The notes beneath the pieces are model-generated. The model saw only the letters and a program-made list of their open reading frames with translations, ran no database searches and was not told the origin of the DNA. The translations under genes were made by a program, and so were the position numbers. Positions 1-64,000 of a stretch of 64,000 bases of DNA are shown here, piece by piece. The stretch comes from Cupriavidus gilardii. GTDB lineage: Bacteria > Pseudomonadota > Gammaproteobacteria > Burkholderiales > Burkholderiaceae. Location: the NCBI RefSeq assembly GCF_008801915.1, contig NZ_VZOV01000005.1, forward strand, positions 62,001 through 126,000, read 5' to 3'. The number at the start of each line of letters is the position of its first letter. Within the stretch, counting starts at the first letter, position 1.

Positions 1-1
1 C

Positions 2-712
2 AAGCCGTTCAACGACCCCAAGGTGCGCCAGGCGATCAACTACGCGATCAACAAGCAGGCGCTGGCCAAGGTGGCGTTCGCCGGCTATGCGGTGCCGGCC
101 GAGGGCGTGGTGCCGCCGGGCGTCGACTTCGCGGAGAAGCTGGGTCCGTGGCCGTACGATCCGGCCAAGGCGCGTGCGCTGCTGAAGGAGGCCGGCTATC
201 CGAACGGCTTCGAAACCACGCTGTGGTCCGCCTATAACCACACCACCGCGCAGAAGGTGATCCAGTTCGTGCAGCAGCAGCTGCAGCAGGTCGGCATCAA
301 GGCCTCGGTGCAGGCGCTCGAGGCCGGCCAGCGCGTCGAGAAGGTCGAGAGCGTGCCCAAGCCGGAAGACGCCGGCGTGCGCATCTACTACGTCGGCTGG
401 TCGTCGTCGACCGGCGAGTCCGACTGGGCGCTGCGTCCGCTGCTGGCATCCGAATCGATGCCGCCGAAGCTGCTGAACACGGCGTACTACAAGAACGAGC
501 AGGTCGATGCCGATATCGCCGGCGCGCTGCGCACCACCGACCGCAACGAGAAGGCGCGGCTGTACAAGGACGCGCAGCAGCGCATCTGGAAGGACGCGCC
601 GTGGGCCTTCCTGGTGACCGAGCAGGTGCTGTATGCCCGCAGCAAGCGGCTGAGCGGCGCCTACGTGATGCCCGACGGCTCGTTCGAGTTCGAGAACATC
701 GATATCAAGTAA
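2..712 (+). CDS. gsiB: Glutathione/dipeptide ABC transporter substrate-binding protein, C-terminal part (5' end outside window)
   Basis: This is the C-terminal 236 codons of a periplasmic extracytoplasmic solute-binding protein family 5 component. It captures glutathione or short peptides and delivers them to the GsiC/GsiD permease. The frame is open from base 2, so the real start lies upstream. Visible family marks are [10 protein letters not shown] near the beginning, the [16 protein letters not shown] segment and the C-terminal domain ending in FENIDIK. The GsiB assignment rests partly on the next two genes, which are very close to E. coli GsiC and GsiD. The ATPase (GsiA) is not in view and may lie upstream. 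A D-peptide or other oligopeptide substrate is equally possible, given the two peptidases downstream. Confidence 0.85.
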
Positions 713-752
713 GCGTCGCGCCCGCGGTCGTCAGCGTTCCGTCGAGGTGTAC

Positions 753-840
753 GTCGTCCCCGCGCAGGCGGGGACCCAGCGGCTTGCAACATGCAGGGGT
801 GCATTGAAGCCGCTGGGCCCCCGCTTTCGCGCAGGGCGAC
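753..840. repeat. REP-type paired palindrome (BIME-like)
   Basis: The left arm begins GTCGTCCCCGCGCAGGCGGG and continues through CCCAGCGGCTTGCA. After a short spacer its imperfect inverse complement follows (from about 815, TGAAGCCGCTGGGC, ending in GGGCGAC). It lies between gsiB and gsiC. A related single copy sits at 15827-15860, which marks it as a dispersed extragenic element. It may stabilise the gsiB transcript 3' end relative to the permease genes. Confidence 0.7.
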
Positions 841-880
841 AGGATGGAAGCCGGCGAAAAGCCGCGGGTCTGGAGTCGTC

Positions 881-1801
881 ATGTTGAATTACTTTCTGAA
901 GCGCGTGCTGGGCGTGGTGCCGACGATGCTGATCGTCGCGGTGCTGGTCTTCCTGTTCGTGCATCTGCTGCCCGGCGATCCGGCGCGGCTTGCCGCCGGG
1001 CCCGAGGCCGATGCCGCGACCGTCGAACTGGTGCGCAAGGATCTGGGCCTCGACAAGCCGCTGTACGAGCAGTTCGTCACCTTCTTCGGCAATGCGTTGC
1101 AAGGGGAATTCGGCACCTCGCTGCGCACCAAGCGTCCGGTCAGCGAGGAGATCGGCGACCGCTTCTTCCCGACGCTGTGGCTGACCGTCGCCTCGATGCT
1201 GTGGGCCGTGGTGTTCGGCATGCTGATCGGCATCGGCTCCGCGGTCTGGCGCAATCGCTGGCCCGACCGCATCGGCATGACGCTGGCGGTGTCGGGCATC
1301 TCGTTCCCGGCCTTCGCGCTCGGCATGCTGCTGATGGAGATCTTCTCGGTCCAGCTCGGCTGGCTGCCGTCGATCGGGGCCGAAAGCTGGAAGCACTACA
1401 TCCTGCCGTCGCTGACGCTTGGCGCGGCGGTGGCCGCGGTGATGGCGCGCTTCACGCGGGCCTCGTTCGTCGAGGTGCTGCAGGAAGACTACGTGCGCAC
1501 GGCACGCGCCAAGGGCGTGCGCGAGTCGCTGGTGGTCGCCAAGCACTGCCTGCGCAACGCGATGATCCCGGTCGTCACGATGATGGGGCTGCAATTCGGC
1601 TTTCTGCTGGGCGGCTCGATCGTCGTCGAGAAGGTGTTCAACTGGCCCGGTCTCGGCCGGCTGCTGGTCGACGCCGTCGAGATGCGGGACTACCCGGTGA
1701 TCCAGGCCGAGGTGCTGCTGTTCTCGCTGGAATTCATCCTGATCAATCTGGTGGTGGATCTGCTGTACACGGTGATCAATCCCACCATCCGCTACAAGTG
1801 A
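881..1801 (+). CDS. gsiC: Glutathione-type ABC transporter permease GsiC
   Basis: Inner-membrane permease of a peptide/glutathione importer, 306 residues, the usual length. The start [11 protein letters not shown] matches the E. coli GsiC N-terminus; an in-frame upstream start at 791 would read through the REP element and was not used. TGGAG lies 6 bases before the ATG. Six membrane helices are apparent, with the LPGDPARL loop after helix 1 and the [12 protein letters not shown] coupling (EAA) motif near residue 205 that contacts the ATPase. Long stretches such as [20 protein letters not shown] are nearly identical to E. coli GsiC from memory. It is followed after 8 bases by gsiD. Confidence 0.93.
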
Positions 1802-1809
1802 GGCCGTCC

Positions 1810-2733
1810 ATGACCGAGCTATTGACCGTGGCCAACGAGGCCGCCTCGGCGGGCGTGAAGGGCGCGGCGGCGCAGGCCGAGCCCGTCCGCACGCCGTGGA
1901 GCGAGTTCTGGCGCAAGTTCCGCCGCCAGCATCTGGCGCTGGCCGCCGGCGTGTTCGTGATCCTGCTGGTGATCGTCGCCGTGCTGTCGCCGCAGCTGGT
2001 GCCCTACGATCCCGAGAACTACTTCGACTATGACGCGCTGAACGCCGGGCCGTCGGCGGCGCACTGGTTCGGCGTCGATTCGCTGGGCCGGGACATCTTC
2101 AGCCGCATCCTGGCCGGCACGCGGATCTCGCTGGCGGCGGGCTTTTTCTCCGTGATCGTCGGCGCCATCGTCGGCACGCTGCTGGGCTTGCTGGCCGGCT
2201 ACTACGAGGGCTGGTGGGACCGGATCGTGATGCGGATCTCCGACGTGCTGTTCGCATTCCCGGGCATCCTGCTGGCGATCGGCATCGTCGCGATCCTGGG
2301 CAACGGCATGGTCAACGTGATCGTCGCGGTGGCGATCTTCAGCATCCCGGCGTTCGCGCGGCTGGTGCGCGGCAACACGCTGATGCTCAAGCGCCTGACC
2401 TATATCGAGGCCGCGCGCAGCATCGGCGCGTCCGACTGGACCATCCTGATGCGGCATATCCTGCCGGGCACGATCTCGTCGATCGTCGTCTATTTCTCGA
2501 TGCGGATCGGTACCTCGATCATCACCGCGGCCAGTCTGTCCTTCCTCGGCCTGGGCGCGCAGCCGCCGACGCCCGAGTGGGGCGCAATGCTGAACGAAGC
2601 CCGCGCCGACATGGTCACCGCTCCGCATGTGGCGATCTTCCCCAGCCTGGCGATCTTCCTGACGGTGCTTGCGTTCAACCTGCTCGGCGACGGGCTGCGC
2701 GACGCGCTGGACCCGAAGATCGATCGCCGCTGA
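1810..2733 (+). CDS. gsiD: Glutathione-type ABC transporter permease GsiD
   Basis: Second permease subunit, 307 residues, pairing with GsiC to form the membrane channel. After a soluble N-terminus of about 40 residues comes a first helix near residue 45. The motifs [17 protein letters not shown] and [12 protein letters not shown] follow, then the [19 protein letters not shown] coupling loop. The C-terminus [12 protein letters not shown] is typical of GsiD/DppC. The start was chosen 8 bases after the gsiC stop, where the sequence begins to match the family. The gene is co-directional and translationally close to gsiC and to the peptidase gene 15 bases downstream. Confidence 0.93.
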
Positions 2734-2748
2734 CGGAGGACCTTCGCG

Positions 2749-3810
2749 ATGCCGCACGAATCGTCCGCGGCGCCAGGCGCGCCGCCGCATATCGGCGAAC
2801 TGCCGGCCGGCGCGCGCAATGCGATCACCGATGTGCCGGGCGTGCGCGTCGGCCATTGCACGCTGGCCGACGGCGCGGTGCAGACCGGCGTCACCGTGCT
2901 GTTGCCGAACGCCGGCGATCCGTATCTGGACAAGGTGCCGGCCGCGGCCGCGGTACTCAACGGCTTCGGCAAGAGCATCGGCCTGGTCCAGGTCGACGAA
3001 CTGGGCGTGCTGGAGACGCCGATCGCGCTGACCAATACCTTTGCTGTCGGCGCGGTGGCGCAGGCGCAGATCCGGCAGGCGATCGCCGCGCACGCCGAGA
3101 TCGGCCGCGCCTGGCCCACCGTCAATCCGCTCGTGTTCGAATGCAATGACGGCTATCTGAACGACATCCAGGCGATGGCCGTCGGCGAAACGCACTATCT
3201 GCAGGCCTGCGCCGCGGCCGGCGTCGAGGTGGCGCAGGGCGCGGTCGGGGCCGGGCGCGGCATGTCGGCGTTCGGCGTCAAGGGCGGCATCGGCACGGCG
3301 TCGCGTATTGCGGGGGCTTATCGCGTGGGCGCGCTGGTGCTGGCCAACTACGGCACGCCTGCAATGCTGACGGTGGCCGGCAACCGAATCGGTCCGGCAT
3401 TGGTGCAACGGCTTGCCGCACTCGCGGCGGCCGACGCCGGGCCGGAGAAGGGCTCGATCATCATGATCGTCGCCACCGATGCGCCGCTCGATTCCCGCCA
3501 GCTGGGACGGCTGGCGCGGCGGGCGGGGGCCGGGCTGGCACGCACCGGCTCGGTCTACGGCCATGGCTCCGGCGATATCGCGCTGGCCTTCAGCACCGCC
3601 TACACCGTGCCGCACGACGCCGCCGCGCCGATGCCCGCCGTCGCGATGGTCCACGAGACCGCGCTGGATCCGCTGTTCCATGCCGCGGCCGACAGCGTCG
3701 AGCAGGCCATCGTGCATGCGCTGTGGCATGCCGAGACCGTCAGCGGCCGCGATGGCCATTGCCGCCGCGGCCTGCTGGCGCTGATGCCGGAACTGAATAC
3801 TGCCGACTGA
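2749..3810 (+). CDS. P1 (S58) family peptidase, DmpA/aminopeptidase-like
   Basis: Predicted N-terminal nucleophile aminopeptidase/D-esterase related to DmpA, 353 residues. DmpA enzymes self-cleave at a Gly-Ser bond, and the new N-terminal Ser is the nucleophile. The corresponding site here is EKGSIIMIVATDAPL around residue 238. The N-terminal DVPGVRVGHCTL and the GSVYGHGSGDIALAFSTA block near residue 265 are family hallmarks. CGGAGGA stands 8 bases before the ATG. It follows gsiD directly, so it probably hydrolyses imported peptides or glutathione-like conjugates in the cytoplasm. No signal peptide is visible. Specificity for beta-, D- or L-peptides cannot be told from sequence. Confidence 0.88.
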   Translation: MPHESSAAPGAPPHIGELPAGARNAITDVPGVRVGHCTLADGAVQTGVTVLLPNAGDPYLDKVPAAAAVLNGFGKSIGLVQVDELGVLETPIALTNTFAVGAVAQAQIRQAIAAHAEIGRAWPTVNPLVFECNDGYLNDIQAMAVGETHYLQACAAAGVEVAQGAVGAGRGMSAFGVKGGIGTASRIAGAYRVGALVLANYGTPAMLTVAGNRIGPALVQRLAALAAADAGPEKGSIIMIVATDAPLDSRQLGRLARRAGAGLARTGSVYGHGSGDIALAFSTAYTVPHDAAAPMPAVAMVHETALDPLFHAAADSVEQAIVHALWHAETVSGRDGHCRRGLLALMPELNTAD

Positions 3811-3850
3811 ACCGCGTGCGCCGACCATGCGTTGGGCACGCGCCAATCCC

Positions 3851-4681
3851 ATGAAGATCCTGATTTCCACCGATATCGAGGGCGTCGCCGGCGTCTTCCA
3901 TCCCGAGCAGACGCGTCCGGGCAATGGCGAGTACGAGCGCGCGCGCGCCTGGATGACGCGCGAGGCCGACGCCGCGGCGCGCGGCGCCTTCGCTGCCGGG
4001 GCCGAGGCCGTCTGGGTCAACGACTCGCACGGCGGCTTCCGCAACCTGCTGCCGGACCTGCTGGACCCGCGCGTGCGGCTCGTGCTCGGCAAGCCGCGTT
4101 ACGCCGGCATGATGAGCGGCATCGAGCAGGGCTGCGACGGCGTGCTGATGATCGGCTATCACGGTCGCGCGCAAGGGCGCGGCATCCTGGCGCATACGAT
4201 CAACAGCGGTGCGTTTGCCGGCGTCAGCCTCAACGGCATCGAACTCGGCGAAGCGGGACTATATGCCGCGCTCGCCGGCGAGGCCGGTGTGCCGGTGCTG
4301 ATGGCGAGCGGCGACGATGTGTTCGTCGAGGAGACGTCGGCGCTGATGCCGTGGGTTCGCTTTGTCGCCACCAAACGTGCGCAGGGGCAGGGCAGTGGAG
4401 AGTCGATGACGCCGGCCGCCGCCTGCGAGGCGATCGGCGCGGCGGCGCAAGCCGCGGTGCGCGCGCTGCGGACCGAGCCGGCGGCGGTTCGGCCGTTCAC
4501 CATCGCGGGCCCGGTGAACTGCCGATTGCGGACGCTGACGCCCGCGCATGCCGACCTGTTCTGCCAATGGCCCACGCTGCAGCGGCTCGACGGCGTCACG
4601 CTGAGCTTCGATGCGGCCAGCGTGACCGACGCCGTGCGCATGCTCAATTGCCTGTCGGCGATGTCGTTCATGCTGCGTTAG
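3851..4681 (+). CDS. M55 family metallopeptidase, D-aminopeptidase (DppA-like)
   Basis: Zinc-dependent D-aminopeptidase of the DppA family, 276 residues. The start MKILISTDIEGVAG carries the Asp and Glu metal ligands seen in the family. WVNDSHGG (His) near residue 55 and the GYHGRAQ motif near residue 102 supply further ligand histidines. A start 24 bases upstream is in frame but lies outside the conserved region. It is probably last in the operon with gsiBCD and the P1 peptidase. The pairing of a peptide importer with two peptidases of unusual stereospecificity suggests recycling of cell-wall or D-amino-acid peptides, which is inference. Confidence 0.9.
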   Translation: MKILISTDIEGVAGVFHPEQTRPGNGEYERARAWMTREADAAARGAFAAGAEAVWVNDSHGGFRNLLPDLLDPRVRLVLGKPRYAGMMSGIEQGCDGVLMIGYHGRAQGRGILAHTINSGAFAGVSLNGIELGEAGLYAALAGEAGVPVLMASGDDVFVEETSALMPWVRFVATKRAQGQGSGESMTPAAACEAIGAAAQAAVRALRTEPAAVRPFTIAGPVNCRLRTLTPAHADLFCQWPTLQRLDGVTLSFDAASVTDAVRMLNCLSAMSFMLR

Positions 4682-4721
4682 CGGCGAACCGCCGTATACG
4701 CGTATCGCAAGCGTCGGTCTT

Positions 4722-4759
4722 CTCTCCCTCTCCCGCAAGCGGGAGGGGGAGGGAGAGGG
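4722..4759. repeat. CCCTCTCCCGC-type hairpin repeat
   Basis: An interrupted palindrome with the arms CTCTCCCTCTCCCGC and GCGGGAGGGGGAGGGAG around AA. It lies between the convergent M55 and PhoD-type genes. Three related copies are arrayed at 49100-49289. It is a dispersed extragenic hairpin and may act as a bidirectional transcription end, although no T-run follows. Confidence 0.6.
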
Positions 4760-4875
4760 CAATCAACGGTCGTTATGCGGCCAACGCTTGAAAAAACACC
4801 TCTCTCTTCCCATGAGCGAGACGGAGAACACCGCCGGCAACAATCAGTGTCGGCGGTCCGCCAGCGCCCGCAGCC

Positions 4876-6480
4876 TCAAGCCACCGGCAACGTCTTGCTG
4901 AAGACGCTGACCCCGTCCAGATCGCGCAGATCCACCGTCAGGGCCTTCGTCGACGGATCGATATTGACCTCGCCGAAGAACTGAAAGCCCGAGTAGGGGG
5001 ACAGGTTGGCCTGGCCGGCAGGCGGCGCCTTCTGGAACACCAGTTGCGGGCCGAAGGTGGCGTCGAGCTGATTTGGCCCGAAGGTGCCGGCGTTCAGCGG
5101 CCCGGCGACGAATTCCCAGAACGGCGAGAAGTCGGTGAACTGGGCCTTCGACGGGTCGTAGTAGTGCGCGGCGCAATAATGCACGTCGGCCGTCAGCCAG
5201 ACCACATTGGGCACGCCCTTGATCGCGCGCAGCAGTCGCGCCGTTTCCAGCTCGCGGCCCAGCGCGGCGCCGTCGTTGCCATTGGCGATCGCCTCCCAGC
5301 GGGCGTTGCCGGCCGCGTCCTTGCCGTCCGGCACCCACAGGCCGATCGGCATGTCGGCGGCGATGATCTTCCAGGTGGCCTGCGACTGCTTCACACCATT
5401 GACCAGCCACTCGATCTGCTCGTTGCCGAGGAACACCGTGTCGCCGTTCTCGGTGGTCTGCAGGTTGGCCGTATTGCCGCCGCGATACGTGCGCATGTCC
5501 AGCACGAACACGTCGAGCAGCGGGCCGTACGAGACCTTGCGATAGAGCGTCTGCTCCGCCGCGGTGCTGCCGATCCGCATCGGCGCATATTCGCGGAATG
5601 CCTGCGTGGCGCGGGCGACCAGCGTGGCGATGTTCTTCTCGGTGTAGCGCGCGTCCGCGCTCAGATCCTTGGTCGGCGACCAGTTGTTGGTGACCTCGTG
5701 GTCGTCCCATTGCCAGATCTGCGGCACCTCGGCCGAGAAGCGCCGCACGTTCTCGTCCATCAGGTTGTAGCGATAGCGGCCGCGGTATTCGTCCAGCGTC
5801 TCGGCGACCTTGGCGACCTCGGGCGTCACCAGGTTCTTCCAGATCCGGCCGTTTTCCGCGGTGGTTTCCGCCAGGATCGGGCCGTCGGCGTAGATGGTGT
5901 CGCCGCTGTGCAGGAAGAAGTCCGGCTCGCGGCGGCGCATCGCTTCGAAGATCCTCATGCCGCCGAATTCGGTGTTGATGCCCCAGCCCTGGCCGGCGAC
6001 GTCGCCGCCCCAGACGAAGCGCACCGGGCGGTTGGCGTCGGTACGCGGAACCGTGCGGAACTGGCCCGGCACGGCGACGCCGGTCGCGCGCGGATTGTCG
6101 ATGCTGTCATAGGCGACGCGCAGGAAGATCGATTCGCCGGCCGGCAGGCCGGTCAGTTCCACGCGGCCGGTGAAATCGGAGGCGGCGCTGACCGTCGGGC
6201 CCAGCACCTTGCGCGGATTGCGGAAGCTGTCGGTGGTGTCGTACTCCACGCGCAGTTGCGCGGGCCGGTCGGCGCGCGCCCAGACCACCGCGCGTCCGCC
6301 GCCCACATCGCCGATCTGGATGCCGTACGGCAGCCTGGGCCGCTCGCTGTCGGGCACGATGACCGCCGGCGCCTCGGGCGAGTCGTCGGAGCCGCAGGCG
6401 GTCAGGCCAAGGCTGGTGCCGAGGCCGAGCGCGCCGGTGTGGATCAGGAAACGTCGACGGGGGTAGGGGGATCGGGTCAT
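4876..6480 (-). CDS. PhoD-family alkaline phosphatase/phosphodiesterase, exported by Tat
   Basis: Predicted exported metallophosphatase of 534 residues, a typical PhoD length. The N-terminus has a twin-arginine signal (RRRFLIHTG) and ends in LGLTACGS, which could also be a lipobox. The N-terminal PhoD beta-sandwich is followed by the metallophosphatase core: WGGDVAGQGWG near residue 157, LHSGDTIYADGP near 190, WDDHEVTNNW near 255 and WLTADVHYCAAHYYDP near 430. These provide the Fe/Ca ligands in characterised PhoD enzymes. It would release phosphate from organic esters in the periplasm. No Pho box was identified. It stands alone, divergent from the PRC-barrel gene. Confidence 0.9.
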   Translation of the reverse strand: MTRSPYPRRRFLIHTGALGLGTSLGLTACGSDDSPEAPAVIVPDSERPRLPYGIQIGDVGGGRAVVWARADRPAQLRVEYDTTDSFRNPRKVLGPTVSAASDFTGRVELTGLPAGESIFLRVAYDSIDNPRATGVAVPGQFRTVPRTDANRPVRFVWGGDVAGQGWGINTEFGGMRIFEAMRRREPDFFLHSGDTIYADGPILAETTAENGRIWKNLVTPEVAKVAETLDEYRGRYRYNLMDENVRRFSAEVPQIWQWDDHEVTNNWSPTKDLSADARYTEKNIATLVARATQAFREYAPMRIGSTAAEQTLYRKVSYGPLLDVFVLDMRTYRGGNTANLQTTENGDTVFLGNEQIEWLVNGVKQSQATWKIIAADMPIGLWVPDGKDAAGNARWEAIANGNDGAALGRELETARLLRAIKGVPNVVWLTADVHYCAAHYYDPSKAQFTDFSPFWEFVAGPLNAGTFGPNQLDATFGPQLVFQKAPPAGQANLSPYSGFQFFGEVNIDPSTKALTVDLRDLDGVSVFSKTLPVA

Positions 6481-6648
6481 GTCCTGCCTCTTGCCTTTCG
6501 GGTGTGGGGAAGGGAAAGGCAGGACCTTAGCCGGCGATTGCGAAAGAATGATGAAAGCCGGCGCCCCGTCGTGACAGGCGGATCAAGGCGGGATGGCATG
6601 GTCGTTGCGAAACACCGGTTTCCGCTTACCACCATCAAGGAGACGGCG

Positions 6649-7086
6649 ATGAATCCCTCGCAACCCGGCACGAATCAGGGCGGTGCCAGCATCGTAGGAT
6701 CGGGCGTCGGCGAAGGCCCCGGCCCGGAAGTGATGGCGGCATCCAGCCTCGAGGACACCAATGTCTATTCGTCCGACGGCGAGCATGTCGGCGAGATCAG
6801 CGAAATCATGCTCGATGTGCCGCGCGGCCGCATTGCCTATGCCGTGCTGAAAACCGGCGGCTTTCTGGGCATCGGCGACACGCTGCACGCGATCCCGTGG
6901 AATGCGCTGGTCATGGATACCGACCAGAAATGCTTCCGCCTCGGCATCACGGCCGATCGGATCAAATCGGCGCCCGGCTTCAACAAGGACCAATGGCCGC
7001 GCATGGCGGACCCGCAGTGGGGTACGCAGCTGCACCAGTACTACGAGCGCGAGCCGTACTGGCTGTCCGGCGGCGGCACGCTGTGA
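6649..7086 (+). CDS. PRC-barrel domain protein
   Basis: Small soluble protein of 145 residues. The PRC-barrel fold spans about residues 28-95, with SLEDTNVYSSDGEHVGEI followed by LDVPRGRIAYAVLKTGGFLG and AIPWNAL. The first 27 residues are Gly/Ser-rich and low in complexity. The start is fixed by CAAGGAG 6 bases upstream; earlier in-frame starts would cross the PhoD promoter. Stand-alone PRC-barrel proteins of this kind are common in proteobacteria and are often stress-associated, but their role is not established. The C-terminus is rich in aromatic residues (LHQYYEREPYWL). Confidence 0.85.
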   Translation: MNPSQPGTNQGGASIVGSGVGEGPGPEVMAASSLEDTNVYSSDGEHVGEISEIMLDVPRGRIAYAVLKTGGFLGIGDTLHAIPWNALVMDTDQKCFRLGITADRIKSAPGFNKDQWPRMADPQWGTQLHQYYEREPYWLSGGGTL

Positions 7087-7318
7087 GTCAGGCGGCGCGC
7101 ACCGCGTGCGGTCGATGCCACCGATGCGGGCGCGTCGTTCTTACAGCGGCATGTAATTACGCAATGGCCGATGGGGCCGCAGGCGCAACGCTCCGCGCGG
7201 TTGGCGGTCCCCGCTGGATGACGGTCTGGCCGCGCAACGCGGCCAGTTGCCTGGCGTCACAGGGCGGCCCGCGTCATGCATAGTCGGTGCTTGTCAGCGA
7301 TGTTGCCGTCAATCGGCA

Positions 7319-8296
7319 TCAATCGAGCCGTGTGCCGGTCGCCTTGACTTGCGCGGCCCACCAGGCCGTCTCGCTGCGGATCTGCGCGGCAAACGCCTCG
7401 GGGCTGTTGCCGACCGGTTCCGCGCCGAGTTCGATCACGCGCTTGCGCATTTCCGGCGTGGCGAGGATGCGGGCGCAGGCCTCGTGCAGCTTCGTGATGA
7501 CGGGCTTGGGCGTGCCGGCCGGCGCCATCAGACCCTTCCATGCGGTGACCAGATAGCCCTTGACGCCGGCCTCGTCGAACGTCGGCACATCGGGCAGCGC
7601 GGCGGCGCGCTTGTCGCTGGCGACCGCGATCGGCCGCAGCTTGCCGCCTTGCACCTGGGCCAGCAGCGCCGGCATGTTGTCGATCATCAGGTCGATATGG
7701 CCGGCCATCAGGTCGGCGACCGCCGGGCCGCTGCCCTTGTACGGCACGTGCTGCATCTTCAGCCCGGCGGTGCGGTTCAGCAGTTCGCCGCCAAGATGCG
7801 CGACGGTGCCGTTGCCCGGCGAGCCGAACGACAGCTTGCCCGGATGGCTGCGCGCATAGGCCAGGAACTCGGACAGGTTGCGCACCGGCAACTGCGCCTT
7901 CACCGCCATCAGGTTGTGCTCGCGCGCCAGCACCGTGATCGGAGCGAGATCGCGCGCCGGATCGAACGGCATCTTGCTGTACAGGCTCGGATTGATCACC
8001 GTCGGTCCGGCGGCGGCCAGCAGCAGCGTGTGGCCGTCCGGCGCCGCGCGGGCGACGCTCTCGCCGGCGATATTGCCGCCGGCACCGGGCTTGTTCTCGA
8101 CCACCACCACCTGGCCCAGTTCGCTCTTCAGGCGATCGGCGAGCAGGCGCGCCAGGATATCGGACGAACCGCCCGGTGCGAACGGCACCACCAGCCGGAT
8201 CGGCTTGCTGGGGTAGGGCGCTTCGGCGCGCGCGGCGCCGACGAGCGTGGCGGCGCCGACCGCCAGCGCCATCGTGGCGACAAGGGTCTTGAACAT
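7319..8296 (-). CDS. Bug family tripartite tricarboxylate transporter receptor
   Basis: Periplasmic solute receptor, 325 residues. A Sec signal peptide with cleavage near ARA-EAPYPSKP precedes the family start PIRLVVPFAPGGSSDILARL. Further Bug marks are ENKPGAGGNIAGE near residue 70, the [10 protein letters not shown] motif near 172 and the RPIAVASDKRA segment near 225. Bug proteins bind carboxylates or aromatic acids for TctAB-type importers, and no such membrane genes are in this window. It lies 39 bases downstream of the acyl-CoA dehydrogenase on the same strand, so the two probably form one transcript. The ligand is unknown. Confidence 0.9.
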   Translation of the reverse strand: MFKTLVATMALAVGAATLVGAARAEAPYPSKPIRLVVPFAPGGSSDILARLLADRLKSELGQVVVVENKPGAGGNIAGESVARAAPDGHTLLLAAAGPTVINPSLYSKMPFDPARDLAPITVLAREHNLMAVKAQLPVRNLSEFLAYARSHPGKLSFGSPGNGTVAHLGGELLNRTAGLKMQHVPYKGSGPAVADLMAGHIDLMIDNMPALLAQVQGGKLRPIAVASDKRAAALPDVPTFDEAGVKGYLVTAWKGLMAPAGTPKPVITKLHEACARILATPEMRKRVIELGAEPVGNSPEAFAAQIRSETAWWAAQVKATGTRLD

Positions 8297-8335
8297 GGTG
8301 TCTCCTGTTGTGTTTTATCGGCTGCGGCGCGAAGG

Positions 8336-9490
8336 TCAGGCGCCGGCCTGCGCCAGCGTGCGCTTGGCGATATTGAGCTGGTGGATCTGGCTGGTGCCCT
8401 CGTACAGGCGGAACAGCCGCACGTCGCGATAGAAGCGTTCGATGCCGTAGTCGGCGATATAGCCGTAGCCGCCGAACATCTGCACGCAGCGGTCGGCAAC
8501 GCGCCCGCACATCTCCGAGGCGAAGTACTTGCAGATCGATGCCTGCATCGTCACGTCCTCGCCGCGGTCGCGCTGGCGCGCAGTCTCGAGCACCAGCGCG
8601 CGGGCCGCGTGGATCTCGGTCTGGCAGTCGGCGATCATCGCCTGCACCAGCTGGAAGCTCGACAAGGGTTCGCCGAACTGCTTGCGCGTGCTGACGAAGC
8701 GGATCGCATCGTCGAGCATGCGGATGGCCGGGCCGATGCACAGCGCCGACAGATGAATGCGCTGCTTGTTCAGCACCTTCATCGCCGTACGGAAGCCCTG
8801 TCCTTCGACCCCGCCGATCAGATTCGCGGCTGGCACGCGGCAATTCTCGAAATGCACCTCGGACACCGGCGAGCCTTCCTGGCCCATCTTGCGGTAGGCC
8901 GGCCCGGTGCTCAGGCCAGGCGTATCGCGCTCGACCAGGAAGGCCGAGATGCCGGAGGCGCCGGTGGTATCGGGATCGGTGCGCGCCATCACCGTGAACA
9001 GGCCCGCGATCGGCGCATTGGTGATGAAGCATTTGGTGCCGTTGATCACATAGTGGTCGCCCTCGCGGCGCGCCGACGTGGTCAGCGCCGTCGCGTCCGA
9101 CCCGGCCTCGGGCTCGGTCAGCGCGAACGAGCCGGTGATCTCGCCGCTGGCCAGGCGCGGCAGATAGCGCTGCTTCTGCTCGGGCGTGCCGTCGGCGACC
9201 AGCGCTTCCGAGCCGATGCCGGTATTGGTACCGACACGCGCGCGGAAGGCCACCGAGCATTGCGACAGTTCGATCGCGGCCAGCACCAGCTCCTCGGTCG
9301 TCATGCCGGCGCCGCCATAGGCCTCCGGAATCGAAAAGCCGAACAGCCCGATGTCGGCCATCTCTTCGACCAGGTCGGCCGGCACTTCGTCGCGCGATGC
9401 CACCTCGGCCTCGCGCGGCACCAGGCGCTGCTGCACGAAGCGGCGCAGTTGCGCCAGGAATGCGGGATAGGTGTCGGGGTCTCGGATCAT
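8336..9490 (-). CDS. Acyl-CoA dehydrogenase
   Basis: FAD-dependent acyl-CoA dehydrogenase, 384 residues, the normal length. The N-terminal helical domain (1-115) is followed by the beta domain with the signature FALTEPEAGSDA near 133 and GTKCFITNAPIAG near 168. The C-terminal helical domain carries RKQFGEPLSSFQ, and the catalytic Glu lies in LYEGTSQIHQLNIAKR near 365. The enzyme oxidises an acyl-CoA to the 2-enoyl-CoA and passes electrons to ETF. The chain-length class cannot be read reliably. It is divergent from the IclR gene at 9696 and upstream of a Bug receptor, suggesting catabolism of an imported acid after CoA activation. Confidence 0.93.
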   Translation of the reverse strand: MIRDPDTYPAFLAQLRRFVQQRLVPREAEVASRDEVPADLVEEMADIGLFGFSIPEAYGGAGMTTEELVLAAIELSQCSVAFRARVGTNTGIGSEALVADGTPEQKQRYLPRLASGEITGSFALTEPEAGSDATALTTSARREGDHYVINGTKCFITNAPIAGLFTVMARTDPDTTGASGISAFLVERDTPGLSTGPAYRKMGQEGSPVSEVHFENCRVPAANLIGGVEGQGFRTAMKVLNKQRIHLSALCIGPAIRMLDDAIRFVSTRKQFGEPLSSFQLVQAMIADCQTEIHAARALVLETARQRDRGEDVTMQASICKYFASEMCGRVADRCVQMFGGYGYIADYGIERFYRDVRLFRLYEGTSQIHQLNIAKRTLAQAGA

Positions 9491-9695
9491 CGCTACGGCT
9501 TCCTGTTTCGGTTGGCGGTGGACCGCGGGACATGCCCGTGGATCGGCATCGGATGGAGAGGCAGCGTAGCAATGGCGGGCGAAATAGTGGATCGTTGTTT
9601 CGCTATCTTGAACAAGCGGGCGCCGTGACGGCGGCCGGGCGCGTTATGATCGATGCCAGCGAGGCGCTGCGCGCGGCGTGCCGCCTCTGGCTTTC

Positions 9696-10505
9696 ATGCA
9701 TCTCGAACCGCCGCCTCCAATGGCCTCTCGCCCCCATCATCCCGATCCAGCGTTCGCCACTACGCTCGCGCACGGGCTGTCGCTGCTGCAGTGCTTCGGC
9801 ATTGGCGACAGCGTGCTCAGCAACAAGGAACTGGCCGAGCGCACCGGCCTGTCGCCGGCGACGGTCAGCCGGCTGACCTACACGCTGGCCGCACGCGGCC
9901 TGCTGCGCTATGACGCGCAACTGCGCCGCTACCGGCTCGGATCGACCACGCTGGCACTGGGCTACCCGCTGCTGGCCACGCTTCGCGTCCGCCAATTGGC
10001 GCGGCCGCTGATGAAGCAGCTGGCCGACGAGATCGATGGATCCGTGTCGCTGGGCCTGCGCGACCGCACGCAGATGGTCTATGTCGAGACGAGCCGCGGC
10101 CACGATGCGCTGGCGTTTCGGCCGGATATCGGTGCGACGCTGCCGATGCTGCTCACGGCGATCGGCCGAGCCTGGCTGTGCCATGTATCACCGCACGAGA
10201 GCGGACCGGTACTGACGGCATTGCGCAAGGCCGACCCGGCGCAGTTCCGGCGTCAGGCGCCTTCGCTCGAACACGCACGGCAGGAGATCGCCGAGTTCGG
10301 TTTCTGCACCTCACGCGGCGAATGGCAGAGCGATATTCACGCGGTGGCGGCGCCGCTGCCGACGCGTATCGATGGCGAGGTCATGGTGTTCAACTGCGGC
10401 GTGTTGGGCGGGCGGATGACGCCGCGCAAGCTCGAGCGGCAGATGGGGCCGCGCTTGCTGAAGATGGTGGGCAAGGTCGAGGCCGCATTGAGGAAGAGCC
10501 GATGA
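9696..10505 (+). CDS. IclR family transcriptional regulator (first of a tandem pair)
   Basis: DNA-binding regulator of about 269 residues. The N-terminal winged HTH (about 15-75) contains LSNKELAERTGLSPATVSRLTYTL (residues in that span). The IclR effector domain follows, with GSVSLGLRDRTQMVYVETS and the LPMLLTAIGRAWL block. Possible starts are GTG 9678, ATG 9696 and ATG 9720; none has a strong ribosome site, so the N-terminus is uncertain. It faces the acyl-CoA dehydrogenase gene divergently and overlaps the next IclR gene by ATGA. IclR regulators often control aromatic and acid catabolism, which fits both flanking islands. Confidence 0.88.
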   Translation: MHLEPPPPMASRPHHPDPAFATTLAHGLSLLQCFGIGDSVLSNKELAERTGLSPATVSRLTYTLAARGLLRYDAQLRRYRLGSTTLALGYPLLATLRVRQLARPLMKQLADEIDGSVSLGLRDRTQMVYVETSRGHDALAFRPDIGATLPMLLTAIGRAWLCHVSPHESGPVLTALRKADPAQFRRQAPSLEHARQEIAEFGFCTSRGEWQSDIHAVAAPLPTRIDGEVMVFNCGVLGGRMTPRKLERQMGPRLLKMVGKVEAALRKSR

Positions 10506-11413
10506 CGCGTTCCGACTCGCGCTCCGACTCGCGCGCCGACTCGCGCGCCGACTCGCGCGCCGACTCGCGCTCCGGTTCACATCCCGGTTCGCGCCCTGGT
10601 TCCCGGGCCAGCACCGCCCAGTCTCGGCCGCGTTCGAGCGAGCCGGCCGACAAGGACCGGCAGTTCGCCACGACGCTGGCCAACGGCGTCGACATCCTGC
10701 TGGCCTTCGACAGCGGCGATGCGATGCTCGGCAATCGCGATTTCGCCGAGCGTACCGGGCTGTCGAAGACCACCGTGGCCCGCTTGACGCATACGCTGAC
10801 GGCGCTGGGCTATCTGCGCCACGACACCGTGCTGCGCAAATACCGGCTCGGTGCGGCGGTGCTGTCGATGGGTTATCCGCTGCTGGCCAGCATGCATCTG
10901 CGTCAGCTGGCGCGGCCAATGATGAAGGCGCTGGCCGACCGGCTGTGCGGCGCCGTGTCGCTGGGCATCCGCGACCGCACGCAGATGATCTATGTCGAGA
11001 CCGCGCGCTCGACAGACAGCCTGATCGTGACGCCGGAGATCGGCGCCGCGCTGCCGATGCTGACCACCGCCATCGGCCGCGCCTGGCTGTGCCGCGCGCC
11101 GGCGAACGAACGCGATGCGGTGCTCAACCGGCTGCGGCTGCAGGATCCGAAAGCCTTTGCCTACGCCCAACCGCGGCTGGCGGACGCTCGCCGCGATCTG
11201 GAGCGGCAAGGGTACTGCTCGAACCGCGCCGAATGGCGGCCCGAAGTCTACGGCTTCGCGGTGCCGATGTGCCAGCCGGTCGGCTCGCAGCTGTTCGTGC
11301 TGAACTGCGGCGTGCCGGTCGGGCAGGGCAGCTTCGCGGCGATCGAGAAGCAGGCCGGGCCGCAGTTGCGGGCGTTGATGCTCGATATCGAACGAATGCT
11401 GGGGTTGCGATAG
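10502..11413 (+). CDS. IclR family transcriptional regulator with repetitive N-terminal tail
   Basis: Second IclR regulator, 303 residues, paralogous to the preceding one. Shared segments include RQFATTLANG-type, GLSKTTVARLTHTLTALGYL, LGIRDRTQMIYVETAR and LPMLTTAIGRAWLC. The ATG overlaps the upstream stop (ATGA), indicating translational coupling and origin by tandem duplication. It differs in a Ser/Asp/Arg-rich N-terminal tail of about 50 residues, encoded by a degenerate 12-base tandem repeat, before the HTH at about 55-110. The downstream AtoE-catC-pcaD island is a plausible target because IclR proteins such as PcaR and CatR control that chemistry. This is inferred only from position. Confidence 0.9.
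   Translation: MTRSDSRSDSRADSRADSRADSRSGSHPGSRPGSRASTAQSRPRSSEPADKDRQFATTLANGVDILLAFDSGDAMLGNRDFAERTGLSKTTVARLTHTLTALGYLRHDTVLRKYRLGAAVLSMGYPLLASMHLRQLARPMMKALADRLCGAVSLGIRDRTQMIYVETARSTDSLIVTPEIGAALPMLTTAIGRAWLCRAPANERDAVLNRLRLQDPKAFAYAQPRLADARRDLERQGYCSNRAEWRPEVYGFAVPMCQPVGSQLFVLNCGVPVGQGSFAAIEKQAGPQLRALMLDIERMLGLR
10511..10606 (+). repeat. 12-base tandem repeat inside the second IclR gene
   Basis: Eight consecutive 12-base units. Five are TCCGACTCGCGC or GCCGACTCGCGC and three are diverged (for example CCCGGTTCGCGC). They encode Ser/Ala-Asp-Ser-Arg steps followed by Ser-Gly-Ser-His/Pro-Gly-Ser-Arg. The unit is a multiple of three, so copy-number change would lengthen or shorten the tail without shifting the frame. 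Confidence 0.85.
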
Positions 11414-11591
11414 GCCGCAACGAATTCCGTTTCGTGGTCGGGCCTGCTGCAGCGCGGCAAGCGTGGGCTTTCAAATGGGCATGGCCGGGGCGCCGGGCAC
11501 CGCGTTTTTATTCTGCATCGCAGCAATGACGCAGCGGATCTGTGATGGCCGCGTTATTGCGGAATCCGATTCAATAAGCCCATTCATTGAC

Positions 11592-11620
11592 TTGACCTTG
11601 CGCAAACACGCCTCTACGAT
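11592..11620 (+). promoter_or_regulatory. Candidate sigma-70 promoter for the AtoE-catC-pcaD island
   Basis: TTGACC (11592-11597), a 17-base spacer, and TACGAT (11615-11620) match the sigma-70 pattern well. The predicted transcript would start near 11627, leaving a leader of about 85 bases before the TTG start at 11714. The rest of the 300-base gap 11414-11713 shows no convincing gene; it becomes AT-richer toward the promoter. Confidence 0.55.
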
Positions 11621-11713
11621 CGCCTCCCTATAGCCAATGTGTTCGTATGTAGAACGTTAGTTCGAAATGCGGCAATTCGAGATGCCATTGGGCATGTTTT
11701 TGGGAGACAGATC

Positions 11714-13057
11714 TTGAGCAAGGTCGCCGGGTTCTTTACCGAACTGATGCGCCGGTATTTGCCGGACCCCTTCGTTTTCGCCATCGGACTGACGCTGCTC
11801 AGCATGGCGATGGCCATGCTGGTGCAAGGACAGGCCGCGCCGGCGGTGATCCTCGAATGGGGCAAGGGCTTCTGGAACCTGCTGGCGTTCACCACGCAGA
11901 TGGCGGTGATCCTGGCGATGGGCTACGTGCTGGCCACGGCGCCGCTGGTCGACCGTTTTCTCGATCGCATCGTCGAACGCGTGGCCACGCCGCGCGGCGC
12001 GGTGATCGTCGCCACGCTGGTCGGCGGCATCGGCAGCTACCTGAACTGGGGCTTCGGGCTGGTGATCGGCGGCATCGTCGCGCGCAAGCTCGCGTTGAAG
12101 GTCAAGGGCGTCCACTATCCGCTGATCATCGCGGCGGCGTACAGCGGCTTCACGCTGTACGGCCTCGGCCTGTCGGCCAGCATTCCGGTGCTGATCTCCA
12201 CGCCGGGCCATCCGATGGAAAAGCTGATGGGCGTGATCGCGCTGAAGGACACGATCTTCTCGACGCCGATGCTGCTGACCAGCCTGGCGGTGATCATCAC
12301 GCTGCCGCTGCTCAACGCGATGCTGCACCCGCGCGACCCCAAGGACGTCACCGAAATCAACGTCGAAGCCGAAACGCGCGGGGAGCAGGGCGGCGCAGCC
12401 GGCGGCCACAGCATGGGGCTGGAGAACACGCTGGCCACGCGGATGAACAACAGCCGGCTGCTGAGCCTGGTGATCGGTGTCTGCGGGCTGGCTTATGCGG
12501 GGCTGTATTTCACGCAGGGCGGCACGCTGGACCTGAATCTGATCAACTTCCTGATCCTGTTCATCGGCGTGCTGCTGCTCGGCACGCCGGCCAACTACGT
12601 GGCCAGGCTGAACGAGGGCATCAAGACGATTTCGGGCATCATCCTGCAGTATCCGTTCTATGCCGGCATCATGGCGGTGATGGCCGGATCGGGCCTGGTC
12701 GACACGATCTCGCGCGTGTTCGTCGATATCGCGACGCCGCAGACGCTGCCGTTCTGGGGCCTGGTCAGCTCGTTCTTCATCAACTTCTTCGCGCCGTCGG
12801 GCGGCGGGCACTGGGTCATCCAGGGTCCGTTCATGATCGATGCGGCCAAGGCCATCGGCAGTTCGGTCGCGCAGACCTCGATGTCGGTGATGCTGGGCAA
12901 CGCCTGGAACGACCTGGTGCAGCCGTTCTGGATTCTGCCGGCGCTGGCGCTGTCGAAGCTGAAGCTCAAGGACGTGATGGGCTACACCGTGATCATGATG
13001 TTCTGGGTCGGCCTGATCTACATCGTCGCCCTGCTGGCGTGGGGCGCGCAGATCTGA
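11714..13057 (+). CDS. AtoE-type short-chain fatty acid transporter (TIGR00366 family)
   Basis: Inner-membrane transporter of 447 residues, close to the AtoE length. About ten to twelve hydrophobic segments are visible. Family motifs include RYLPDPFVFAIGLTLL at the N-terminus, GSYLNWGFGLVIGGIVARKL near 120, YPFYAGIMAVMAGSGLVDTI near 315 and FFAPSGGGHWVIQGP near 360. TTG at 11714 is preferred because GGGAGA lies 6 bases before it; an upstream ATG at 11639 lies near the predicted transcription start and adds non-family residues. AtoE homologues carry short-chain fatty acids, but the neighbours are aromatic-acid enzymes, so the true substrate may be a different small carboxylate. Confidence 0.88.
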   Translation: MSKVAGFFTELMRRYLPDPFVFAIGLTLLSMAMAMLVQGQAAPAVILEWGKGFWNLLAFTTQMAVILAMGYVLATAPLVDRFLDRIVERVATPRGAVIVATLVGGIGSYLNWGFGLVIGGIVARKLALKVKGVHYPLIIAAAYSGFTLYGLGLSASIPVLISTPGHPMEKLMGVIALKDTIFSTPMLLTSLAVIITLPLLNAMLHPRDPKDVTEINVEAETRGEQGGAAGGHSMGLENTLATRMNNSRLLSLVIGVCGLAYAGLYFTQGGTLDLNLINFLILFIGVLLLGTPANYVARLNEGIKTISGIILQYPFYAGIMAVMAGSGLVDTISRVFVDIATPQTLPFWGLVSSFFINFFAPSGGGHWVIQGPFMIDAAKAIGSSVAQTSMSVMLGNAWNDLVQPFWILPALALSKLKLKDVMGYTVIMMFWVGLIYIVALLAWGAQI

Positions 13058-13112
13058 CGATCCCCGGTTGATCATCGATCAACGCTTTCCCGACAACAAC
13101 ACAGGAGACACC

Positions 13113-13409
13113 ATGCCGTACATCATCGAGACGTTCGACAAGCCCGACCACCAGCACGTGCGCAAGGCCCAGCGGCCGGCGCATCTGGACTTTCTCGAAG
13201 CCAACAAGTCGCTGCTGCTCGCCTGCGGCGCCAAGCTGAACGACGATGGCAGCGATGCCGGCGGCGGTGTCTATATCGTCGATGTCGATAGCCGCGAGGC
13301 CGCGCAGGCGCTGATCGAGGCCGATCCGTTCCACAAGGCGGGCCTGTTCGCCGAAGTGCGGATCACGCGCTGGCGCAAGGCCTATCTCGACGGCGTCTGC
13401 TGTCTCTGA
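13113..13409 (+). CDS. YciI-like (YCII-related) protein
   Basis: Small protein of 98 residues with the ferredoxin-like YCII fold. The start MPYIIETFDKPDH is set by AGGAG at 13103-13107. An invariant-type His in RPAHLDFLEAN near residue 25, and the DPFHKAGLFAEVRITRW block near 75, match the family, where a His-Asp pair is proposed as catalytic. It sits between the transporter and the cyclase-family hydrolase, and YciI relatives include dehalogenase and isomerase-like enzymes. A role in processing a ring-cleavage or lactone intermediate is possible but unproven. Confidence 0.82.
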   Translation: MPYIIETFDKPDHQHVRKAQRPAHLDFLEANKSLLLACGAKLNDDGSDAGGGVYIVDVDSREAAQALIEADPFHKAGLFAEVRITRWRKAYLDGVCCL

Positions 13410-13487
13410 CATCCCGATCGATCGGACCGCGCGGGCCGGCGCATCGGCGCTGGCACCGCGGCGCGTCCGTGCCGGAGGCTATCCCCG

Positions 13488-14543
13488 ATGCGATGGAAAC
13501 AACGACCGGAAGGCTCCAACTGGGGCGATTTCGGCCCGGACGACCAGCTCGGCCGTCTGAATCTGATCACCGCGGACAAGGTCCGCGCCGCCGCGCAGGA
13601 GATTCGCAGCGGCCGCACGTTCTGCCTGTCGCTGCCCCTCGATCTGCCGGGCGGCAATGCGCTGAACGTGCGCCGGCATCCGCCGGTGCTGCGGCCAACC
13701 TATCGCGACGACATTCCCTACGTCAATTTCCCGCTGGCCAAGGTCGACGCCAATGCGCTCGACGTGCTCAGCGACGACCAGGTGCTGCTGTCCTTGCAGT
13801 ATTCGACGCAATGGGATTCACTGGCCCATGTCGGCGCGCTGTTCGATGCCGACGGCGACGGCGTGGCCGAACGCGTCTACTACAACGGCTTCCGGCCCAA
13901 CGCCGAGATCGTCGGACCGGTGGACTATGCCGAGGCCGACGATTTCGCCGCGCATCCGTGCGGACATGACCACAGCCACGCCGACGCGCTCGGCATCGAG
14001 ACACTGGCCGTACATGGTGTGCAGGGCCGCGGCGTGCTGGTCGATCTGGCCGAGCACTTCGGCCGCGAGTTCCGCACCGTCGGCTACGACGACCTGATGC
14101 GCGTGATGGACGCCGATCGGGTCGCCGTCGAGACCGGCGACATCCTGGTGCTGCGCACCGGCTTCGCCGAGATGGTGCTGGAGATGGGCGGCAGGCCCGA
14201 TGCGCATGCGCTGCATCACAGCTGCTGCGCGCTCGACGGCCGCGACGAGCGGCTGCTGCAATGGATCACCGAGGCGGGCATCGCCGCGCTGGCCGCCGAC
14301 AACTACGCGGTCGAACGCTTCCCGGCACGGCCGCCGGAGCCGGGGCAGCGGGCGGTGCCGATGCTGCCGCTGCATCATCACTGCCTGTTCAAGCTCGGCC
14401 TGCCGCTGGGCGAGCTGTGGTATCTGCGCGAGCTTGCCGCCTGCCTGCGCGCCGAGCGGCGCTCGCGCTTTTTCCTGACTGCGCCGCCGTTGCGCCTGCC
14501 CGGCGCGATGGGCTCGCCCGTGACGCCGATCGCCACGGTATGA
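13488..14543 (+). CDS. Cyclase family protein (kynurenine formamidase-like metal-dependent hydrolase)
   Basis: Predicted metal-dependent hydrolase of the PF04199 cyclase family, 351 residues. A metal-site block begins at TQWDSLAHVGALFDADG near residue 105, where Asp and His follow the family pattern. Further blocks are IETLAVHGVQGRGVLVDLAEH near 170 and PMLPLHHHCLFKLGLPLGE near 290. It is longer than kynurenine formamidase (about 210) and resembles the larger members that occur in catabolic clusters. A strong GGAGG lies 9 bases before the ATG. Lactone, amide or ring hydrolysis next to catC and pcaD is a reasonable inference; the substrate is unknown. Confidence 0.85.
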   Translation: MRWKQRPEGSNWGDFGPDDQLGRLNLITADKVRAAAQEIRSGRTFCLSLPLDLPGGNALNVRRHPPVLRPTYRDDIPYVNFPLAKVDANALDVLSDDQVLLSLQYSTQWDSLAHVGALFDADGDGVAERVYYNGFRPNAEIVGPVDYAEADDFAAHPCGHDHSHADALGIETLAVHGVQGRGVLVDLAEHFGREFRTVGYDDLMRVMDADRVAVETGDILVLRTGFAEMVLEMGGRPDAHALHHSCCALDGRDERLLQWITEAGIAALAADNYAVERFPARPPEPGQRAVPMLPLHHHCLFKLGLPLGELWYLRELAACLRAERRSRFFLTAPPLRLPGAMGSPVTPIATV

Positions 14544-14588
14544 CCTCGCTTACCCCATTCACCGTACTGCCACAACAAGGAGATCGCC

Positions 14589-14873
14589 ATGCTGTTCATG
14601 GTTGAAATGACCGTCCGCATTCCCCAATCTGCCGACCCGCAAGCCGTCGAAAAGCTCAAGGCCGACGAGAAGGCGCTGTCGCAACAGCTGCAGCGCGAAG
14701 GCAAGTGGCGCCACCTGTGGCGCGTGGTGGGCCAGTACGCCAACGTCAGCATCTTCGACGTCAAGGACAACGACGAGCTGCACACGCTGCTGACCTCGCT
14801 GCCGCTGTATCCGTTCATGGAGATGAAGGTCACGCCGCTGGCGCAGCACGGTTCCGCGATCGCGCAGAATTGA
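14589..14873 (+). CDS. catC: Muconolactone Delta-isomerase
   Basis: Converts muconolactone to 3-oxoadipate enol-lactone in the catechol branch of the beta-ketoadipate pathway. The 94-residue length and the sequence agree closely with CatC: MLFMVEMTVRIP at the start, LKADEKALSQQLQREGKWRH at 24-43 with the catalytic-type Glu and His, then LWRVVGQYANVSIFDV and LPLYPFMEMKVTPLAQH. AAGGAG precedes the ATG. The downstream pcaD would take the product on. The genes for the preceding steps, catA and catB, are not in this window, so the substrate may be a related lactone. Confidence 0.93.
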   Translation: MLFMVEMTVRIPQSADPQAVEKLKADEKALSQQLQREGKWRHLWRVVGQYANVSIFDVKDNDELHTLLTSLPLYPFMEMKVTPLAQHGSAIAQN

Positions 14874-15011
14874 TGCCTGTGCCGCTCCGCGCGGCGCATG
14901 CCGCGCCGCGCGGGGCATCGATCGATCCTCGTCCCGAGTACTGCCGAGCACTACCCGGTACCGGCGAGGATCGCTGAGTACCGCCGTCAACCGCTGAGAA
15001 CCGCTTCCGCC

Positions 15012-15794
15012 ATGCCCTTCGCCGACCTTTCCGACGTCCGCCTCCACTACCAGCTCGATGGCGACCCGAGCCTGCCGGTGCTCGTGCTGTCCAATTCGCT
15101 GGGCACCAACTTCGATATGTGGCAGCCGCAGATCGCGGCCTTCACGCAGCATTTCCGCGTGCTGCGCTACGACACGCGCGGCCACGGCCGCTCGTCGGTG
15201 CCTGCCGGCCCCTATACGGTCGCCCAGCTCGGTGGCGACGTGATCGCGCTGCTCGATGCGCTGCGCATCGAGCGCGCGCATTTCTGTGGGCTGTCGATGG
15301 GGGGCATCACGGGCATGTGGCTGGGCCTGAACCACGCGAAGCGGCTCGGCAAGCTGGTGCTGTGCAATACCGCGGCCTACATCGGCCCGCCGGAGAACTG
15401 GACCAACCGCGCCGCGGCGGTCGAGCGCGATGGCGTGGGATCGATCGCGGCCGCGGTCGTCGACCGGTGGCTGACCCCGGACTTCGCCGCCGCGCATCCG
15501 GAGCTGGTGCAGCAATTGCGCGCCATGCTGAGCGCGACGGACGCGGCGGGCTATGCCGCCAATTGCCGCGCGATCCGCGACAACGACCTGCGCGCCGAGA
15601 TCCATCGGATCGCGGTGCCGACGCTGGTGATCGCAGGCTCCGGCGATATTCCGACGCCGCCGGCCGATGGCCGCTATATGGCCGAGACGATTCCGGGCGC
15701 GTCCTATGTCGAACTGGAGGCGGCCCACCTGTCGAATCTGCAGCAGGTGGAGCGCTTCACGCAGGCGGTCGTCGATTTTCTGACCGCGGCCTGA
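15012..15794 (+). CDS. pcaD: 3-oxoadipate enol-lactonase
   Basis: Alpha/beta hydrolase of 260 residues that opens 3-oxoadipate enol-lactone to 3-oxoadipate. The oxyanion/N-terminal motif LSNSLGTNFDMWQPQ, RYDTRGHGRSSVP, the nucleophile elbow FCGLSMGGITGMWLG (Ser near 94), the acid in AGSGDIPTPP (Asp near 212) and the terminal His in EAAHLSNLQ (near 240) give a full triad. The start MPFADLSDVRLHYQ fits PcaD; an in-frame start at 14898 would add unrelated residues. It continues the pathway from catC, which ends 138 bases upstream. The next enzyme, 3-oxoadipate CoA-transferase, is not nearby. Confidence 0.92.
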   Translation: MPFADLSDVRLHYQLDGDPSLPVLVLSNSLGTNFDMWQPQIAAFTQHFRVLRYDTRGHGRSSVPAGPYTVAQLGGDVIALLDALRIERAHFCGLSMGGITGMWLGLNHAKRLGKLVLCNTAAYIGPPENWTNRAAAVERDGVGSIAAAVVDRWLTPDFAAAHPELVQQLRAMLSATDAAGYAANCRAIRDNDLRAEIHRIAVPTLVIAGSGDIPTPPADGRYMAETIPGASYVELEAAHLSNLQQVERFTQAVVDFLTAA

Positions 15795-15826
15795 GCGTAA
15801 CGGGGGTACGGCGCCGACGGTTCACC

Positions 15827-15860
15827 GTCGTCCCCGCGAAGGCGGGGACTCGGTGGCTTC
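15827..15860. repeat. REP-type element, single copy
   Basis: GTCGTCCCCGCGAAGGCGGG followed by GACTCGGTGGCTTC matches the left arm of the paired element at 753-840. It lies between the convergent pcaD and Bug genes. The internal CCCCGC/GCGGGG palindrome can form a hairpin. Confidence 0.65.
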
Positions 15861-15901
15861 AGCGGCCGCCGGCGCCGCGTTCGTAGTGGCGACGGGCAGG
15901 C

Positions 15902-16864
15902 TCAGTCGACCTTCGCGCCGGAACGCTTGACCACCGTCGACCATTTGCGGATCTCGCTGTCGACAAACCGCGCGGTCTGCTCCGGCGACATCGGCATCGG
16001 CTCCGAGCCGCGGTCGACGATGAACTTCTGCAGCTCCGGCGATTGCAGCGCCTTCACCGTTTCCGCATTGAGCTGCGACACGATGGCCGGCGGCGTGCCG
16101 GCCGGCGCCATCAGCACCGCCCAACCCAGTGCCTCGAAGTCGGGCACGCCTTGCTCCTGCACGGTCGGCACGTTCGGCAGCTGCGGCACGCGCTTGCCCG
16201 CGGTCACGGCCAGCGGCACGGCCTTCTTCGACTGGATCAGCGGCAAGGCCGCGGTGATCGAGTCGACCATCACCGGAATCTGGTTGCCGAGGAAGTCCGC
16301 CTGCGCGGGGCCGCTACCCTTGTACGGGATATGGACCATGAAGATGCCGGCGCGCGCCTTCAGCATCTCGGCGGACAGATGCTGCGTGCCGCCGATGCCG
16401 GCGCTCGCGTAGCTGAGCTTGCCCGGCGCCGCCTTGGCCTTGCCGACCAGATCGCGCAGCGACGTGATGCCCGACGCGGGCGTCGACAGGAACACCAGCG
16501 GCACCGAGAACACGCCCGAAATCGCCTGGAAATCGCGGCGCGGATCGTAGCCGATCGACGCGTACAGCGTCTGGTTGATTGCCATCGCGCTGCCGGCCAT
16601 CACCAGCGTATAGCCGTCGGGCGCGGCGCGAGCAGCCAGTTCCATGCCGATATTGCTGCCGGCGCCCGCACGGTTTTCCACCACCACCGACTGCCCAAGC
16701 TGCTTGCCGAGCCGCTCGCCGAGCGCCCGCGCAAAGATGTCGGTCGCCTGACCGGGCGGAAAGGGCACGATCAGCTTGATCGGGCGTTCAGGGTAGGCGG
16801 CGTGTGCCGCGGCGGCGGTCGCCATCAAGGCAATCGCCGCCAGGCACGTGATGCGTGGCTTCAA
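15902..16864 (-). CDS. Bug family tripartite tricarboxylate transporter receptor
   Basis: Periplasmic solute receptor, 320 residues. The start is TTG at 16864, supported by AAGGAG a few bases upstream on the minus strand; no ATG fits as well. A Sec signal peptide ending ...[14 protein letters not shown] is followed by [31 protein letters not shown] near 68, the [18 protein letters not shown] block near 170 and the family C-terminus. It converges on pcaD, so it is transcribed separately from the catC-pcaD operon. The ligand is unknown, presumably an organic acid. Confidence 0.9.
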
Positions 16865-16983
16865 GGTTGTCTCCTTCCAACAGTGTCGAGTTAGGGCACG
16901 GGATGCCAGGTGCCGACGATAGCACCCCGTGCCTCATTTCACCATCGAAAGGACCCACAAGAGCCACAAGCCGTCCGCCAGCC

Positions 16984-19209
16984 CTACGACTTCGTCATAT
17001 CGAACACCAGATTCACCGGCGACGGGCCGAACGATCCGTTCGGCACCACGCCCGTCTGGTTGACCCCAGGCTTGGTCCAGTCGCAGACGCCGGTCGGGAA
17101 GATCGCGCGCAGACGGTTCAGCTGGTCGGGCGTGAGCGGCACGCTGTAGTCGGCGGGATTGACGGGCTTCAACGCGCATTTCATCACGTCGGCCGAGACC
17201 GGGCCGCCGGCGGCGATGCGGGGCGCGGTCCACGATGGGAACAGCGAATTGCAGGTCGTGTCCGGCGTGCTGCTCAAGGTCTGCGGCTCGGCGACGAAAT
17301 CGGTCTGGGACCGCCAGCAGCCGTCGACTGCGTTCTGGGGCTTGTGAGCGACCACCCGTTGCTTCTGCGAGGCCGGCGACTTGTCGTCCTTGTAGGCCGC
17401 GACCCAGCGGATGAAGGTGTCCCACGCGTTATCGGCCGGCACCGGGTTGCCGCGCCACATCACGTGGTTGGCGGTATCGCCGTTGGCCTTCAGCATCCGT
17501 TCGCGCTGCGCGAAATGGAACCACTGGTAGTGGTAGGCCGTGTCCTCGTTATAGGTCCCGGTCACGTCGAACACGGGAATCGTGGCCAGGCCGCCGTTGC
17601 CGCCCAGTTGCAGGCCGGATTGCTGTGCGCGCAGGATCGCGCCGAGATCGCCGAGCGAGCGGGCCGGAACGTAGTTCGCATCCTGGTCGTAGCCGCCCAC
17701 CTTCTCGTTCAGGTCGAGGAACTGATCGACGGTGATCGCGCCGCCGTTCAGCGCCGCCAGCCCGTATTGCACGCCGACATTGTCGAACGGACGCAGCGCG
17801 AAGCCGGTGGCCTTGTCGATGCCGTAGATATTCCTGGCGGCGTCGTAGACGGTCGGGCGCGCACCGGTCGGGTTATTGACCGGGTGATAGCGCAGCTCCT
17901 GCGGCACGGCGGGATTGAAGACGCCCGAGTTGTAGCCGGGGAAGTCCTGCCGTGCCGGCACCGGATCGGTACGTCCGGCCTGATTGGCGGCATCCTCGAA
18001 GGCCTTGCGGCTCTTGTAGCCGGTGACCGCGGCGATCTGCGCATCCGTCAGCGCGTTCGGATTGCCCATCAGGTAATGCGTGATCAGGTGACCATCCGAG
18101 CCCGACAGCGCGATCGACAGCGGGTCGGGGAAGGTACAGGCGATCAGCACGCCGTCGAACAGGCCGGGAATGCGGTCGGCGGGCTGCGAGCTGCCGTAGG
18201 ACCCACCCGAGCAGCCGGCGCTGACGGTAAAGACCGGCACGCCGAAGGTCTCGATCACGGCCTCCTTGGACATCATCGCCGCCTCGCTGGCCAGCACCGC
18301 GTTGCAGTTGTTCGACGCGTGCTGCAGCGTATTGGCGAACGTGGCGTAGCCCTCGCCGAGCCGCCTGACATTGAGCAGCGTGAAGTCGAAGCCGGCCACC
18401 GAAATATTGCCCTGCGCCGCGCCCTGGATGTACCAGCCGCCGGGACAGCCGAAGCCCTCGACCGCGATCAGCCGCTTGTTCCACGCCTTCGGCGGTTTCA
18501 GCGGGGTGGGGGCCGGCTCCCTGGTGGGATCGTGCAGCACCGCGTTCTGATAGATGCCGCGATTGACCGTGCCGGTTTCCACGCGTACCACGAACGGCAC
18601 GGTCTGGCCATCCAGCGTGGTCGTGCTGGCGACATCGGCGGGCAGCGACGTCGTGCTCGGCATCGGCACCAGCGCGCCGCCGGTGTTCTTCTGGTAGAGG
18701 TAATGCACGCGCGTGGCCACGCTGCAATTGGCATCGAGCGGCGGACCGAGGCGCGAGCCGTCCGGCAGCACGAAGCTTTCGGTCTGGCAGATAAACGGCG
18801 TTTGCCACGGCCCCGAAATCACCGGCCCGGTGATCGGGTAGTTGGTCATCTTCAGCGTGGCCGTTTCGCGGCCGATCTTGGCCGTCAGCGTATTGTCGCC
18901 ATCGCGCAGACCGGTCACGACGGCCTGCAGGTGGCGAAGGTCGTCCAGCAGCGGACGGAATTCCCGTGTGATGTCGTTGCCGTTGAGCTCGATCCGCAGC
19001 GGGCGGCGGTCCAGCTTGATCTGGCGCGGCACGGTGATATCGATCAACGCGTTGCCGCCGGTCACGTGGTCGGGGGAGGAGGAAAGCAGCTGGATGGTCG
19101 GTGCCGCTTCGGGGCCGTCGTCATCGTCGTGGCCGCCGCCGCATGCCGTCAGGGCCGCAAGCATGGCGCATGCGAGCGCCATCCTGGGCCATCGCCGTAG
19201 GATGTTCAT
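16984..19209 (-). CDS. DUF6351 family lipoprotein, predicted alpha/beta-hydrolase-like
   Basis: Large exported protein of 741 residues. MNILRRWPRMALACAML begins a signal peptide with a clear lipobox (ALTACGGG) and then an acidic His/Asp stretch, so it should be an outer- or inner-membrane lipoprotein. GAGGAG 8 bases before the ATG at 19209 fixes the start; the frame stays open for about 300 bases farther upstream. An Ig-like N-terminal part (about 35-140) precedes a domain with VSAGCSGGSYGSSQ near 325, which resembles a nucleophile elbow, and VFDVTGTYNEDTAYHYQWFH near 540. The family is uncharacterised. Hydrolysis of a polymer or ester outside the cytoplasm is only a guess. It is transcribed alone, divergent from tcuA. 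Confidence 0.75.
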   Translation of the reverse strand: MNILRRWPRMALACAMLAALTACGGGHDDDDGPEAAPTIQLLSSSPDHVTGGNALIDITVPRQIKLDRRPLRIELNGNDITREFRPLLDDLRHLQAVVTGLRDGDNTLTAKIGRETATLKMTNYPITGPVISGPWQTPFICQTESFVLPDGSRLGPPLDANCSVATRVHYLYQKNTGGALVPMPSTTSLPADVASTTTLDGQTVPFVVRVETGTVNRGIYQNAVLHDPTREPAPTPLKPPKAWNKRLIAVEGFGCPGGWYIQGAAQGNISVAGFDFTLLNVRRLGEGYATFANTLQHASNNCNAVLASEAAMMSKEAVIETFGVPVFTVSAGCSGGSYGSSQPADRIPGLFDGVLIACTFPDPLSIALSGSDGHLITHYLMGNPNALTDAQIAAVTGYKSRKAFEDAANQAGRTDPVPARQDFPGYNSGVFNPAVPQELRYHPVNNPTGARPTVYDAARNIYGIDKATGFALRPFDNVGVQYGLAALNGGAITVDQFLDLNEKVGGYDQDANYVPARSLGDLGAILRAQQSGLQLGGNGGLATIPVFDVTGTYNEDTAYHYQWFHFAQRERMLKANGDTANHVMWRGNPVPADNAWDTFIRWVAAYKDDKSPASQKQRVVAHKPQNAVDGCWRSQTDFVAEPQTLSSTPDTTCNSLFPSWTAPRIAAGGPVSADVMKCALKPVNPADYSVPLTPDQLNRLRAIFPTGVCDWTKPGVNQTGVVPNGSFGPSPVNLVFDMTKS

Positions 19210-19553
19210 GTCGTCGACTCCTCTTTCATGGTGAGTCGTGGAGGGTTGCAAGCCGCTCGGGGCTTGCGCCGACATGCATGCGTACGACGAGCTTAGTGTC
19301 CGGTCCCGCCAAATACAATGTCGAGGAAAGCTGACCAACAGCGGATATCCGGGACGGTACATGGCGCTCCCGCACCCCCGAGCCCGGATGCGAGACGGCC
19401 GCCAGTGCCTTCCCGCCGCACCCTTCACGAATCGTGAAGCCCCCATTCCGTCCGGCGCCTTAGCAGGGCCGCAAGGTATCGGTACAGTCGCGTCAAACAT
19501 CGACAAGACCGAACCGTGCCTTTCTTCCCCATGCCCTCGTTCGAGGACGCCGC
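19210..19553. other. Divergent intergenic region between the DUF6351 gene and tcuA
   Basis: This 344-base gap separates two divergent genes and should hold both promoters. I see no convincing small gene. The only strong structure is the palindrome at 19423-19439. A clear -35/-10 pair could not be assigned with confidence on either strand. Confidence 0.5.
19423..19439. promoter_or_regulatory. 17-base palindrome upstream of tcuAB, candidate operator
   Basis: CTTCACGA-A-TCGTGAAG is a perfect 8-1-8 palindrome located 115 bases before the tcuA ATG. Its symmetry suits a dimeric repressor or activator. Salmonella tcu genes are controlled by a LysR protein (TcuR), but no regulator gene is adjacent here. 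Confidence 0.5.
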
Positions 19554-20996
19554 ATGATCGACGTCCTGGTCATTGGCGGCGGCAACGCCGCCCTGTGCGC
19601 CGCGCTGATGGCGCGCGAAGCCGGCGCATCCGTGCTGCTGCTCGAGGCCGCGCCGCGCGAATGGCGTGGCGGCAATTCGCAGCACACGCGCAATCTGCGC
19701 TGCATGCACGACGCACCGCAGGACGTGCTCGTCGACGCCTATCCCGAAGAGGAGTACTGGCAGGACCTGCTGAAGGTGACCGGCGGCATCACCGACGAGC
19801 ACCTGGCCCGCCTGGTGATCCGCGCGTCGTCGAACTGCCGCGACTGGATGCGCCGCCATGGCGTCCGCTTCCAGCCGCCGCTGTCGGGCGCGCTGCATGT
19901 CGCGCGCACCAATGCCTTCTTCATGGGCGGCGGCAAGGCGCTGGTCAATGCCTACTACCGCAGCGCGGAGAGGCTCGGCGTGCAGATCCGCTACGAGGCG
20001 CCGGTCGACGCGATCGAGCTCGACGGCGACCGCTTCGTTGCCGCTCGCATTGGCAGCGAGCGCATCCAGGCGCGCGCCTGCGTGCTCGCGGCCGGCGGCT
20101 TCGAATCGAACCGCGAGTGGCTGCGCGAGGCCTGGGGCCAGAACGAGCGGGGCGAATGGCCCGCCGACAATTTCCTGATCCGCGGCACGCGCTTCAATCA
20201 GGGCGTGCTGCTCAAGTACATGATCGACGCCGGCGCGGACGCCATCGGCGATCCGTCGCAATCGCACTGCGTGGCGATCGACGCGCGGGCGCCGCTGTAC
20301 GACGGCGGCATCTGCACGCGCATCGACTGCGTGTCGCTGGGCGTGGTGCTCAACGCCAACGCCGAGCGCTTCTACGACGAAGGCGAGGACTTCTGGCCCA
20401 AGCGCTATGCGATCTGGGGCCGCCTGGTGGCGCAGCAGCCCGGGCAGATCGGCTACTCGATCATCGATGCGAAGGCGATCGGGCGCTTCATGCCGCCGGT
20501 CTTTCCCGGCGTCACGGCCCGCACGCTGCCGGAGCTGGCGCGCAAGCTCGGGCTCGACGAGGCGACCTTCATGCGCACCGTCGGCGACTACAACGCGGCC
20601 TGCCGCGTCGGCACCTTCGACCATACGGTGCTCGACGACTGCCATACCGAGGGCCTGACGCCAGCGAAAACGCATTGGGCCCGCCCGATCGACACGCCGC
20701 CGTTCTACGGCTATGCGCTGCGGCCGGGCATCACGTTTACCTATCTCGGCCTGAAGGTCGACGACAAGGCCGCGGTGCACTTCGGCGGCAAGCCGAGCCC
20801 CAATCTGTTCGTGGCCGGCGAAATGATGGCCGGCAACGTGCTCGGCAAGGGCTATACCGCCGGCGTCGGCATGTCGATCGGCACCGCGTTCGGCCGCATC
20901 GCCGGCACGCAGGCCGCGCAGGCCGCCGCCGCGCAACGGGGCGCCGCCGCGCCGGTTCGTACCGAATCTCTGGAACAGCAACATGCAACATCTTGA
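19554..20996 (+). CDS. tcuA: FAD-dependent tricarballylate dehydrogenase
   Basis: Flavoprotein of 480 residues in the fumarate reductase/succinate dehydrogenase flavoprotein group. In Salmonella, TcuA oxidises tricarballylate to cis-aconitate. The N-terminal dinucleotide-binding motif is [19 protein letters not shown]. The active-site regions are [13 protein letters not shown] near 41, [20 protein letters not shown] near 122, and the C-terminal FAD contact [20 protein letters not shown] near 422. The gene overlaps tcuB by 14 bases. Because several other catabolic enzymes share the strand, the substrate may be another tri- or dicarboxylate rather than tricarballylate itself. Confidence 0.9.
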
Positions 20997-22155
20997 AGCG
21001 CTGACGCGCGAGGCGGCGGCGTTGGCGCAGGCCGCGCTGCCGCTGACCGCCGACGAACACGAAGTCGCGCGAACGCTGCAGATCTGCAATGCCTGCCGCT
21101 ATTGCGAGGGCTTCTGCGCGGTGTTCCCGGCGATGACCCGCCGGCTGGAATTCGGCAAGGCCGACATCCACTATCTGTCGAACCTGTGCCACAACTGCGG
21201 CGCCTGCTTCCATGCGTGCCAGTACGCGCCGCCGCACGAGTTCGCGGTCAATATTCCGCAGGCGATGGCCAAGGTCCGTGTGCAGACCTATGGCGACTAC
21301 GCGTTTCCGGCCGCGCTGGGCGGCTTGTATCGCCGCGCCGGGCTGGCCACGTCATTGGCGCTGGCCGCGGGCCTCGCGCTGTTCCTGCTGATGGCGGTGG
21401 CGATGGGCGGCGGCCTGTGGCACGCGCCGATGGCCGGCAATTTCTACGCGATCTTTCCGCACAACCTGCTCGCGGCGATGTTCGGCCTCGTCTTCCTGTT
21501 CGCAATCCTCGCGCTCGGCGTGGGCGTGACGCGGTTCTGGCGGCAGGTCTCACCGGGCACGCGGCCGGGAGAATCACGCGCGGCGGCTGCCACCGGCGCC
21601 GCCGGCGACGCGCTGCGCCTGCGCTATCTCGACGGCGGCCATGGCGAGGGCTGCAACAACGAGGACGACGCCTTCACGCTGGCGCGCCGGCGCTTCCACC
21701 ATTTCACCTTCTACGGCTTCATGCTGTGCTTTGCGGCGACGACGGTGGCGACCTTCTACCACTATGCGCTGGGCCTGCATGCGCCGTATGCGTATACCAG
21801 CCTGCCGGTGGTGCTCGGCACGCTGGGCGGCATCGGCCTGCTGATCGGCCCGGCCGGACTGCTGTGGTTGAATCTGCGCCGCGATCCGCGCACTGGCGAT
21901 CCGGACCAGCGTCCGATGGACCGCGGCTTCATCGCGCTGCTGTTCCTGACCAGCGCAAGCGGCCTGGCGTTGCTGGCCTGGCGCGATACCGGCGCGATGG
22001 CGGCGCTGCTGGCGGTCCATCTGGGCATCGTGATGGCGCTGTTCCTGACGCTGCCGTATGGCAAGTTCGCGCACGGCATCTATCGCAGCGCCGCGCTGCT
22101 GAAATGGCATATCGAAAAACGCCGGCCCAGCGATCTGGCCCTGGGGTCGGACTGA
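20983..22155 (+). CDS. tcuB: Tricarballylate utilisation Fe-S membrane protein
   Basis: Membrane electron carrier of 390 residues that reoxidises TcuA flavin and passes electrons to the quinone pool in Salmonella. Two 4Fe-4S-type clusters are visible: [15 protein letters not shown] near residue 32 and [19 protein letters not shown] near 67. About six membrane helices follow from residue 110, with His residues near [12 protein letters not shown] and FYHYALGLH that could ligate haem. It starts inside the end of tcuA, so the two are translationally linked. The gene continues with 32 bases to the class II aldolase gene. Confidence 0.92.
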
Positions 22156-22187
22156 TTCCGGCGAACGAACACAAGGAGAGAGAGACC

Positions 22188-22976
22188 ATGACCAAACCTG
22201 GCGTGTTGAACATCCCGTCGATGCGCGACCGTTGCAGCGAAGCCGAATGGCAGGCCCGCGTCGATCTGGCGGCCTGCTACCGGCTGGTGGAGCTCTACGG
22301 CATGGCCGACATGATGGCCAACCATATCTCGGTGCGCGTGCCCGACGAGGAGAACGCCTTCCTGATCAACGCCTACGGCATGATGTACGAGGAGATCACG
22401 GCATCGAGCCTGATCAAGGTCGATCACGACGGCAACATCCTGTCCAGGCCCGATTTCGGCGCGTTGAACTACGGCATCAACAAAGCAGGGTATGTGATTC
22501 ACAGCGCCGTGCACGAGGCGCGTCCCGAAGTCGCCTGCGTGATCCACACCCACAGCTGGGCGTCGATGGCGGTATCGGCGCTGGAATGCGGGCTGCTGCC
22601 GATCACGCAGACCGCGATGCGCTTCCTGAAGATCGGCTACCACGACTACCAGGGCGTGGTGCTCGATACCGCCGAGCAGGCCTCGCTGATCGAGGACCTG
22701 GGCAACAGCGAGGCGCTGATCCTGCGCAATCACGGCGCGCTGACCGTCGGCAATACCGTCGGCGAGGCCTTCAACTGGATGCACCGGCTCGAACTGGCCT
22801 GCCGCGCGCAGATCGGTGCGATGTCGTGCAACACGCCGCTGCGGCAAGTCGGTCAGGACGTGCTCGAGGCCACCTGGAACAACTATCAACCCGGCACGCG
22901 GCGCCCCTATGGCGTGATGGAGTGGCCGGCGCTGCTGCGCAAGCTCGACCGGATCGATCCGAGCTACCGCGACTGA
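22188..22976 (+). CDS. Class II aldolase/adducin domain protein
   Basis: Cytosolic zinc-dependent protein of 262 residues, similar to fuculose-phosphate aldolase and to decarboxylases of that fold. Expected zinc ligands are in VIHTHSWASMAVSA (HxH near residue 117) and ILRNHGALTVG (His near 180). NHISVRVPDEENAFLIN near 46 forms the N-terminal half of the site. AAGGAG lies 11 bases before the ATG. It is the third gene after tcuA and tcuB and precedes a Bug receptor, so it may cleave or decarboxylate an intermediate of the same pathway. The substrate is unknown. Confidence 0.87.
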   Translation: MTKPGVLNIPSMRDRCSEAEWQARVDLAACYRLVELYGMADMMANHISVRVPDEENAFLINAYGMMYEEITASSLIKVDHDGNILSRPDFGALNYGINKAGYVIHSAVHEARPEVACVIHTHSWASMAVSALECGLLPITQTAMRFLKIGYHDYQGVVLDTAEQASLIEDLGNSEALILRNHGALTVGNTVGEAFNWMHRLELACRAQIGAMSCNTPLRQVGQDVLEATWNNYQPGTRRPYGVMEWPALLRKLDRIDPSYRD

Positions 22977-23021
22977 GCGCGGCGCACCCCACAAGAACAA
23001 CTTCGCAGGATGGAGACCACG

Positions 23022-23999
23022 ATGAACCGCAGACGCCTGCTGGCGCAGATGCTGGCGCTTGGCGCCGCCCCGATGGTGATGCGCGCCGCGCGTGCGCAGT
23101 CGCTGCCCAACAAGCCGGTGACCCTGGTCGTGCCGTTTGCGCCCGGCGGCAATCTGGACGTCGTCGCGCGCGCGATCGCGCCGGCGCTGGAGCAGGGCCT
23201 GGGCCGCAACGTGATCGTCGACAACCGGCCCGGCGCCGGCGGCGTGATCGGCGCCACGCTGGTGTCGCGGGCCGAGCCCGACGGCAGCACGCTGCTGGTC
23301 ACCACGCCCAACGCGATCGTGGTGCTGCCGCGGATGACGAAAACCAGCTTCAAGCTGGCCAGCTTCCATCCGGTCGGCCTGGTGTCGACCACCGCGCTGG
23401 TGGTGGTGGTCAAGGGCGACGACAAGCGCTTCCGCGATATCCAGTCGCTGCTGGCGTACGCGAAGAGCAATGCGGGCAAGCTTGCCGCCGGCCATGCCGG
23501 TCCGGGCACGACCAACCATATGGCGATGCTGCAACTGGAAGACGCGGCCGGCATCCGCCTCAATCAGGTGCCGTACAAGGGATCGGCGCCGGCGCTGGTC
23601 GACCTGATGGGCGGGCAGATCGACATGGTGGTGGACCAGCTGACCAGCTCGGCCCCGCATATCCAGTCCGGTGCGCTGCGCGCGCTGGCCGTGATGTCGC
23701 GCGAGCGCGATGGGGCCTTGCCCAAGGTGCCGACGCTGCGCGAGGCGGGCCTGGCCAACTTCGAAGCGACCACCGCGACCGGACTGCTGGCGCCGGCGGG
23801 CACGCCGGCCGGGGTGGTCGACGCCATCAACGCTGCGCTGCGCAAGGCGCTGGCCGAAGGGGCGGTGAAGAGCCGGCTGCTGACGGTCGGAAGCGTGGCC
23901 CATCCATCGTCGCCGCAGGAACTGTCGACGTTGCTGCAGCGGGAGGACGTGCGTGCCCAGACGCTGGCGTCCGCCGGCCGGCTGAAGGCTGCCGAATGA
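23022..23999 (+). CDS. Bug family tripartite tricarboxylate transporter receptor
   Basis: Periplasmic receptor of 325 residues. The signal MNRRRLLAQMLALGAAPMV has an RRR-L-L pattern suggestive of Tat export, with likely cleavage at ARAQ-SLPNKP. VVPFAPGGNLDVVARAIAP, DNRPGAGGVIGATL and VPYKGSAPALVDLMGGQIDM are Bug signatures. The start at 23022 has GGAG 6 bases upstream; an ATG at 23010 is less well placed. It lies 45 bases after the aldolase and 34 before the amidohydrolase, within one co-directional run. The ligand is probably the acid processed by this cluster. Confidence 0.9.
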   Translation: MNRRRLLAQMLALGAAPMVMRAARAQSLPNKPVTLVVPFAPGGNLDVVARAIAPALEQGLGRNVIVDNRPGAGGVIGATLVSRAEPDGSTLLVTTPNAIVVLPRMTKTSFKLASFHPVGLVSTTALVVVVKGDDKRFRDIQSLLAYAKSNAGKLAAGHAGPGTTNHMAMLQLEDAAGIRLNQVPYKGSAPALVDLMGGQIDMVVDQLTSSAPHIQSGALRALAVMSRERDGALPKVPTLREAGLANFEATTATGLLAPAGTPAGVVDAINAALRKALAEGAVKSRLLTVGSVAHPSSPQELSTLLQREDVRAQTLASAGRLKAAE

Positions 24000-24033
24000 G
24001 CGCCCGCATCCATCCGTATTCAGAGCTGCTGTC

Positions 24034-24927
24034 ATGACACGCCCCTGCCTTCCTGCCCTTGAACGCATCACGCCGCCGGTCTTCCGGGCGCCGCCCGGCG
24101 CCTGTGACAGCCACGCCCATGTCTTCGGCCCGTTCGAGCGCTTTCCCCTGGCTGACGATCGCAGCTATACGCCGGCGGCCTGTCCGGCCGAGGCGTTCAT
24201 CGCGCATCTCGATGCGCTGGGCCTGACGCGGGGCGTGCTGGTGACCGCCAGCGCCAGCGGCACCGGTCCCGGCAACGCCGTGGTCCTCGACGCGCTGCGG
24301 CGCTATCCGGCGCGGCTGCGCGGCATCGCCGTGCCGGCCGCCGATACCACCGAAGAGGAGCTCGACACCTGGCACGAAGCCGGCGTACGGGGCGTGCGGA
24401 TCAATCTGTATCGGGTCGATGGCCATGCGGTGTACCGCAACGGCGTCGGCATCGACGTGCTCGAGGCGATGGCGCCGCGCCTGCGCGAACGCGGCTGGCA
24501 CGCGCAGATCTGGATTCACGCGCCGGACCTGGTCGAACTCGGCCCGCGGCTGAAGGCGCTTCGCCTGCCGCTGGTGGTCGACCACATGGGCCGCATGTCG
24601 ACCGCGCGCGGGGTCGGCGATCCCGGCTTCCAGACCCTGTGCGCGATGCTCGCCGACGGCGTGGCGTGGACCAAGATCTCCGGCGCCGATCGGCTCAATC
24701 CCGGCGGTGCGCCTTACCGCGAGGTCGACCCGTTCGCCACGGCGTTGCTGAAGGCCAATCCCGACCAGGTGGTCTGGGGCTCCGACTGGCCGCACATCAA
24801 TTACTTCGAACCGCACCTGATGCCTGACGACGGCGTGCTGTTCAACCTGCTGGCGCGCTGGCTGCCCGACGCCGCGGCGCGCGAACGCGTGCTGGTCGCC
24901 AATCCGGCGCGGCTTTACGGCTTCTAG
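24034..24927 (+). CDS. Amidohydrolase family protein, LigI (2-pyrone-4,6-dicarboxylate hydrolase)-like
   Basis: TIM-barrel hydrolase of 297 residues in the amidohydrolase 2 group. The N-terminal metal motif CDSHAHVFGP (residues 27-36), VRINLYRVDG near 126, IWIHAPD near 160, LVVDHMGRM near 181 and the C-terminal VWGSDWPHINYF near 248 match LigI-type lactonases. These hydrolyse 2-pyrone-4,6-dicarboxylate to 4-oxalomesaconate. It sits between two Bug receptors and after a class II aldolase, an arrangement that would suit lactone opening followed by aldol cleavage. True LigI activity is not shown by context because no pyrone-forming genes are near. Confidence 0.87.
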   Translation: MTRPCLPALERITPPVFRAPPGACDSHAHVFGPFERFPLADDRSYTPAACPAEAFIAHLDALGLTRGVLVTASASGTGPGNAVVLDALRRYPARLRGIAVPAADTTEEELDTWHEAGVRGVRINLYRVDGHAVYRNGVGIDVLEAMAPRLRERGWHAQIWIHAPDLVELGPRLKALRLPLVVDHMGRMSTARGVGDPGFQTLCAMLADGVAWTKISGADRLNPGGAPYREVDPFATALLKANPDQVVWGSDWPHINYFEPHLMPDDGVLFNLLARWLPDAAARERVLVANPARLYGF

Positions 24928-24957
24928 GCCCACACAACAAGCAACGAGGAGACAACG

Positions 24958-25938
24958 ATGTTCCGTTTCACCAAACCGATGGTCCGCGCCGTCGTGCCAG
25001 CGATGATCGCCGCCACCGCGGTCCTGGCCCCGCAGGTCCATGCGGCCGGCTATCCCGCCAAGCCGGTGCGCGTGGTGGTGGCCTTCACCCCGGGCGGCAC
25101 CACCGACATCCTGGCGCGCAATGTCAGCCAGCAGCTGGCGCAGCGTTTCAAGCAGTCGTTCGTCGTCGACAACCGTCCCGGCGCCGGCGGCAATATCGGC
25201 ACGGAATTCGTCGTCCGCGCGCCGGCGGACGGCTATACGCTGCTGGTGAATTCGGTCGGGCCGATCTCGATCAACCAGACGTTGTACAAGCGGCTGAGCT
25301 ATGACCCGCTGACCGATCTGGTGCCGGTCGTGCAGATCGCCGATGTGCCGAACGTGCTGGTGGTCCATCCCTCGTTGCCGGTCAAGAACCTGGAAGAGTT
25401 CGTCGCCTACCTGAAGGCCAATCCCGGCAAGCTCAACTACAGCTCGACCGGCGTCGGCACGTCGTCGCATCTGTCGGGCTTCATGCTGACCGAGCGGGTC
25501 GGCGCGCCGGCCACGCATATTCCCTACAAGGGCGCCGATGCGCTGAACGACCTGCTGTCCGCCCGCGTGCAGTTCATGTTCGCGACCATCCCGTCCGTGA
25601 TCTCGCATATCCAGAGCGGCAAGCTGCGGGCGCTCGCGGTGACCAGCGCCAGGCGTTCGCGCTCGCTGCCCGACCTGCCGACGGTCGCGGAGAAGGGCTT
25701 CCCCGGCTTCGAGGCCGGCTCGTGGTTCGGCTTCTTTGCGCCCAAGGGCACGCCGCAGGACGTCGTGATGAAGATCAACCAGGCGGTCAACGAGGTGCTG
25801 CCGTCGCTTCAGGCACAGATGATCCGTGAGGGCGCCGATCCGGTCGGCGGCTCGCCGCAGCAGTTCGGCAAGTTCACGCGCGCCGAATACGAGAAGTGGA
25901 AGGCCGTCGTGCGCGCCTCGGGCGCTTCGGTAGACTGA
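24958..25938 (+). CDS. Bug family tripartite tricarboxylate transporter receptor
   Basis: Second Bug receptor of this cluster, 326 residues. A Sec signal peptide ends VHA-AGYPAKPVR. VVVAFTPGGTTDILARNVSQ, DNRPGAGGNIGTEFVV near 75, HIPYKGADALNDLLSARVQF near 182 and the EAGSWFGFFAPKGTPQDVV block follow. It starts 30 bases after the amidohydrolase gene and is followed after 25 bases by the dehydrogenase gene. Two receptors in one run suggest two ligands or a duplicated uptake function. They differ clearly from each other and are not a recent duplication. Confidence 0.9.
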   Translation: MFRFTKPMVRAVVPAMIAATAVLAPQVHAAGYPAKPVRVVVAFTPGGTTDILARNVSQQLAQRFKQSFVVDNRPGAGGNIGTEFVVRAPADGYTLLVNSVGPISINQTLYKRLSYDPLTDLVPVVQIADVPNVLVVHPSLPVKNLEEFVAYLKANPGKLNYSSTGVGTSSHLSGFMLTERVGAPATHIPYKGADALNDLLSARVQFMFATIPSVISHIQSGKLRALAVTSARRSRSLPDLPTVAEKGFPGFEAGSWFGFFAPKGTPQDVVMKINQAVNEVLPSLQAQMIREGADPVGGSPQQFGKFTRAEYEKWKAVVRASGASVD

Positions 25939-25963
25939 CGCCCTGGCTGGATATCTCGACACC

Positions 25964-26971
25964 ATGACCGTTTCCTCGCGTCCCGCGCCCTTGCGCATCC
26001 TGTTGTCCGAGCCGGCCCTGCGGGCCCATGGCGACGCCATCGCCGCGGTGCTGCAGGACCGTCCGTGGACCGCGGTGCTGGCGCCCGCCATCGACGATAC
26101 CCGCGCGATCGATGCCGATATTGCGTTCGTCTCGCGCGACGTCACCGGCCTGTCGACCAAGCACGAGGTATTGCCGTCGACGCAGCGCTTCTATACCGCG
26201 CTGCTGGAAGCGCCGTCGCTGCGCTGGACCCATGTGCATTCCGCCGGCGCCGACCGCCCGGTCTATGTTCAGTTGCGCGAACGGGGGGTCAAGGTCACCA
26301 CGTCATCGGGGGCCAATGCCAGCGTGGTGGCGCAGACCGCGCTGGCCGGGTTGCTGGCGCTGGCTCGACATTTCCCGCGGATGCTGGCGGCGCAGCGCGA
26401 ACGGCAATGGGCGCCGCTGATTGCGACCGGCATGCCGCGCGATCTGCATGGACGGACGGCGACCATCGTCGGCTGGGGACCGATCGGCCAGCAGATCGGC
26501 GCGGTGCTGCACGCGCTAGGCATGCGCGTGGTGGCGGTGCGGCAACGTCCCGACTCCGCCGGCCCGGACTATCAGACCGTGACATACCGGACGCTGGGCG
26601 AGGTGCTGCCGCGCACCGACTGGCTGGTGCTGGCATGTCCATTGACCGAAGACACCCGCGGCCTGATCGGCGCCGAAGCGCTGACCCGGCTGCCGCAGGG
26701 CGCGCACCTCGTCAACGTCGCACGCGGCGAAGTCGTCGACGAGCCGGCCCTGATCGCGGCGCTGCGCGAGGGCAGCCTGGCCGGCGCCTATCTCGATGTG
26801 TTCGCCCACGAGCCCCTGCCAACGGATTCGCCGCTGTGGGACATGCCCAACGTCATCGTGACGCCACACAGCGCCGGCTTCTCCGATGGCAACGCGGCCA
26901 GGGTCGTCGATATCTTTCTTGGCAAGCTGCGCGCCTGGGCAGTGCACGGCGATCCCGACGCCCGGCTTTAG
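25964..26971 (+). CDS. D-2-hydroxyacid dehydrogenase
   Basis: NAD(P)-dependent dehydrogenase of 335 residues in the 2-hydroxyacid dehydrogenase family. The Rossmann motif is GWGPIGQQIGAVLHALGMRV near residue 165. The catalytic Arg is in LVNVARGEVVDEP near 246, the Glu in FAHEPLPTDSPLWDMP near 275, and the His in VTPHSAGFSDGN near 298. It would interconvert a 2-oxo acid and a D-2-hydroxy acid. As last gene of the tcu-to-dehydrogenase run it may reduce or oxidise a product such as a pyruvate- or glyoxylate-like acid released by the aldolase. Confidence 0.9.
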   Translation: MTVSSRPAPLRILLSEPALRAHGDAIAAVLQDRPWTAVLAPAIDDTRAIDADIAFVSRDVTGLSTKHEVLPSTQRFYTALLEAPSLRWTHVHSAGADRPVYVQLRERGVKVTTSSGANASVVAQTALAGLLALARHFPRMLAAQRERQWAPLIATGMPRDLHGRTATIVGWGPIGQQIGAVLHALGMRVVAVRQRPDSAGPDYQTVTYRTLGEVLPRTDWLVLACPLTEDTRGLIGAEALTRLPQGAHLVNVARGEVVDEPALIAALREGSLAGAYLDVFAHEPLPTDSPLWDMPNVIVTPHSAGFSDGNAARVVDIFLGKLRAWAVHGDPDARL

Positions 26972-26984
26972 CCGCGCTGCGGCT
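26970..26984 (+). terminator. Short GC hairpin after the dehydrogenase gene
   Basis: AGCCGC-GCT-GCGGCT overlaps the TAG stop and is followed by TTGGGG rather than a T-run, so any termination here would be weak. It separates the catabolic run from the czc genes. Confidence 0.35.
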
Positions 26985-27068
26985 TTGGGGTACACTGTGC
27001 CGCGTTCCGGCATGCCGCGTTGCAGACAGCATCGCAGCGCCGGCCGCCCAGTTCTGTTCCGATCGTCG

Positions 27069-27503
27069 ATGCGCCGTTTTTTCCTGATCCTGCTGGTCAT
27101 GCTGTTGCCGCTCCAGTCCGTCTGGGCCGCGGCCGCCGCCTATTGCGGGCACGAACAGCGGCCGGCGGCGCAATGGCATCTGGGCCATCATCAGCACCAG
27201 CATCGGGGCGACGGCAAGGCCGAGGCTTACAACGCCGGCACCAGGGCCCCCGACAAGGCCGCCATCGAGGCCGCTACCAAGGCCGCCATCAAGTCCGACG
27301 CCAAAGACCATACCGACGCAAAAGGCCTGTTCGATCCCGACTGCGGCACCTGCCATCTGGCCTCGCTGCCGTTCGCGCGTCCCGAACCGACCGACGTGCC
27401 GGTGTTGCGCCTGCCGCGGACCGCGGTGGTGACGCACGATTTCCGCTACACCTCGCTCCATCCCCGCGCCCCCGATCGCCCGCAGTGGCTTCGTCTCGCT
27501 TGA
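27069..27503 (+). CDS. czcI: CzcI-like metal-responsive periplasmic protein
   Basis: Small exported protein of 144 residues. MRRFFLILLVMLLPLQSVWA is a Sec signal peptide. The mature part has a His-rich stretch (HLGHHQHQHRG near 47), a low-complexity Ala/Lys segment near 65-85 and FDPDCGTCHLASLPF near 97, all able to bind Zn, Co or Cd. CzcI precedes czcCBA in Cupriavidus metallidurans and is thought to modulate the system. The same order occurs here. An in-frame earlier start at 26886 overlaps the preceding gene and lacks a signal peptide, so 27069 was chosen. Confidence 0.83.
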   Translation: MRRFFLILLVMLLPLQSVWAAAAAYCGHEQRPAAQWHLGHHQHQHRGDGKAEAYNAGTRAPDKAAIEAATKAAIKSDAKDHTDAKGLFDPDCGTCHLASLPFARPEPTDVPVLRLPRTAVVTHDFRYTSLHPRAPDRPQWLRLA

Positions 27504-27583
27504 GCGGCGAGACGACCGGATCGATTCCTTCCTGATTTTCCGTCTCGCCGAGTTCCCTTGGTGTCTTTTCCAGGTGCAATTCG

Positions 27584-28876
27584 ATGCGACGATACCTCGT
27601 GCCGCTGTGCATGGCGGCCATTCTTTGCGGTCCCGGCCAGGCTGGGGCACAGCCATACCCAGAGCCACACGCTGAGCCGTTCCAGCAGCCACCGCTGCCG
27701 ACGCCGGAACGTTCTGCGTGGCCACGCGAGGCCGCTGAGCCGCTGACGCTCGAGACGGCGCTGGCGCTGGCCGCGGCCGGCAATTTCTCTCTTTCCGCCG
27801 CAGCCAGGGAGATCGACGCCACCGAAGGCGCGATCCGGCAGGCGCGGACGTTTCCCAATCCCGAAGTGGCGGTCGCCATGGAGGACACGCGGCGCGAAAC
27901 GCGTGCCACCACGGCGCAGCTCAACCTGCCGATCGAACTGGGCGGCAAGCGCGCCGCGCGGATATCCGCGGCCGAGCGGGGCCGCGACGTCGCCCAGGCG
28001 CAGTGGCGCAGCACGCGGGCCGACTTGCGTGCCACGGTGATCGCCGCCTTCTTCGGCGTGGCGGTGGCCCAGGAGCGCGTCAGGCTGGCCACCGCCTCGG
28101 TCGACGTCGCGCGCAAGGGCGCCGATGCGGCGGCAAGGCGTGTCGCAGCGGGCAAGGTCTCGCCGCTGGAGGAGACGCGCGCCGCGGTGGAGCAGGCCAA
28201 TGCCGAGCTCGAACTGGCCGACGCCACGGCGGAATTGCACTCGTCCCGGCAGGCACTGGCCGCGCTGTGGGGCAATGCCTCGCCGCAATTCACCGAAGTG
28301 CGGGGCGACCTCGATGCGCTGCCGTCGCGTCCCGCGCCGGAGCAACTGCTGGCTGCGCTGGAGGAGTCGCCGTTGCTGCTGGCGAGCCGTCTCGAAGTCG
28401 GCCGCCGGCAGGCGCTGGTCGATGTCGAACGCAGCCGCCGCTATCCGGACATCACCGTCAGCGTCGGCACCAAGCGCGACAACGAGGCCAATCGGACCAT
28501 GCCGGTGCTCGGTGTGGCGATCCCGCTGCCGCTGTTCGATCGCAGCCAGGGCAATCTGTACGAATCGATCCGGCGCGCCGACAAGGCCGCGGACGAATTC
28601 CTGGCCAACCGGATCCGTCTGGCCAACGAACTGCAACAGGCGAGCAACCAGCTGGCCGTATCGCGCAGCTCGGCACAGGCGCTGAAGGAAACGGTACTGC
28701 CCGCGGCCGAGCGTGCCTACGACGCCGCGACGCGTGGCTTCGAGGCCGGCAAGTTCGACTTCCTGAACGTGCTCGACGCCCAGCGCACGCTGTTCCAGGC
28801 GCGCATTCGCTACCTCGGCGTGCTGGCCCGCGCCTATCAGGCCGCCACCACCATCGACCGCATCATCGGACGTTAA
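27584..28876 (+). CDS. czcC: Outer-membrane efflux protein CzcC
   Basis: TolC-like outer-membrane channel of a heavy-metal RND pump, 430 residues. A signal peptide (about 1-23) ends at AGA-QPYPEP. Two outer-membrane efflux repeats follow: the first contains LETALALAAAGNFSLSAA and ARTFPNPEVAVAMED, the second PLLLASRLEVGRRQALVDVE and VGTKRDNEANRTMPVLGVAI. The family C-terminus FDFLNVLDAQRTLFQARIRY is intact. It follows czcI by 80 bases and precedes czcB by 18, forming one operon. Confidence 0.93.
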   Translation: MRRYLVPLCMAAILCGPGQAGAQPYPEPHAEPFQQPPLPTPERSAWPREAAEPLTLETALALAAAGNFSLSAAAREIDATEGAIRQARTFPNPEVAVAMEDTRRETRATTAQLNLPIELGGKRAARISAAERGRDVAQAQWRSTRADLRATVIAAFFGVAVAQERVRLATASVDVARKGADAAARRVAAGKVSPLEETRAAVEQANAELELADATAELHSSRQALAALWGNASPQFTEVRGDLDALPSRPAPEQLLAALEESPLLLASRLEVGRRQALVDVERSRRYPDITVSVGTKRDNEANRTMPVLGVAIPLPLFDRSQGNLYESIRRADKAADEFLANRIRLANELQQASNQLAVSRSSAQALKETVLPAAERAYDAATRGFEAGKFDFLNVLDAQRTLFQARIRYLGVLARAYQAATTIDRIIGR

Positions 28877-28894
28877 TCTGGACCGATCTCGATC

Positions 28895-30133
28895 ATGGCA
28901 ATCACATCGAAGCAAAAGGCCGCCATCGCGGCCATTCTCGCGGCCGGCACGCTGGCGACGGCTGCCGTGCTGCTGTCCGGCCGCGCCGGTTCTGCGGACC
29001 CGCACGGCCACCACGGCGACGCACATGGGCATGGCGCCGAACAGGCATCGGCAGCGGCGGCAACCCCGGCCGCAACCTCGGCCACGGACAGGCATGCCGA
29101 CCACGACGCCCCCATCGCGCTGACCGACGAACAGATCCAGCGCGCCGGCATCGCGATCGAGACCGCCGGCCCCGCGACGATCCAGTCGGGCCTGCAGTTT
29201 CCCGGCGAAATCCGCTTCAACGAGGACCGCACCGCGCATGTGGTGCCGCGTCTGGCCGGCGTCGCCGAAAGCGTGCCGGCCACACTGGGCGAGCCGGTCC
29301 AGAAGGGGCAGCTGCTGGCGGTGATCGCCAGCACCGCGCTGTCGGATCAGCGCAGCGAACTGCTGGCCGCGCAACGCCGCATGGAGCTGGCTCGCGCGAC
29401 CTATCAGCGCGAACGCAAGCTGTGGGAAGAGAAGATCTCCGCCGAGCAGGACTATCTGCAGGCCAAGGCGGCGCTGGAGGAGGCCCGCATCGCCGTGCAG
29501 AATGCGCAGCAGAAATTGACCGCGGTCGGTGCGAAGGCCTCGTCGGCCCGGCTCAATCAGTTCGAGCTGCGCGCGCCATTCGACGGCGTCATCGTCGAGA
29601 AACACCTGACACTGGGTGAGGCGGTGGCTGACAACGCCAATATCTTCACGATCTCGGACCTGTCCACGGTATGGGCCGAATTCGTGGTCTCGGCCAGGGA
29701 CCTGGAGCATGTGCGGGTCGGCGAGACGGCGCTGATCCGTTCGGCCGCGTCCGAGGGCAAGACGGAAGGGAAGGTCTCGTATGTCGGCTCGCTGCTGGGC
29801 GAACAGACCCGCACGGCCAAGGCGCGCATCACGCTGAAGAACCCGAACCTGGCCTGGCGGCCAGGGCTGTTCGTCACCGTCGAGGTGCTGACCGACAAGG
29901 CTACGGTACCGGTCGCGGTACAGGCCGATGCGGTGCAGGACGTCGACGGCAACAGCGTGGTCTTCGTTGCCGGTCCGAAGGGCTTTGTCGCGCAGCGCGT
30001 CGTACCGGGTCGCAGCGACGGCCGGCTGGTCGAGATCCGCGATGGCCTTCGCCCCGGCACGCGCTATGCCGCCCGCAACAGCTTCGTCTTGAAGTCCGAC
30101 CTCGGCAAGGACGCTGCCGGGCACCAGCACTGA
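28895..30133 (+). CDS. czcB: Membrane fusion protein CzcB
   Basis: Periplasmic adaptor of the metal efflux RND pump, 412 residues. An N-terminal membrane anchor (about 10-27) is followed by a His-rich segment (HGHHGDAHGHG near 37) that may bind incoming metal. The lipoyl halves flank a coiled-coil hairpin (about 160-220, with ERKLWEEKISAEQDYLQAK). The beta-barrel includes FELRAPFDGVIVEKHLTLGE near 225. The chain connects the inner-membrane CzcA to CzcC. The next gene starts after 14 bases. Confidence 0.93.
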   Translation: MAITSKQKAAIAAILAAGTLATAAVLLSGRAGSADPHGHHGDAHGHGAEQASAAAATPAATSATDRHADHDAPIALTDEQIQRAGIAIETAGPATIQSGLQFPGEIRFNEDRTAHVVPRLAGVAESVPATLGEPVQKGQLLAVIASTALSDQRSELLAAQRRMELARATYQRERKLWEEKISAEQDYLQAKAALEEARIAVQNAQQKLTAVGAKASSARLNQFELRAPFDGVIVEKHLTLGEAVADNANIFTISDLSTVWAEFVVSARDLEHVRVGETALIRSAASEGKTEGKVSYVGSLLGEQTRTAKARITLKNPNLAWRPGLFVTVEVLTDKATVPVAVQADAVQDVDGNSVVFVAGPKGFVAQRVVPGRSDGRLVEIRDGLRPGTRYAARNSFVLKSDLGKDAAGHQH

Positions 30134-30147
30134 CACCGGAGATCGCC

Positions 30148-33100
30148 ATGTTCGAACGTGTCATCCGTTTTGCCATCGCACAGCGCTGGTTGGTGCTGCT
30201 CGCGGTGCTTGGCATGGCGGCATTGGGCGCGTACAGCTACACGCGCCTGCCGATCGACGCCGTGCCCGACATCACCAATGTCCAGGTCCAGATCAATACC
30301 TCGGCGCCGGGCTATTCGCCGCTGGAGACCGAGCAGCGGATCACCTATCCGATCGAGACCGCGATGGCGGGCCTGCCCGGCCTCGAGCAGACCCGCTCGC
30401 TGTCGCGCTATGGGCTGTCGCAGGTCACCGTGATCTTCAACGAAGGCACGGACATTCATTTCGCGCGCCAGCTGGTCAACCAGCGGATCCAGGAGGCAAA
30501 GGAAAGGCTGCCCGCCGGCGTATCGCCGGCCATGGGGCCGATCTCGACGGGGCTGGGCGAAATCTATCTGTGGACCGTCGAGGCCGAGGAGGGCGCGCGC
30601 AAGCCGGACGGTTCGCGCTACACGCCGACCGATCTGCGCGAGCTGCAGGACTGGGTCGTCAAGCCGCAACTGCGTAATGTGCCGGGCGTGACCGAGGTCA
30701 ACTCGATCGGCGGTTTCGACAAGGAATACCTGGTCGCGCCGAGCCTGGAGAAGCTGGCCTCGTATGGCCTGACGCTGGCCGACGTCGTCAGCGCGCTCTA
30801 TCGCAACAACGACAATGTCGGGGCCGGCTATATCGAGCGCAGCGGCGAGCAGTACCTGGTGCGCGCACCGGGGCAGGTCCGCAGCGAGGCCGAGATCGGC
30901 GAGGTGATCGTCGGCAGCGCGCAGGGGCAGCCGATTCGCGTGCGCGATATCGCCGAGGTCGGCATCGGCAGGGAGCTGCGCAGCGGCGCCGCCACCGAGA
31001 ACGGCAAGGAGGTGGTGCTCGGCACCGTCTTCATGCTGATGGGCGAGAACAGCCGCGCGGTGGCGCAGGCGGTCGGCGAGCGGGTCGACGCGATCAACCG
31101 CACCTTGCCGAAGGGCGTCAGCATCGTGCCGGTCTACGATCGGACCCGGCTCGTCGACAAGGCGATCGCCACCGTCAAGAAGAACCTGCTAGAGGGCGCG
31201 GTGCTGGTGATCGTCGTGCTGTTCGTGTTTCTCGGCAATATCCGCGCGGCCATCATCACGGCGCTGGTGATTCCGTTGTCGATGCTGTTTACGTTCACCG
31301 GCATGGTCGGCTACAGGGTCAGCGCGAACCTGATGAGCCTGGGCGCACTGGACTTCGGCATCATCGTCGACGGCGCGGTGGTGATCGTCGAGAACTGCGT
31401 GCGGCGGCTGTCCCATGCGCAGGCGCATCGCGGCAGGCCGCTGACGCGCTCGGAACGCTTCGAGGAAGTGTTCGCCGCCGCGCGCGAGGCACGGCGGCCG
31501 CTGCTGTTCGGCCAGCTGATCATCATGATCGTCTATCTGCCGATCTTTGCGCTGACCGGCGTGGAAGGCAAGATGTTCCACCCGATGGCCTTCACCGTGG
31601 TGCTGGCCCTGCTGGGCGCGATGCTGCTGTCGGTGACGTTCGTGCCCGCCGCCGTCGCGCTGTTCATCGGCGAGCGCGTCGCCGAGAAGGAAAACCGGCC
31701 GATGGCATGGGCGAAGCGGCGCTACGCGGTCCGGCTGGAGCAGTCGCTGGCGAACGCGCCGGTCGTGCTGACCTTGGCCGGCGTCGCCGTCGTGCTGTGC
31801 CTGGCCATCGCGTCGCGCCTGGGCAGCGAGTTCATCCCGAACCTGAACGAAGGCGATATCGCCATCCAGGCCCTGCGCATTCCCGGCACCAGCCTGTCGC
31901 AGTCGGTCGAGATGCAGAAGCAACTCGAAACGACGCTGATGGCGAAATTCCCCGAGATCGAACGGGTGTTCGCGCGTACCGGCACCGCGGAGGTGGCTTC
32001 CGACCCGATGCCGCCCAATATCTCCGATGGCTACATCATGCTGAAGCCGCAATCGGAGTGGCCCAAGCCGGTCAGGACCCGCGAGGCGCTGCTCGAAGCG
32101 ATGCAGGCGGAGGTCGCAAGACTGCCGGGCAACCGTTACGAGTTCTCGCAGCCGATCCAGCTGCGCTTCAACGAACTGATCTCCGGTGTCCGCTCCGACG
32201 TGGCTGTCAAGGTGTTCGGCGACGATCAGACGGTGCTCGACCGCACAGGCGAACGGATCGCGGCGGTGCTGCGCGACGTGCCGGGCGCGTCCGAGGTCAA
32301 GGTCGAGCAGACCACCGGCCTGCCAATGCTGACGATCGATATCGACCGGCACAAGGCCGCTCGCTACGGGCTGAACCTGGCCGATATCCAGGACGCGGTG
32401 GCCATCGCCATCGGCGGCAAGGAGGCCGGGACTTTCTATCAGGGCGATCGCCGCTTCGACATCACCGTGCGGTTGCCCGACGCGGTCCGGCAGGACATCG
32501 AAGCGCTGCGCCGGCTCCCGATCGCATTACCGAAGGGCGGTGGGGCCGATGCGCGGGTCAGCTATATCCCGCTGGCCGAGGTCGCCACGCTGGAGATCGC
32601 GCCGGGGCCCAACCAGATATCGCGCGAGAACGGCAAGCGGCGCGTCGTCGTCAGCGCCAATGTCCGGGGCCGCGATATCGGCAGCTTCGTGCCCGAAGCG
32701 CAGGCGGCGATCGACAGCGCGGTCAGGATGCCCACCGGCTATTGGATGAGCTGGGGCGGCACCTACGAGCAGTTGCGCTCCGCCACCGAGCGCTTGCAGA
32801 TCGTCGTGCCGGTCGCCTTGCTGCTGGTCTTTGTGCTGCTGTTCGTGGTGTTCAACAACATCAAGGACGGCATGCTGGTGTTTACCGGCATTCCGTTCGC
32901 GCTGACCGGCGGCATCCTCGCGCTGTGGCTGCGCGGCCTGCCGCTGTCGATCACGGCGGCGGTCGGCTTTATCGCGCTGTCGGGCGTCGCGGTGCTGAAC
33001 GGCCTGGTGATGCTGTCGTTCATCCGCACGCTGCGCGAACAGGGCAAGCCCCTCGACGAGGCGATCCGGCTCGGCGCGCTGACGCGGCTGCGGCCGGTAC

Positions 33101-33312
33101 TGATGACGGCACTGGTCGCCTCGCTGGGCTTCGTGCCGATGGCGATCGCAACCGGCACCGGCGCCGAGGTGCAACGTCCGCTCGCGACCGTGGTGATCGG
33201 CGGCATCCTGTCATCGACGGCGCTGACGCTGCTGGTGCTGCCGGTGTTGTATCGCCTGGCACACCGGCGCGATGAGGCCCTGGCGGCCGCGGCCCTGTCC
33301 CACCCGGCCTGA
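30148..33312 (+). CDS. czcA: Heavy-metal RND efflux pump CzcA
   Basis: Proton-driven cation exporter of 1054 residues, the normal CzcA length with twelve membrane helices and two large periplasmic loops. The first loop begins SYTRLPIDAVPDITNVQVQI. Helix 4 carries the diagnostic LDFGIIVDGAVVIVENCVRR near residue 400, whose Asp and Glu residues drive cation/proton exchange in the HME-RND class. This points to divalent Co/Zn/Cd rather than Cu/Ag. The second half keeps PMPPNISDGYIMLKPQSEWP and ITAAVGFIALSGVAVLNGLV. No czcD, czcR or czcS is nearby. Confidence 0.94.
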   Translation: MFERVIRFAIAQRWLVLLAVLGMAALGAYSYTRLPIDAVPDITNVQVQINTSAPGYSPLETEQRITYPIETAMAGLPGLEQTRSLSRYGLSQVTVIFNEGTDIHFARQLVNQRIQEAKERLPAGVSPAMGPISTGLGEIYLWTVEAEEGARKPDGSRYTPTDLRELQDWVVKPQLRNVPGVTEVNSIGGFDKEYLVAPSLEKLASYGLTLADVVSALYRNNDNVGAGYIERSGEQYLVRAPGQVRSEAEIGEVIVGSAQGQPIRVRDIAEVGIGRELRSGAATENGKEVVLGTVFMLMGENSRAVAQAVGERVDAINRTLPKGVSIVPVYDRTRLVDKAIATVKKNLLEGAVLVIVVLFVFLGNIRAAIITALVIPLSMLFTFTGMVGYRVSANLMSLGALDFGIIVDGAVVIVENCVRRLSHAQAHRGRPLTRSERFEEVFAAAREARRPLLFGQLIIMIVYLPIFALTGVEGKMFHPMAFTVVLALLGAMLLSVTFVPAAVALFIGERVAEKENRPMAWAKRRYAVRLEQSLANAPVVLTLAGVAVVLCLAIASRLGSEFIPNLNEGDIAIQALRIPGTSLSQSVEMQKQLETTLMAKFPEIERVFARTGTAEVASDPMPPNISDGYIMLKPQSEWPKPVRTREALLEAMQAEVARLPGNRYEFSQPIQLRFNELISGVRSDVAVKVFGDDQTVLDRTGERIAAVLRDVPGASEVKVEQTTGLPMLTIDIDRHKAARYGLNLADIQDAVAIAIGGKEAGTFYQGDRRFDITVRLPDAVRQDIEALRRLPIALPKGGGADARVSYIPLAEVATLEIAPGPNQISRENGKRRVVVSANVRGRDIGSFVPEAQAAIDSAVRMPTGYWMSWGGTYEQLRSATERLQIVVPVALLLVFVLLFVVFNNIKDGMLVFTGIPFALTGGILALWLRGLPLSITAAVGFIALSGVAVLNGLVMLSFIRTLREQGKPLDEAIRLGALTRLRPVLMTALVASLGFVPMAIATGTGAEVQRPLATVVIGGILSSTALTLLVLPVLYRLAHRRDEALAAAALSHPA

Positions 33313-33345
33313 GCGCCGAAGGCTCTCCGCCTTCCTTCTGTGCAT

Positions 33346-33367
33346 GCCGCCGGCGATCGCCGGCGGC
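33346..33367. terminator. 22-base perfect palindrome after czcA
   Basis: GCCGCCGGCGA followed by its inverse complement TCGCCGGCGGC lies 34 bases after the czcA stop. It can form a very stable hairpin. No T-run follows, so intrinsic termination is uncertain; it may also be an extragenic repeat. Confidence 0.45.
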
Positions 33368-33527
33368 GTTCCGATATCCGCTTCCTGACATCTGCGTCAT
33401 CCGACGGCCGATGGCCATTGTTCGTCTCCATTGAATAGACATGGCAATGGCAGCCGGATTGTGGGCCCGCGGCGCAGCCGACAGAATGCGCCAACGACGG
33501 CAAGGTGCCGCGGCGGAGAACGCAATC

Positions 33528-33992
33528 ATGAAACTCACCATTAACGACACCGAGCACGATCTGCAGGTCGAGCCGGAGATGCCCCTGCTGTGGGTGCTGC
33601 GAGATGCGGCCGGTCTGACGGGCACCAAGTTCGGTTGCGGCATGGCGCAGTGCGGCGCCTGCACCGTCCATGTCGACGGCGTGGCGCAGCGCAGCTGCGT
33701 GTTGCCAGTCTCGGCCGTCCAGGGAGCGCGAGTCACCACCATCGAGGGACTGTCGGCTGGTGGCGACCACCCGGTGCAGCGGGCCTGGGCTGAACTGGAT
33801 GTGGTGCAGTGCGGCTATTGCCAGTCGGGGCAGATCATGTCGGCGTCCGCGCTGCTGCGGCAGAACCCGGCGCCGACGGACGCGGACATCGATGCGGCGA
33901 TGTCGGGCAACCTGTGCCGCTGCGGGACATACCAGCGCATCCGCGCGGCGGTCCACCGCGCGGCCGAGCTGTCGCGGGAGCGGGCATCGTGA
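33528..33992 (+). CDS. (2Fe-2S)-binding subunit of a molybdenum hydroxylase (IorA-like)
   Basis: Small electron-transfer subunit of 154 residues. The plant-type 2Fe-2S site is [17 protein letters not shown] near residue 40 with a fourth Cys at QRSCVLP. The second, helical cluster has [10 protein letters not shown] near 101 and [16 protein letters not shown] near 133. It resembles isoquinoline 1-oxidoreductase alpha subunit and related aldehyde dehydrogenase subunits. GGAG lies 10 bases before the ATG. The stop overlaps the GTG start of the large subunit, so the two are made together. Confidence 0.93.
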
Positions 33993-36157
33993 AGGCCCCG
34001 CTCGACGTTTCGCGGCGCCGTTTCCTGGCCGCCGGCGCGGTGCTCGGCGGCGGGCTGGTGATCGGATTTACCGTACCGTCCGTGCGCCGGCTGGCGGATG
34101 GGTCCGTCGAAGGCGCCGTGGCGGCGGAACCGGTACCGTGGGCACCCAACGCCTTCCTTCGCATCGGTGCCGACGACAGCGTGACGGTATTGCTGGCGCA
34201 TTCGGAGATGGGGCAGGGCGTCTGGACCTCGCTGGCGCTGCTGATCGCCGACGAGCTCGATGCCGACTGGATGCGCATTCGCGTCGAGCACGCGCCCGCC
34301 GCACCGGCCTATGGCATCGCGATGCTCGGCGGCATGCAGGGGACGGTCGGCTCGCGCAGCGTGCGCAGCGAGTTCCTGCGCTACCGGCAGGCGGGCGCCG
34401 CGGCACGCGCGATGCTGCTGCAGGCGGCCGCGGCGCGTTGGCAGGTGCCGGTGGACGCGCTGCGCACCGACAGCGGTGCGGTCTTGCATGACGGCCGGCG
34501 CCTGCGCTACGGCGAACTGGTCCACGAGGCCGCGGCGCTGCCGGTGCCGGCCGCCGAGGCGCTGCGCTTGAAGGACGCGCGCGATTGGAAGTGGATCGGC
34601 AAGGGCGCACGCCGCCTCGATGCCGCCGACAAGATCACCGGCCGTGCCCGCTTCGGCATCGACGTCAAGCTCGACGGCCTGCTGACAGCGGTGGTCGCGC
34701 GTGCGCCGGTGTTCGGCGCGAAGCTGGCCTCCTTCGACGACAGCGCTGCGCGCGCCGTGCCCGGCGTCCGGCAGGTGCTGGCCGTCCCCAGCGGCGTAGC
34801 CGTGCTGGCGGACCATTACTGGGCCGCCAAGCGCGGGCGCGATGCGTTGAAGGTCGAATGGCAGGGTGGCGACAAGGCGCTGGGCAGCGCCGCGCTGATC
34901 GCGGACTTCGCGCGGCTGGCGCGCGAACCCGGGCCGATTGCGCTGGAGGCAGGCGACGTCGACGCCGGTATGGCACAGGCACATCGCACGGTCGAGGCCG
35001 AGTACCGCCTGCCATATCTGGCGCACACGCCGATGGAGCCGCTCAATTGCACCGTGCGCATCGCGCCGGATGGCTGCGATGTCTGGGTCGGCACGCAGAT
35101 GCAGACGCTGGCGCAGCGGACCGTGGCGCAGGTCGCCGGGCTCGAGCCTGCACAGGTACGGATCCACACGACGTTTCTGGGGGGCGGCTTCGGGAGGCGG
35201 GCGGTGCAGGACTTCGTCGCGGAGGCGACACATGTCGCGCGCGCGGCCGGCCTGCCCGTCAAGACGATCTGGTCCCGCGAAGACGATGTCCGCGGCGGCT
35301 ACTACCGCTCCGGCTTCGTGCATCGGATCCGCGTCGGCCTCGATCGCGATGGCCGGCCACTGGCGTGGCGGCACGGCATCGCCGGCCAGTCGAACCATCC
35401 CGAACGCGAAGGCGTGCATCCGACTTCTGTCGAAGGTGTGGTCGACTCTCCCTATGTGCTGGGCACCAGCGCGCACCGCGTGGTGGCCCATTCCCCGCGC
35501 ACCGCGGTGCCGGTGTGGTACTGGCGTTCGGTGGGACACAGCCATGCGGCGTTCGCGATGGAGTCGATGGTCGACGAACTGGCGCATGCCAGCGGGCAGG
35601 ACCCGGTGGCCTATCGCCTCCGCCTGCTGCACGACGCACCGCGCCATCGGCGCGTGCTCGAGCTGGCCGCGCAGCGCTTCGGATGGGGACGCCGGCCGCA
35701 ATCGGGGCGAGGGCACGGCATTGCCGTGCATGCGTGCTTCGGCAGCGTGACGGCGCAGGCCGTCGAAGTCTCGGTGCGCGACGGCGCGATTCGTGTCCAT
35801 CGCGTGGTCTGTGCGATCGACTGCGGCGTGGCGGTGAATCCCGACAACGTGCGCGCGCAGATGGAGAGCGCGATCGTCTATGGCCTGAGCGCGGCGCTGC
35901 ACGGCCGCGTGACCATCGTCGACGGCGCGGTGCGCGAATCCAACTTCCACGACTACCCCGCGCTGCGGATCGCGGAGATGCCGGTGATCGAGGTCCATGT
36001 CGTCGACAGCGGGGAAAGCCCCGGCGGGGCCGGCGAACCCGGCACGCCGCCGATCGCACCGGCCGTTGCCAATGCGGTGTTCCAGCTGACCGGCGCCAGG
36101 CTGCGCGAACTGCCGTTGACCTTGCCTGCGCGCGCTCGGACTCGACCGACCGCCTGA
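33989..36157 (+). CDS. Molybdopterin-binding subunit of a xanthine dehydrogenase-family enzyme (IorB-like)
   Basis: Large catalytic subunit of 722 residues. The GTG start at 33989 overlaps the upstream stop (GTGA) and begins a twin-arginine signal, [15 protein letters not shown], so the folded enzyme should be exported with its small subunit. The Mo-pterin contacts include [20 protein letters not shown] near 65 and [18 protein letters not shown] near 395. The catalytic Glu lies in [20 protein letters not shown] near 676. The family oxidises N-heterocycles or aldehydes with water as oxygen donor. No separate FAD or cytochrome subunit gene is adjacent. Confidence 0.92.
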
Positions 36158-36171
36158 ACCAGGAGCCTCCC

Positions 36172-36705
36172 ATGTCCAACCAATTTCCTGCGCATGCCCA
36201 GGCGCCCGGCGGCGTCATTGGCGGCCAGCCGGCCTCCCGGCTCGACCCGCTGGCCTACCTGCTGATGCGGACCGTGTTCGGCCTCGTGATGATGACGCAC
36301 GGCCTGCCCAAGCTGCTGGGCACCAGTCACGGTTCGATGGCCGACCCGATGGCGGGGGCAACCCGTCTGATCGCCGAAGTGCTGCACCTGCCCGGTGCGC
36401 CGGTGCTGGCCTGGCTCGTCGCCGTGCTCGAGACCTTCGGTGGCGCGATGCTGATCGCCGGTGCTTTCACCCGGCCGCTGGCCGCCTTGATGACGCTGCA
36501 GATGATCGCGATCTGCTATATCCACCGCCAGCATTTCGCCTGGATCGACCGCGGCATGGAATATCCGCTGGTGCTGCTGTCGGTCGCCTTGCTGATCGCG
36601 GCACGCGGTGGTGGGGCCTGGTCGCTGGACGGGGCACTGGCGGCGCGCCGCCGGTCCCGGGCTGGGCAAGGCGCGATGCGGGCCCGCCCGCCATGGCGGG
36701 ATTGA
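36172..36705 (+). CDS. DoxX family membrane protein
   Basis: Inner-membrane protein of 177 residues with four predicted helices. LMRTVFGLVMMTHGLPKLLG near 28-47 is the DoxX signature, followed by APVLAWLVAVLETFGGAMLI near 80 and PLVLLSVALLIAARGGGAWS near 145. The Arg-rich C-terminus lies in the cytoplasm. AGGAG precedes the ATG. It is 14 bases after the molybdenum subunit gene and probably in its operon, where it could serve as a quinone-side partner. DoxX proteins are poorly understood, so this is only inference. Confidence 0.85.
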   Translation: MSNQFPAHAQAPGGVIGGQPASRLDPLAYLLMRTVFGLVMMTHGLPKLLGTSHGSMADPMAGATRLIAEVLHLPGAPVLAWLVAVLETFGGAMLIAGAFTRPLAALMTLQMIAICYIHRQHFAWIDRGMEYPLVLLSVALLIAARGGGAWSLDGALAARRRSRAGQGAMRARPPWRD

Positions 36706-36744
36706 CGCGGCGCGGATCGATCTGTTAATTCTGCCGGACCTTCA

Positions 36745-37701
36745 ATGCAGATCGATCCCAACGGCATGGACCGCTTCGACGCCTTGCAACTGTTTACGCG
36801 CATCGTGGAACTGGGCACCTTTTCCGGTGCCGCCAACGCGCTCAATATTCCGCGCGCGACCGCGACGCATGCGATCAAGGAGCTGGAGGCGCGGCTCGGC
36901 GTCCGGCTGCTCGAACGCACCACGCGCCAGGTCCGGCCCACGCTCGACGGCCAGGCGTTCTACGCGCGCAGCAAGCGCGTGCTGGCAGAGCTCGAAAATG
37001 CGGAGACTTCGCTGAGCAGCCACGTATCGGATCCGCGCGGCACGCTGCGGCTCGATCTGCACGGCATCCACGCGGCGATGATCATCCTGCCGCGGATCGA
37101 CGACTTCCATCGGCGCTATCCGCATATCGAGCTGGTGGTCAGCAGCGGCGATCGCCTGGTCGATCTGGTCGGGGAGGGCATCGATTGCGTGGTGCGGGCC
37201 GGCGTGCCGCGAGAGTCGTCGCTGGTCGCGCGGCGGCTGGCCAATCTTCCCGAGATCATCTGTGCCAGCCCGGCCTATCTGGAGCGGCATGGCACGCCGC
37301 GCCATCCCGATGAACTCGCGCAGCACCAGGGCGTGGGATTCTTCTCCCGCAATCACGACTACCGCTACCCGTTCACGGTCAGGACCGACGGCGAGGTAGT
37401 CGAATATCTGCCGCGCGGCTGGATCACCGTCAGCGACGCCGAGTGCTATACGCAGGCCGGCCTGGCCGGCTGCGGACTGATCCAGGTGCCGCGCTTCCGC
37501 CTCGAGGAACATCTGCGCGCGGGGCGGCTGGTGCAGGTGCTGGCGGACTGGCCGTGCCCGGAACTGCCGATCTCGGTCATGTACACCTCGCAGCGCCAGC
37601 TGGCGCCGCGGGTACGGGTCTTCGTCGACTGGGTGTCGGCGCTGTATGAAGAGCGCTTCGGACCGGTGCAAGCCGGGGCATCGTCGCGGCGGCGGGCGTA
37701 A
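36745..37701 (+). CDS. LysR family transcriptional regulator
   Basis: LysR regulator of 318 residues. The N-terminal HTH (about 10-68) contains LGTFSGAANALNIPRATATH and LEARLGVRLLERTTRQVRPT. The substrate domain follows with GTLRLDLHGIHAAMIILPRI and GEGIDCVVRAGVPRESSLVA, which place it in the CrgA/DmlR-like group. A second possible start is the Met at residue 8. It is transcribed in the same direction as the molybdenum hydroxylase operon, 39 bases beyond doxX, so it may regulate that operon or be its last gene. Confidence 0.9.
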   Translation: MQIDPNGMDRFDALQLFTRIVELGTFSGAANALNIPRATATHAIKELEARLGVRLLERTTRQVRPTLDGQAFYARSKRVLAELENAETSLSSHVSDPRGTLRLDLHGIHAAMIILPRIDDFHRRYPHIELVVSSGDRLVDLVGEGIDCVVRAGVPRESSLVARRLANLPEIICASPAYLERHGTPRHPDELAQHQGVGFFSRNHDYRYPFTVRTDGEVVEYLPRGWITVSDAECYTQAGLAGCGLIQVPRFRLEEHLRAGRLVQVLADWPCPELPISVMYTSQRQLAPRVRVFVDWVSALYEERFGPVQAGASSRRRA

Positions 37702-37729
37702 TCACGACGGCTTCGGACATCGGTCCGCA

Positions 37730-38626
37730 TCAATGCGCGGCCGCCACCGCGCGCTGGAACGACACCGCGGTATGCCGCATCGCGTCGCGCACGGCCGCGA
37801 CCGAGCGGTTGTCGTCGTCGGCCTTGCGGGTCACCATCGACAGCGTCAGCACCGGCGCCGCCCGGCCGAGCCGGACGATGCGGACCGGATATCCCTGCAG
37901 CACCACCGGATCCGGCGACTGCACGATCGACACGCCGAGCCCTGCGCTGACCATGGCAACGATGGCCGGGGCACTGTCGAATTCCACCGTGCCACGTATC
38001 TCGGGCACATGGTTGCCGACATACTGCGCGGCCAGCGCGCCCGACACGGTATTGCGGTCATAGCGGATCCAGTCGTACAGCCGGAACAGCGACGCCACAT
38101 TGCTTTCCATCGCGCCGGGTGGGGCGATCAGCACCAGTTCGCGGCGCAGCATCGGCGTCCAGCGCAAGCGCGCCGTCCCGCCCGAGGGCGGCTGCGCGAC
38201 CAGCGCCGCATCCAGCTCGCCGGCCTTGACCGAGGCGGTCAGGGTACTGCTGCGGCCGCGCTCCAGACGCAGCTCCAGCCGAGGATGGCGCTCGCGGACG
38301 AAGCGCACGATGCCCGGCAGCAGCACGGGCTGCAACGATTCGATGATCCCCAGGCGAACCACGCCTTCCACCGCAAGGCTGCTTCCGGTGCGCAGGGCCT
38401 CCAGGTTCTGCAGCGCCTGCTGCATCGTTTCGGAAACCTGATGGGCCAGGCGATTGGGGCGTGCCTGCAGCCCCGAGCGATCGAACAGCGGCCTGCCCAG
38501 ATACTGCTCCAGCTGCTTCATCTGCATGCTGACCGCGCTCGGCGTCACGTTGGTCTGTCGGGCCGCGGCGGCGAAGGTTCCGGTCTCGAGCACCGCGGCA
38601 AGCGTGTGGAAGGTTTCGATCTTCAT
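37730..38626 (-). CDS. LysR family transcriptional regulator
   Basis: LysR regulator of 298 residues. ATG at 38626 has AAGGA 6 bases upstream; a TTG one codon earlier is also open. The HTH region (3-62) includes LETGTFAAAARQTNVTPSAV and MKQLEQYLGRPLFDRSGLQA. The effector domain has GVVRLGIIESLQPVLLPGIV near 88 and VAMVSAGLGVSIVQSPDPV near 222. It is divergent from the TauD/TfdA dioxygenase gene with only 103 bases between, the standard LysR regulator-target arrangement. It converges with the preceding LysR gene. Confidence 0.92.
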   Translation of the reverse strand: MKIETFHTLAAVLETGTFAAAARQTNVTPSAVSMQMKQLEQYLGRPLFDRSGLQARPNRLAHQVSETMQQALQNLEALRTGSSLAVEGVVRLGIIESLQPVLLPGIVRFVRERHPRLELRLERGRSSTLTASVKAGELDAALVAQPPSGGTARLRWTPMLRRELVLIAPPGAMESNVASLFRLYDWIRYDRNTVSGALAAQYVGNHVPEIRGTVEFDSAPAIVAMVSAGLGVSIVQSPDPVVLQGYPVRIVRLGRAAPVLTLSMVTRKADDDNRSVAAVRDAMRHTAVSFQRAVAAAH

Positions 38627-38634
38627 CAAAAATC

Positions 38635-38656
38635 CTTATGAAGCATCTCAAATAAG
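38635..38656. promoter_or_regulatory. Candidate LysR operator between the divergent LysR and dioxygenase genes
   Basis: CTTAT and ATAAG form an inverted repeat spaced by 12 bases, in an AT-rich patch of an otherwise GC-rich region. This dyad spacing fits LysR-type sites (T-N11-A class). It starts 8 bases upstream of the LysR ATG and lies 74 bases from the dioxygenase ATG, so it could serve both. Confidence 0.45.
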
Positions 38657-38729
38657 TTCGCTTTTCTCATCATACGCCGTCTCGCTAGACTAGCTCCAAC
38701 GTATCGAACCACCCGTGGAGGAGCCCCCG

Positions 38730-39911
38730 ATGGCAGTGACAGCCGTACCCGACGCCGCGCAACATATGCAACGTCCGCAGCCTTGGACCGCGCGGCAGGC
38801 CAGCGAGGACCGCTCGTGGGTGCTGCGCTTGAACGAGGCGCAGGTCCAGGGGATGCGCGAGGCGCTGGCCCACGCCAAGGCGGTGAACAAGCCGCTGCTG
38901 GAGATGGAGCAGGCCGATTTCCCGCTGAACGACGCCGCGCGCGATGTGTTGCGGCAAGCCATCGACACCACCCAGGGCCGCTGGGGCATGTGTCTGCTGA
39001 AAGGCTTCCCGGTCGACGAGTGGACCGAGCAGGAGGCACGGCTGGCTTACTGGGGTATGAGCCTGCATATGGGTGTGGCCCGCACGCAGAACCGCGCCAG
39101 CGAGATCATGAACGATGTGCGCAACGAAGGGGGCGAGTACAAGGTCAAGGGCGGCCGCGGCTACAACACCAATGCGGGGCTCGACTTCCACCAGGATTCC
39201 TGCGATGTGGTAGGCCTGCTGTGCCGTCGCACCGCCAAGGCCGGTGGCACGAGCAAGGTGATCAGCTCGATTGCGTTGTACGAAGAAGTCCAGCGTCGGC
39301 GTCCGGACCTGATTCCCGTGCTGAAGGGGACCTTCTTCCATAGCTATCAGGGCACGCAAGATCCCAGCCAGCCGCCGTATTACCGCTGCCCGATCTTCGG
39401 CAGCCACCCCGAGTACTTTGCCGCGCGTACCAACCGCAAGAACACGGCGGCCGCGCAACGCGACTTTCCCGAACTGCCCCGTCTGACGGCGCAGCAGATC
39501 GAAGCGCTGGACCTGCTGGACGAACTGATGCCGAGCGAGCTGCTGTGCTACACGATGGAGCTGGAGCAGGGCGACATGCAATTGCTGAACAACTACGTCA
39601 CGCTGCATTCGCGCACGCCGTTCGAAGACCATGACGAGCCCGACCGCAAGCGCCATCTGTTTCGGCTGTGGCTGGCCGTGCCCGGGTCGCAGCCGCTGCC
39701 GGACGACTGGAAGGAGTACTACGGCGATGTGCGCGCCGGCTCGGTGCGCGGCGGTGTGCGCGGCAGCGCGATCACGCAGGCCTTCCTCGACTACGAGAGG
39801 CGACAGGCCGCGGCGCTGAACATGCTGTTCGAGCCATGGCGCCCGCAGGTTCGGCAGGAAGACATGGCCCGCATCCTGGCGAACTACACCAACGCGGTGG
39901 CCGCCACATGA
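38730..39911 (+). CDS. TauD/TfdA family Fe(II)/2-oxoglutarate-type dioxygenase
   Basis: Predicted non-haem iron oxygenase of 393 residues. The iron-binding HxD motif is GLDFHQDSCDVVG near residue 155 and the distal His is in NYVTLHSRTPFEDH near 292. An Arg-rich stretch DRKRHLFRLWLAV supplies the usual 2-oxoglutarate carboxylate Arg. The start at 38730 follows GGAGGAG by 6 bases. Family members hydroxylate small acids such as taurine or aryloxyalkanoates. The gene overlaps the downstream PEP mutase-family gene (ATGA), so the two enzymes are likely to act in sequence. Confidence 0.88.
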   Translation: MAVTAVPDAAQHMQRPQPWTARQASEDRSWVLRLNEAQVQGMREALAHAKAVNKPLLEMEQADFPLNDAARDVLRQAIDTTQGRWGMCLLKGFPVDEWTEQEARLAYWGMSLHMGVARTQNRASEIMNDVRNEGGEYKVKGGRGYNTNAGLDFHQDSCDVVGLLCRRTAKAGGTSKVISSIALYEEVQRRRPDLIPVLKGTFFHSYQGTQDPSQPPYYRCPIFGSHPEYFAARTNRKNTAAAQRDFPELPRLTAQQIEALDLLDELMPSELLCYTMELEQGDMQLLNNYVTLHSRTPFEDHDEPDRKRHLFRLWLAVPGSQPLPDDWKEYYGDVRAGSVRGGVRGSAITQAFLDYERRQAAALNMLFEPWRPQVRQEDMARILANYTNAVAAT

Positions 39912-40804
39912 ACAGGACCATCGTGGAAGCCGGCCGGTCGCGTTCGCTGAAGGAACGCCTGCGAAGCCCGGAGCCGGTGCTGGCGCCGGGCGTCTACGAC
40001 GCGCTGTCCGCGCTGCTGGCCGAACAGGCTGGCTTCGAGGCGCTATATCTGTCCGGCGGCGCGGTCGCCTACACACTGCTGGGCCGCTCCGACGTGGGGC
40101 TGACCACGGCAACCGAGACCGCCGACGTACTGGCGCGCATCGCCGATCGCGTTTCGCTGCCGATCATCGTCGATGGCGATACCGGCTATGGCAACGCGCT
40201 GAACACCCAGCGCACGGTACGGGCGTTCGAGCGCGCCGGCGCCGCAATGATCCAGCTGGAGGATCAGGGTTTTCCGAAGCGCTGCGGGCATCTGGCAGGC
40301 AAGTCGCTGGTGTCGACCGCCGAGATGTGCGGCAAGCTGCGGGCGGCCCTGGATGCGCGGCACGATGCCGGCACGCTGATCCTTGCGCGAACGGATGCGG
40401 TCGCGGTGGAAGGGCTGGACGCAGCGATCGAGCGGGCCGAGGCCTATCTGGCCTGCGGCGTCGATGCGTTGTTTGTCGAGGCGGTGGTGTCGGCCGAGGA
40501 CATGGGCCGCGTCTGCGAGCGCTTCGCCGCCCGCATTCCCTTGCTCGCCAATATGGTCGAAGGCGGCAAGACCCCGATCCAGAGCGCGTCCGAACTCGGC
40601 CGGCGCGGCTATCGCATCGTCATCTATCCGGGCGGCACCGTACGCTTCGCCTCGCGCCAGCTGCAACGCTACTTCGCGGGCCTCAAGGCAGCGGGCACCA
40701 CGCGTGCCTTCGCCGGCGAAATGAACGATTTCGATGCGTTGAACGCGCTGATTGGCACGCCCGAGCTGCTCGACACCGGCAGACGGTATGCCGGTGAGGA
40801 CTGA
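39908..40804 (+). CDS. Isocitrate lyase/PEP mutase family protein (2-methylisocitrate lyase-like)
   Basis: TIM-barrel enzyme of 298 residues. LAPGVYDALSALLAEQAGFE near 24, VDGDTGYGNALNTQRTVR near 86 with the Mg-binding acids, and the catalytic Cys loop GFPKRCGHLAGK near 121 match C-C bond lyases. The Cys in KRCGH separates it from the oxaloacetate decarboxylase subgroup, which lacks it. It would cleave a substituted malate or isocitrate to a 2-oxo acid plus a second acid. Its ATG overlaps the dioxygenase stop. A hydroxylation-then-lyase route is an inference from this coupling. Confidence 0.88.
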   Translation: MNRTIVEAGRSRSLKERLRSPEPVLAPGVYDALSALLAEQAGFEALYLSGGAVAYTLLGRSDVGLTTATETADVLARIADRVSLPIIVDGDTGYGNALNTQRTVRAFERAGAAMIQLEDQGFPKRCGHLAGKSLVSTAEMCGKLRAALDARHDAGTLILARTDAVAVEGLDAAIERAEAYLACGVDALFVEAVVSAEDMGRVCERFAARIPLLANMVEGGKTPIQSASELGRRGYRIVIYPGGTVRFASRQLQRYFAGLKAAGTTRAFAGEMNDFDALNALIGTPELLDTGRRYAGED

Positions 40805-40865
40805 GCGCCCGCCCCACGCCGAGCGATCGATATATCCAGACAAAAACCCCCAGGGGGAGACAACC

Positions 40866-41816
40866 ATGCAACGACGCGATTTCCTCGGCCTGCTGGCAGC
40901 GGCCGCGATATTGCCCCGGGTGGCGCAGGCGGCTGCCGTCACCAGGATGATGGTCGGCGCGACGCCAGGCGGCGGCACCGATCTGGTAGCCCGCGCGCTG
41001 GCGGCCGAACTGGAGCAGCGGCTGAAGCAGTCGTTCATCGTCGAGAACCGCGGCGGCGCGGCCGGCAATATCGCGGCGATGGCGGTGGCCAAGGCCGACC
41101 CCGACGGCGGCACGCTGCTGCTCAGCTATACCAGCCACGCGATCAACCCCGCGCTGTTCGACAAGAAGCCGTTCGATCCGCTGAAGGACTTCACGCCGAT
41201 CTCGCTGATCGCCACTTCGCCCCTCGTACTGGTGTCCCGTCCCGACCTGGGCGTTGGCAATGCGCGCGAGCTGATCGCGCTGGCAAAGTCGCGGCCGGGC
41301 AAGCTGAGCCTGGCGGTGGCCGGCGTCGGCAGCGCTAACCATCTTGCCGGCGAAATGTTCAAGCGCGAAGCAGGTATCGAGATGATCAGCGTGCCATACA
41401 AGGGCGCGGCGCCGGCGGTGGCCGACGTCGTCGCCGGTCAGGCCGATCTGCTGCTCGGCAATGTGGCGACGGTGCAGCCGCTGCTGCAGGCCGGCAAGAT
41501 CAAGGGCCTGGGCGTCAGTACCGCACAGCGCCTGCCGTCAATGCCGGAGCTTGCGCCGATCGCCGAGGTGGTGCCGAACTTTGATTACAGCTCGTGGTAC
41601 GGGCTGCTGGGGCCGGCAGGCATGCCGGCCGACGCCGTGGCGCAACTGGGCAAGGCCGTGCGGGCTGCGGTGGCCTCGCCGGCGATGCGCAAGCGGTTGC
41701 AGGGCGAGGGGCTGGTGCCTGTCGGCAGCGATGCCGCCGAATTCACGCGCTTCCTGCAAAGCGAGATTGCCCGCTGGGCGAAGGTCGTCGCGGTCACCGG
41801 CACGCGTGTGAGCTGA
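40866..41816 (+). CDS. Bug family tripartite tricarboxylate transporter receptor
   Basis: Periplasmic receptor of 316 residues. MQRRDFLGLLAAAAILPRVA is a signal with a Tat-like RRDFL, cleaved near AQA-AAV. MMVGATPGGGTDLVARALAA, ENRGGAAGNIAAM and VPYKGAAPAVADVVAGQADL are Bug features. GGGGAGA lies upstream of the ATG. It follows the PEP mutase-family gene by 61 bases, completing a three-gene unit of dioxygenase, lyase and uptake receptor under the LysR gene at 37730. Confidence 0.9.
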   Translation: MQRRDFLGLLAAAAILPRVAQAAAVTRMMVGATPGGGTDLVARALAAELEQRLKQSFIVENRGGAAGNIAAMAVAKADPDGGTLLLSYTSHAINPALFDKKPFDPLKDFTPISLIATSPLVLVSRPDLGVGNARELIALAKSRPGKLSLAVAGVGSANHLAGEMFKREAGIEMISVPYKGAAPAVADVVAGQADLLLGNVATVQPLLQAGKIKGLGVSTAQRLPSMPELAPIAEVVPNFDYSSWYGLLGPAGMPADAVAQLGKAVRAAVASPAMRKRLQGEGLVPVGSDAAEFTRFLQSEIARWAKVVAVTGTRVS

Positions 41817-41851
41817 GATGGAGGGGCGGCGCGAGGCCGCCTGTGCCTGCC

Positions 41852-42550
41852 TCAGGCCCGGTTCACCACCGGCAGCAGCGCGCCGTGAATCGCGCGGGCG
41901 GCGTCCGAGGCCAGGAACAGGATCGCGTCGGCCAGTGCCGCGGGATCGACCCAGCGCGAGGCGTCGGCGTCGGGCATCGCCGCACGGTTTTCCGGGGTAT
42001 CGAGCACGCTGGGCAGCACGGCGTTGACATGGATGCCCTGGTCGCGCACCTCGGCCGACAGCGCCTCGGTCAGCCGCGCCAGCGCGTCCTTGGACGCGCA
42101 ATAGGCGCCCATCTGTGCCAGCCCGCGCGCCGAGGAGTTCGCGCCGACATTGACGATCCTGCCGCCGCCCGCCGCGATCATATGCGGCACCACCGCGCGC
42201 GACACGTTCAGCACGGTACGCAGGTTCAGGTCGAACATCCGTTCCCACTGCGCATCGGCGCCTTCGCCGACGACCGGGCCCATGCCGAAGCCCCCCGCCA
42301 GATTGCACACCACGTCGATACGCCGGGCGCTGCCGATCGCCTGTTCGACCACGCGCTTGACCGCGGCGGCGTCGAGCAGGTCCGCTTCCACCGCGAGATG
42401 CTCGCCGGCCGGAAGGGCGGGGCTGACGCCGGGGCGGTCGACCAGCACCAGCCGTGCGCCGGCACGCGCGAAGGCGTCGGCGACGGCGCGGCCGAGGTTG
42501 CCGGCCGCGCCGGTGATGAGGACGGTCTTGTCGTGGAAGTCGAATGCCAT
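41852..42550 (-). CDS. SDR family oxidoreductase
   Basis: NAD(P)-dependent short-chain dehydrogenase of 232 residues. The cofactor motif is TVLITGAAGNLGRAVADAFA at residues 8-27. NLAGG near 84 replaces the usual NAG motif region, the catalytic Ser is in VNVGANSSARG near 135, and the YxxxK pair is in AYCASKDALARL near 151. AGGAG 8 bases before the ATG fixes the start at 42550. It converges with the Bug receptor of the dioxygenase unit and has no clear partner. The substrate is unknown. Confidence 0.9.
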   Translation of the reverse strand: MAFDFHDKTVLITGAAGNLGRAVADAFARAGARLVLVDRPGVSPALPAGEHLAVEADLLDAAAVKRVVEQAIGSARRIDVVCNLAGGFGMGPVVGEGADAQWERMFDLNLRTVLNVSRAVVPHMIAAGGGRIVNVGANSSARGLAQMGAYCASKDALARLTEALSAEVRDQGIHVNAVLPSVLDTPENRAAMPDADASRWVDPAALADAILFLASDAARAIHGALLPVVNRA

Positions 42551-42719
42551 GTCGGATCTCCTGGATATACGTTGCGTGGCGCCGATGTCCCGGCGCCGAT
42601 GCGGTCGGCGCCCAGTGTATGGCGGCGCGCCCAACAGGATGTTGCGATTGCGGCTCGGGCTAACCCTGTGTCGCGGCAGAAAATTGCGGCAGGGGCCGAT
42701 ATCGGGGCCGACGGCCCGC

Positions 42720-43193
42720 CTACAGCTCCAGCGGCATGGCGCTGGTGCACTTGATCTCGTCGAGACAGACGCTGGAGCGCACGCCGCTGACGCCCGGAAT
42801 CCGCATCAGCGTATCGAGCAGGAAGTCCGACAGCGACTTCAGGTCGCGCGCGACCACCTTCAATACATAGTCGATGTCGCCCGTCACGGAGAAGCACTCC
42901 TGGATCTGGGCCAGCTCGGTGACCAAGCCCTTGAACTTCGACAGGTCGCGGATATGGCCGCGCTCCATCGTCACATGGATGAAGGCCACCACGCCGAAGC
43001 CGAGCATGGCGCCGTCGAGCCGCGCTTCGTAGCGCTTGATGATGCCGCTTTCCTCCAGGCGCCGGTGGCGCCGCAAAGTCTGCGCCGGCGAGAGGTTGAT
43101 CGCCTCGGCCAGTTCCAGGTTGGAGGCGCGGCCGTGCTCCTGCAAAACGTCCAGCAGCCGGCGGTCGGTACGGTCCAGTTCGATCGAATGCAT
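42720..43193 (-). CDS. Lrp/AsnC family transcriptional regulator
   Basis: Regulator of 157 residues. The HTH (about 3-60) includes LDRTDRRLLDVLQEHGRASN and INLSPAQTLRRHRRLEESGI. The C-terminal RAM domain (about 68-150) has GFGVVAFIHVTMERG and CFSVTGDIDYVLKVVARDLK, where small ligands bind. It is divergent from hppD across a 262-base gap. Lrp-type activators next to hppD are known to respond to aromatic amino acids, so control of hppD and possibly the permease and tyrB is likely. Confidence 0.92.
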   Translation of the reverse strand: MHSIELDRTDRRLLDVLQEHGRASNLELAEAINLSPAQTLRRHRRLEESGIIKRYEARLDGAMLGFGVVAFIHVTMERGHIRDLSKFKGLVTELAQIQECFSVTGDIDYVLKVVARDLKSLSDFLLDTLMRIPGVSGVRSSVCLDEIKCTSAMPLEL

Positions 43194-43216
43194 CTTTATT
43201 TCTCCAAGGCGCGGAT

Positions 43217-43239
43217 GGATGAAATGTTATCTCACATCC
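43217..43239. promoter_or_regulatory. Candidate Lrp-type operator between the Lrp gene and hppD
   Basis: GGATG and CATCC form an inverted repeat with an AT-rich 13-base centre, 24 bases from the Lrp start. Lrp dimers recognise short dyads with AT-rich centres. The rest of the gap 43194-43455 is AT-richer than its surroundings up to about 43300 and shows no gene. Confidence 0.35.
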
Positions 43240-43455
43240 TAGGGTTTCCCTGTGGTTTTAACGAAATCCAATTTGGCGCCTCGAAATATAAACTGCATCG
43301 CATCGCTGCATGCCACCGGCTGTCCAGGCTACATGCCGAGGCTCCCCAGGGACCGACGCCCGCCAGTGCCGCCGGACGCATGCGAAGCCGAAATAATATT
43401 TCCCCGGGGGATGCCCCGGCATCCCGGACCCACAACCCACTTGCCAGAAGACGAT

Positions 43456-44529
43456 ATGAGCGATCTCTTTGACAACCCGATGCAGCTGATGGGCTTTGAA
43501 TTCGTCGAATTCGCCTCGCCGACGCCGAACGTGCTCGAGCCCCTGTTCGAACAGATGGGCTTCACGCTGGTGGCCCGCCACCGCTCCAAGGACGTGGTGC
43601 TGTATCGCCAGGGCGACGTCAATTTCATCGTCAATCGCGAGCCGAACAGCCTGGCCGCGTACTTCGCGGCCGAGCACGGCCCGAGCGCCTGCGGCATGGC
43701 GTTCCGCGTCAAGGACTCGCACAAGGCCTACGCCCGTGCGCTCGAGCTCGGCGCCCAGCCGATCGAGATCCCGACCGGCCCGATGGAGCTGCGCCTGCCG
43801 GCGATCAAGGGCATCGGCGGCGCGCCGCTGTACCTGATCGACCGCTTCGAAGACGGCAAGAGCATCTACGACATCGACTTCGAATTCGTCGAAGGCGTGG
43901 ACCGCCGCCCGGTCGGCCATGGCCTGAAGCTGATCGACCACCTGACGCACAACGTCTACCGTGGCCGCATGGCGTACTGGGCTGACTTCTACGAGAAGCT
44001 GTTCAACTTCCGCGAGATCCGCTACTTCGACATCAAGGGCGAATACACCGGCCTGACCTCGAAGGCGATGACCGCGCCGGACGGCAAGATCCGCATTCCG
44101 CTGAACGAGGAATCGCAGAAGGGCGGCGGCCAGATCGAGGAATTCCTGATGGCGTTCAACGGCGAAGGCATCCAGCACATCGCCTTCCTGTGCGACAACC
44201 TGATCGAGGTCATCGACAACCTGCAGATGTCGGGCGTGCCGCTGGCGACCGCGCCGAACCAGTACTACTACGAGAACCTGGAAAAGCGCCTGCCGGGCCA
44301 TGGCCAGCCGGTCGACCAGCTGCAGGCTCGCGGCATCCTGCTCGACGGCACCACCGAAGGCGGCCAGCGCCGCCTGCTGCTGCAGATCTTCTCCAAGCCG
44401 CTGCTCGGCCCCGTGTTCTTCGAGTTCATCCAGCGCGAAGGCGACGAAGGCTTCGGCGAAGGCAACTTCAAGGCGCTGTTCGAATCGCTCGAGCGCGACC
44501 AGATCGAGCGGGGCGTGTTGACCGTCTGA
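43456..44529 (+). CDS. hppD: 4-hydroxyphenylpyruvate dioxygenase
   Basis: Non-haem Fe(II) enzyme of 357 residues that converts 4-hydroxyphenylpyruvate to homogentisate in tyrosine degradation. The start [20 protein letters not shown] fits the family; the frame is open upstream but unconserved. The iron ligands are the His in [13 protein letters not shown] near 161, the His in [13 protein letters not shown] near 240 and the Glu in [20 protein letters not shown] near 321. It lies upstream of the aromatic permease and tyrB genes. Homogentisate 1,2-dioxygenase is not in the window. Confidence 0.96.
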
Positions 44530-44579
44530 TCGTCTGATCGATCGGTCGGGCCGGTCTGATTCCGCGGATCGGCAGCGAC

Positions 44580-44597
44580 CCCGACGATCGCGTCGGG
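44580..44597 (+). terminator. Hairpin after hppD
   Basis: CCCGACG-ATCG-CGTCGGG is a perfect 7-base stem with a tetraloop, 51 bases after the hppD stop. Only ACTATT follows, so the T-rich tract is poor. It may separate hppD from the permease transcript. Confidence 0.45.
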
Positions 44598-44725
44598 ACT
44601 ATTCACAGGGTCATATCCACCGACTGCCCGGCGCTACCCGCGCCGCGGCAGCGCACAGCCATAAGCGCCCGTCCGATAGAGGCGCCCGGCTATCATTCCA
44701 AAAGAATGGGTAGAGGAAACACTTC

Positions 44726-46111
44726 ATGCATGCAGACAACACGGACCGCGCGCTCCACCGCGGCCTGAAGAACCGGCACATCCAGCTGATCGCGCTGGGC
44801 GGTGCCATCGGCACGGGCCTGTTCCTGGGTATCGCCCAGACCATCAAGATGGCCGGCCCCTCGGTATTGCTGGGCTATGCGATCGCCGGCATCGTCGCCT
44901 TTTTCATCATGCGCCAGCTCGGCGAAATGGTGGTCGACGAGCCGGTGGCGGGCTCCTTCAGCTATTTCGCCAACAAGTACTACGGCAATTTCGCCGGCTT
45001 CATGTCGGGCTGGAACTACTGGGTGCTGTATATCCTGGTCAGCATGGCCGAGCTGTCGGCGGTCGGCATCTACGTCCAGTACTGGTGGCCCGAGATTCCG
45101 ACCTGGGCGTCGGCACTGGCCTTCTTCCTGATCATCAACGCGGTCAACCTGGCCAGCGTCAAATCGTTCGGCGAGGCCGAGTTCTGGTTCTCGATCATCA
45201 AGGTCGCGGCGATCATCGGCATGATCGGCTTCGGCGGTTATCTGCTGGTGTCCGGCGAGGCCGGCCCGCAAGCCACGGTGGCCAACCTGTGGCAGCACGG
45301 CGGCTTCTTCCCGAACGGCGTGTCCGGCCTGGTGATGGCGATGGCGGTGATCATGTTCTCGTTCGGCGGCCTCGAACTGGTGGGCATTACCGCTGCCGAA
45401 GCCGATTCGCCGGAGAAGACCATCCCCAAGGCGACCAACCAGGTCATCTATCGCATCCTGATCTTCTATGTCGGCGCGCTCGGCGTGCTGCTGTCGCTGT
45501 ATCCGTGGGAAAACGTCGCCAGCGGCGGCAGCCCCTTCGTGCTGATCTTCCATGCGCTGAACAGCAACTGGGTCGCCAACGTGCTGAACGTGGTGGTGCT
45601 GACCGCGGCGCTGTCGGTCTACAATAGCGGGGTTTACTGCAACAGCCGCATGTTGTTCGGCCTGGCGCGCCAGGGCAACGCGCCCAAGGCGCTGCTGAAG
45701 GTCAATCGGCGCGGTATTCCGGTCGTGGCGCTGGGCGCCTCGGCGGCCGCCACCGCGGTCTGCGTGCTGATCAACTACCTGATTCCCGGCAAGGCGTTCC
45801 AGCTGCTGATGGGCTTGGTGGTGTCGGCCCTGATCATCAACTGGGCGATGATCAGCGTGATCCATCTGAAGTTCCGCGCCCACAAGCGCAGCGCCGGCGT
45901 GACCACGCGCTTCCAGAGCTTCGGCTATCCGCTGACCAATTATCTGTGCCTGGTCTTCATGGCCGGCATCCTGGTGATCATGTATCTGACGCCGGACCTG
46001 CGCCTCTCGGTCTATCTGATCCCGGTATGGCTCGGTGTGCTGGCAGTGTGCTACCGGCTGCGGAACAAGGACGCCGCGCAGGCGCTGCCGCAAGGCGCGC
46101 CGGTACGCTGA
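44726..46111 (+). CDS. Aromatic amino acid permease (AroP/PheP type)
   Basis: APC-superfamily importer of 461 residues with twelve predicted helices. HRGLKNRHIQLIALGGAIGT at the N-terminus, FIMRQLGEMVVDEPVAGSF near 70, VIMFSFGGLELVGITAAEAD near 210 and VYNSGVYCNSRMLFGLARQG near 297 are close to E. coli AroP and PheP. AGAGGAA precedes the ATG by 6 bases. It would bring phenylalanine, tyrosine or tryptophan into the cytoplasm for TyrB and HppD, which flank it. AroP and PheP specificity cannot be separated by eye. Confidence 0.92.
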   Translation: MHADNTDRALHRGLKNRHIQLIALGGAIGTGLFLGIAQTIKMAGPSVLLGYAIAGIVAFFIMRQLGEMVVDEPVAGSFSYFANKYYGNFAGFMSGWNYWVLYILVSMAELSAVGIYVQYWWPEIPTWASALAFFLIINAVNLASVKSFGEAEFWFSIIKVAAIIGMIGFGGYLLVSGEAGPQATVANLWQHGGFFPNGVSGLVMAMAVIMFSFGGLELVGITAAEADSPEKTIPKATNQVIYRILIFYVGALGVLLSLYPWENVASGGSPFVLIFHALNSNWVANVLNVVVLTAALSVYNSGVYCNSRMLFGLARQGNAPKALLKVNRRGIPVVALGASAAATAVCVLINYLIPGKAFQLLMGLVVSALIINWAMISVIHLKFRAHKRSAGVTTRFQSFGYPLTNYLCLVFMAGILVIMYLTPDLRLSVYLIPVWLGVLAVCYRLRNKDAAQALPQGAPVR

Positions 46112-46215
46112 ACCAGTAATGGCGGTGACGGCAATGCGAGCGGCGCCCGGCGCCGCTAGCCACGCCGCGCGTCATCACTGAATTTGCATCGGTCTCAATC
46201 TGGCCTGAGGTTTTC

Positions 46216-47418
46216 ATGTTTGCTCATATCGACGCCTACCCTGGCGACCCCATCCTGTCCCTGAACGAGAACTTCGCGCAAGACCCGCGTCAGGACAAGG
46301 TCAACCTGACGATCGGCGTCTGCTTCGACGACGAAGGCCGCCTGCCGCTGATGGCCGCGGTGCGCGAGGCCGAAGCCGCGCTGGTCGCCGACCAGGGGCC
46401 GCGCCCGTATCTGCCGATGGCCGGCATCCCCGGCTATCGCCAGGCCGTGCAGCAGCTGGTATTCGGCGCGGACAGCGCCGCGCTGGCCGAGAACCGTGTG
46501 GCCACGATCCAGACGCTGGGCGGCTCGGGCGCGCTGCGCGTCGGCGCCGACTTCCTGAAGCGCTATTTCCCCGAGGCGCAGGTCTGGATCAGCGATCCGA
46601 GCTGGGACAACCATCGCGTGGTGTTCGAGCGCGCCGGCTTCCAGGTCAACAGCTATCCCTACTATGACGACGCCACCGGCGGGCTGCGCTTCGACGCGAT
46701 GATCGATGCGCTGCGCCAGGTGCCGAAGGGTCATGTGGTGCTGCTGCACGCCTGCTGCCACAACCCGACCGGCGTGGACCTGAACGAATCGCAATGGCGC
46801 GAGGTCATCGCCGTGGTCAAGTCGCGCGGCCTGCTGCCGTTCGTCGACATGGCCTACCAGGGCTTCGGCACCAGCCTGGACGACGATGCCTTCGTGATCC
46901 ACGAGCTCGTGCGCGAAGGCGTGCCGTGCCTGGTGGCCAATTCGTTTTCGAAGAACTTCTCGCTGTACGGCGAACGCTGCGGCGGCCTGTCGGTGGTCTG
47001 CGCGAACGCCGAGGAAGCCGGCCGCGTGCTGGGCCAGCTGACCGGCGCGGTGCGCGCCAACTACAGCAACCCGCCGACGCACGGCGCGCGCATCGTCGGC
47101 AAGGTGCTGACGACCCCGGCGCTGCGCCAGTCGTGGGAGGCCGAACTGGCCGCCATGCGCGACCGCATCGCGGCAATGCGCACGGCGATCCACGACAATC
47201 TGCAGCGCCTGGCCGGCGGTGCGGACCTGTCGCGCTATCTCGCGCAGCGCGGCATGTTCACCTACACCGGCCTGTCGGCCGAGCAGGTCGACACGCTGCG
47301 CGCCGAGCATGGCGTCTATCTGGTGCGCTCGGGCCGCATGTGCGTCGCCGGCCTGAACCACGGCAACGTGGCGGTGGTCGCGAAGGCGATCGCCGGCGTG
47401 ATGGGGGCGAAGGGCTGA
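46216..47418 (+). CDS. tyrB: Aromatic amino acid aminotransferase
   Basis: PLP-dependent class I aminotransferase of 400 residues. MFAHIDAYPGDPILSLNENF and KVNLTIGVCFDDEGRLPLM are typical of TyrB/AspC. HACCHNPTGVDLNESQW near 179, the PLP Lys in ANSFSKNFSLYGERCGGL near 245 and a C-terminal Arg in YLVRSGRMCVAGLN near 376 complete the active site. It transfers the amino group of tyrosine or phenylalanine to 2-oxoglutarate, giving the HppD substrate. Acting as aspartate aminotransferase is also possible. A strong terminator follows. Confidence 0.93.
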   Translation: MFAHIDAYPGDPILSLNENFAQDPRQDKVNLTIGVCFDDEGRLPLMAAVREAEAALVADQGPRPYLPMAGIPGYRQAVQQLVFGADSAALAENRVATIQTLGGSGALRVGADFLKRYFPEAQVWISDPSWDNHRVVFERAGFQVNSYPYYDDATGGLRFDAMIDALRQVPKGHVVLLHACCHNPTGVDLNESQWREVIAVVKSRGLLPFVDMAYQGFGTSLDDDAFVIHELVREGVPCLVANSFSKNFSLYGERCGGLSVVCANAEEAGRVLGQLTGAVRANYSNPPTHGARIVGKVLTTPALRQSWEAELAAMRDRIAAMRTAIHDNLQRLAGGADLSRYLAQRGMFTYTGLSAEQVDTLRAEHGVYLVRSGRMCVAGLNHGNVAVVAKAIAGVMGAKG

Positions 47419-47433
47419 TCCTGCAGCGCCAGG

Positions 47434-47473
47434 GAAGGGCCAGCGTACGGAAGTGCGCTGGCCCTTCTTCGTT
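47434..47473 (+). terminator. Rho-independent terminator after tyrB
   Basis: GAAGGGCCAGCG and CGCTGGCCCTTC form a perfect 12-base stem around a 10-base loop, followed by TTCGTTT. It lies 15 bases after the tyrB stop and just before the end of the convergent gene at 47473. Confidence 0.85.
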
Positions 47474-48165
47474 TACATCACCATCCCGGTCGCGGAAGCC
47501 AGCGCCGGAATTGTCCATCCTCTTCCCAGCAGCACCATCCGGGTATGCAGTTCGCTGAGCACCGGTTCGTAGACCTCCGGTCCCAGATAGCACAGCGTCT
47601 TGCTGCGCAGATCGACATAGCCGCGCTCGTAGTTGTGTGCCAGGGCCTCCCATAGCGCATGCGCGCCGGGCGATTGCCGTGCGCCGGTGATCAGGCAGTG
47701 TCCCGCGTCCAGATACGAACGATAGATCGCCGAGGCCAGGCCGCGGCGCTGGTAGGGCGGGGCGAATTTCGAATGCGGTGCGCGCAGATGGCGGTCGGCG
47801 CGGCGGTCCAGCTCGACCAGCCGGTTGAAGACCGTATAGCCGGCAAGCCGGCGCCGCACGGTGTCTTCCACGTAGAAGTAATACTCGCCATCGGCCTCGC
47901 GGTAGCGCAGGACCAGGCCCGGCTGCGCGGATGGCGTGGCCGCGATGCCGTGCAGGCAGTCGCCGGGCAGGTAGAGCCGGTCGTACAGCGCCTGCAATTC
48001 GGCCTCGAGCGCATCGGGCGCGTGCTCGACGTCGATGCGCAGTTCGATGGCGCGCAGCAGGCGGGCGAGGGCAGGGCGGCTCGGGAGCCGCCGAAGCGGG
48101 GCGTCGTGCCATGAAGCAGCGCCCATTGCCGCGTGAGTCAGCATCGATGACATGGCGGTGCTCAA
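47473..48165 (-). CDS. GNAT-like acyltransferase, function unknown
   Basis: Protein of 230 residues (TTG start at 48165 overlapping the upstream stop as TTGA) or 226 residues (ATG at 48153). The middle has LVLRYREADGEYYFYVED and RRLAGYTVFNRL, the beta strands expected of an N-acetyltransferase core. SKFAPPYQRRGLASAIYRSYLD near 135-156 (residues in that span) then holds the Q-R-x-G-x-A acetyl-CoA signature. It is 60-90 residues longer than a minimal GNAT domain. No signal peptide is present. It is co-transcribed with the beta-helix protein gene, so that protein or its ligand may be the acyl acceptor. This is inference only. Confidence 0.6.
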   Translation of the reverse strand: MSTAMSSMLTHAAMGAASWHDAPLRRLPSRPALARLLRAIELRIDVEHAPDALEAELQALYDRLYLPGDCLHGIAATPSAQPGLVLRYREADGEYYFYVEDTVRRRLAGYTVFNRLVELDRRADRHLRAPHSKFAPPYQRRGLASAIYRSYLDAGHCLITGARQSPGAHALWEALAHNYERGYVDLRSKTLCYLGPEVYEPVLSELHTRMVLLGRGWTIPALASATGMVM

Positions 48166-49028
48166 CCGGTTTGCCAGGCGCCGCTGACCAGGTTCTGCGG
48201 CTTGCTGCGGGCAACGATGCGCGCGCTGACGTCCCAGATATCGATCCGCACGTTCAGTCCCGCATGAATGCCGTATCCCGGTCCGGTGATGATCTCTTCG
48301 TCGGTCTGCACGCCTTCGCCGGCCTTGATCGCGCTATCGGCGACGATCGACCCGGTTGCCTTGATGCCCCAGCCGGCTTCGATATGGTGGCTGCTGCGGA
48401 TCGCGCCGCCGGCCTCGATGCCCTGTCCGGCGCTGATGCCGTGGCCCTGCAGATCGCCGTCGGCCTTCAGCGTGCCGCCGCAGCGGATCGCGTGCTGCGC
48501 GGCGATGCTGTCGCCCGCGCGCAGGTTGCGGCCGACGTGGATGTGTTCGCCGGCGCTGATGTCCCAGCCCGCGCGCACGCTGCCCTTGGCATCGAGGAAG
48601 GTCGCGACGTCGATGCCCCATGCGGCCTTGATGTCGCCGCCGGCTTCGATGGCGCCGCCGCTGTACAGATTGCCCGCGCAATCGATATCTTCACCGGCGA
48701 TGATCGCGGTGCCGGCGCGGATGCCGCCGCCGGCGCGGATCGTGCGTCCGGCCCGGACTACCGAATCGACGTCGATGGCGCCGCGCACGACCAGCGTGCC
48801 GGCGAAGACCAGCGCGCCGGCGTTCAGCGCATCGAGCGTCAGCACGGCATCGGTGGGACCGAACTGGTCCAGCAGCCAGCACGCGTCGCCGACGCGGCCG
48901 GCATCGACAAGCGCATCGAGCAGCCGCTGGTAATCGCTGCCGTCATGCCGGTTGCGCAGGAACCATTTGTAGCCGTCCGCGCAGGGGCGTTTCGCCTTGA
49001 CGAAATTCTGGGTGAGTTCCATGGACAT
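48162..49028 (-). CDS. Hexapeptide-repeat beta-helix protein, bactofilin-like, function unknown
   Basis: Protein of 288 residues. The N-terminal 65 residues form a compact module with CADGYKWFLRNRHDGSDYQR and VGDACWLLDQFGP. From about 75 to 262 the chain is an almost uninterrupted series of six-residue steps of the form Ala/Gly-Gly-x-x-Ile/Val/Leu-x, such as AGRTIR, AGGGIR, AGEDID, AGHxIx-like and AGWGIK, roughly thirty in all. Such a pattern predicts a long beta-helix, as in bactofilins and left-handed helix acyltransferases. There is no signal peptide. The start MSMELTQNF follows a weak GAGG. It is coupled to the GNAT-like gene. Confidence 0.65.
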   Translation of the reverse strand: MSMELTQNFVKAKRPCADGYKWFLRNRHDGSDYQRLLDALVDAGRVGDACWLLDQFGPTDAVLTLDALNAGALVFAGTLVVRGAIDVDSVVRAGRTIRAGGGIRAGTAIIAGEDIDCAGNLYSGGAIEAGGDIKAAWGIDVATFLDAKGSVRAGWDISAGEHIHVGRNLRAGDSIAAQHAIRCGGTLKADGDLQGHGISAGQGIEAGGAIRSSHHIEAGWGIKATGSIVADSAIKAGEGVQTDEEIITGPGYGIHAGLNVRIDIWDVSARIVARSKPQNLVSGAWQTG

Positions 49029-49099
49029 CGGGACCTCGGTAGTCGGTGAAAGGGAGGGCTGGCGTGCAGCAGGCGGTAGGAGTTGCCCTCTCCCCCACC

Positions 49100-49289
49100 C
49101 CCTCTCCCGCAAGCGGGAGAGGGGAGCCATCAGCGAGCACGGGTGCGTAGGGGATCGATGCCGCGACGGCCTGCTCCCTCTCCCGCAAGCGGGAGAGGGA
49201 GCCGTCAGCGAGCACGAGCGCGTACGCCTTCGAAGCCGCGACGACCTGCTCCCTCTCCCGCTCGCGGGAGAGGGCTGGGGGAGAGGGCA
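49100..49289. repeat. Tandem array of CCCTCTCCCGC hairpin repeats
   Basis: Two full units of 76 and 75 bases begin at 49100 and 49176, and a partial third begins at 49251. Each starts CCCTCTCCCGCAAGCGGGAG (third copy CTCGCGGGAG) and carries a conserved tail with CAGCGAGCACG and GCCGCGACG before CCTGCT. The hairpin core matches the single element at 4722-4759. The array lies in the 276 bases between the small membrane gene and the beta-helix gene. Confidence 0.8.
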
Positions 49290-49304
49290 ACACGCCCAAA
49301 CCGC

Positions 49305-49418
49305 CTACAGCGGATTCAGCACGAGAAATTCAACCGCCAGATAAAGCGCGGCAATCCCGGCCATGGCAAGCACGGCCCGGTAATAGACGGCGGCGGATTT
49401 TTTGGTCTTGGCGGACAT
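49305..49418 (-). CDS. Small membrane protein, 37 residues
   Basis: The peptide starts MSAKTKKSAAVYYRAVLAMA and continues with a single hydrophobic helix to the C-terminal EFLVLNPL. Basic residues at the N-terminus predict a cytoplasmic N-side. A good ribosome site (GGGAGA) lies 4 bases before the ATG at 49418. The length, one helix and positive start are typical of small bacterial membrane peptides. It precedes the beta-helix gene on the same strand, but the hairpin array lies between, so co-transcription is unsure. Coding status is supported only by these features. Confidence 0.45.
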   Translation of the reverse strand: MSAKTKKSAAVYYRAVLAMAGIAALYLAVEFLVLNPL

Positions 49419-49861
49419 GCGCTCTCCCATTTGCACGTTGAACAGTGGACCGCCATCGATGGATGGCGATCCCCGGGCAATGTGCCGTGCCAGGGAGACC
49501 GGTGTGGGACTGTGGTGTGGCTTAGTCCCTGTCTCCCCGCACGGCTGAGAGAAGCACGGCGGGAATATGGGATGTGCGGGCGACCATGGCCTGGCGCGCG
49601 GCAAAGCCGCAAGCGTCGCCGTACGCGCGTGCCGCCACAGCACGCAGGGCATGCTGGTAAAGGGCGGTGCGGCGCAGGACAGTTTGCATTCGGTCGCGAA
49701 TTTGAAGGAAGGAAGATTGGCCAGACGCAGGCGCGAATGGCGGGCTTTCGGTGGAGCGTTTGCTCCATCGGCCCTGAAAAAAGGGGCGAAAGCGGGGCAA
49801 GTATCCCATAGCCGTCGAGAAGTCTCAACCTTGCGGCGCACCACGCACCGGCAACAGGACC
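49419..49861. other. 443-base stretch without a confident gene
   Basis: It separates the 37-residue membrane gene from the end of the MerR/TPR gene. Open frames cross it on both strands, but they are Pro/Arg/Cys-rich and lack ribosome sites or family motifs. It probably holds the promoter of the small membrane gene. I see no RNA gene or repeat in it. Confidence 0.4.
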
Positions 49862-50725
49862 TCAGCGGCAGTACTTCCGGTACTGATTGAAATGCCGGAT
49901 CGCGCGATGCGCGTCGCCCAGTTGCTCGTGCAGGCGGGCCGCGTTGAAATGCGCGTCGGCCATGTCGGGCGCGATATCGATGCAGCGGTGATAGCTGCGC
50001 AGTGCGTCCTCGTATCGCTCCAGATCTTCGAGCGTGACGCCGAGATTGAAATGGAGCAGGGGTTCGTCGCCGATGGCGGCGACCGCGTCCCGATACAGCG
50101 ATTCGGCCTCCTGCACGCGCCCGGCCTCGGTCAGCAGGCAGCCGAGGTTCAGGTAGGGATCGGTGTAGTCGGGCGCGATCGCGATCGCGCGGCGGTAGGC
50201 CTGCTCGGCCTCGCGCATGTCCTGCGCTTCGAGCTGGCAGCCGAGCTGGAACCACGTGCCCGCGTCGGTGCCGGCATCGGTCCCAACGTCGGCGCGGTCG
50301 TCCGCGCGGTCCTCCGCCTTCCTCGCCGACTGGATCGACAGCACCGCGCCCGGCTGCGACCGGCTCGGCTGCAGCTCCATCACCAGCTGGCCGGTTTCCA
50401 CCTCCCACTGGCGATGCGCTTCCGAGACGACCACGCCATTGCCGACCGCCGCAACACGGACCCCCGACAGCGGCCGGTCCTGCGACCATGCCTTCAATCG
50501 CTGCAACGCACGAGTGACGCGGCGCGGCGGGACATTCGCCTTCTTCAGCGAATCCGCGGTGCGGATCAGCACCACGTCCTGGAACGAGTATTTGCGTTCG
50601 CCGCGGCTGCCCTTGGCCGGTTCCAGCAAACCCGCGCGTGTCAGGCTCGCCACCGTCCCGCGCGAGACGCCGAACTTGCCTTCGATGTCCTTCAGCGTGA
50701 AGCTGTCCTTGCCGACCGCGCTCAT
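49862..50725 (-). CDS. MerR-type HTH protein with TPR repeats, coupled to ku
   Basis: Protein of 287 residues with two parts. Residues 8-78 are a MerR-like winged HTH (FTLKDIEGKFGVSRGTVASL, then LLEPAKGSRGERKYSFQDVV). A middle region of about 85-135 is followed by an Asp/Ala/Gly/Thr linker with a short repeat (DVGTDAGTDAGT near 146). At least three TPR units follow from 155 to 285, including YLNLGCLLTEAGRVQEAESL and LLHFNLGVTLEDLERYEDAL. The ATG overlaps the ku stop (ATGA). The fusion suggests a DNA-binding regulator that contacts a protein partner. A role in end-joining control is inferred from coupling only. Confidence 0.8.
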   Translation of the reverse strand: MSAVGKDSFTLKDIEGKFGVSRGTVASLTRAGLLEPAKGSRGERKYSFQDVVLIRTADSLKKANVPPRRVTRALQRLKAWSQDRPLSGVRVAAVGNGVVVSEAHRQWEVETGQLVMELQPSRSQPGAVLSIQSARKAEDRADDRADVGTDAGTDAGTWFQLGCQLEAQDMREAEQAYRRAIAIAPDYTDPYLNLGCLLTEAGRVQEAESLYRDAVAAIGDEPLLHFNLGVTLEDLERYEDALRSYHRCIDIAPDMADAHFNAARLHEQLGDAHRAIRHFNQYRKYCR

Positions 50726-51603
50726 TTCCTGGCGGTACGTCGGATCGGGGTCGCGGGCTCCGCGGCGCGCCTGGCGCCCTTGCGCGGCGCCGCCTCGCGG
50801 GCGGGCTTCTTCGCCGCAGCCTGCGATTTGCTCAGGCTCGCCTTCAGCGCCGCCATCAGGTCGATCACCTCGCCGCCCTCGCTGGGCCGCTCGGCCGTCG
50901 CCGATACCGTGATCTTCTTGCCCTCGATCTTCTTGTCGATCTCGGCCAGCACGCGCTGCTTCTCCTCGTCCTGATACGCCGCGGGGTCGTAGGCCTCGAC
51001 CGTGCTCTGCTCGATCAGCTGCTCGGCCAGCGTCAGTTCGGCGGGACGGATGTCGGTGCGCTCGACGTTCAGATCGGCCATCGAGCGGACCTCGTCCGCA
51101 TAGAGCAATTGCTGCAGCACCAGGCCGTCGTCGTTGGCGCGCACCTGCACCATGTACTGCTTGCCTTTCCACACCCAGGTGGCCAGCGCACAGGTCCCGG
51201 TCTTGCGCATCGCCTCCGTCAGCAGGCTGTACGGCTTGGCGCCGCGCTTGTCGGGGGCCAGATAGTAGGCCTTGTCGAAATAGATCGGATCGATGGCGCC
51301 GGTCGGCATGAAGGCGACGATGTCGATCGTGTGGCGCGCCCCGGTCTCCAGCGCATCGAGCTCCTCGGGCGTGAAGACGACGTAGCGGTCCTTCTCGAAC
51401 TCGTAGCCCTTGACCATGTCGGCGCGTTCGACCACCACGCCTTCGCGCTGGCACACGTACTGCTGCCGCAGCCGCGAGCCGCAGCCCTTGTGCAGCAGGT
51501 TGAAACCGACGCCAGACTTGCTTTCGGTCGCCGAAAAGACTCGGACCGGGATGGAAACCAAGCCGAAGCTCAGCGAGAGGGAGGCAATGGAGCGTGCGGC
51601 CAT
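50722..51603 (-). CDS. ku: Ku protein for non-homologous end joining
   Basis: Bacterial Ku homodimer subunit of 293 residues, which rings DNA ends and recruits ligase LigD. MAARSIASLSLSFGLVSIPV at the start, the pair LLHKGCGSRLRQQYVC near 37, VKGYEFEKDRYVVFTPEELD near 64 and YFDKAYYLAPDKRGAKPYSL near 108 are characteristic. A basic Lys/Arg/Ala-rich tail from about 258 is the usual variable DNA-binding extension. The ligase gene is not in this window. The gene overlaps the MerR/TPR gene by 4 bases and is divergent from the amino acid transporter. Confidence 0.95.
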   Translation of the reverse strand: MAARSIASLSLSFGLVSIPVRVFSATESKSGVGFNLLHKGCGSRLRQQYVCQREGVVVERADMVKGYEFEKDRYVVFTPEELDALETGARHTIDIVAFMPTGAIDPIYFDKAYYLAPDKRGAKPYSLLTEAMRKTGTCALATWVWKGKQYMVQVRANDDGLVLQQLLYADEVRSMADLNVERTDIRPAELTLAEQLIEQSTVEAYDPAAYQDEEKQRVLAEIDKKIEGKKITVSATAERPSEGGEVIDLMAALKASLSKSQAAAKKPAREAAPRKGARRAAEPATPIRRTARK

Positions 51604-51695
51604 GTCGTCACCTTTCGGGTTCGCATTGCTAAAGGATTTAGCACATTGCTAAAGAATAGACGACACGGACAGACGCCGCCGGCCTGTGCGCCACA

Positions 51696-51725
51696 TTCTC
51701 CGGCCGGATCGGTCTTTCGTATAAT
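51696..51725 (+). promoter_or_regulatory. Candidate promoter for the amino acid ABC operon
   Basis: A perfect -10 hexamer TATAAT (51720-51725) lies 18 bases after a weak -35 TTCTCC (51696-51701). The start codon is 106 bases beyond. The divergent ku promoter must lie in the same 228-base gap, but I could not place it. Confidence 0.45.
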
Positions 51726-51831
51726 GGCGGGTTTGCCGCCATCTCACCGCGCCGAAACGGGCGGGATTCGGATGGCCTGCGGGCGTCGCCCGCCTTTGCA
51801 CTGATCTCTCTCGCTCCGCGCCTCTCACATC

Positions 51832-52635
51832 ATGAAAACACTGAAAGCCCTCCTGATCGTCTCCGCCGTGGCGCTGTTCGCCGCCTGCGGCAAGTCCGAG
51901 CAAGCCCCGGCGGCGGCCGGCGGCGCCAGCGCCCCCGCCGCGGCCGCCAGGACTGTCGTGGTCGGCCTGGACGACAACTTCCCGCCGATGGGCTTTCGCG
52001 ATGGCAACAACGAAATCGTCGGCTTCGATATCGACATGGCCAAGGAGGCCGCGCGCCGGCTGGGCATGACGGTCGAATTCAAGCCGATCGACTGGAGCGC
52101 CAAGGAGGCCGAACTGAACGGCAAGCGCGTCGACGTGCTGTGGAACGGCCTGACCATCACCGAAGAGCGCAAGAAGAACATCAGCTTCACGGCGCCTTAC
52201 ATGAGCAACCACCAGATCATCGTCGTGGGCAGCGGCTCGCCGATCAAGGCCAAGGCCGACCTGGCCGGCCGCATCGTCGGCGCCCAGGACGGCAGCAGCG
52301 CGGTCGACGCGATCCGCAAGGAAGCGCAGGTCGCCGCCAGCATCAAGGAGCTGAAGACCTTCGGCGACAACGTGACCGCGCTGATGGACCTGTCGGCGGG
52401 CCGCCTCGATGCGATCGTGGTCGATGAGGTCGTGGGCCGCTATCTGGTCAGCAAGCGCGCCGGCGAGTACCGCGTGCTCGACGAGAACTTCGGCACCGAG
52501 GACTACGGCGTGGGCCTGCGCAAGGACGACGCCGAGCTGCTGGCGCAGCTGGACAAGACGCTGGCCGAGATGAAGCAGGACGGCACGGCTGCCCGCATCG
52601 CGCAGCAGTGGTTCGGCGCGAATCTGATCAAGTAA
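51832..52635 (+). CDS. Polar amino acid ABC transporter substrate-binding lipoprotein
   Basis: Family 3 solute-binding protein of 267 residues. MKTLKALLIVSAVALFAACG is a lipoprotein signal with Cys near residue 20 followed by an Ala-rich linker. The ligand domain begins VVVGLDDNFPPMGFRDGNNE and includes GFDIDMAKEAARRLGM near 63, where the Asp binds the substrate amino group, and DVLWNGLTITEERKKNISFT near 100. It feeds the permease and ATPase that follow. A terminator lies between it and the permease gene, so more binding protein than permease is expected. Cystine or glutamine-type ligands are possible. Confidence 0.92.
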   Translation: MKTLKALLIVSAVALFAACGKSEQAPAAAGGASAPAAAARTVVVGLDDNFPPMGFRDGNNEIVGFDIDMAKEAARRLGMTVEFKPIDWSAKEAELNGKRVDVLWNGLTITEERKKNISFTAPYMSNHQIIVVGSGSPIKAKADLAGRIVGAQDGSSAVDAIRKEAQVAASIKELKTFGDNVTALMDLSAGRLDAIVVDEVVGRYLVSKRAGEYRVLDENFGTEDYGVGLRKDDAELLAQLDKTLAEMKQDGTAARIAQQWFGANLIK

Positions 52636-52646
52636 GCAAGCTCGCT

Positions 52647-52674
52647 GCGCCCCTTCACGGGGCGCCGCTTTTTT
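52647..52674 (+). terminator. Intrinsic terminator or attenuator between binding protein and permease genes
   Basis: GCGCCCC-TTCAC-GGGGCGC is a 7-base GC stem, then CGC and six T residues (52669-52674). It begins 12 bases after the binding-protein stop, inside the operon. Partial read-through would give less permease and ATPase than receptor. Confidence 0.8.
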
Positions 52675-52702
52675 CTGGATCCCGCGCGCCGGGTTTCGAT
52701 CC

Positions 52703-53356
52703 ATGGACTACGTTCTCTCCCTGCTGGGACCGATGGCGCAGGGCGCGCGGATCACGCTCTCGCTGTTCTTCATCACGCTGGCGCTGTCGGTGCCGCTCGG
52801 CCTGGCGCTGGCACTGGCGCGGCTGTCGGCATGGCGGCCGCTGAGCGTCGCCGTCAACGGCTATATCTGGCTGATGCGGGGCACGCCGCTGATGCTGCAG
52901 CTGCTGTTCGTCTATTTCGCGCTGCCGTTGCTGCCAGTCGTCGGCGTGCGCCTGCCGGACTTCCCCGCGGCCGTGGTGGCCTTCGCGTTGAACTACGCGG
53001 CGTATTTCGCCGAGATCTTCCGCGCCGGCATCCAGTCCGTGGACCGCGGCCAGTACGAAGCCAGCAAGGCGCTCGGCATGTCCTACCTGCAGACAATGCG
53101 CCGCGTGGTGCTGCCGCAGATGGTGCGGCGCGTGCTGCCGCCGGTCAGCAACGAGACCATCACGCTGGTCAAGGACACCTCGCTGATCTACGTGCTGGCG
53201 CTGAACGACATCCTGCGCACCGCGCGCGGCATCGTGCAGCGCGACTTCACCACCACGCCTTTCCTGGTCGCCGCGGCGTTCTATCTGCTGATGACGCTGC
53301 TGCTGACCTGGATGTTCCAAAGCCTGGAAAAACGCTATGCCGCACACGATCAATGA
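52703..53356 (+). CDS. Amino acid ABC transporter permease
   Basis: Inner-membrane permease of 217 residues in the HisMQ/GlnP family. Five helices are predicted. [20 protein letters not shown] near 50 is the N-terminal polar amino acid signature. [20 protein letters not shown] near 117 is the EAA coupling loop and [20 protein letters not shown] near 150 is well conserved. It follows the attenuator by 28 bases and ends beyond an alternative start of the ATPase gene, so the two are tightly coupled. Confidence 0.93.
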
Positions 53357-53396
53357 GCCGCAGGCCCGCGGGGGCGAAGGGCAGGAGCGCCCGGTG

Positions 53397-54149
53397 ATGA
53401 TCGACGCCCGCGATATCGTCAAGTCGTTCGGCGCCAATCGCGTGCTGCACGGCGTCTCGCTGACGTTGCGCAAGGGCGAGGTGGTGGCGGTGATCGGGCC
53501 GTCCGGTTCGGGCAAAAGCACGCTGCTGCGCTGCCTGAATCATCTGGAGACGATCGACGGCGGCAGCATCGAGATCGAGGGCGAGACGCTGGCCGAGCCC
53601 GGCGCGGACCAGCGCAGCCGCTATGTGCCCGACGCGGAGGTGCGCCGCATCTGCCGCAAGATGGGCATGGTGTTCCAGTCGTTCAATCTGTTCCCGCACA
53701 TGACGGTGCTGCAGAACATCATCGAGGCGCCGATGACGGTCAAGGGCATCGCGCGCGAGGCCATCGTGCCGACCGCCGATGCGCTGCTGCGCAAGGTCGG
53801 CCTGCTGGACAAGCGCGACAACTATCCGTCGCGGCTGTCGGGCGGGCAGAAGCAGCGCGTGGCGATCGCGCGTGCGCTGGCGATGGAGCCCGACATCATG
53901 CTGTTCGACGAGCCGACCTCGGCGCTGGACCCGGAGTTGACCGGCGAGGTGCTGCGCACGATGCGGCAGCTGGCGGACGACCACATGACGATGCTGGTGG
54001 TCACGCACGAAATGGGCTTTGCGCGCGAGGTCGCGCACCGGGTCGTCTTCATGGACCAGGGCCGCATCGTCGAGAGCGCGCCGTCCGAGGCATTCTTCCG
54101 CGCGCCGCAGCATCCCCGCACGCGCGAGTTTCTGGCCCATATGCTGTAA
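53397..54149 (+). CDS. Amino acid ABC transporter ATP-binding protein
   Basis: ATPase subunit of about 250 residues. Walker A is [18 protein letters not shown], the Q-loop lies in [20 protein letters not shown], the signature is [19 protein letters not shown], Walker B is [14 protein letters not shown], and the switch His is in [10 protein letters not shown]. All are intact. ATG 53397 gives the typical family start [12 protein letters not shown] with AGGAG 9 bases upstream. ATG 53337, which overlaps the permease by 20 bases, would add 20 residues. It energises uptake by the preceding binding protein and permease. Confidence 0.93.
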
Positions 54150-54220
54150 GGCACGGCACGGCACGGCACGGCACGGCACGGCGAAGCGAAGCAAGGCGAG
54201 GCGAGGCAAGGCGAGGCGGG
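54150..54220. repeat. Pentanucleotide tandem repeat (GGCAC then GGCGA/GGCAA)
   Basis: Five perfect GGCAC units are followed by about eight degenerate units (GGCGA, AGCGA, AGCAA, GGCAA). They fill the gap between the stop of the ATPase gene and the end of the convergent GntR gene. The array is intergenic and would be prone to slippage. Confidence 0.85.
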
Positions 54221-54230
54221 CGCTGGCCCG

Positions 54231-54929
54231 CTACGTCGCCGGATGCAGCCCCTGCACCAGCGCGCGCTTGTTGTCGCGGCTGCGGCGTGCATGCTCGCGC
54301 ATCAGCGCTTCCGCCCGCGCGCCTTCATGCGCGACGATGGCCCGCACCACATCTTCGTGATCGAACTGGGCGCGCTGCACGAAGGCCAGTTCCAGCGACG
54401 GCTGCACGCCCGCCGCGCCCAGTGCGCCGGGGCCGGCCATCGGCGTCCTGGCGATATGGTCGAGCGCCGATGCCAGCGCGGGATTGGCCGCGCCTTCCAC
54501 CAATGCACGATGAAAGCGTGCATTCATTGCGGCCCAGCGTGCGGTATCGACCGGCGTATCGCGGCCGAGCAGCGCCTGTTCGACCAGCAGGCGCCCTTCG
54601 TCGACGCAGGCCTGCAGCTCCTCCAATACCTCCCTGGTGACGCCTTGCTCGGCCAGCAGCCGGGCCGCCATCCCTTCGAGCGTGCCGCGCACGTCGATCG
54701 CCATCGCCACTTCGTCGAGCGTGACCTGACGCACGCGGAAGCCGCGCGTCGGCAGCCGCTCCAGCAGTCCTTCCTTTTCCAGCTCGCCCAGCGCCAGCCG
54801 TAGCGGGGTCCGCGATACGCCCAGCTCCCCGGAGAACTGCACCTCGCGGATCCGTTCGCCGGCCTGCAGCTCGCCTGCCAGGATGCGGCGCCGCAATTCC
54901 ATCGTCACGCGTTCGATCTGAGAGGCCAT
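54231..54929 (-). CDS. GntR family regulator, FCD domain
   Basis: FadR-type regulator of 232 residues. The winged HTH (about 4-70) has MELRRRILAGELQAGERIRE and LGVSRTPLRLALGELEKEGL. The helical FCD domain follows. Its usual metal ligands can be matched to the His in NARFHRALVEGAA near 141, the His in FDHEDVVRAIVAHEG near 195 and the His in REHARRSRDN near 214. It is divergent from the Bug receptor gene at 55108, whose promoter carries TGCATGCA palindromes. Control of that uptake gene and the enzyme behind it is likely. Confidence 0.92.
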   Translation of the reverse strand: MASQIERVTMELRRRILAGELQAGERIREVQFSGELGVSRTPLRLALGELEKEGLLERLPTRGFRVRQVTLDEVAMAIDVRGTLEGMAARLLAEQGVTREVLEELQACVDEGRLLVEQALLGRDTPVDTARWAAMNARFHRALVEGAANPALASALDHIARTPMAGPGALGAAGVQPSLELAFVQRAQFDHEDVVRAIVAHEGARAEALMREHARRSRDNKRALVQGLHPAT

Positions 54930-54985
54930 CGTTTAAAAGTGCATTAAGGCGAACATGCCGAGCTTCATTATGACATGGGGGCGGC

Positions 54986-55021
54986 TTGACGCAGTCGTGC
55001 GCATCGCCAATACTGCATGCA
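54986..55021 (+). promoter_or_regulatory. Candidate promoter with TGCATGCA site before the Bug gene
   Basis: TTGACG (54986-54991), a 17-base spacer and AATACT (55009-55014) form a plausible sigma-70 promoter. The palindrome TGCATGCA (55014-55021) overlaps the end of the -10 and the start of transcription, a position suited to repression by the divergent GntR protein. Confidence 0.55.
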
Positions 55022-55061
55022 AAAACAAGATCGTAACGACAATACAAGGCATACAAATGCG

Positions 55062-55077
55062 TGTTTGCATGCAAACA
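55062..55077. promoter_or_regulatory. 16-base perfect palindrome, candidate GntR operator
   Basis: TGTTTGCATGCAAACA is perfectly symmetric and contains the TGCATGCA core seen 48 bases upstream. It lies in the leader of the Bug gene, 31 bases before the GTG start. Two sites of the same core in one leader suggest cooperative binding. Confidence 0.6.
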
Positions 55078-55107
55078 TCGCCGACATGCCGGACAGGAGA
55101 CAAGACC

Positions 55108-56136
55108 GTGCCATCCCGCCTTCCCAGGCGGCGAGCCTCTCGCTCGCCCGCCGTTTCCCTGCGCCGCCGAGCGGTGGCCATCGCCATCGCGTCCGGGCTG
55201 CTGGCCGGCGCCGCACCTGCGTTCGCCGCATCCGAGCCCTATCCGTCCAAGGCGATCCGCCTGATCGTGCCGTTCCCTGCCGGCGGCGGGGGCGACACGC
55301 TGGCCCGCCTGGTGATGACCCGCGTCGGCAAGGAGCTCGGCCAGACGCTGGTGATCGAAAACGTGGCTGGCGCCGGCGGCAATATCGGTTCGCAGGCCGC
55401 GGCCAAGGCGGCGCCCGACGGCTACACGCTGCTGTACGGCACCAACGGCACCTTCGCGATCAATCACGCGCTGTACAAGCGGACCGGCTTCGACGCGATG
55501 CAGGACTTCGTGCCCGTCGCGCAATTGACGCGTATAGCGACGATGGTGGTCACGCGTCCCGGCTTTCCCGCGAAGACCTTCCCGGAGTTGCTGCAGGTGC
55601 TCAAGGCCAATCCCGGCAAATACACGGTCGCGTCGGCCGGCAATGGCACCACCTCGCATCTGGCGTCCGAACTGCTGAAGGCGTCGACCGGCGTCTCGAT
55701 GGTGCATGTGCCGTATCGCGGCGGCGCACTGGCGCTGACGGATCTGATGGGCGGCCAGGTCGACCTGATGATCGAGGTGATGCCCAACGTCATGCCGGCG
55801 GTGCGCGCCGGCAAGTTGCAGGGACTCGCGGTGACGACGGCACAGCGCGTGCCCAGCTTCCCCAATGTGCCGACCGTGGCGGAGCAGGGCGTGGCCGGCT
55901 TCGAGGTCAGCGCGTGGGACGGCATCTTCGTGCCGAAGGGTACGCCGGCGGAGGTGGCCGCCAAGGTCCACGCGGCGATCCAGAAGGCGCTGGCCGATCC
56001 CGCGCTGCGGCAGCAACTGCTGGACCGCGGCGCCGAGCCGGTACCGCAATCGAGCGCGGCCTTCGCGCAGTTCGTCCGCGCCGAATACGAACGCTGGGGG
56101 GCGCTGGTCAAGCGCTCCGGGGCCAGCGTCGATTGA
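55108..56136 (+). CDS. Bug family tripartite tricarboxylate transporter receptor
   Basis: Periplasmic receptor of 342 residues. GTG 55108 is chosen because AGGAG lies 8 bases upstream and it gives a long basic N-region before a normal signal (AVAIAIASGLLAGAAPAFA); upstream ATG codons lie in the operator region. The mature chain has RLIVPFPAGGGGDTLARLVM, ENVAGAGGNIGSQAAAK and VPYRGGALALTDLMGGQVDL. It is followed after 65 bases by the M29-fold gene. The basic, RRR-containing N-region may indicate Tat export. Confidence 0.88.
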   Translation: MPSRLPRRRASRSPAVSLRRRAVAIAIASGLLAGAAPAFAASEPYPSKAIRLIVPFPAGGGGDTLARLVMTRVGKELGQTLVIENVAGAGGNIGSQAAAKAAPDGYTLLYGTNGTFAINHALYKRTGFDAMQDFVPVAQLTRIATMVVTRPGFPAKTFPELLQVLKANPGKYTVASAGNGTTSHLASELLKASTGVSMVHVPYRGGALALTDLMGGQVDLMIEVMPNVMPAVRAGKLQGLAVTTAQRVPSFPNVPTVAEQGVAGFEVSAWDGIFVPKGTPAEVAAKVHAAIQKALADPALRQQLLDRGAEPVPQSSAAFAQFVRAEYERWGALVKRSGASVD

Positions 56137-56201
56137 TCGCCGGATCTTCGCATCGCCGGATTCTCTACGCCCCTCGATCCCTCACAAGAACCGAGACAGA
56201 C

Positions 56202-57884
56202 ATGACCGCAAATCTCGCCACCAACGCCGACCGCAATCTCAACGCCAACCCGGATACCCGCTCGCCCGCCGCCGACGATCGCAGCGGGCTGCCGCATTAC
56301 GACCGTCCGCCGCTGAAGGACAGCCGCCGCCCGCGCTGCCCGCCGTTCGTCGAGATCACCGACGCCGACCAGCTGCTGCCGTATCTGGAGCACGTCGCGC
56401 GCCGTCCGTACAACCACGGGCTCAACGCCTGCTGGGACCTGAAGGAGGGCGAACGCGTGCTGCTGCGCGTCGACAACTGGCATAGCGAGCTGACGATTCA
56501 GGCGTGCCAGCGCATCCTCGAAAAGTACAAGGTCAAGTACGAGATCCAGAAGGTCGATCGCGGTCCGATCCCGACCTGGGTCGGCGCCGACGAGGTCGAC
56601 TACTACCTGTTCCGCACGCGCGAGCTGGCGCAGTGGATGGACATGTGGGAGGAGGAAGAAAAGAAGCAGCAGTACGACAAGATCCTGATGGGCTACGGCG
56701 GCCCGGTGCTGGCCGAGCGCTTCATCAAGATCCAGCGCATGCCGTTCATCACGCCCGAGATCCTGGCCTCGCCCGCGCACGCGATGCCGATCGAGGTGAT
56801 CAATGCGATCGACCGCTGGACCTGGGATCGGATCCGTACCGCGCGGCGCGCGCGCATTACGGACCCCGAAGGCACCGACATCAGCTTCACCAATCACGAC
56901 GACTACTGGGACGCGCGGCGCGAGTTCTATCACCCGGACCTGACCGCGGCGACCTGGCGCGGCAACGAGCATTTCGGCAAGACCTATCTGCCGGGCCATA
57001 TCACCGGACGCCCGTGGATGTTCCACCCGTTCAAGGAGGACGGCTGCGGCGTGATCGCCGGCACCACCAACCATATCGCGCCCTGCGACTGGACCCAGCT
57101 CGTCGTCGAGAATTCGAAGATCACGCGCATCAACGCCGGCGGCGAATTCGGCGACAAGCTGCGCAACGTGATGGAGCAGACCAGGGACATCCAGTATCCG
57201 ACCTTCCCGGGCAAGGGCCTGATGTACTGGTGGGAGGCGTCGATCGGCACCAATCCGCATATCCATCGGCCGCGCAAGGACTTTCCGTCGGGGTTCGTCA
57301 ATTGCCTGTACGAACGCGTGCGCTCCGGCGTCATCCATATGGGCTTCGGCACCATCATCTCGTCGATGGCCGAGCGCGAGGCCGCCAGGATGGGGCACCT
57401 GGTCGGCCATTGGCACCTGCACCTCTACTTCCCGACGTACACGACCGAACGGTCCGGCGACAACGAGAACATCATCGAGAACGGCCGGCTGCTGGCGCTC
57501 GACGATCCCGCGATCCGCAAGCTGTGCGCGAAGTACGGCGATCCGGACCTGTGGCTCGACGAGAGCTGGAATCCGGCGGTGCCCGGCATCAATATGCAGG
57601 GCGACTACTGGTCGCACTATGCGAAGGACCCGCTGCACTGGGTCAAGACCGAGCTGGAGGTCTGCCGCAACTACCACCCGATGTTCATGCGGATGGTCGA
57701 TGCCGATGCCAAGTACTGCGAAGGCGAGGGCGCGCGCTGGTGGAAGGGCGGATGCTGCAACCACAGCGGCGTGCAGGCGCCGGTGCTGCCGGGCAACTGC
57801 TGCGGCACGGAGGGCTCGGCGGTACAGGATGCCGCGCCGGCTCAGGCCGGCCACTGCTGCCATGGCGGGGCGGCATCGGATTGA
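56202..57884 (+). CDS. M29/NicX-fold metalloenzyme-like protein with Cys-Cys tail, uncharacterised
   Basis: Protein of 560 residues without a signal peptide. The body resembles the COG2309 group (aminopeptidase T and 2,5-dihydroxypyridine dioxygenase). LKEGERVLLRVDNWHSELTI near 80 is like the N-domain. VENSKITRINAGGEFGDKLR near 302-321, EASIGTNPHIHRP, and GHWHLHLYFPTY with H403, H405 and H407 are like the C-domain metal site. It is about 200 residues longer than those enzymes. The last 45 residues carry three CC pairs (518/519, 533/534, 552/553), the last as HCCHGG. Catabolism of the Bug ligand, possibly ring cleavage, is an inference. Confidence 0.6.
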   Translation: MTANLATNADRNLNANPDTRSPAADDRSGLPHYDRPPLKDSRRPRCPPFVEITDADQLLPYLEHVARRPYNHGLNACWDLKEGERVLLRVDNWHSELTIQACQRILEKYKVKYEIQKVDRGPIPTWVGADEVDYYLFRTRELAQWMDMWEEEEKKQQYDKILMGYGGPVLAERFIKIQRMPFITPEILASPAHAMPIEVINAIDRWTWDRIRTARRARITDPEGTDISFTNHDDYWDARREFYHPDLTAATWRGNEHFGKTYLPGHITGRPWMFHPFKEDGCGVIAGTTNHIAPCDWTQLVVENSKITRINAGGEFGDKLRNVMEQTRDIQYPTFPGKGLMYWWEASIGTNPHIHRPRKDFPSGFVNCLYERVRSGVIHMGFGTIISSMAEREAARMGHLVGHWHLHLYFPTYTTERSGDNENIIENGRLLALDDPAIRKLCAKYGDPDLWLDESWNPAVPGINMQGDYWSHYAKDPLHWVKTELEVCRNYHPMFMRMVDADAKYCEGEGARWWKGGCCNHSGVQAPVLPGNCCGTEGSAVQDAAPAQAGHCCHGGAASD

Positions 57885-58396
57885 GGGCTCGCCTGTCCCT
57901 CGCCATTGCCATCGCGGCCGGCGCGATGGCCGCCGATCTCGCGCTCGATGGCCTGTGGCGCGGCGCCACGCTCTACCTGCAGCGCTGCGCCACCTCGGGG
58001 CCGTGGATCGACCCAACCGTCTTCGGGCAATGGACGGCCGACCATTTGCGCGCCTTTCCGGTCAGCAGCGCCGCAATGATGCTCGGTTGCGGACTGCCGC
58101 GTGCGGGGATACGGAACGGGACGAGCGCCATGGCACTGCGGATCGCCGCGATGGTCGTGGCGATGCCGGTGCTGTGCGCGCCGGGTTTGCAGGCCGCCGC
58201 CGCGATGCCGCCGAATTTGCAGGTAGCGGCCTATCTGGCGACGATGTGGCTGCTGACGCTGGCCATCGACGGCGGCCTGCCCGCGTTGCGGGCCCGACGA
58301 GGGCTTACTTGTCGTTGCCGACCTTCTTGTTCAGGTCGCGCGCCATCTGCAGATGCTGCTCCAGATCCGGCACGTGCTTGGCGGCAAAGGCCTTGA
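57881..58396 (+). CDS. Hypothetical membrane protein
   Basis: A frame of 171 codons starting with TTG that overlaps the preceding stop (TTGA). Hydrophobic segments near residues 5-22, 82-105 and 110-130 suggest a small membrane protein, and the hydrophobicity makes chance less likely. The last 30 codons run into the convergent DUF4142 gene and look like shadow sequence. No family is recognised. It could be non-coding. Confidence 0.35.
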   Translation: MRARLSLAIAIAAGAMAADLALDGLWRGATLYLQRCATSGPWIDPTVFGQWTADHLRAFPVSSAAMMLGCGLPRAGIRNGTSAMALRIAAMVVAMPVLCAPGLQAAAAMPPNLQVAAYLATMWLLTLAIDGGLPALRARRGLTCRCRPSCSGRAPSADAAPDPARAWRQRP

Positions 58397-58943
58397 TATC
58401 GGGGTCCTTCGCATTCTTCGCGGCTTCCTGGAACAGCTTGACGGTCTTTTCATGCGCGGCGACGCCGATCCGGCTGGCGTACATCTTGTCGAAGCGCTCG
58501 CCGTCCAGCGCGCTGAGCCCCTTGAGCTCGGTGCGCTGCACGACCGACGGTTCCGTCGGCGGCGTATAGCCCTTGCTCGAGGCCAGCTTGGTCAGCTCCT
58601 CGTTGACCATGGTGTGGTCCTTGATCATGCGGGCCGCGAACGATTTGACGTCGGCGCTGGAGGCCTTCTGTTCGGCCAGCTTGCTGCCTTCGACCTCGGC
58701 CAGGCCGCCTTGCGCGGCGTTCTCGAGGAAGCTGCGGTCGGCGCGCACCAGCTTGCTGGTATCGCGGGCGGTGCCGCGCGTGCCGCTCTCATCCGTTGCG
58801 GTCGTGGCGGGCATATTGCCGGGCGCCGTGTTCTTCGGCGCGGTGCTGGTGCCCTGCGCCATCACCGCCGAGGACAGCAGCAGGGAGCAGGCGGCGGCAC
58901 CGAGGACGCAGAGTGCTTTGGTGCGAATGATACGAATGGGCAT
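58305..58943 (-). CDS. DUF4142 family exported protein
   Basis: Predicted periplasmic protein of 212 residues. MPIRIIRTKALCVLGAAACS begins a signal peptide with likely cleavage at VMA-QGTSTAP. A Thr/Ala/Pro-rich linker (about 32-65) precedes the helical ferritin-like DUF4142 domain, with ADRSFLENAAQGGLAEVEGS and FAARMIKDHTMVNEELTKLA, then HVPDLEQHLQMARDLNKKVG near the end. GGGAG is upstream of the ATG. The family is common in envelope-stress contexts and its biochemical function is not established. It is transcribed alone. Confidence 0.9.
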   Translation of the reverse strand: MPIRIIRTKALCVLGAAACSLLLSSAVMAQGTSTAPKNTAPGNMPATTATDESGTRGTARDTSKLVRADRSFLENAAQGGLAEVEGSKLAEQKASSADVKSFAARMIKDHTMVNEELTKLASSKGYTPPTEPSVVQRTELKGLSALDGERFDKMYASRIGVAAHEKTVKLFQEAAKNAKDPDIKAFAAKHVPDLEQHLQMARDLNKKVGNDK

Positions 58944-59260
58944 GGCATGTTCTCCCTTGATCGTGGATGGGTATGCCTCGTTCAGCAATATCCACGCCCA
59001 GCTCTGTCCCGCGCGCCGCCAGGCGGTGCAATGAGGCCAGCGAACGCAGGACGCCCGCGACGGCGGCCTTCGCGGGCGTGCCCGCCGGCGAAAAAATTGC
59101 ATGCGGCGGTAAAAACGCTGGGACCACCGAGGTTTCCGCCGCGGATCGAGCCGCCGTCTTCCGCTTCGTACACACAACGCGTCGCAGTGCATGCAAAAAA
59201 GCCGGTTTCGAGGGGCGCCGTAGTAGAATTGGCCCCACTCAAAACCGATGTCCCTGCCGC
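58944..59260. other. Divergent intergenic region between DUF4142 and GntR genes
   Basis: This 317-base gap holds promoters for both flanking genes. A possible -10 TAGAAT (59224-59229) lies 31 bases before the GntR start. TGCATGCAAAAA occurs at 59188-59199 and a related TTGCATGC at 59097-59104. No small gene is convincing. Confidence 0.45.
59188..59195. promoter_or_regulatory. TGCATGCA site upstream of the second GntR gene
   Basis: TGCATGCA followed by an A-tract repeats the sequence at 55014-55021 (TGCATGCAAAAA in both). It lies 66 bases upstream of the GntR ATG and about 28 bases before the candidate -10, suggesting autoregulation or cross-regulation with the GntR gene at 54231. Confidence 0.45.
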
Positions 59261-59944
59261 ATGCCCGAAGAGCGAACGAGTCTGGCGGAAACGATCCGCG
59301 CCACCATCGAACAGGAGATCCTCTCCGGCAAGCTGGCCAGCGGCGCCCAACTCGACGAGCAGCAATTGCTGTCGCGTTTCTCGGTATCGCGTACGCCGGT
59401 GCGGGAGGCATTGATCCGGCTGGCGTCGGCGGGGCTGGTGGACCTGGTGCCGCGCCGCGGCGCGATCGTATCGGCCATCACGCTGCGCGAATACGTCGCG
59501 ATGAGCGAGATCCTGGTCCAGCTGGAGGCGTTGGCGGCCCAGCTCGCGGCGCGGCGCATTACCGAATCCGAACGCGAGGCGCTGCGCGAGGCCTACGCGG
59601 CTTGCCAGCAGGCCGCGGCGCAGGCGAGCGCGGACCGCTACCGCGAGGCCAACGACGGGTTCCACGCGGTCATCTACGAGGCCTGCCGCAACGAGATCCT
59701 CAGCGCGCAGATCCGCACGATGCGGGCCCGCATGCGCGGCATGCGCGATTACCGCTTCGAGAAGCCCGCGCGCATCCGCGCCTCGCTCGAAGAGCATGGC
59801 GCGGTGATGGAAGCGATCCTGCGCGGCGATGAAGAAGCGGCGGCCCGCGCGATGGTCGAGCACATCTCGACCGGCGGCAACGTCTATGCGGACATGATCG
59901 CGTCGATGCCGGACGAGGCGGTCGGCGCCAAGGCGCCGCGCTGA
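59261..59944 (+). CDS. GntR family regulator, FCD domain
   Basis: FCD-type regulator of 227 residues. The HTH (about 6-72) includes IEQEILSGKLASGAQLDEQQ and FSVSRTPVREALIRLASAGL. The FCD helices carry metal-ligand candidates in ANDGFHAVIYEAC near 131, LEEHGAVMEAIL near 173 and MVEHISTGG near 197. The start MPEERTSLAETI is the first Met with family similarity. It converges on the Bug receptor gene at 60010, and the CoA-transferase behind that has a GntR-like dyad in its promoter, so both are possible targets. Confidence 0.92.
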   Translation: MPEERTSLAETIRATIEQEILSGKLASGAQLDEQQLLSRFSVSRTPVREALIRLASAGLVDLVPRRGAIVSAITLREYVAMSEILVQLEALAAQLAARRITESEREALREAYAACQQAAAQASADRYREANDGFHAVIYEACRNEILSAQIRTMRARMRGMRDYRFEKPARIRASLEEHGAVMEAILRGDEEAAARAMVEHISTGGNVYADMIASMPDEAVGAKAPR

Positions 59945-60009
59945 AGGAGGGCGCGCCTGGGTGCGCGCCGCGATTCAGTCGACCGTTCAGTCGATCATTC
60001 AGTCGGCGT

Positions 60010-61011
60010 TCAGTCGATCTTCACACCCGCCTGCACCGTGCGTTGCAGCGCGACCTTGCCATCCTGCTGCGCCCACTGCTTGAACTCCGCCGGCGAGCGC
60101 GACGGCGCCGGCTCGCTGCCGTTGTCGACAAGGCGCGTGCGGATCGCCGGATCGGCCAGCACCTTGGTGGCAGCCGCATAGAGCTTGTCTGTCACGTCCT
60201 TCGGCAGTCCCGCCGGTCCGAACAGTCCGAACCAGAAGGTGTAGTCGAAGCCCGGCAGTCCCAGCTCGGCAATGGTCGGCAGGCCCGGCGCCACGGCCGA
60301 GCGCTGCGGTGTCGTGACGCCGATCATCTTGACCACGCCCTGCGTGCCCAGCGGCAGCACCGACGATGCCGTGCCGAAGGAAAATTCCACTTCGCCGGCC
60401 GCCACCGCCTGCAAGGCCGGCGCGCCGCCCTTGTACGGCACGTGCGTCATGTCGACGCCGATCGCATTCGCGAACGACAGCCCCGCGACATGCGGCGAGC
60501 CGCCGATGCCTGACGACGCATAGTTGAACTTGCCCGGATTCGCCTTGGCCTTGGCGGCCAGCGTCTTGACATCGGTGATGCCAAGGTCCTTGTTGACGGC
60601 CAGGATCAGCGGCGAGATGGTCAGGCGGGTAATGGGCGTGAAGCTGTCGGCCTTGTACTTGACCTTGTACAGGTGCTGGTCCATGCCGTAGATCGTCGCG
60701 GTGGCGAGTCCCAGCGTATAGCCGTCCGCCGGGGCCTGCGCCAGCCATGCCGATGCCAGCGTGCTGCCCGCCCCGGGCTTGTTCTCGACGACGACCGGTT
60801 GCCCCAGCTCCTTGGACATCGCCTCGCCGACCACGCGCGCAACGAAGTCGGCCGCGCCTGCCGGCGTGTAGCCGATCACCAGCCGGATCGGCTTGTTCGG
60901 ATAGCCCTCCGCCCTGGCGGCGCCGGGCGCGGCGACGGCGATCAGACCCACGGCCGCCAGGGCCGCGACAGTGGCAGAGGCCGCAGAGGTCGCTGTGGAA
61001 TGGCTGTGCAT
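60010..61011 (-). CDS. Bug family tripartite tricarboxylate transporter receptor
   Basis: Periplasmic receptor of 333 residues. A Sec signal peptide ends ...GAARA-EGYPNKPIR. LVIGYTPAGAADFVARVVGE, ENKPGAGSTLASAWLAQAPA and VPYKGGAPALQAVAAGEVEF are family features; the GYTPAGAAD loop differs from the commoner PFxPGGxxD. It lies 106 bases downstream of the CoA-transferase gene on the same strand, and the pair probably takes up an acid and converts it to a CoA thioester. Confidence 0.9.
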   Translation of the reverse strand: MHSHSTATSAASATVAALAAVGLIAVAAPGAARAEGYPNKPIRLVIGYTPAGAADFVARVVGEAMSKELGQPVVVENKPGAGSTLASAWLAQAPADGYTLGLATATIYGMDQHLYKVKYKADSFTPITRLTISPLILAVNKDLGITDVKTLAAKAKANPGKFNYASSGIGGSPHVAGLSFANAIGVDMTHVPYKGGAPALQAVAAGEVEFSFGTASSVLPLGTQGVVKMIGVTTPQRSAVAPGLPTIAELGLPGFDYTFWFGLFGPAGLPKDVTDKLYAAATKVLADPAIRTRLVDNGSEPAPSRSPAEFKQWAQQDGKVALQRTVQAGVKID

Positions 61012-61117
61012 CGGTGTCTCCTTGTCGTGTTGTATGGGTCGATGGGGCTCTGCGGCCCCGCATCCATCGTCAGGCCGATCCTCAGTCCGGTCCTCAGTCC
61101 GATCCTTGGGCCGTTCG

Positions 61118-62317
61118 TCAGGCGATCGCGCCCTTGTCGCGCCACTGCGCGATCAGCTCCGGCGCATAGCCCAGTTCGGCCAGCAGCTCGTCGGTCTGCT
61201 CGCCGGGGTCGGGTGCGGCGCGCGCAAAGCGCTCGGGGTGGGGCGCGGCGGACAGGTTGATCGGCGAGCGCAGCAGGTCCAGTTCGCCGAGCACGGGGTG
61301 GCGCACGGACCGCGTCATGCCGAGATGGCGTACCTGCGGGTCCTCGAACGCCTGGCCGATATCGAGGACGGGGCCGCAAGGCACGCCGGCCGGATTGAGC
61401 CGCGCCATCAGTTCCGCGCAGGTGAAGCGCGAGGTGTAGGCCTCGATCGCTTCGTCGAGCCGCGTCCGGTTGCGGGCACGCGATCGCGCGTCGCGATAGT
61501 CGGCGTGGTCGAGCAGATCGTGCGCCTCCAGCGCCTGGCAGAAGTTGGCCCACATCCGCTGCGTGCTGGCCGCGATATTGACCAGCCCGTCGCTGGCGCG
61601 ATAGGTCCCCATCGGCACCAGGGTCGGATGCGCGTTGCCCTGCTGCGTCGGCACTTCGCCGTCGACCGTGTAGCGCGCCGCCTGGAAATCGAGCTTGTTC
61701 AGCATCGACTCGATCAGCGAGGTATGGACCCATTGGCCACGCCCGGTCCGTTCGCGATGGAACAGCGCCAGCAAGATCCCCTGGCCCAGGAACATGCCTG
61801 CCGTCGTATCGGAGATCGCGATGCCGACACGGACCGGCCCGCGCCCGGGCTCGCCGGTCACCGAGCTCAGGCCGCACATGCCCTGGACGATCTGGTCGAC
61901 CCCGGGCCGTTCGCTGTACGGGCCGTCCTGGCCGAAGCCCGAGATGCTGGCCAGGATCACGCGCGGATTGCGCGCGCTCAGCGCCTCGTACGTCAACCCG
62001 AGCCTCGCCTTGACCACCGAACGGAAGTTCTCCACCACCACGTCGGTGTTCTCGAGCAGCCGCGCCAGGATCTGCGCGCCTTCCGGCGTCTTCAGGTCCA
62101 CGCACATGCTGCGCTTGTTGCGGTGAAGGTTCTGCTCGTCCGAGCCGCGGCGCTGGCCCGTCACCGAGCCGTGGTCCTTCGGCGGCGGAGGCTCGAGCCG
62201 GATCACATTGGCGCCCCAGTCCGAAAGCAGCCGGACCGCGGCAGGGCCGGCGCGGGCGACAGTGAGGTCCAGGACGTTGATGCCGTGCAGGGGGAGTCGG
62301 GAGTCGGATTGGGCCAT
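61118..62317 (-). CDS. CoA-transferase family III (CaiB/BaiF) protein
   Basis: Class III CoA-transferase of 399 residues that moves CoA between carboxylic acids through an aspartyl intermediate. GINVLDLTVARAGPAAVRLL at the N-terminus and NVIRLEPPPPKDHG near 40 are followed by FGQDGPYSERPGVDQIVQGM near 131-150, which contains the catalytic Asp, and the C-terminal LMARLNPAGVPCGPVLDIGQ. ATG 62317 was preferred over an earlier frame opening at 62356, which would lie inside the operator dyad. The gene is upstream of a Bug receptor and divergent from the quinone oxidoreductase. The acid partners are unknown. Confidence 0.92.
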   Translation of the reverse strand: MAQSDSRLPLHGINVLDLTVARAGPAAVRLLSDWGANVIRLEPPPPKDHGSVTGQRRGSDEQNLHRNKRSMCVDLKTPEGAQILARLLENTDVVVENFRSVVKARLGLTYEALSARNPRVILASISGFGQDGPYSERPGVDQIVQGMCGLSSVTGEPGRGPVRVGIAISDTTAGMFLGQGILLALFHRERTGRGQWVHTSLIESMLNKLDFQAARYTVDGEVPTQQGNAHPTLVPMGTYRASDGLVNIAASTQRMWANFCQALEAHDLLDHADYRDARSRARNRTRLDEAIEAYTSRFTCAELMARLNPAGVPCGPVLDIGQAFEDPQVRHLGMTRSVRHPVLGELDLLRSPINLSAAPHPERFARAAPDPGEQTDELLAELGYAPELIAQWRDKGAIA

Positions 62318-62346
62318 GGCGCGGAAGGAATGAGAGGGTGCGGCGA

Positions 62347-62373
62347 GTATACGCACAACAATCGTGTGTATAC
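62347..62373. promoter_or_regulatory. Inverted repeat with two GTATAC cores between CoA-transferase and quinone oxidoreductase genes
   Basis: GTATACGCAC (62347-62356) and GTGTGTATAC (62364-62373) are inverse complements with one mismatch, spaced by 7 bases. GTATAC is itself symmetric and resembles the TNGTNTACNA-like sites of FCD GntR proteins. The dyad lies 30 bases upstream of the CoA-transferase ATG, so it probably overlaps that promoter. Confidence 0.55.
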
Positions 62374-62530
62374 GAATAGGGGGTTATATGGATGCGGACG
62401 GCCACATCGTGTCCTAGACTTTGCGCTGTGCGGCTGGCGGTAGCCCGTTCACACTTTGCGAGTCGGTCATGGCCCCGCGCCAGCAAGTGACGTTGAGTAC
62501 GCGGGTGCGTTTTTCCCTTCAAGGAACCGT

Positions 62531-63511
62531 ATGCATTCGGCGGCAATACAAATACAGAGAAACGGCGGCCCGGACGAACTGGAGTTCATCGAGGTCGCCG
62601 TGCCGCCGCCCGGCGAGGGCGAGGTCCGGATCCGGCAGCGCGCGATCGGGGTCAATTTCGCCGACATCTATCAACGGCGCGGCAGCCACGGCCCGCATCA
62701 GCCGACGTCGTTCCCGGTCGTTCTCGGCTCGCAGGGGGCAGGGCGTATCGAAGCGGTGGGGCCGGGCGTCAGCGGACTGCAGGTCGGGCAATCGGTGGCG
62801 TGTTTCCAGCCGGGAGCCTACCAGGTGGTGCGCAATGTTCCCGCGGCACGCGTGGTGCCATTACCCCCGCAGATCCCGGAGGACGTGGCGGGTGCCACGC
62901 TGCTGCGTGGCCTGACCGCGGAATATCTGCTGCGCCGGATTTCGCCGGTTCAAGCCGGCGATGCGGTGCTGGTGCATGCGGCGGCCGGCGGCATGGGCGT
63001 GATCCTGTGCCAATGGGCACGGGCGCTGGGCGCGACAGTGATCGGCACCGTGGGCTCGGAGGCCAAGCGCGAGATCGCGCTGGCCCATGGCTGCCATCAC
63101 GCGATCGACTATCGCCGCGAGGATTTCGTCGCGCGCACGCTCGAACTGACCGATGGCCGCGGCGTCGCGGTGGTCTATGACGCGGTCGGCAAGGACGTGT
63201 TCGTGCCGTCGCTGTCGTGCCTGCGGCCGCTCGGCATGGCGATCAACTACGGCACCGCGTCCGGCGACGTCGAGGCGTTCGACCTGCAGTTGCTGCATGC
63301 CAAATCGCTGATGGTCTGTCGTCCCACGTTGCGCACCTTCATTGCCGATGCCGCCTCGTTACGCAAGGGCATGGCGGCGCTGACCGAAGCGGTTGCCGCT
63401 GGCCATGTCCGGCTCGAAGTGGGGCAGCGCTTTGCCTTTGCCGATGCGCGCGAGGCCCATCGGCAGCTCGAAGCCAGGCAGACCAGCGGCGCCGTGGTGC
63501 TGATTCCTTAG
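62531..63511 (+). CDS. Quinone oxidoreductase-type NADPH:quinone reductase
   Basis: Zinc-independent medium-chain dehydrogenase/reductase of 326 residues. The N-terminal catalytic domain has GEVRIRQRAIGVNFADIYQR near 30-49 and FPVVLGSQGAGRIEAVGPGV near 66. The Rossmann domain has VLVHAAAGGMGVILCQWARA near 146 and a Tyr/Lys-type NADPH contact after GTVGSEAKRE. The C-terminus FADAREAHRQLEARQTSGAV is typical of E. coli QorA. AAGGA lies 5 bases before the ATG. It reduces quinones or other conjugated carbonyl compounds and is followed after 50 bases by a glutathione transferase, which suggests joint detoxification. Confidence 0.92.
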   Translation: MHSAAIQIQRNGGPDELEFIEVAVPPPGEGEVRIRQRAIGVNFADIYQRRGSHGPHQPTSFPVVLGSQGAGRIEAVGPGVSGLQVGQSVACFQPGAYQVVRNVPAARVVPLPPQIPEDVAGATLLRGLTAEYLLRRISPVQAGDAVLVHAAAGGMGVILCQWARALGATVIGTVGSEAKREIALAHGCHHAIDYRREDFVARTLELTDGRGVAVVYDAVGKDVFVPSLSCLRPLGMAINYGTASGDVEAFDLQLLHAKSLMVCRPTLRTFIADAASLRKGMAALTEAVAAGHVRLEVGQRFAFADAREAHRQLEARQTSGAVVLIP

Positions 63512-63561
63512 GCCCAACGATCAATGGAACCGGCATCGCCGGTGTAGCGAGGAGAACCGGC

Positions 63562-64000
63562 ATGAAGCTCTATCACAGCTGGCTGTCCAGCGCGTCGCGG
63601 CGGGTGCGCCTGTGCCTGGCGGAGAAGGGCATCCGCTACGACAGCGTGCCGGTCGACATGCGCCGGCAGGAGCATCACTCCGCGGCCTATCTGGCCGTGA
63701 ACCCCAACGGCGTGGTGCCGGGGCTGGTGCTGGACGACGGCCGGGCGCTGCACGAAAGCAGCACCATTTGCGAATACCTCGACGACACGCATCCGCAGCC
63801 GCCGCTGCGGCCGGCCGATCCCTATCGGCGCGCCGTGATGCGCAATTTCATTCGCTGGACCGACGAGCGCGCGCTGCCGAACCTGCTGATCCTGAACTGG
63901 AGCCTGGTGTTCCAGGCTCAGGCGTCGCAATGGACGGACGCCGAGCTGGCCGAACGGCTGGCTCGCGTGCCGACCGCGCAACGGCGCGAGGCGTGGCTGC
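63562..64000 (+). CDS. Glutathione S-transferase, N-terminal part (3' end outside window)
   Basis: The first 146 codons of a cytosolic glutathione transferase, cut by the window end. MKLYHSWLSSASRRVRLCLA is the thioredoxin-fold start, with a Ser-Ser pair near residue 9 as likely catalytic residue. VNPNGVVPGLVLDDGRALHE (cis-Pro in VVP) and the glutathione-binding ESSTICEYLDDTHP follow, then the helical domain from about 88. GAGGAG lies 8 bases before the ATG. It is in the same direction as the quinone oxidoreductase. It conjugates glutathione to electrophiles; beta- or zeta-type classification is not possible from this part. Confidence 0.9.
   Translation, partial: MKLYHSWLSSASRRVRLCLAEKGIRYDSVPVDMRRQEHHSAAYLAVNPNGVVPGLVLDDGRALHESSTICEYLDDTHPQPPLRPADPYRRAVMRNFIRWTDERALPNLLILNWSLVFQAQASQWTDAELAERLARVPTAQRREAWL

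What the first reader, a model, noticed from the sequence alone, without database searches (positions are those of the whole stretch)
47473..49418. Compact unit of a GNAT-like enzyme, a hexapeptide beta-helix protein and a one-helix membrane peptide
Seen: roughly thirty consecutive six-residue repeats in the 288-residue protein, after a distinct N-terminal module; a TTGA stop/start overlap with an acyl-CoA-type GNAT gene; and a 37-residue membrane peptide upstream on the same strand. Known: bactofilins form polymers from similar beta-helices, and left-handed hexapeptide helices occur in acyltransferases. Inference: this may be a small cytoskeletal or scaffold system with its own modifying enzyme and membrane anchor. 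I do not recognise a described system with these three parts.
Basis: partly seen in the sequence, partly recalled or inferred. Interest (0 to 1): 0.7.

Follow-up and report, generated by a model that had tools for sequence, protein, structure and literature searches.

The report
Shared RNA leader governs scattered genes
The enzyme, beta-helix and tiny membrane-peptide genes are real, and in many relatives of this bacterium the same RNA leader (a short reading frame ending in a hairpin) stands in front of them even where they lie apart, which points to one coordinated, probably stress-linked gene set rather than a cytoskeleton.

Summary
The three genes are present as described. AlphaFold2 gives the 286-residue protein one long confident beta-solenoid between an N-terminal helical module and a C-terminal cap; the enzyme models as a GNAT fold; the peptide is under purifying selection (pN/pS 0.32). 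The larger finding lies upstream: a conserved leader with a promoter-like site, an upstream reading frame (uORF) whose stop falls in the loop of a GCCGTGC/GCACGGC hairpin, and a second, covarying hairpin. In 60 Cupriavidus genomes this leader precedes 15 of 16 beta-helix genes and 37 of 39 GNAT genes, including 26 of 28 GNATs that lie away from any beta-helix gene. Of five genomes with the two genes apart, four carry a leader copy at each. All 16 beta-helix genomes also have the GNAT; 23 GNAT genomes lack the beta-helix. In other Burkholderiales a second hairpin leader stands before the same genes, often with rnk or uspA between. I read this as a leader-controlled, probably stress-linked gene set; its biochemical function is unknown. 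The cytoskeleton reading is not supported: both solenoid ends are covered in the model, and the GNAT usually lives without the beta-helix.

The parts
49800..49828 (-). promoter-like site TTGAGA-N17-GATACT with TG before the second hexamer
   Evidence: only promoter-like site found in 47300-50000, shuffles mean 0.3; a site at the same place (mostly TGGACA-N17-CATAAG) in most of 46 leader sites, GGNATA in 44 of 46. Consensus match, not proof
49522..49689 (-). upstream reading frame (uORF), 55 codons, stop inside the loop of hairpin 1
   Evidence: frame open at least 45 codons before the hairpin in 45 of 46 sites (other frames 17 and 32); stop 24-42 nt after the 5' arm starts in 45 of 46 (other frames 1 and 0). 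Amino acids not conserved: pN/pS 1.14
49484..49545 (-). leader hairpin 1, arms GCCGTGC (49539-49545) and GCACGGC (49484-49490)
   Evidence: covariance model R1 hits
49447..49472 (-). leader hairpin 2
   Evidence: 3 of 7 pairs change on both sides, covariation score reached by 0 of 500 shuffles
49305..49418 (-). single-helix membrane microprotein, 37 aa
   Evidence: found after 43 of 46 leader sites; pN/pS 0.32
48162..49028 (-). capped beta-solenoid protein, 288 aa (or 286 from 49022)
47473..48165 (-). GNAT-fold protein, 230 aa, overlaps the beta-helix stop by TTGA

Best explanation
This is one operon of a small leader-controlled gene set. A promoter-like site is followed by a uORF, two hairpins, a membrane microprotein, a capped beta-solenoid protein and a GNAT-fold enzyme. 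Shown here by comparison: the same leader sits at beta-helix and GNAT operons that have moved apart, so the genes are under common control. Inferred: the leader reads translation. The uORF stop lies in the loop of hairpin 1, so a ribosome finishing the uORF would overlap one arm and keep the hairpin open; when uORF translation fails the hairpin closes and changes output of the genes behind it (through access to the ribosome-binding site just after hairpin 2, or through Rho, since no intrinsic terminator was found). Inferred from the company of rnk and uspA in other genera: the set answers stress or growth arrest. Inferred: the GNAT acylates a target not yet known, the solenoid is an accessory scaffold or adaptor for it, and the microprotein acts at the inner membrane.
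For: Leader precedes 15 of 16 beta-helix and 37 of 39 GNAT genes in 60 Cupriavidus genomes; 26 of 28 GNATs away from a beta-helix gene have it 144-275 nt upstream, and such lone-GNAT leaders were not used to build R1. G430, G431, G432, G448 carry a copy at each gene. All three strong R1 hits among 150 order genomes (E at most 2e-11; the next best is 2e-4) stand before a beta-helix gene. uORF frame and stop position kept. Hairpin 2 covaries. Second leader type R2: 6 hits in 200 order genomes, all before rnk, beta-helix or GNAT genes; five of the six were not in the training set. rnk (GreA_GreB) and Usp confirmed by Pfam in four proteins tested. All 16 beta-helix genomes in the genus have the GNAT.
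Against: No expression, binding or enzyme data. uORF amino acids are not conserved (pN/pS 1.14; shifted frames gave 0.81 and 0.49), so its translation is inferred from frame and stop only. Hairpin 1 shows almost no covariation (7 of 7 pairs never vary in A9) and was part of how loci were picked, so pairing there is not proven and it could be a protein-binding site. In G002 a partial beta-helix gene has no leader hit, and in the leader of G429 next to beta-helix and GNAT the frame is not closed in the hairpin. Beta-helix genes without any GNAT exist outside the genus (G116, G289 of 9), and none of 13 loci titled Comamonas has a GNAT within the fetched flanks. Six of 47 leader hits precede neither gene.
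Confidence: 0.5

Rival explanations
1. Cytoskeletal or scaffold polymer: the beta-helix protein polymerises like a bactofilin, the peptide anchors it and the GNAT modifies it.
For: Single long beta-solenoid of about ten turns; GNAT overlap TTGA; beta-helix never found without the GNAT in 60 Cupriavidus genomes.
Against: No bactofilin match; solenoid ends covered by a helical module and a C-terminal cap in the model; GNAT and peptide occur widely without the beta-helix; Comamonas loci lack GNAT nearby and no peptide was matched there.
Confidence: 0.1
2. Leader plus hydrophobic microprotein is a regulated small membrane toxin or stress peptide, and beta-helix and GNAT are cargo or antidotes recruited behind it.
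For: In Cupriavidus the leader and peptide occur without either large gene (L201, L225, L228, L229); peptide found after 43 of 46 leaders; purifying selection.
Against: Outside Cupriavidus the leader precedes the beta-helix gene with no peptide seen in the loci I read (Ralstonia, Variovorax, Comamonas). No antitoxin RNA was looked for. PADLOC gave no match.
Confidence: 0.2
3. Shared ancestry only: the leader travels with the genes because the operon was duplicated and split, and its conservation reflects recent descent, not control.
For: Most leader copies are in one genus; hairpin 1 scarcely varies.
Against: The leader reaches Ralstonia, Variovorax, Comamonas and Oryzomicrobium loci (36 of 43 loci) where the surrounding sequence differs; hairpin 2 covaries; a second leader type does the same on the same genes elsewhere.
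Confidence: 0.12
4. Prophage-derived or accessory metabolic gene set of no coordinated function.
For: Phage proteins resemble the beta-helix: one phage record at 30.8% over 48% of the query and two BFVD models at 30% and 33% identity.
Against: No phage gene recognised among the neighbours printed; strong co-occurrence with the GNAT; a viral-contig scan with A1 gave no relative.
Confidence: 0.08

Closest known systems
rnk-leader and greA-leader attenuators (Naville and Gautheret 2010, PMC2965389; passages seen)
   Same: RNA leaders upstream of rnk; the paper describes attenuators with terminator and antiterminator for greA/rnk
   Different: Those are in Pseudomonas, Enterobacteria, Yersinia and bacilli according to the passages; the leaders here have a uORF and no intrinsic terminator was found at the window leader, and no Rfam family reached threshold in type-2 loci
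FapA beta-solenoid domain (PF03961)
   Same: weak profile match over residues 70-207, E 3e-4
   Different: 20.8 bits against a cut-off of 31; different N-terminal and C-terminal modules
Bactofilins
   Same: a beta-helix built of short repeats (recalled)
   Different: no family match; both ends of the solenoid are covered in the model
GNAT acetyltransferases
   Same: predicted fold; RRGLA-type motif; best Foldseek hits are GNATs at E 3e-3
   Different: window protein itself has no Pfam or NCBIfam match; no near solved relative

Membership tests
GNAT superfamily | GNAT fold | tested here: met
   AlphaFold2 mean pLDDT 80.9 (first 41 residues mostly poor), Foldseek top hits are acyl/acetyltransferases, best E 2.6e-3, TM 0.3-0.4: weak but consistent
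GNAT superfamily | family profile match | tested here: inconclusive
   3 of 19 members match Acetyltransf_1 (best E 9e-4) and 3 match Acetyltransf_7 (best 0.0098); the window member none
GNAT superfamily | acyl-CoA dependent transfer | not testable with these tools
   needs enzyme assay
Bactofilin | bactofilin profile | tested here: not met
   no match at E up to 1 in Pfam or NCBIfam
Bactofilin | exposed solenoid ends allowing end-to-end polymerisation (recalled) | tested here: not met
   model has helices 5-54 at one end (pLDDT 56-62 over residues 1-30) and a conserved cap 241-286 at the other; prediction only
FapA / DUF342 | profile above curated cut-off | tested here: not met
   20.8 bits against 31
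Left-handed hexapeptide acyltransferase | structural match to LpxA-like enzymes | tested here: inconclusive
   LpxA/LpxD and serine acetyltransferases appear in Foldseek only at E above 0.1, rmsd above 11; handedness not measured
Rfam leader families | match to a described family | tested here: not met
   no match over the leader at E up to 1 (window 47000-50500); type-2 loci only SECIS and tRNA at gathering threshold (7 loci)
Leader-peptide attenuator | translated uORF coupled to alternative hairpins | tested here: inconclusive
   uORF frame and stop kept, amino acids not conserved, no intrinsic terminator found

The most novel reading that the evidence does not exclude
Two unrelated, undescribed leader RNAs, each pairing a uORF with a hairpin, independently govern the same stress-linked gene set (membrane microprotein, capped beta-solenoid, GNAT, and in other genera rnk and uspA) across Burkholderiales, sensing the act of uORF translation rather than a peptide sequence.
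Probability: 0.3. Interest if true: 0.78.

Novelty: new variant of a known kind. Interest (0 to 1): 0.6.

Why it matters
If true, it gives a compact, testable regulon defined by its RNA leader: three protein families of unknown function tied together by shared control even where their genes are far apart, plus a second leader type on the same genes. It would link a GNAT-fold enzyme and a capped beta-solenoid to the rnk/uspA stress response, and add a leader that may read translation by the position of the uORF stop rather than by peptide sequence.

Tried and rejected
Bactofilin or LpxA-like membership: no profile or convincing fold match. Phage origin: one weak phage record, two viral structural hits, a viral-contig scan with A1 that returned no relative and a second scan whose single hit covered only repeats. 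Plasmid search: five Cupriavidus records, four of which I fetched. Defence system: no PADLOC match. Conserved leader peptide: rejected at the amino-acid level by pN/pS; an earlier position test on unaligned codons was uninformative. Intrinsic terminator in the leader: none found. Conserved neighbours of lone GNATs outside Cupriavidus: by eye, none common to all. Papers: six full-text searches listed nothing I recognised as describing this gene set or leader; I read only passages of PMC2965389 and saw the rest as listings. Most subscription papers are not in that library.

Rows dropped: five of the 14 order-level beta-helix genomes (G078, G130, G204, G231, G261) have only partial matches and were left out of the count of nine. 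Of 48 leader rows, the antisense echo in G020 was left out, and that row and the weak hit G435:C2 were left out (46 sites, the window included). Lone GNAT means no beta-helix within 3 kb on the same strand. The two GNATs without a leader are G449 (near a contig end) and G442 (partial GNAT match). Fisher values are not corrected for kinship. The hairpin-1 pattern was used to choose the 36 loci behind R1, so its invariance there is by construction. In one search one measure (further pair types, 498 of 500 shuffles at least as high) and the number of double-change pairs (82 of 500) do not exceed the shuffles. Type-2 structure was written by hand from the six sequences counted.

Full report
Observation. 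The three features are there. The minus-strand beta-helix ORF spans 48162-49028 (288 aa); relatives start at its third residue. The GNAT-like ORF spans 47473-48165 and overlaps the beta-helix stop as TTGA. The 37-residue peptide spans 49305-49418. The hexad repeat exceeds chance: 23 of about 31 best-phase positions are aliphatic or aromatic, against a maximum of 18 in 10,000 shuffles. The window lies in a Cupriavidus-like genome; its nearest named relatives are C. cauae (98% identity), an unnamed Cupriavidus MAG (96%) and C. gilardii (94%).

Fold. With 36 aligned sequences AlphaFold2 gives the beta-helix protein mean pLDDT 92.2: helices 5-40 and 44-54 (the first 30 residues poorly predicted), strands about every six residues from 60 to 240 at pLDDT about 96-99, and a C-terminal cap. 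Foldseek against PDB gives one hit under 0.001, a tapirin C-terminal domain (TM 0.29 by query length), and LpxA-like enzymes only at E above 0.1. Pfam shows a sub-threshold FapA match. A profile of the family touches designed PPR repeats at residues 29-53, in keeping with a short helical hairpin. The enzyme models as a GNAT fold at mean pLDDT 80.9, best Foldseek hits being acyltransferases at E 2.6e-3; Pfam GNAT models match 3 of 19 family members and not the window protein.

Spread. One genome-contig scan gave 39 relatives of the beta-helix, nearly all with titles from Burkholderiales. In 274 genomes of the class, only the window genome and one genome of the same order matched at E 1e-15. Among 399 genomes of the order, nine have the full-length protein (five more have partial matches), 14 have the GNAT, seven have both, and three have them adjacent. 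In 60 Cupriavidus genomes 16 have the beta-helix (one partial), 39 the GNAT, and all 16 of the former are among the latter; 11 are adjacent and 5 apart. So the beta-helix seems to need the GNAT within this genus, not the reverse. Outside it the rule breaks: G116 and G289 have the beta-helix and no GNAT match, and none of the 13 loci titled Comamonas has a GNAT in the fetched flanks.

The leader. Upstream of the beta-helix gene, 36 of 43 loci carry GCCGTGCGG, a loop, and GYACGGC within 700 nt, from Cupriavidus through Ralstonia, Variovorax, Oryzomicrobium and Comamonas. In 30 of the 36 an open frame runs through the 5' arm and stops in the loop; in six (L020-L022, L024, L025, L031) the stop lies just before the arm. 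A covariance model R1 from 31 of these gave three strong hits in 150 order genomes, all before a beta-helix gene, the rest being weak (E 2e-4 or more). In Cupriavidus it hit 41 of 60 genomes. It stands before 15 of 16 beta-helix and 37 of 39 GNAT genes; 26 of 28 GNATs away from a beta-helix have it 144-275 nt upstream. Of the five genomes with the genes apart, G430, G431, G432 and G448 have a leader at each; G002 lacks one at its partial beta-helix. Leader alone with the peptide, with no beta-helix or GNAT match, occurs at L201, L225, L228 and L229, and with a GNAT remnant at L189.

Anatomy of the leader, 46 Cupriavidus sites. A site resembling TGGACA-N17-CATAAG lies upstream in most; GGNATA is in 44 of 46; mean best score 8.9 against 7.2 in one shuffle each. 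The frame is open at least 45 codons before the hairpin in 45 of 46 (17 and 32 in the other frames) and stops 24, 39 or 42 nt after the 5' arm starts in 45 of 46 (1 and 0 in the other frames). Its amino acids are not conserved: pN/pS 1.14 over 25 sequences in six groups, against 0.32 for the peptide; shifted frames of the uORF stretch gave 0.81 and 0.49. So what is kept is a frame and a stop, not a peptide. Hairpin 2 covaries: three of seven pairs change on both sides, 10 such cells (0 of 500 shuffles) and a covariation score of 0.222 (0 of 500); slid controls are far lower. Hairpin 1 does not vary in that set, so its pairing is unproven. Folding of the whole leader is more stable than shuffles in most of the 19 sites tried (z from -0.9 to -6.3). 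No Rfam family matches over the leader and no intrinsic terminator was found.

A second leader. Some loci outside Cupriavidus lack the first hairpin. Six of them share another, AGCCCGGCGAYC with a loop holding GCGCA and a pairing 3' arm; three of 11 pairs change on both sides (18 of 500 shuffles), covariation score reached by 1 of 500. Model R2 from these six gave six hits in five of 200 order genomes: G201 and G072 upstream of GNAT operons, G121 twice (its GNAT, and its beta-helix gene although the two lie apart), and G087 and G213 upstream of rnk-like genes with neither beta-helix nor GNAT known there. Five of the six are outside the training set. Among 29 chosen beta-helix/GNAT loci R2 also hits L121, L124, L026, L040, L045 and L132. 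Pfam confirms GreA_GreB (rnk-like) in L232, L235 and L007 and Usp in L124; rnk in the other loci is by clustering or by eye.

Reading. The simplest account is a gene set whose membership is written by its leader: beta-helix, GNAT and, in Cupriavidus, a membrane microprotein, joined elsewhere by rnk and uspA. The geometry suggests that a ribosome terminating on the uORF would overlap one arm of hairpin 1, so the leader could report translation; this step is inference. Stress is inferred from rnk and uspA. The roles of the three proteins are open; I favour GNAT as the enzyme, solenoid as accessory scaffold and microprotein as membrane partner. Known rnk and greA attenuators (PMC2965389, passages) show that leaders on rnk are a known kind of control; I found no description of these leaders in the six searches made, which cover only openly licensed papers.

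Noticed in passing
window 49082-49291: Repeat block between peptide and beta-helix gene: three 24-nt palindromic units CCCTCTCCCGCNNGCGGGAGAGGG spaced 75-76 nt, inside a larger inverted repeat.
   Followed up: partly
L176 10640-10756 region (G429:C2 about 1114640): Behind a leader plus peptide, a second tiny hydrophobic ORF (38 aa by the listed start) with no beta-helix or GNAT.
   Followed up: no
L123 (G307:C2), upstream of the lone GNAT: A different tiny hydrophobic ORF (read by eye) directly before a GNAT in another genus of the family.
   Followed up: no
L129, L130, L133 upstream of the beta-helix gene: Short frames ending AYAR(S/A)KPG before the stop, possibly a third leader variant; R2 did not hit there below E 0.05.
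   Followed up: no
L174 and L177: Leader and peptide followed by what look like GNAT remnants; described only.
   Followed up: no
L047 6001-6842: Beta-helix gene truncated to about its N-terminal module, still directly before an intact GNAT frame.
   Followed up: no
L028 4322-4380 (-): SECIS_3 element, 84.1 bits against a gathering score of 63, in a betaproteobacterial contig.
   Followed up: no
window 50265-50309 (-): Sub-threshold match to the guanidine-II riboswitch (21.5 bits against 32), likely chance.
   Followed up: no
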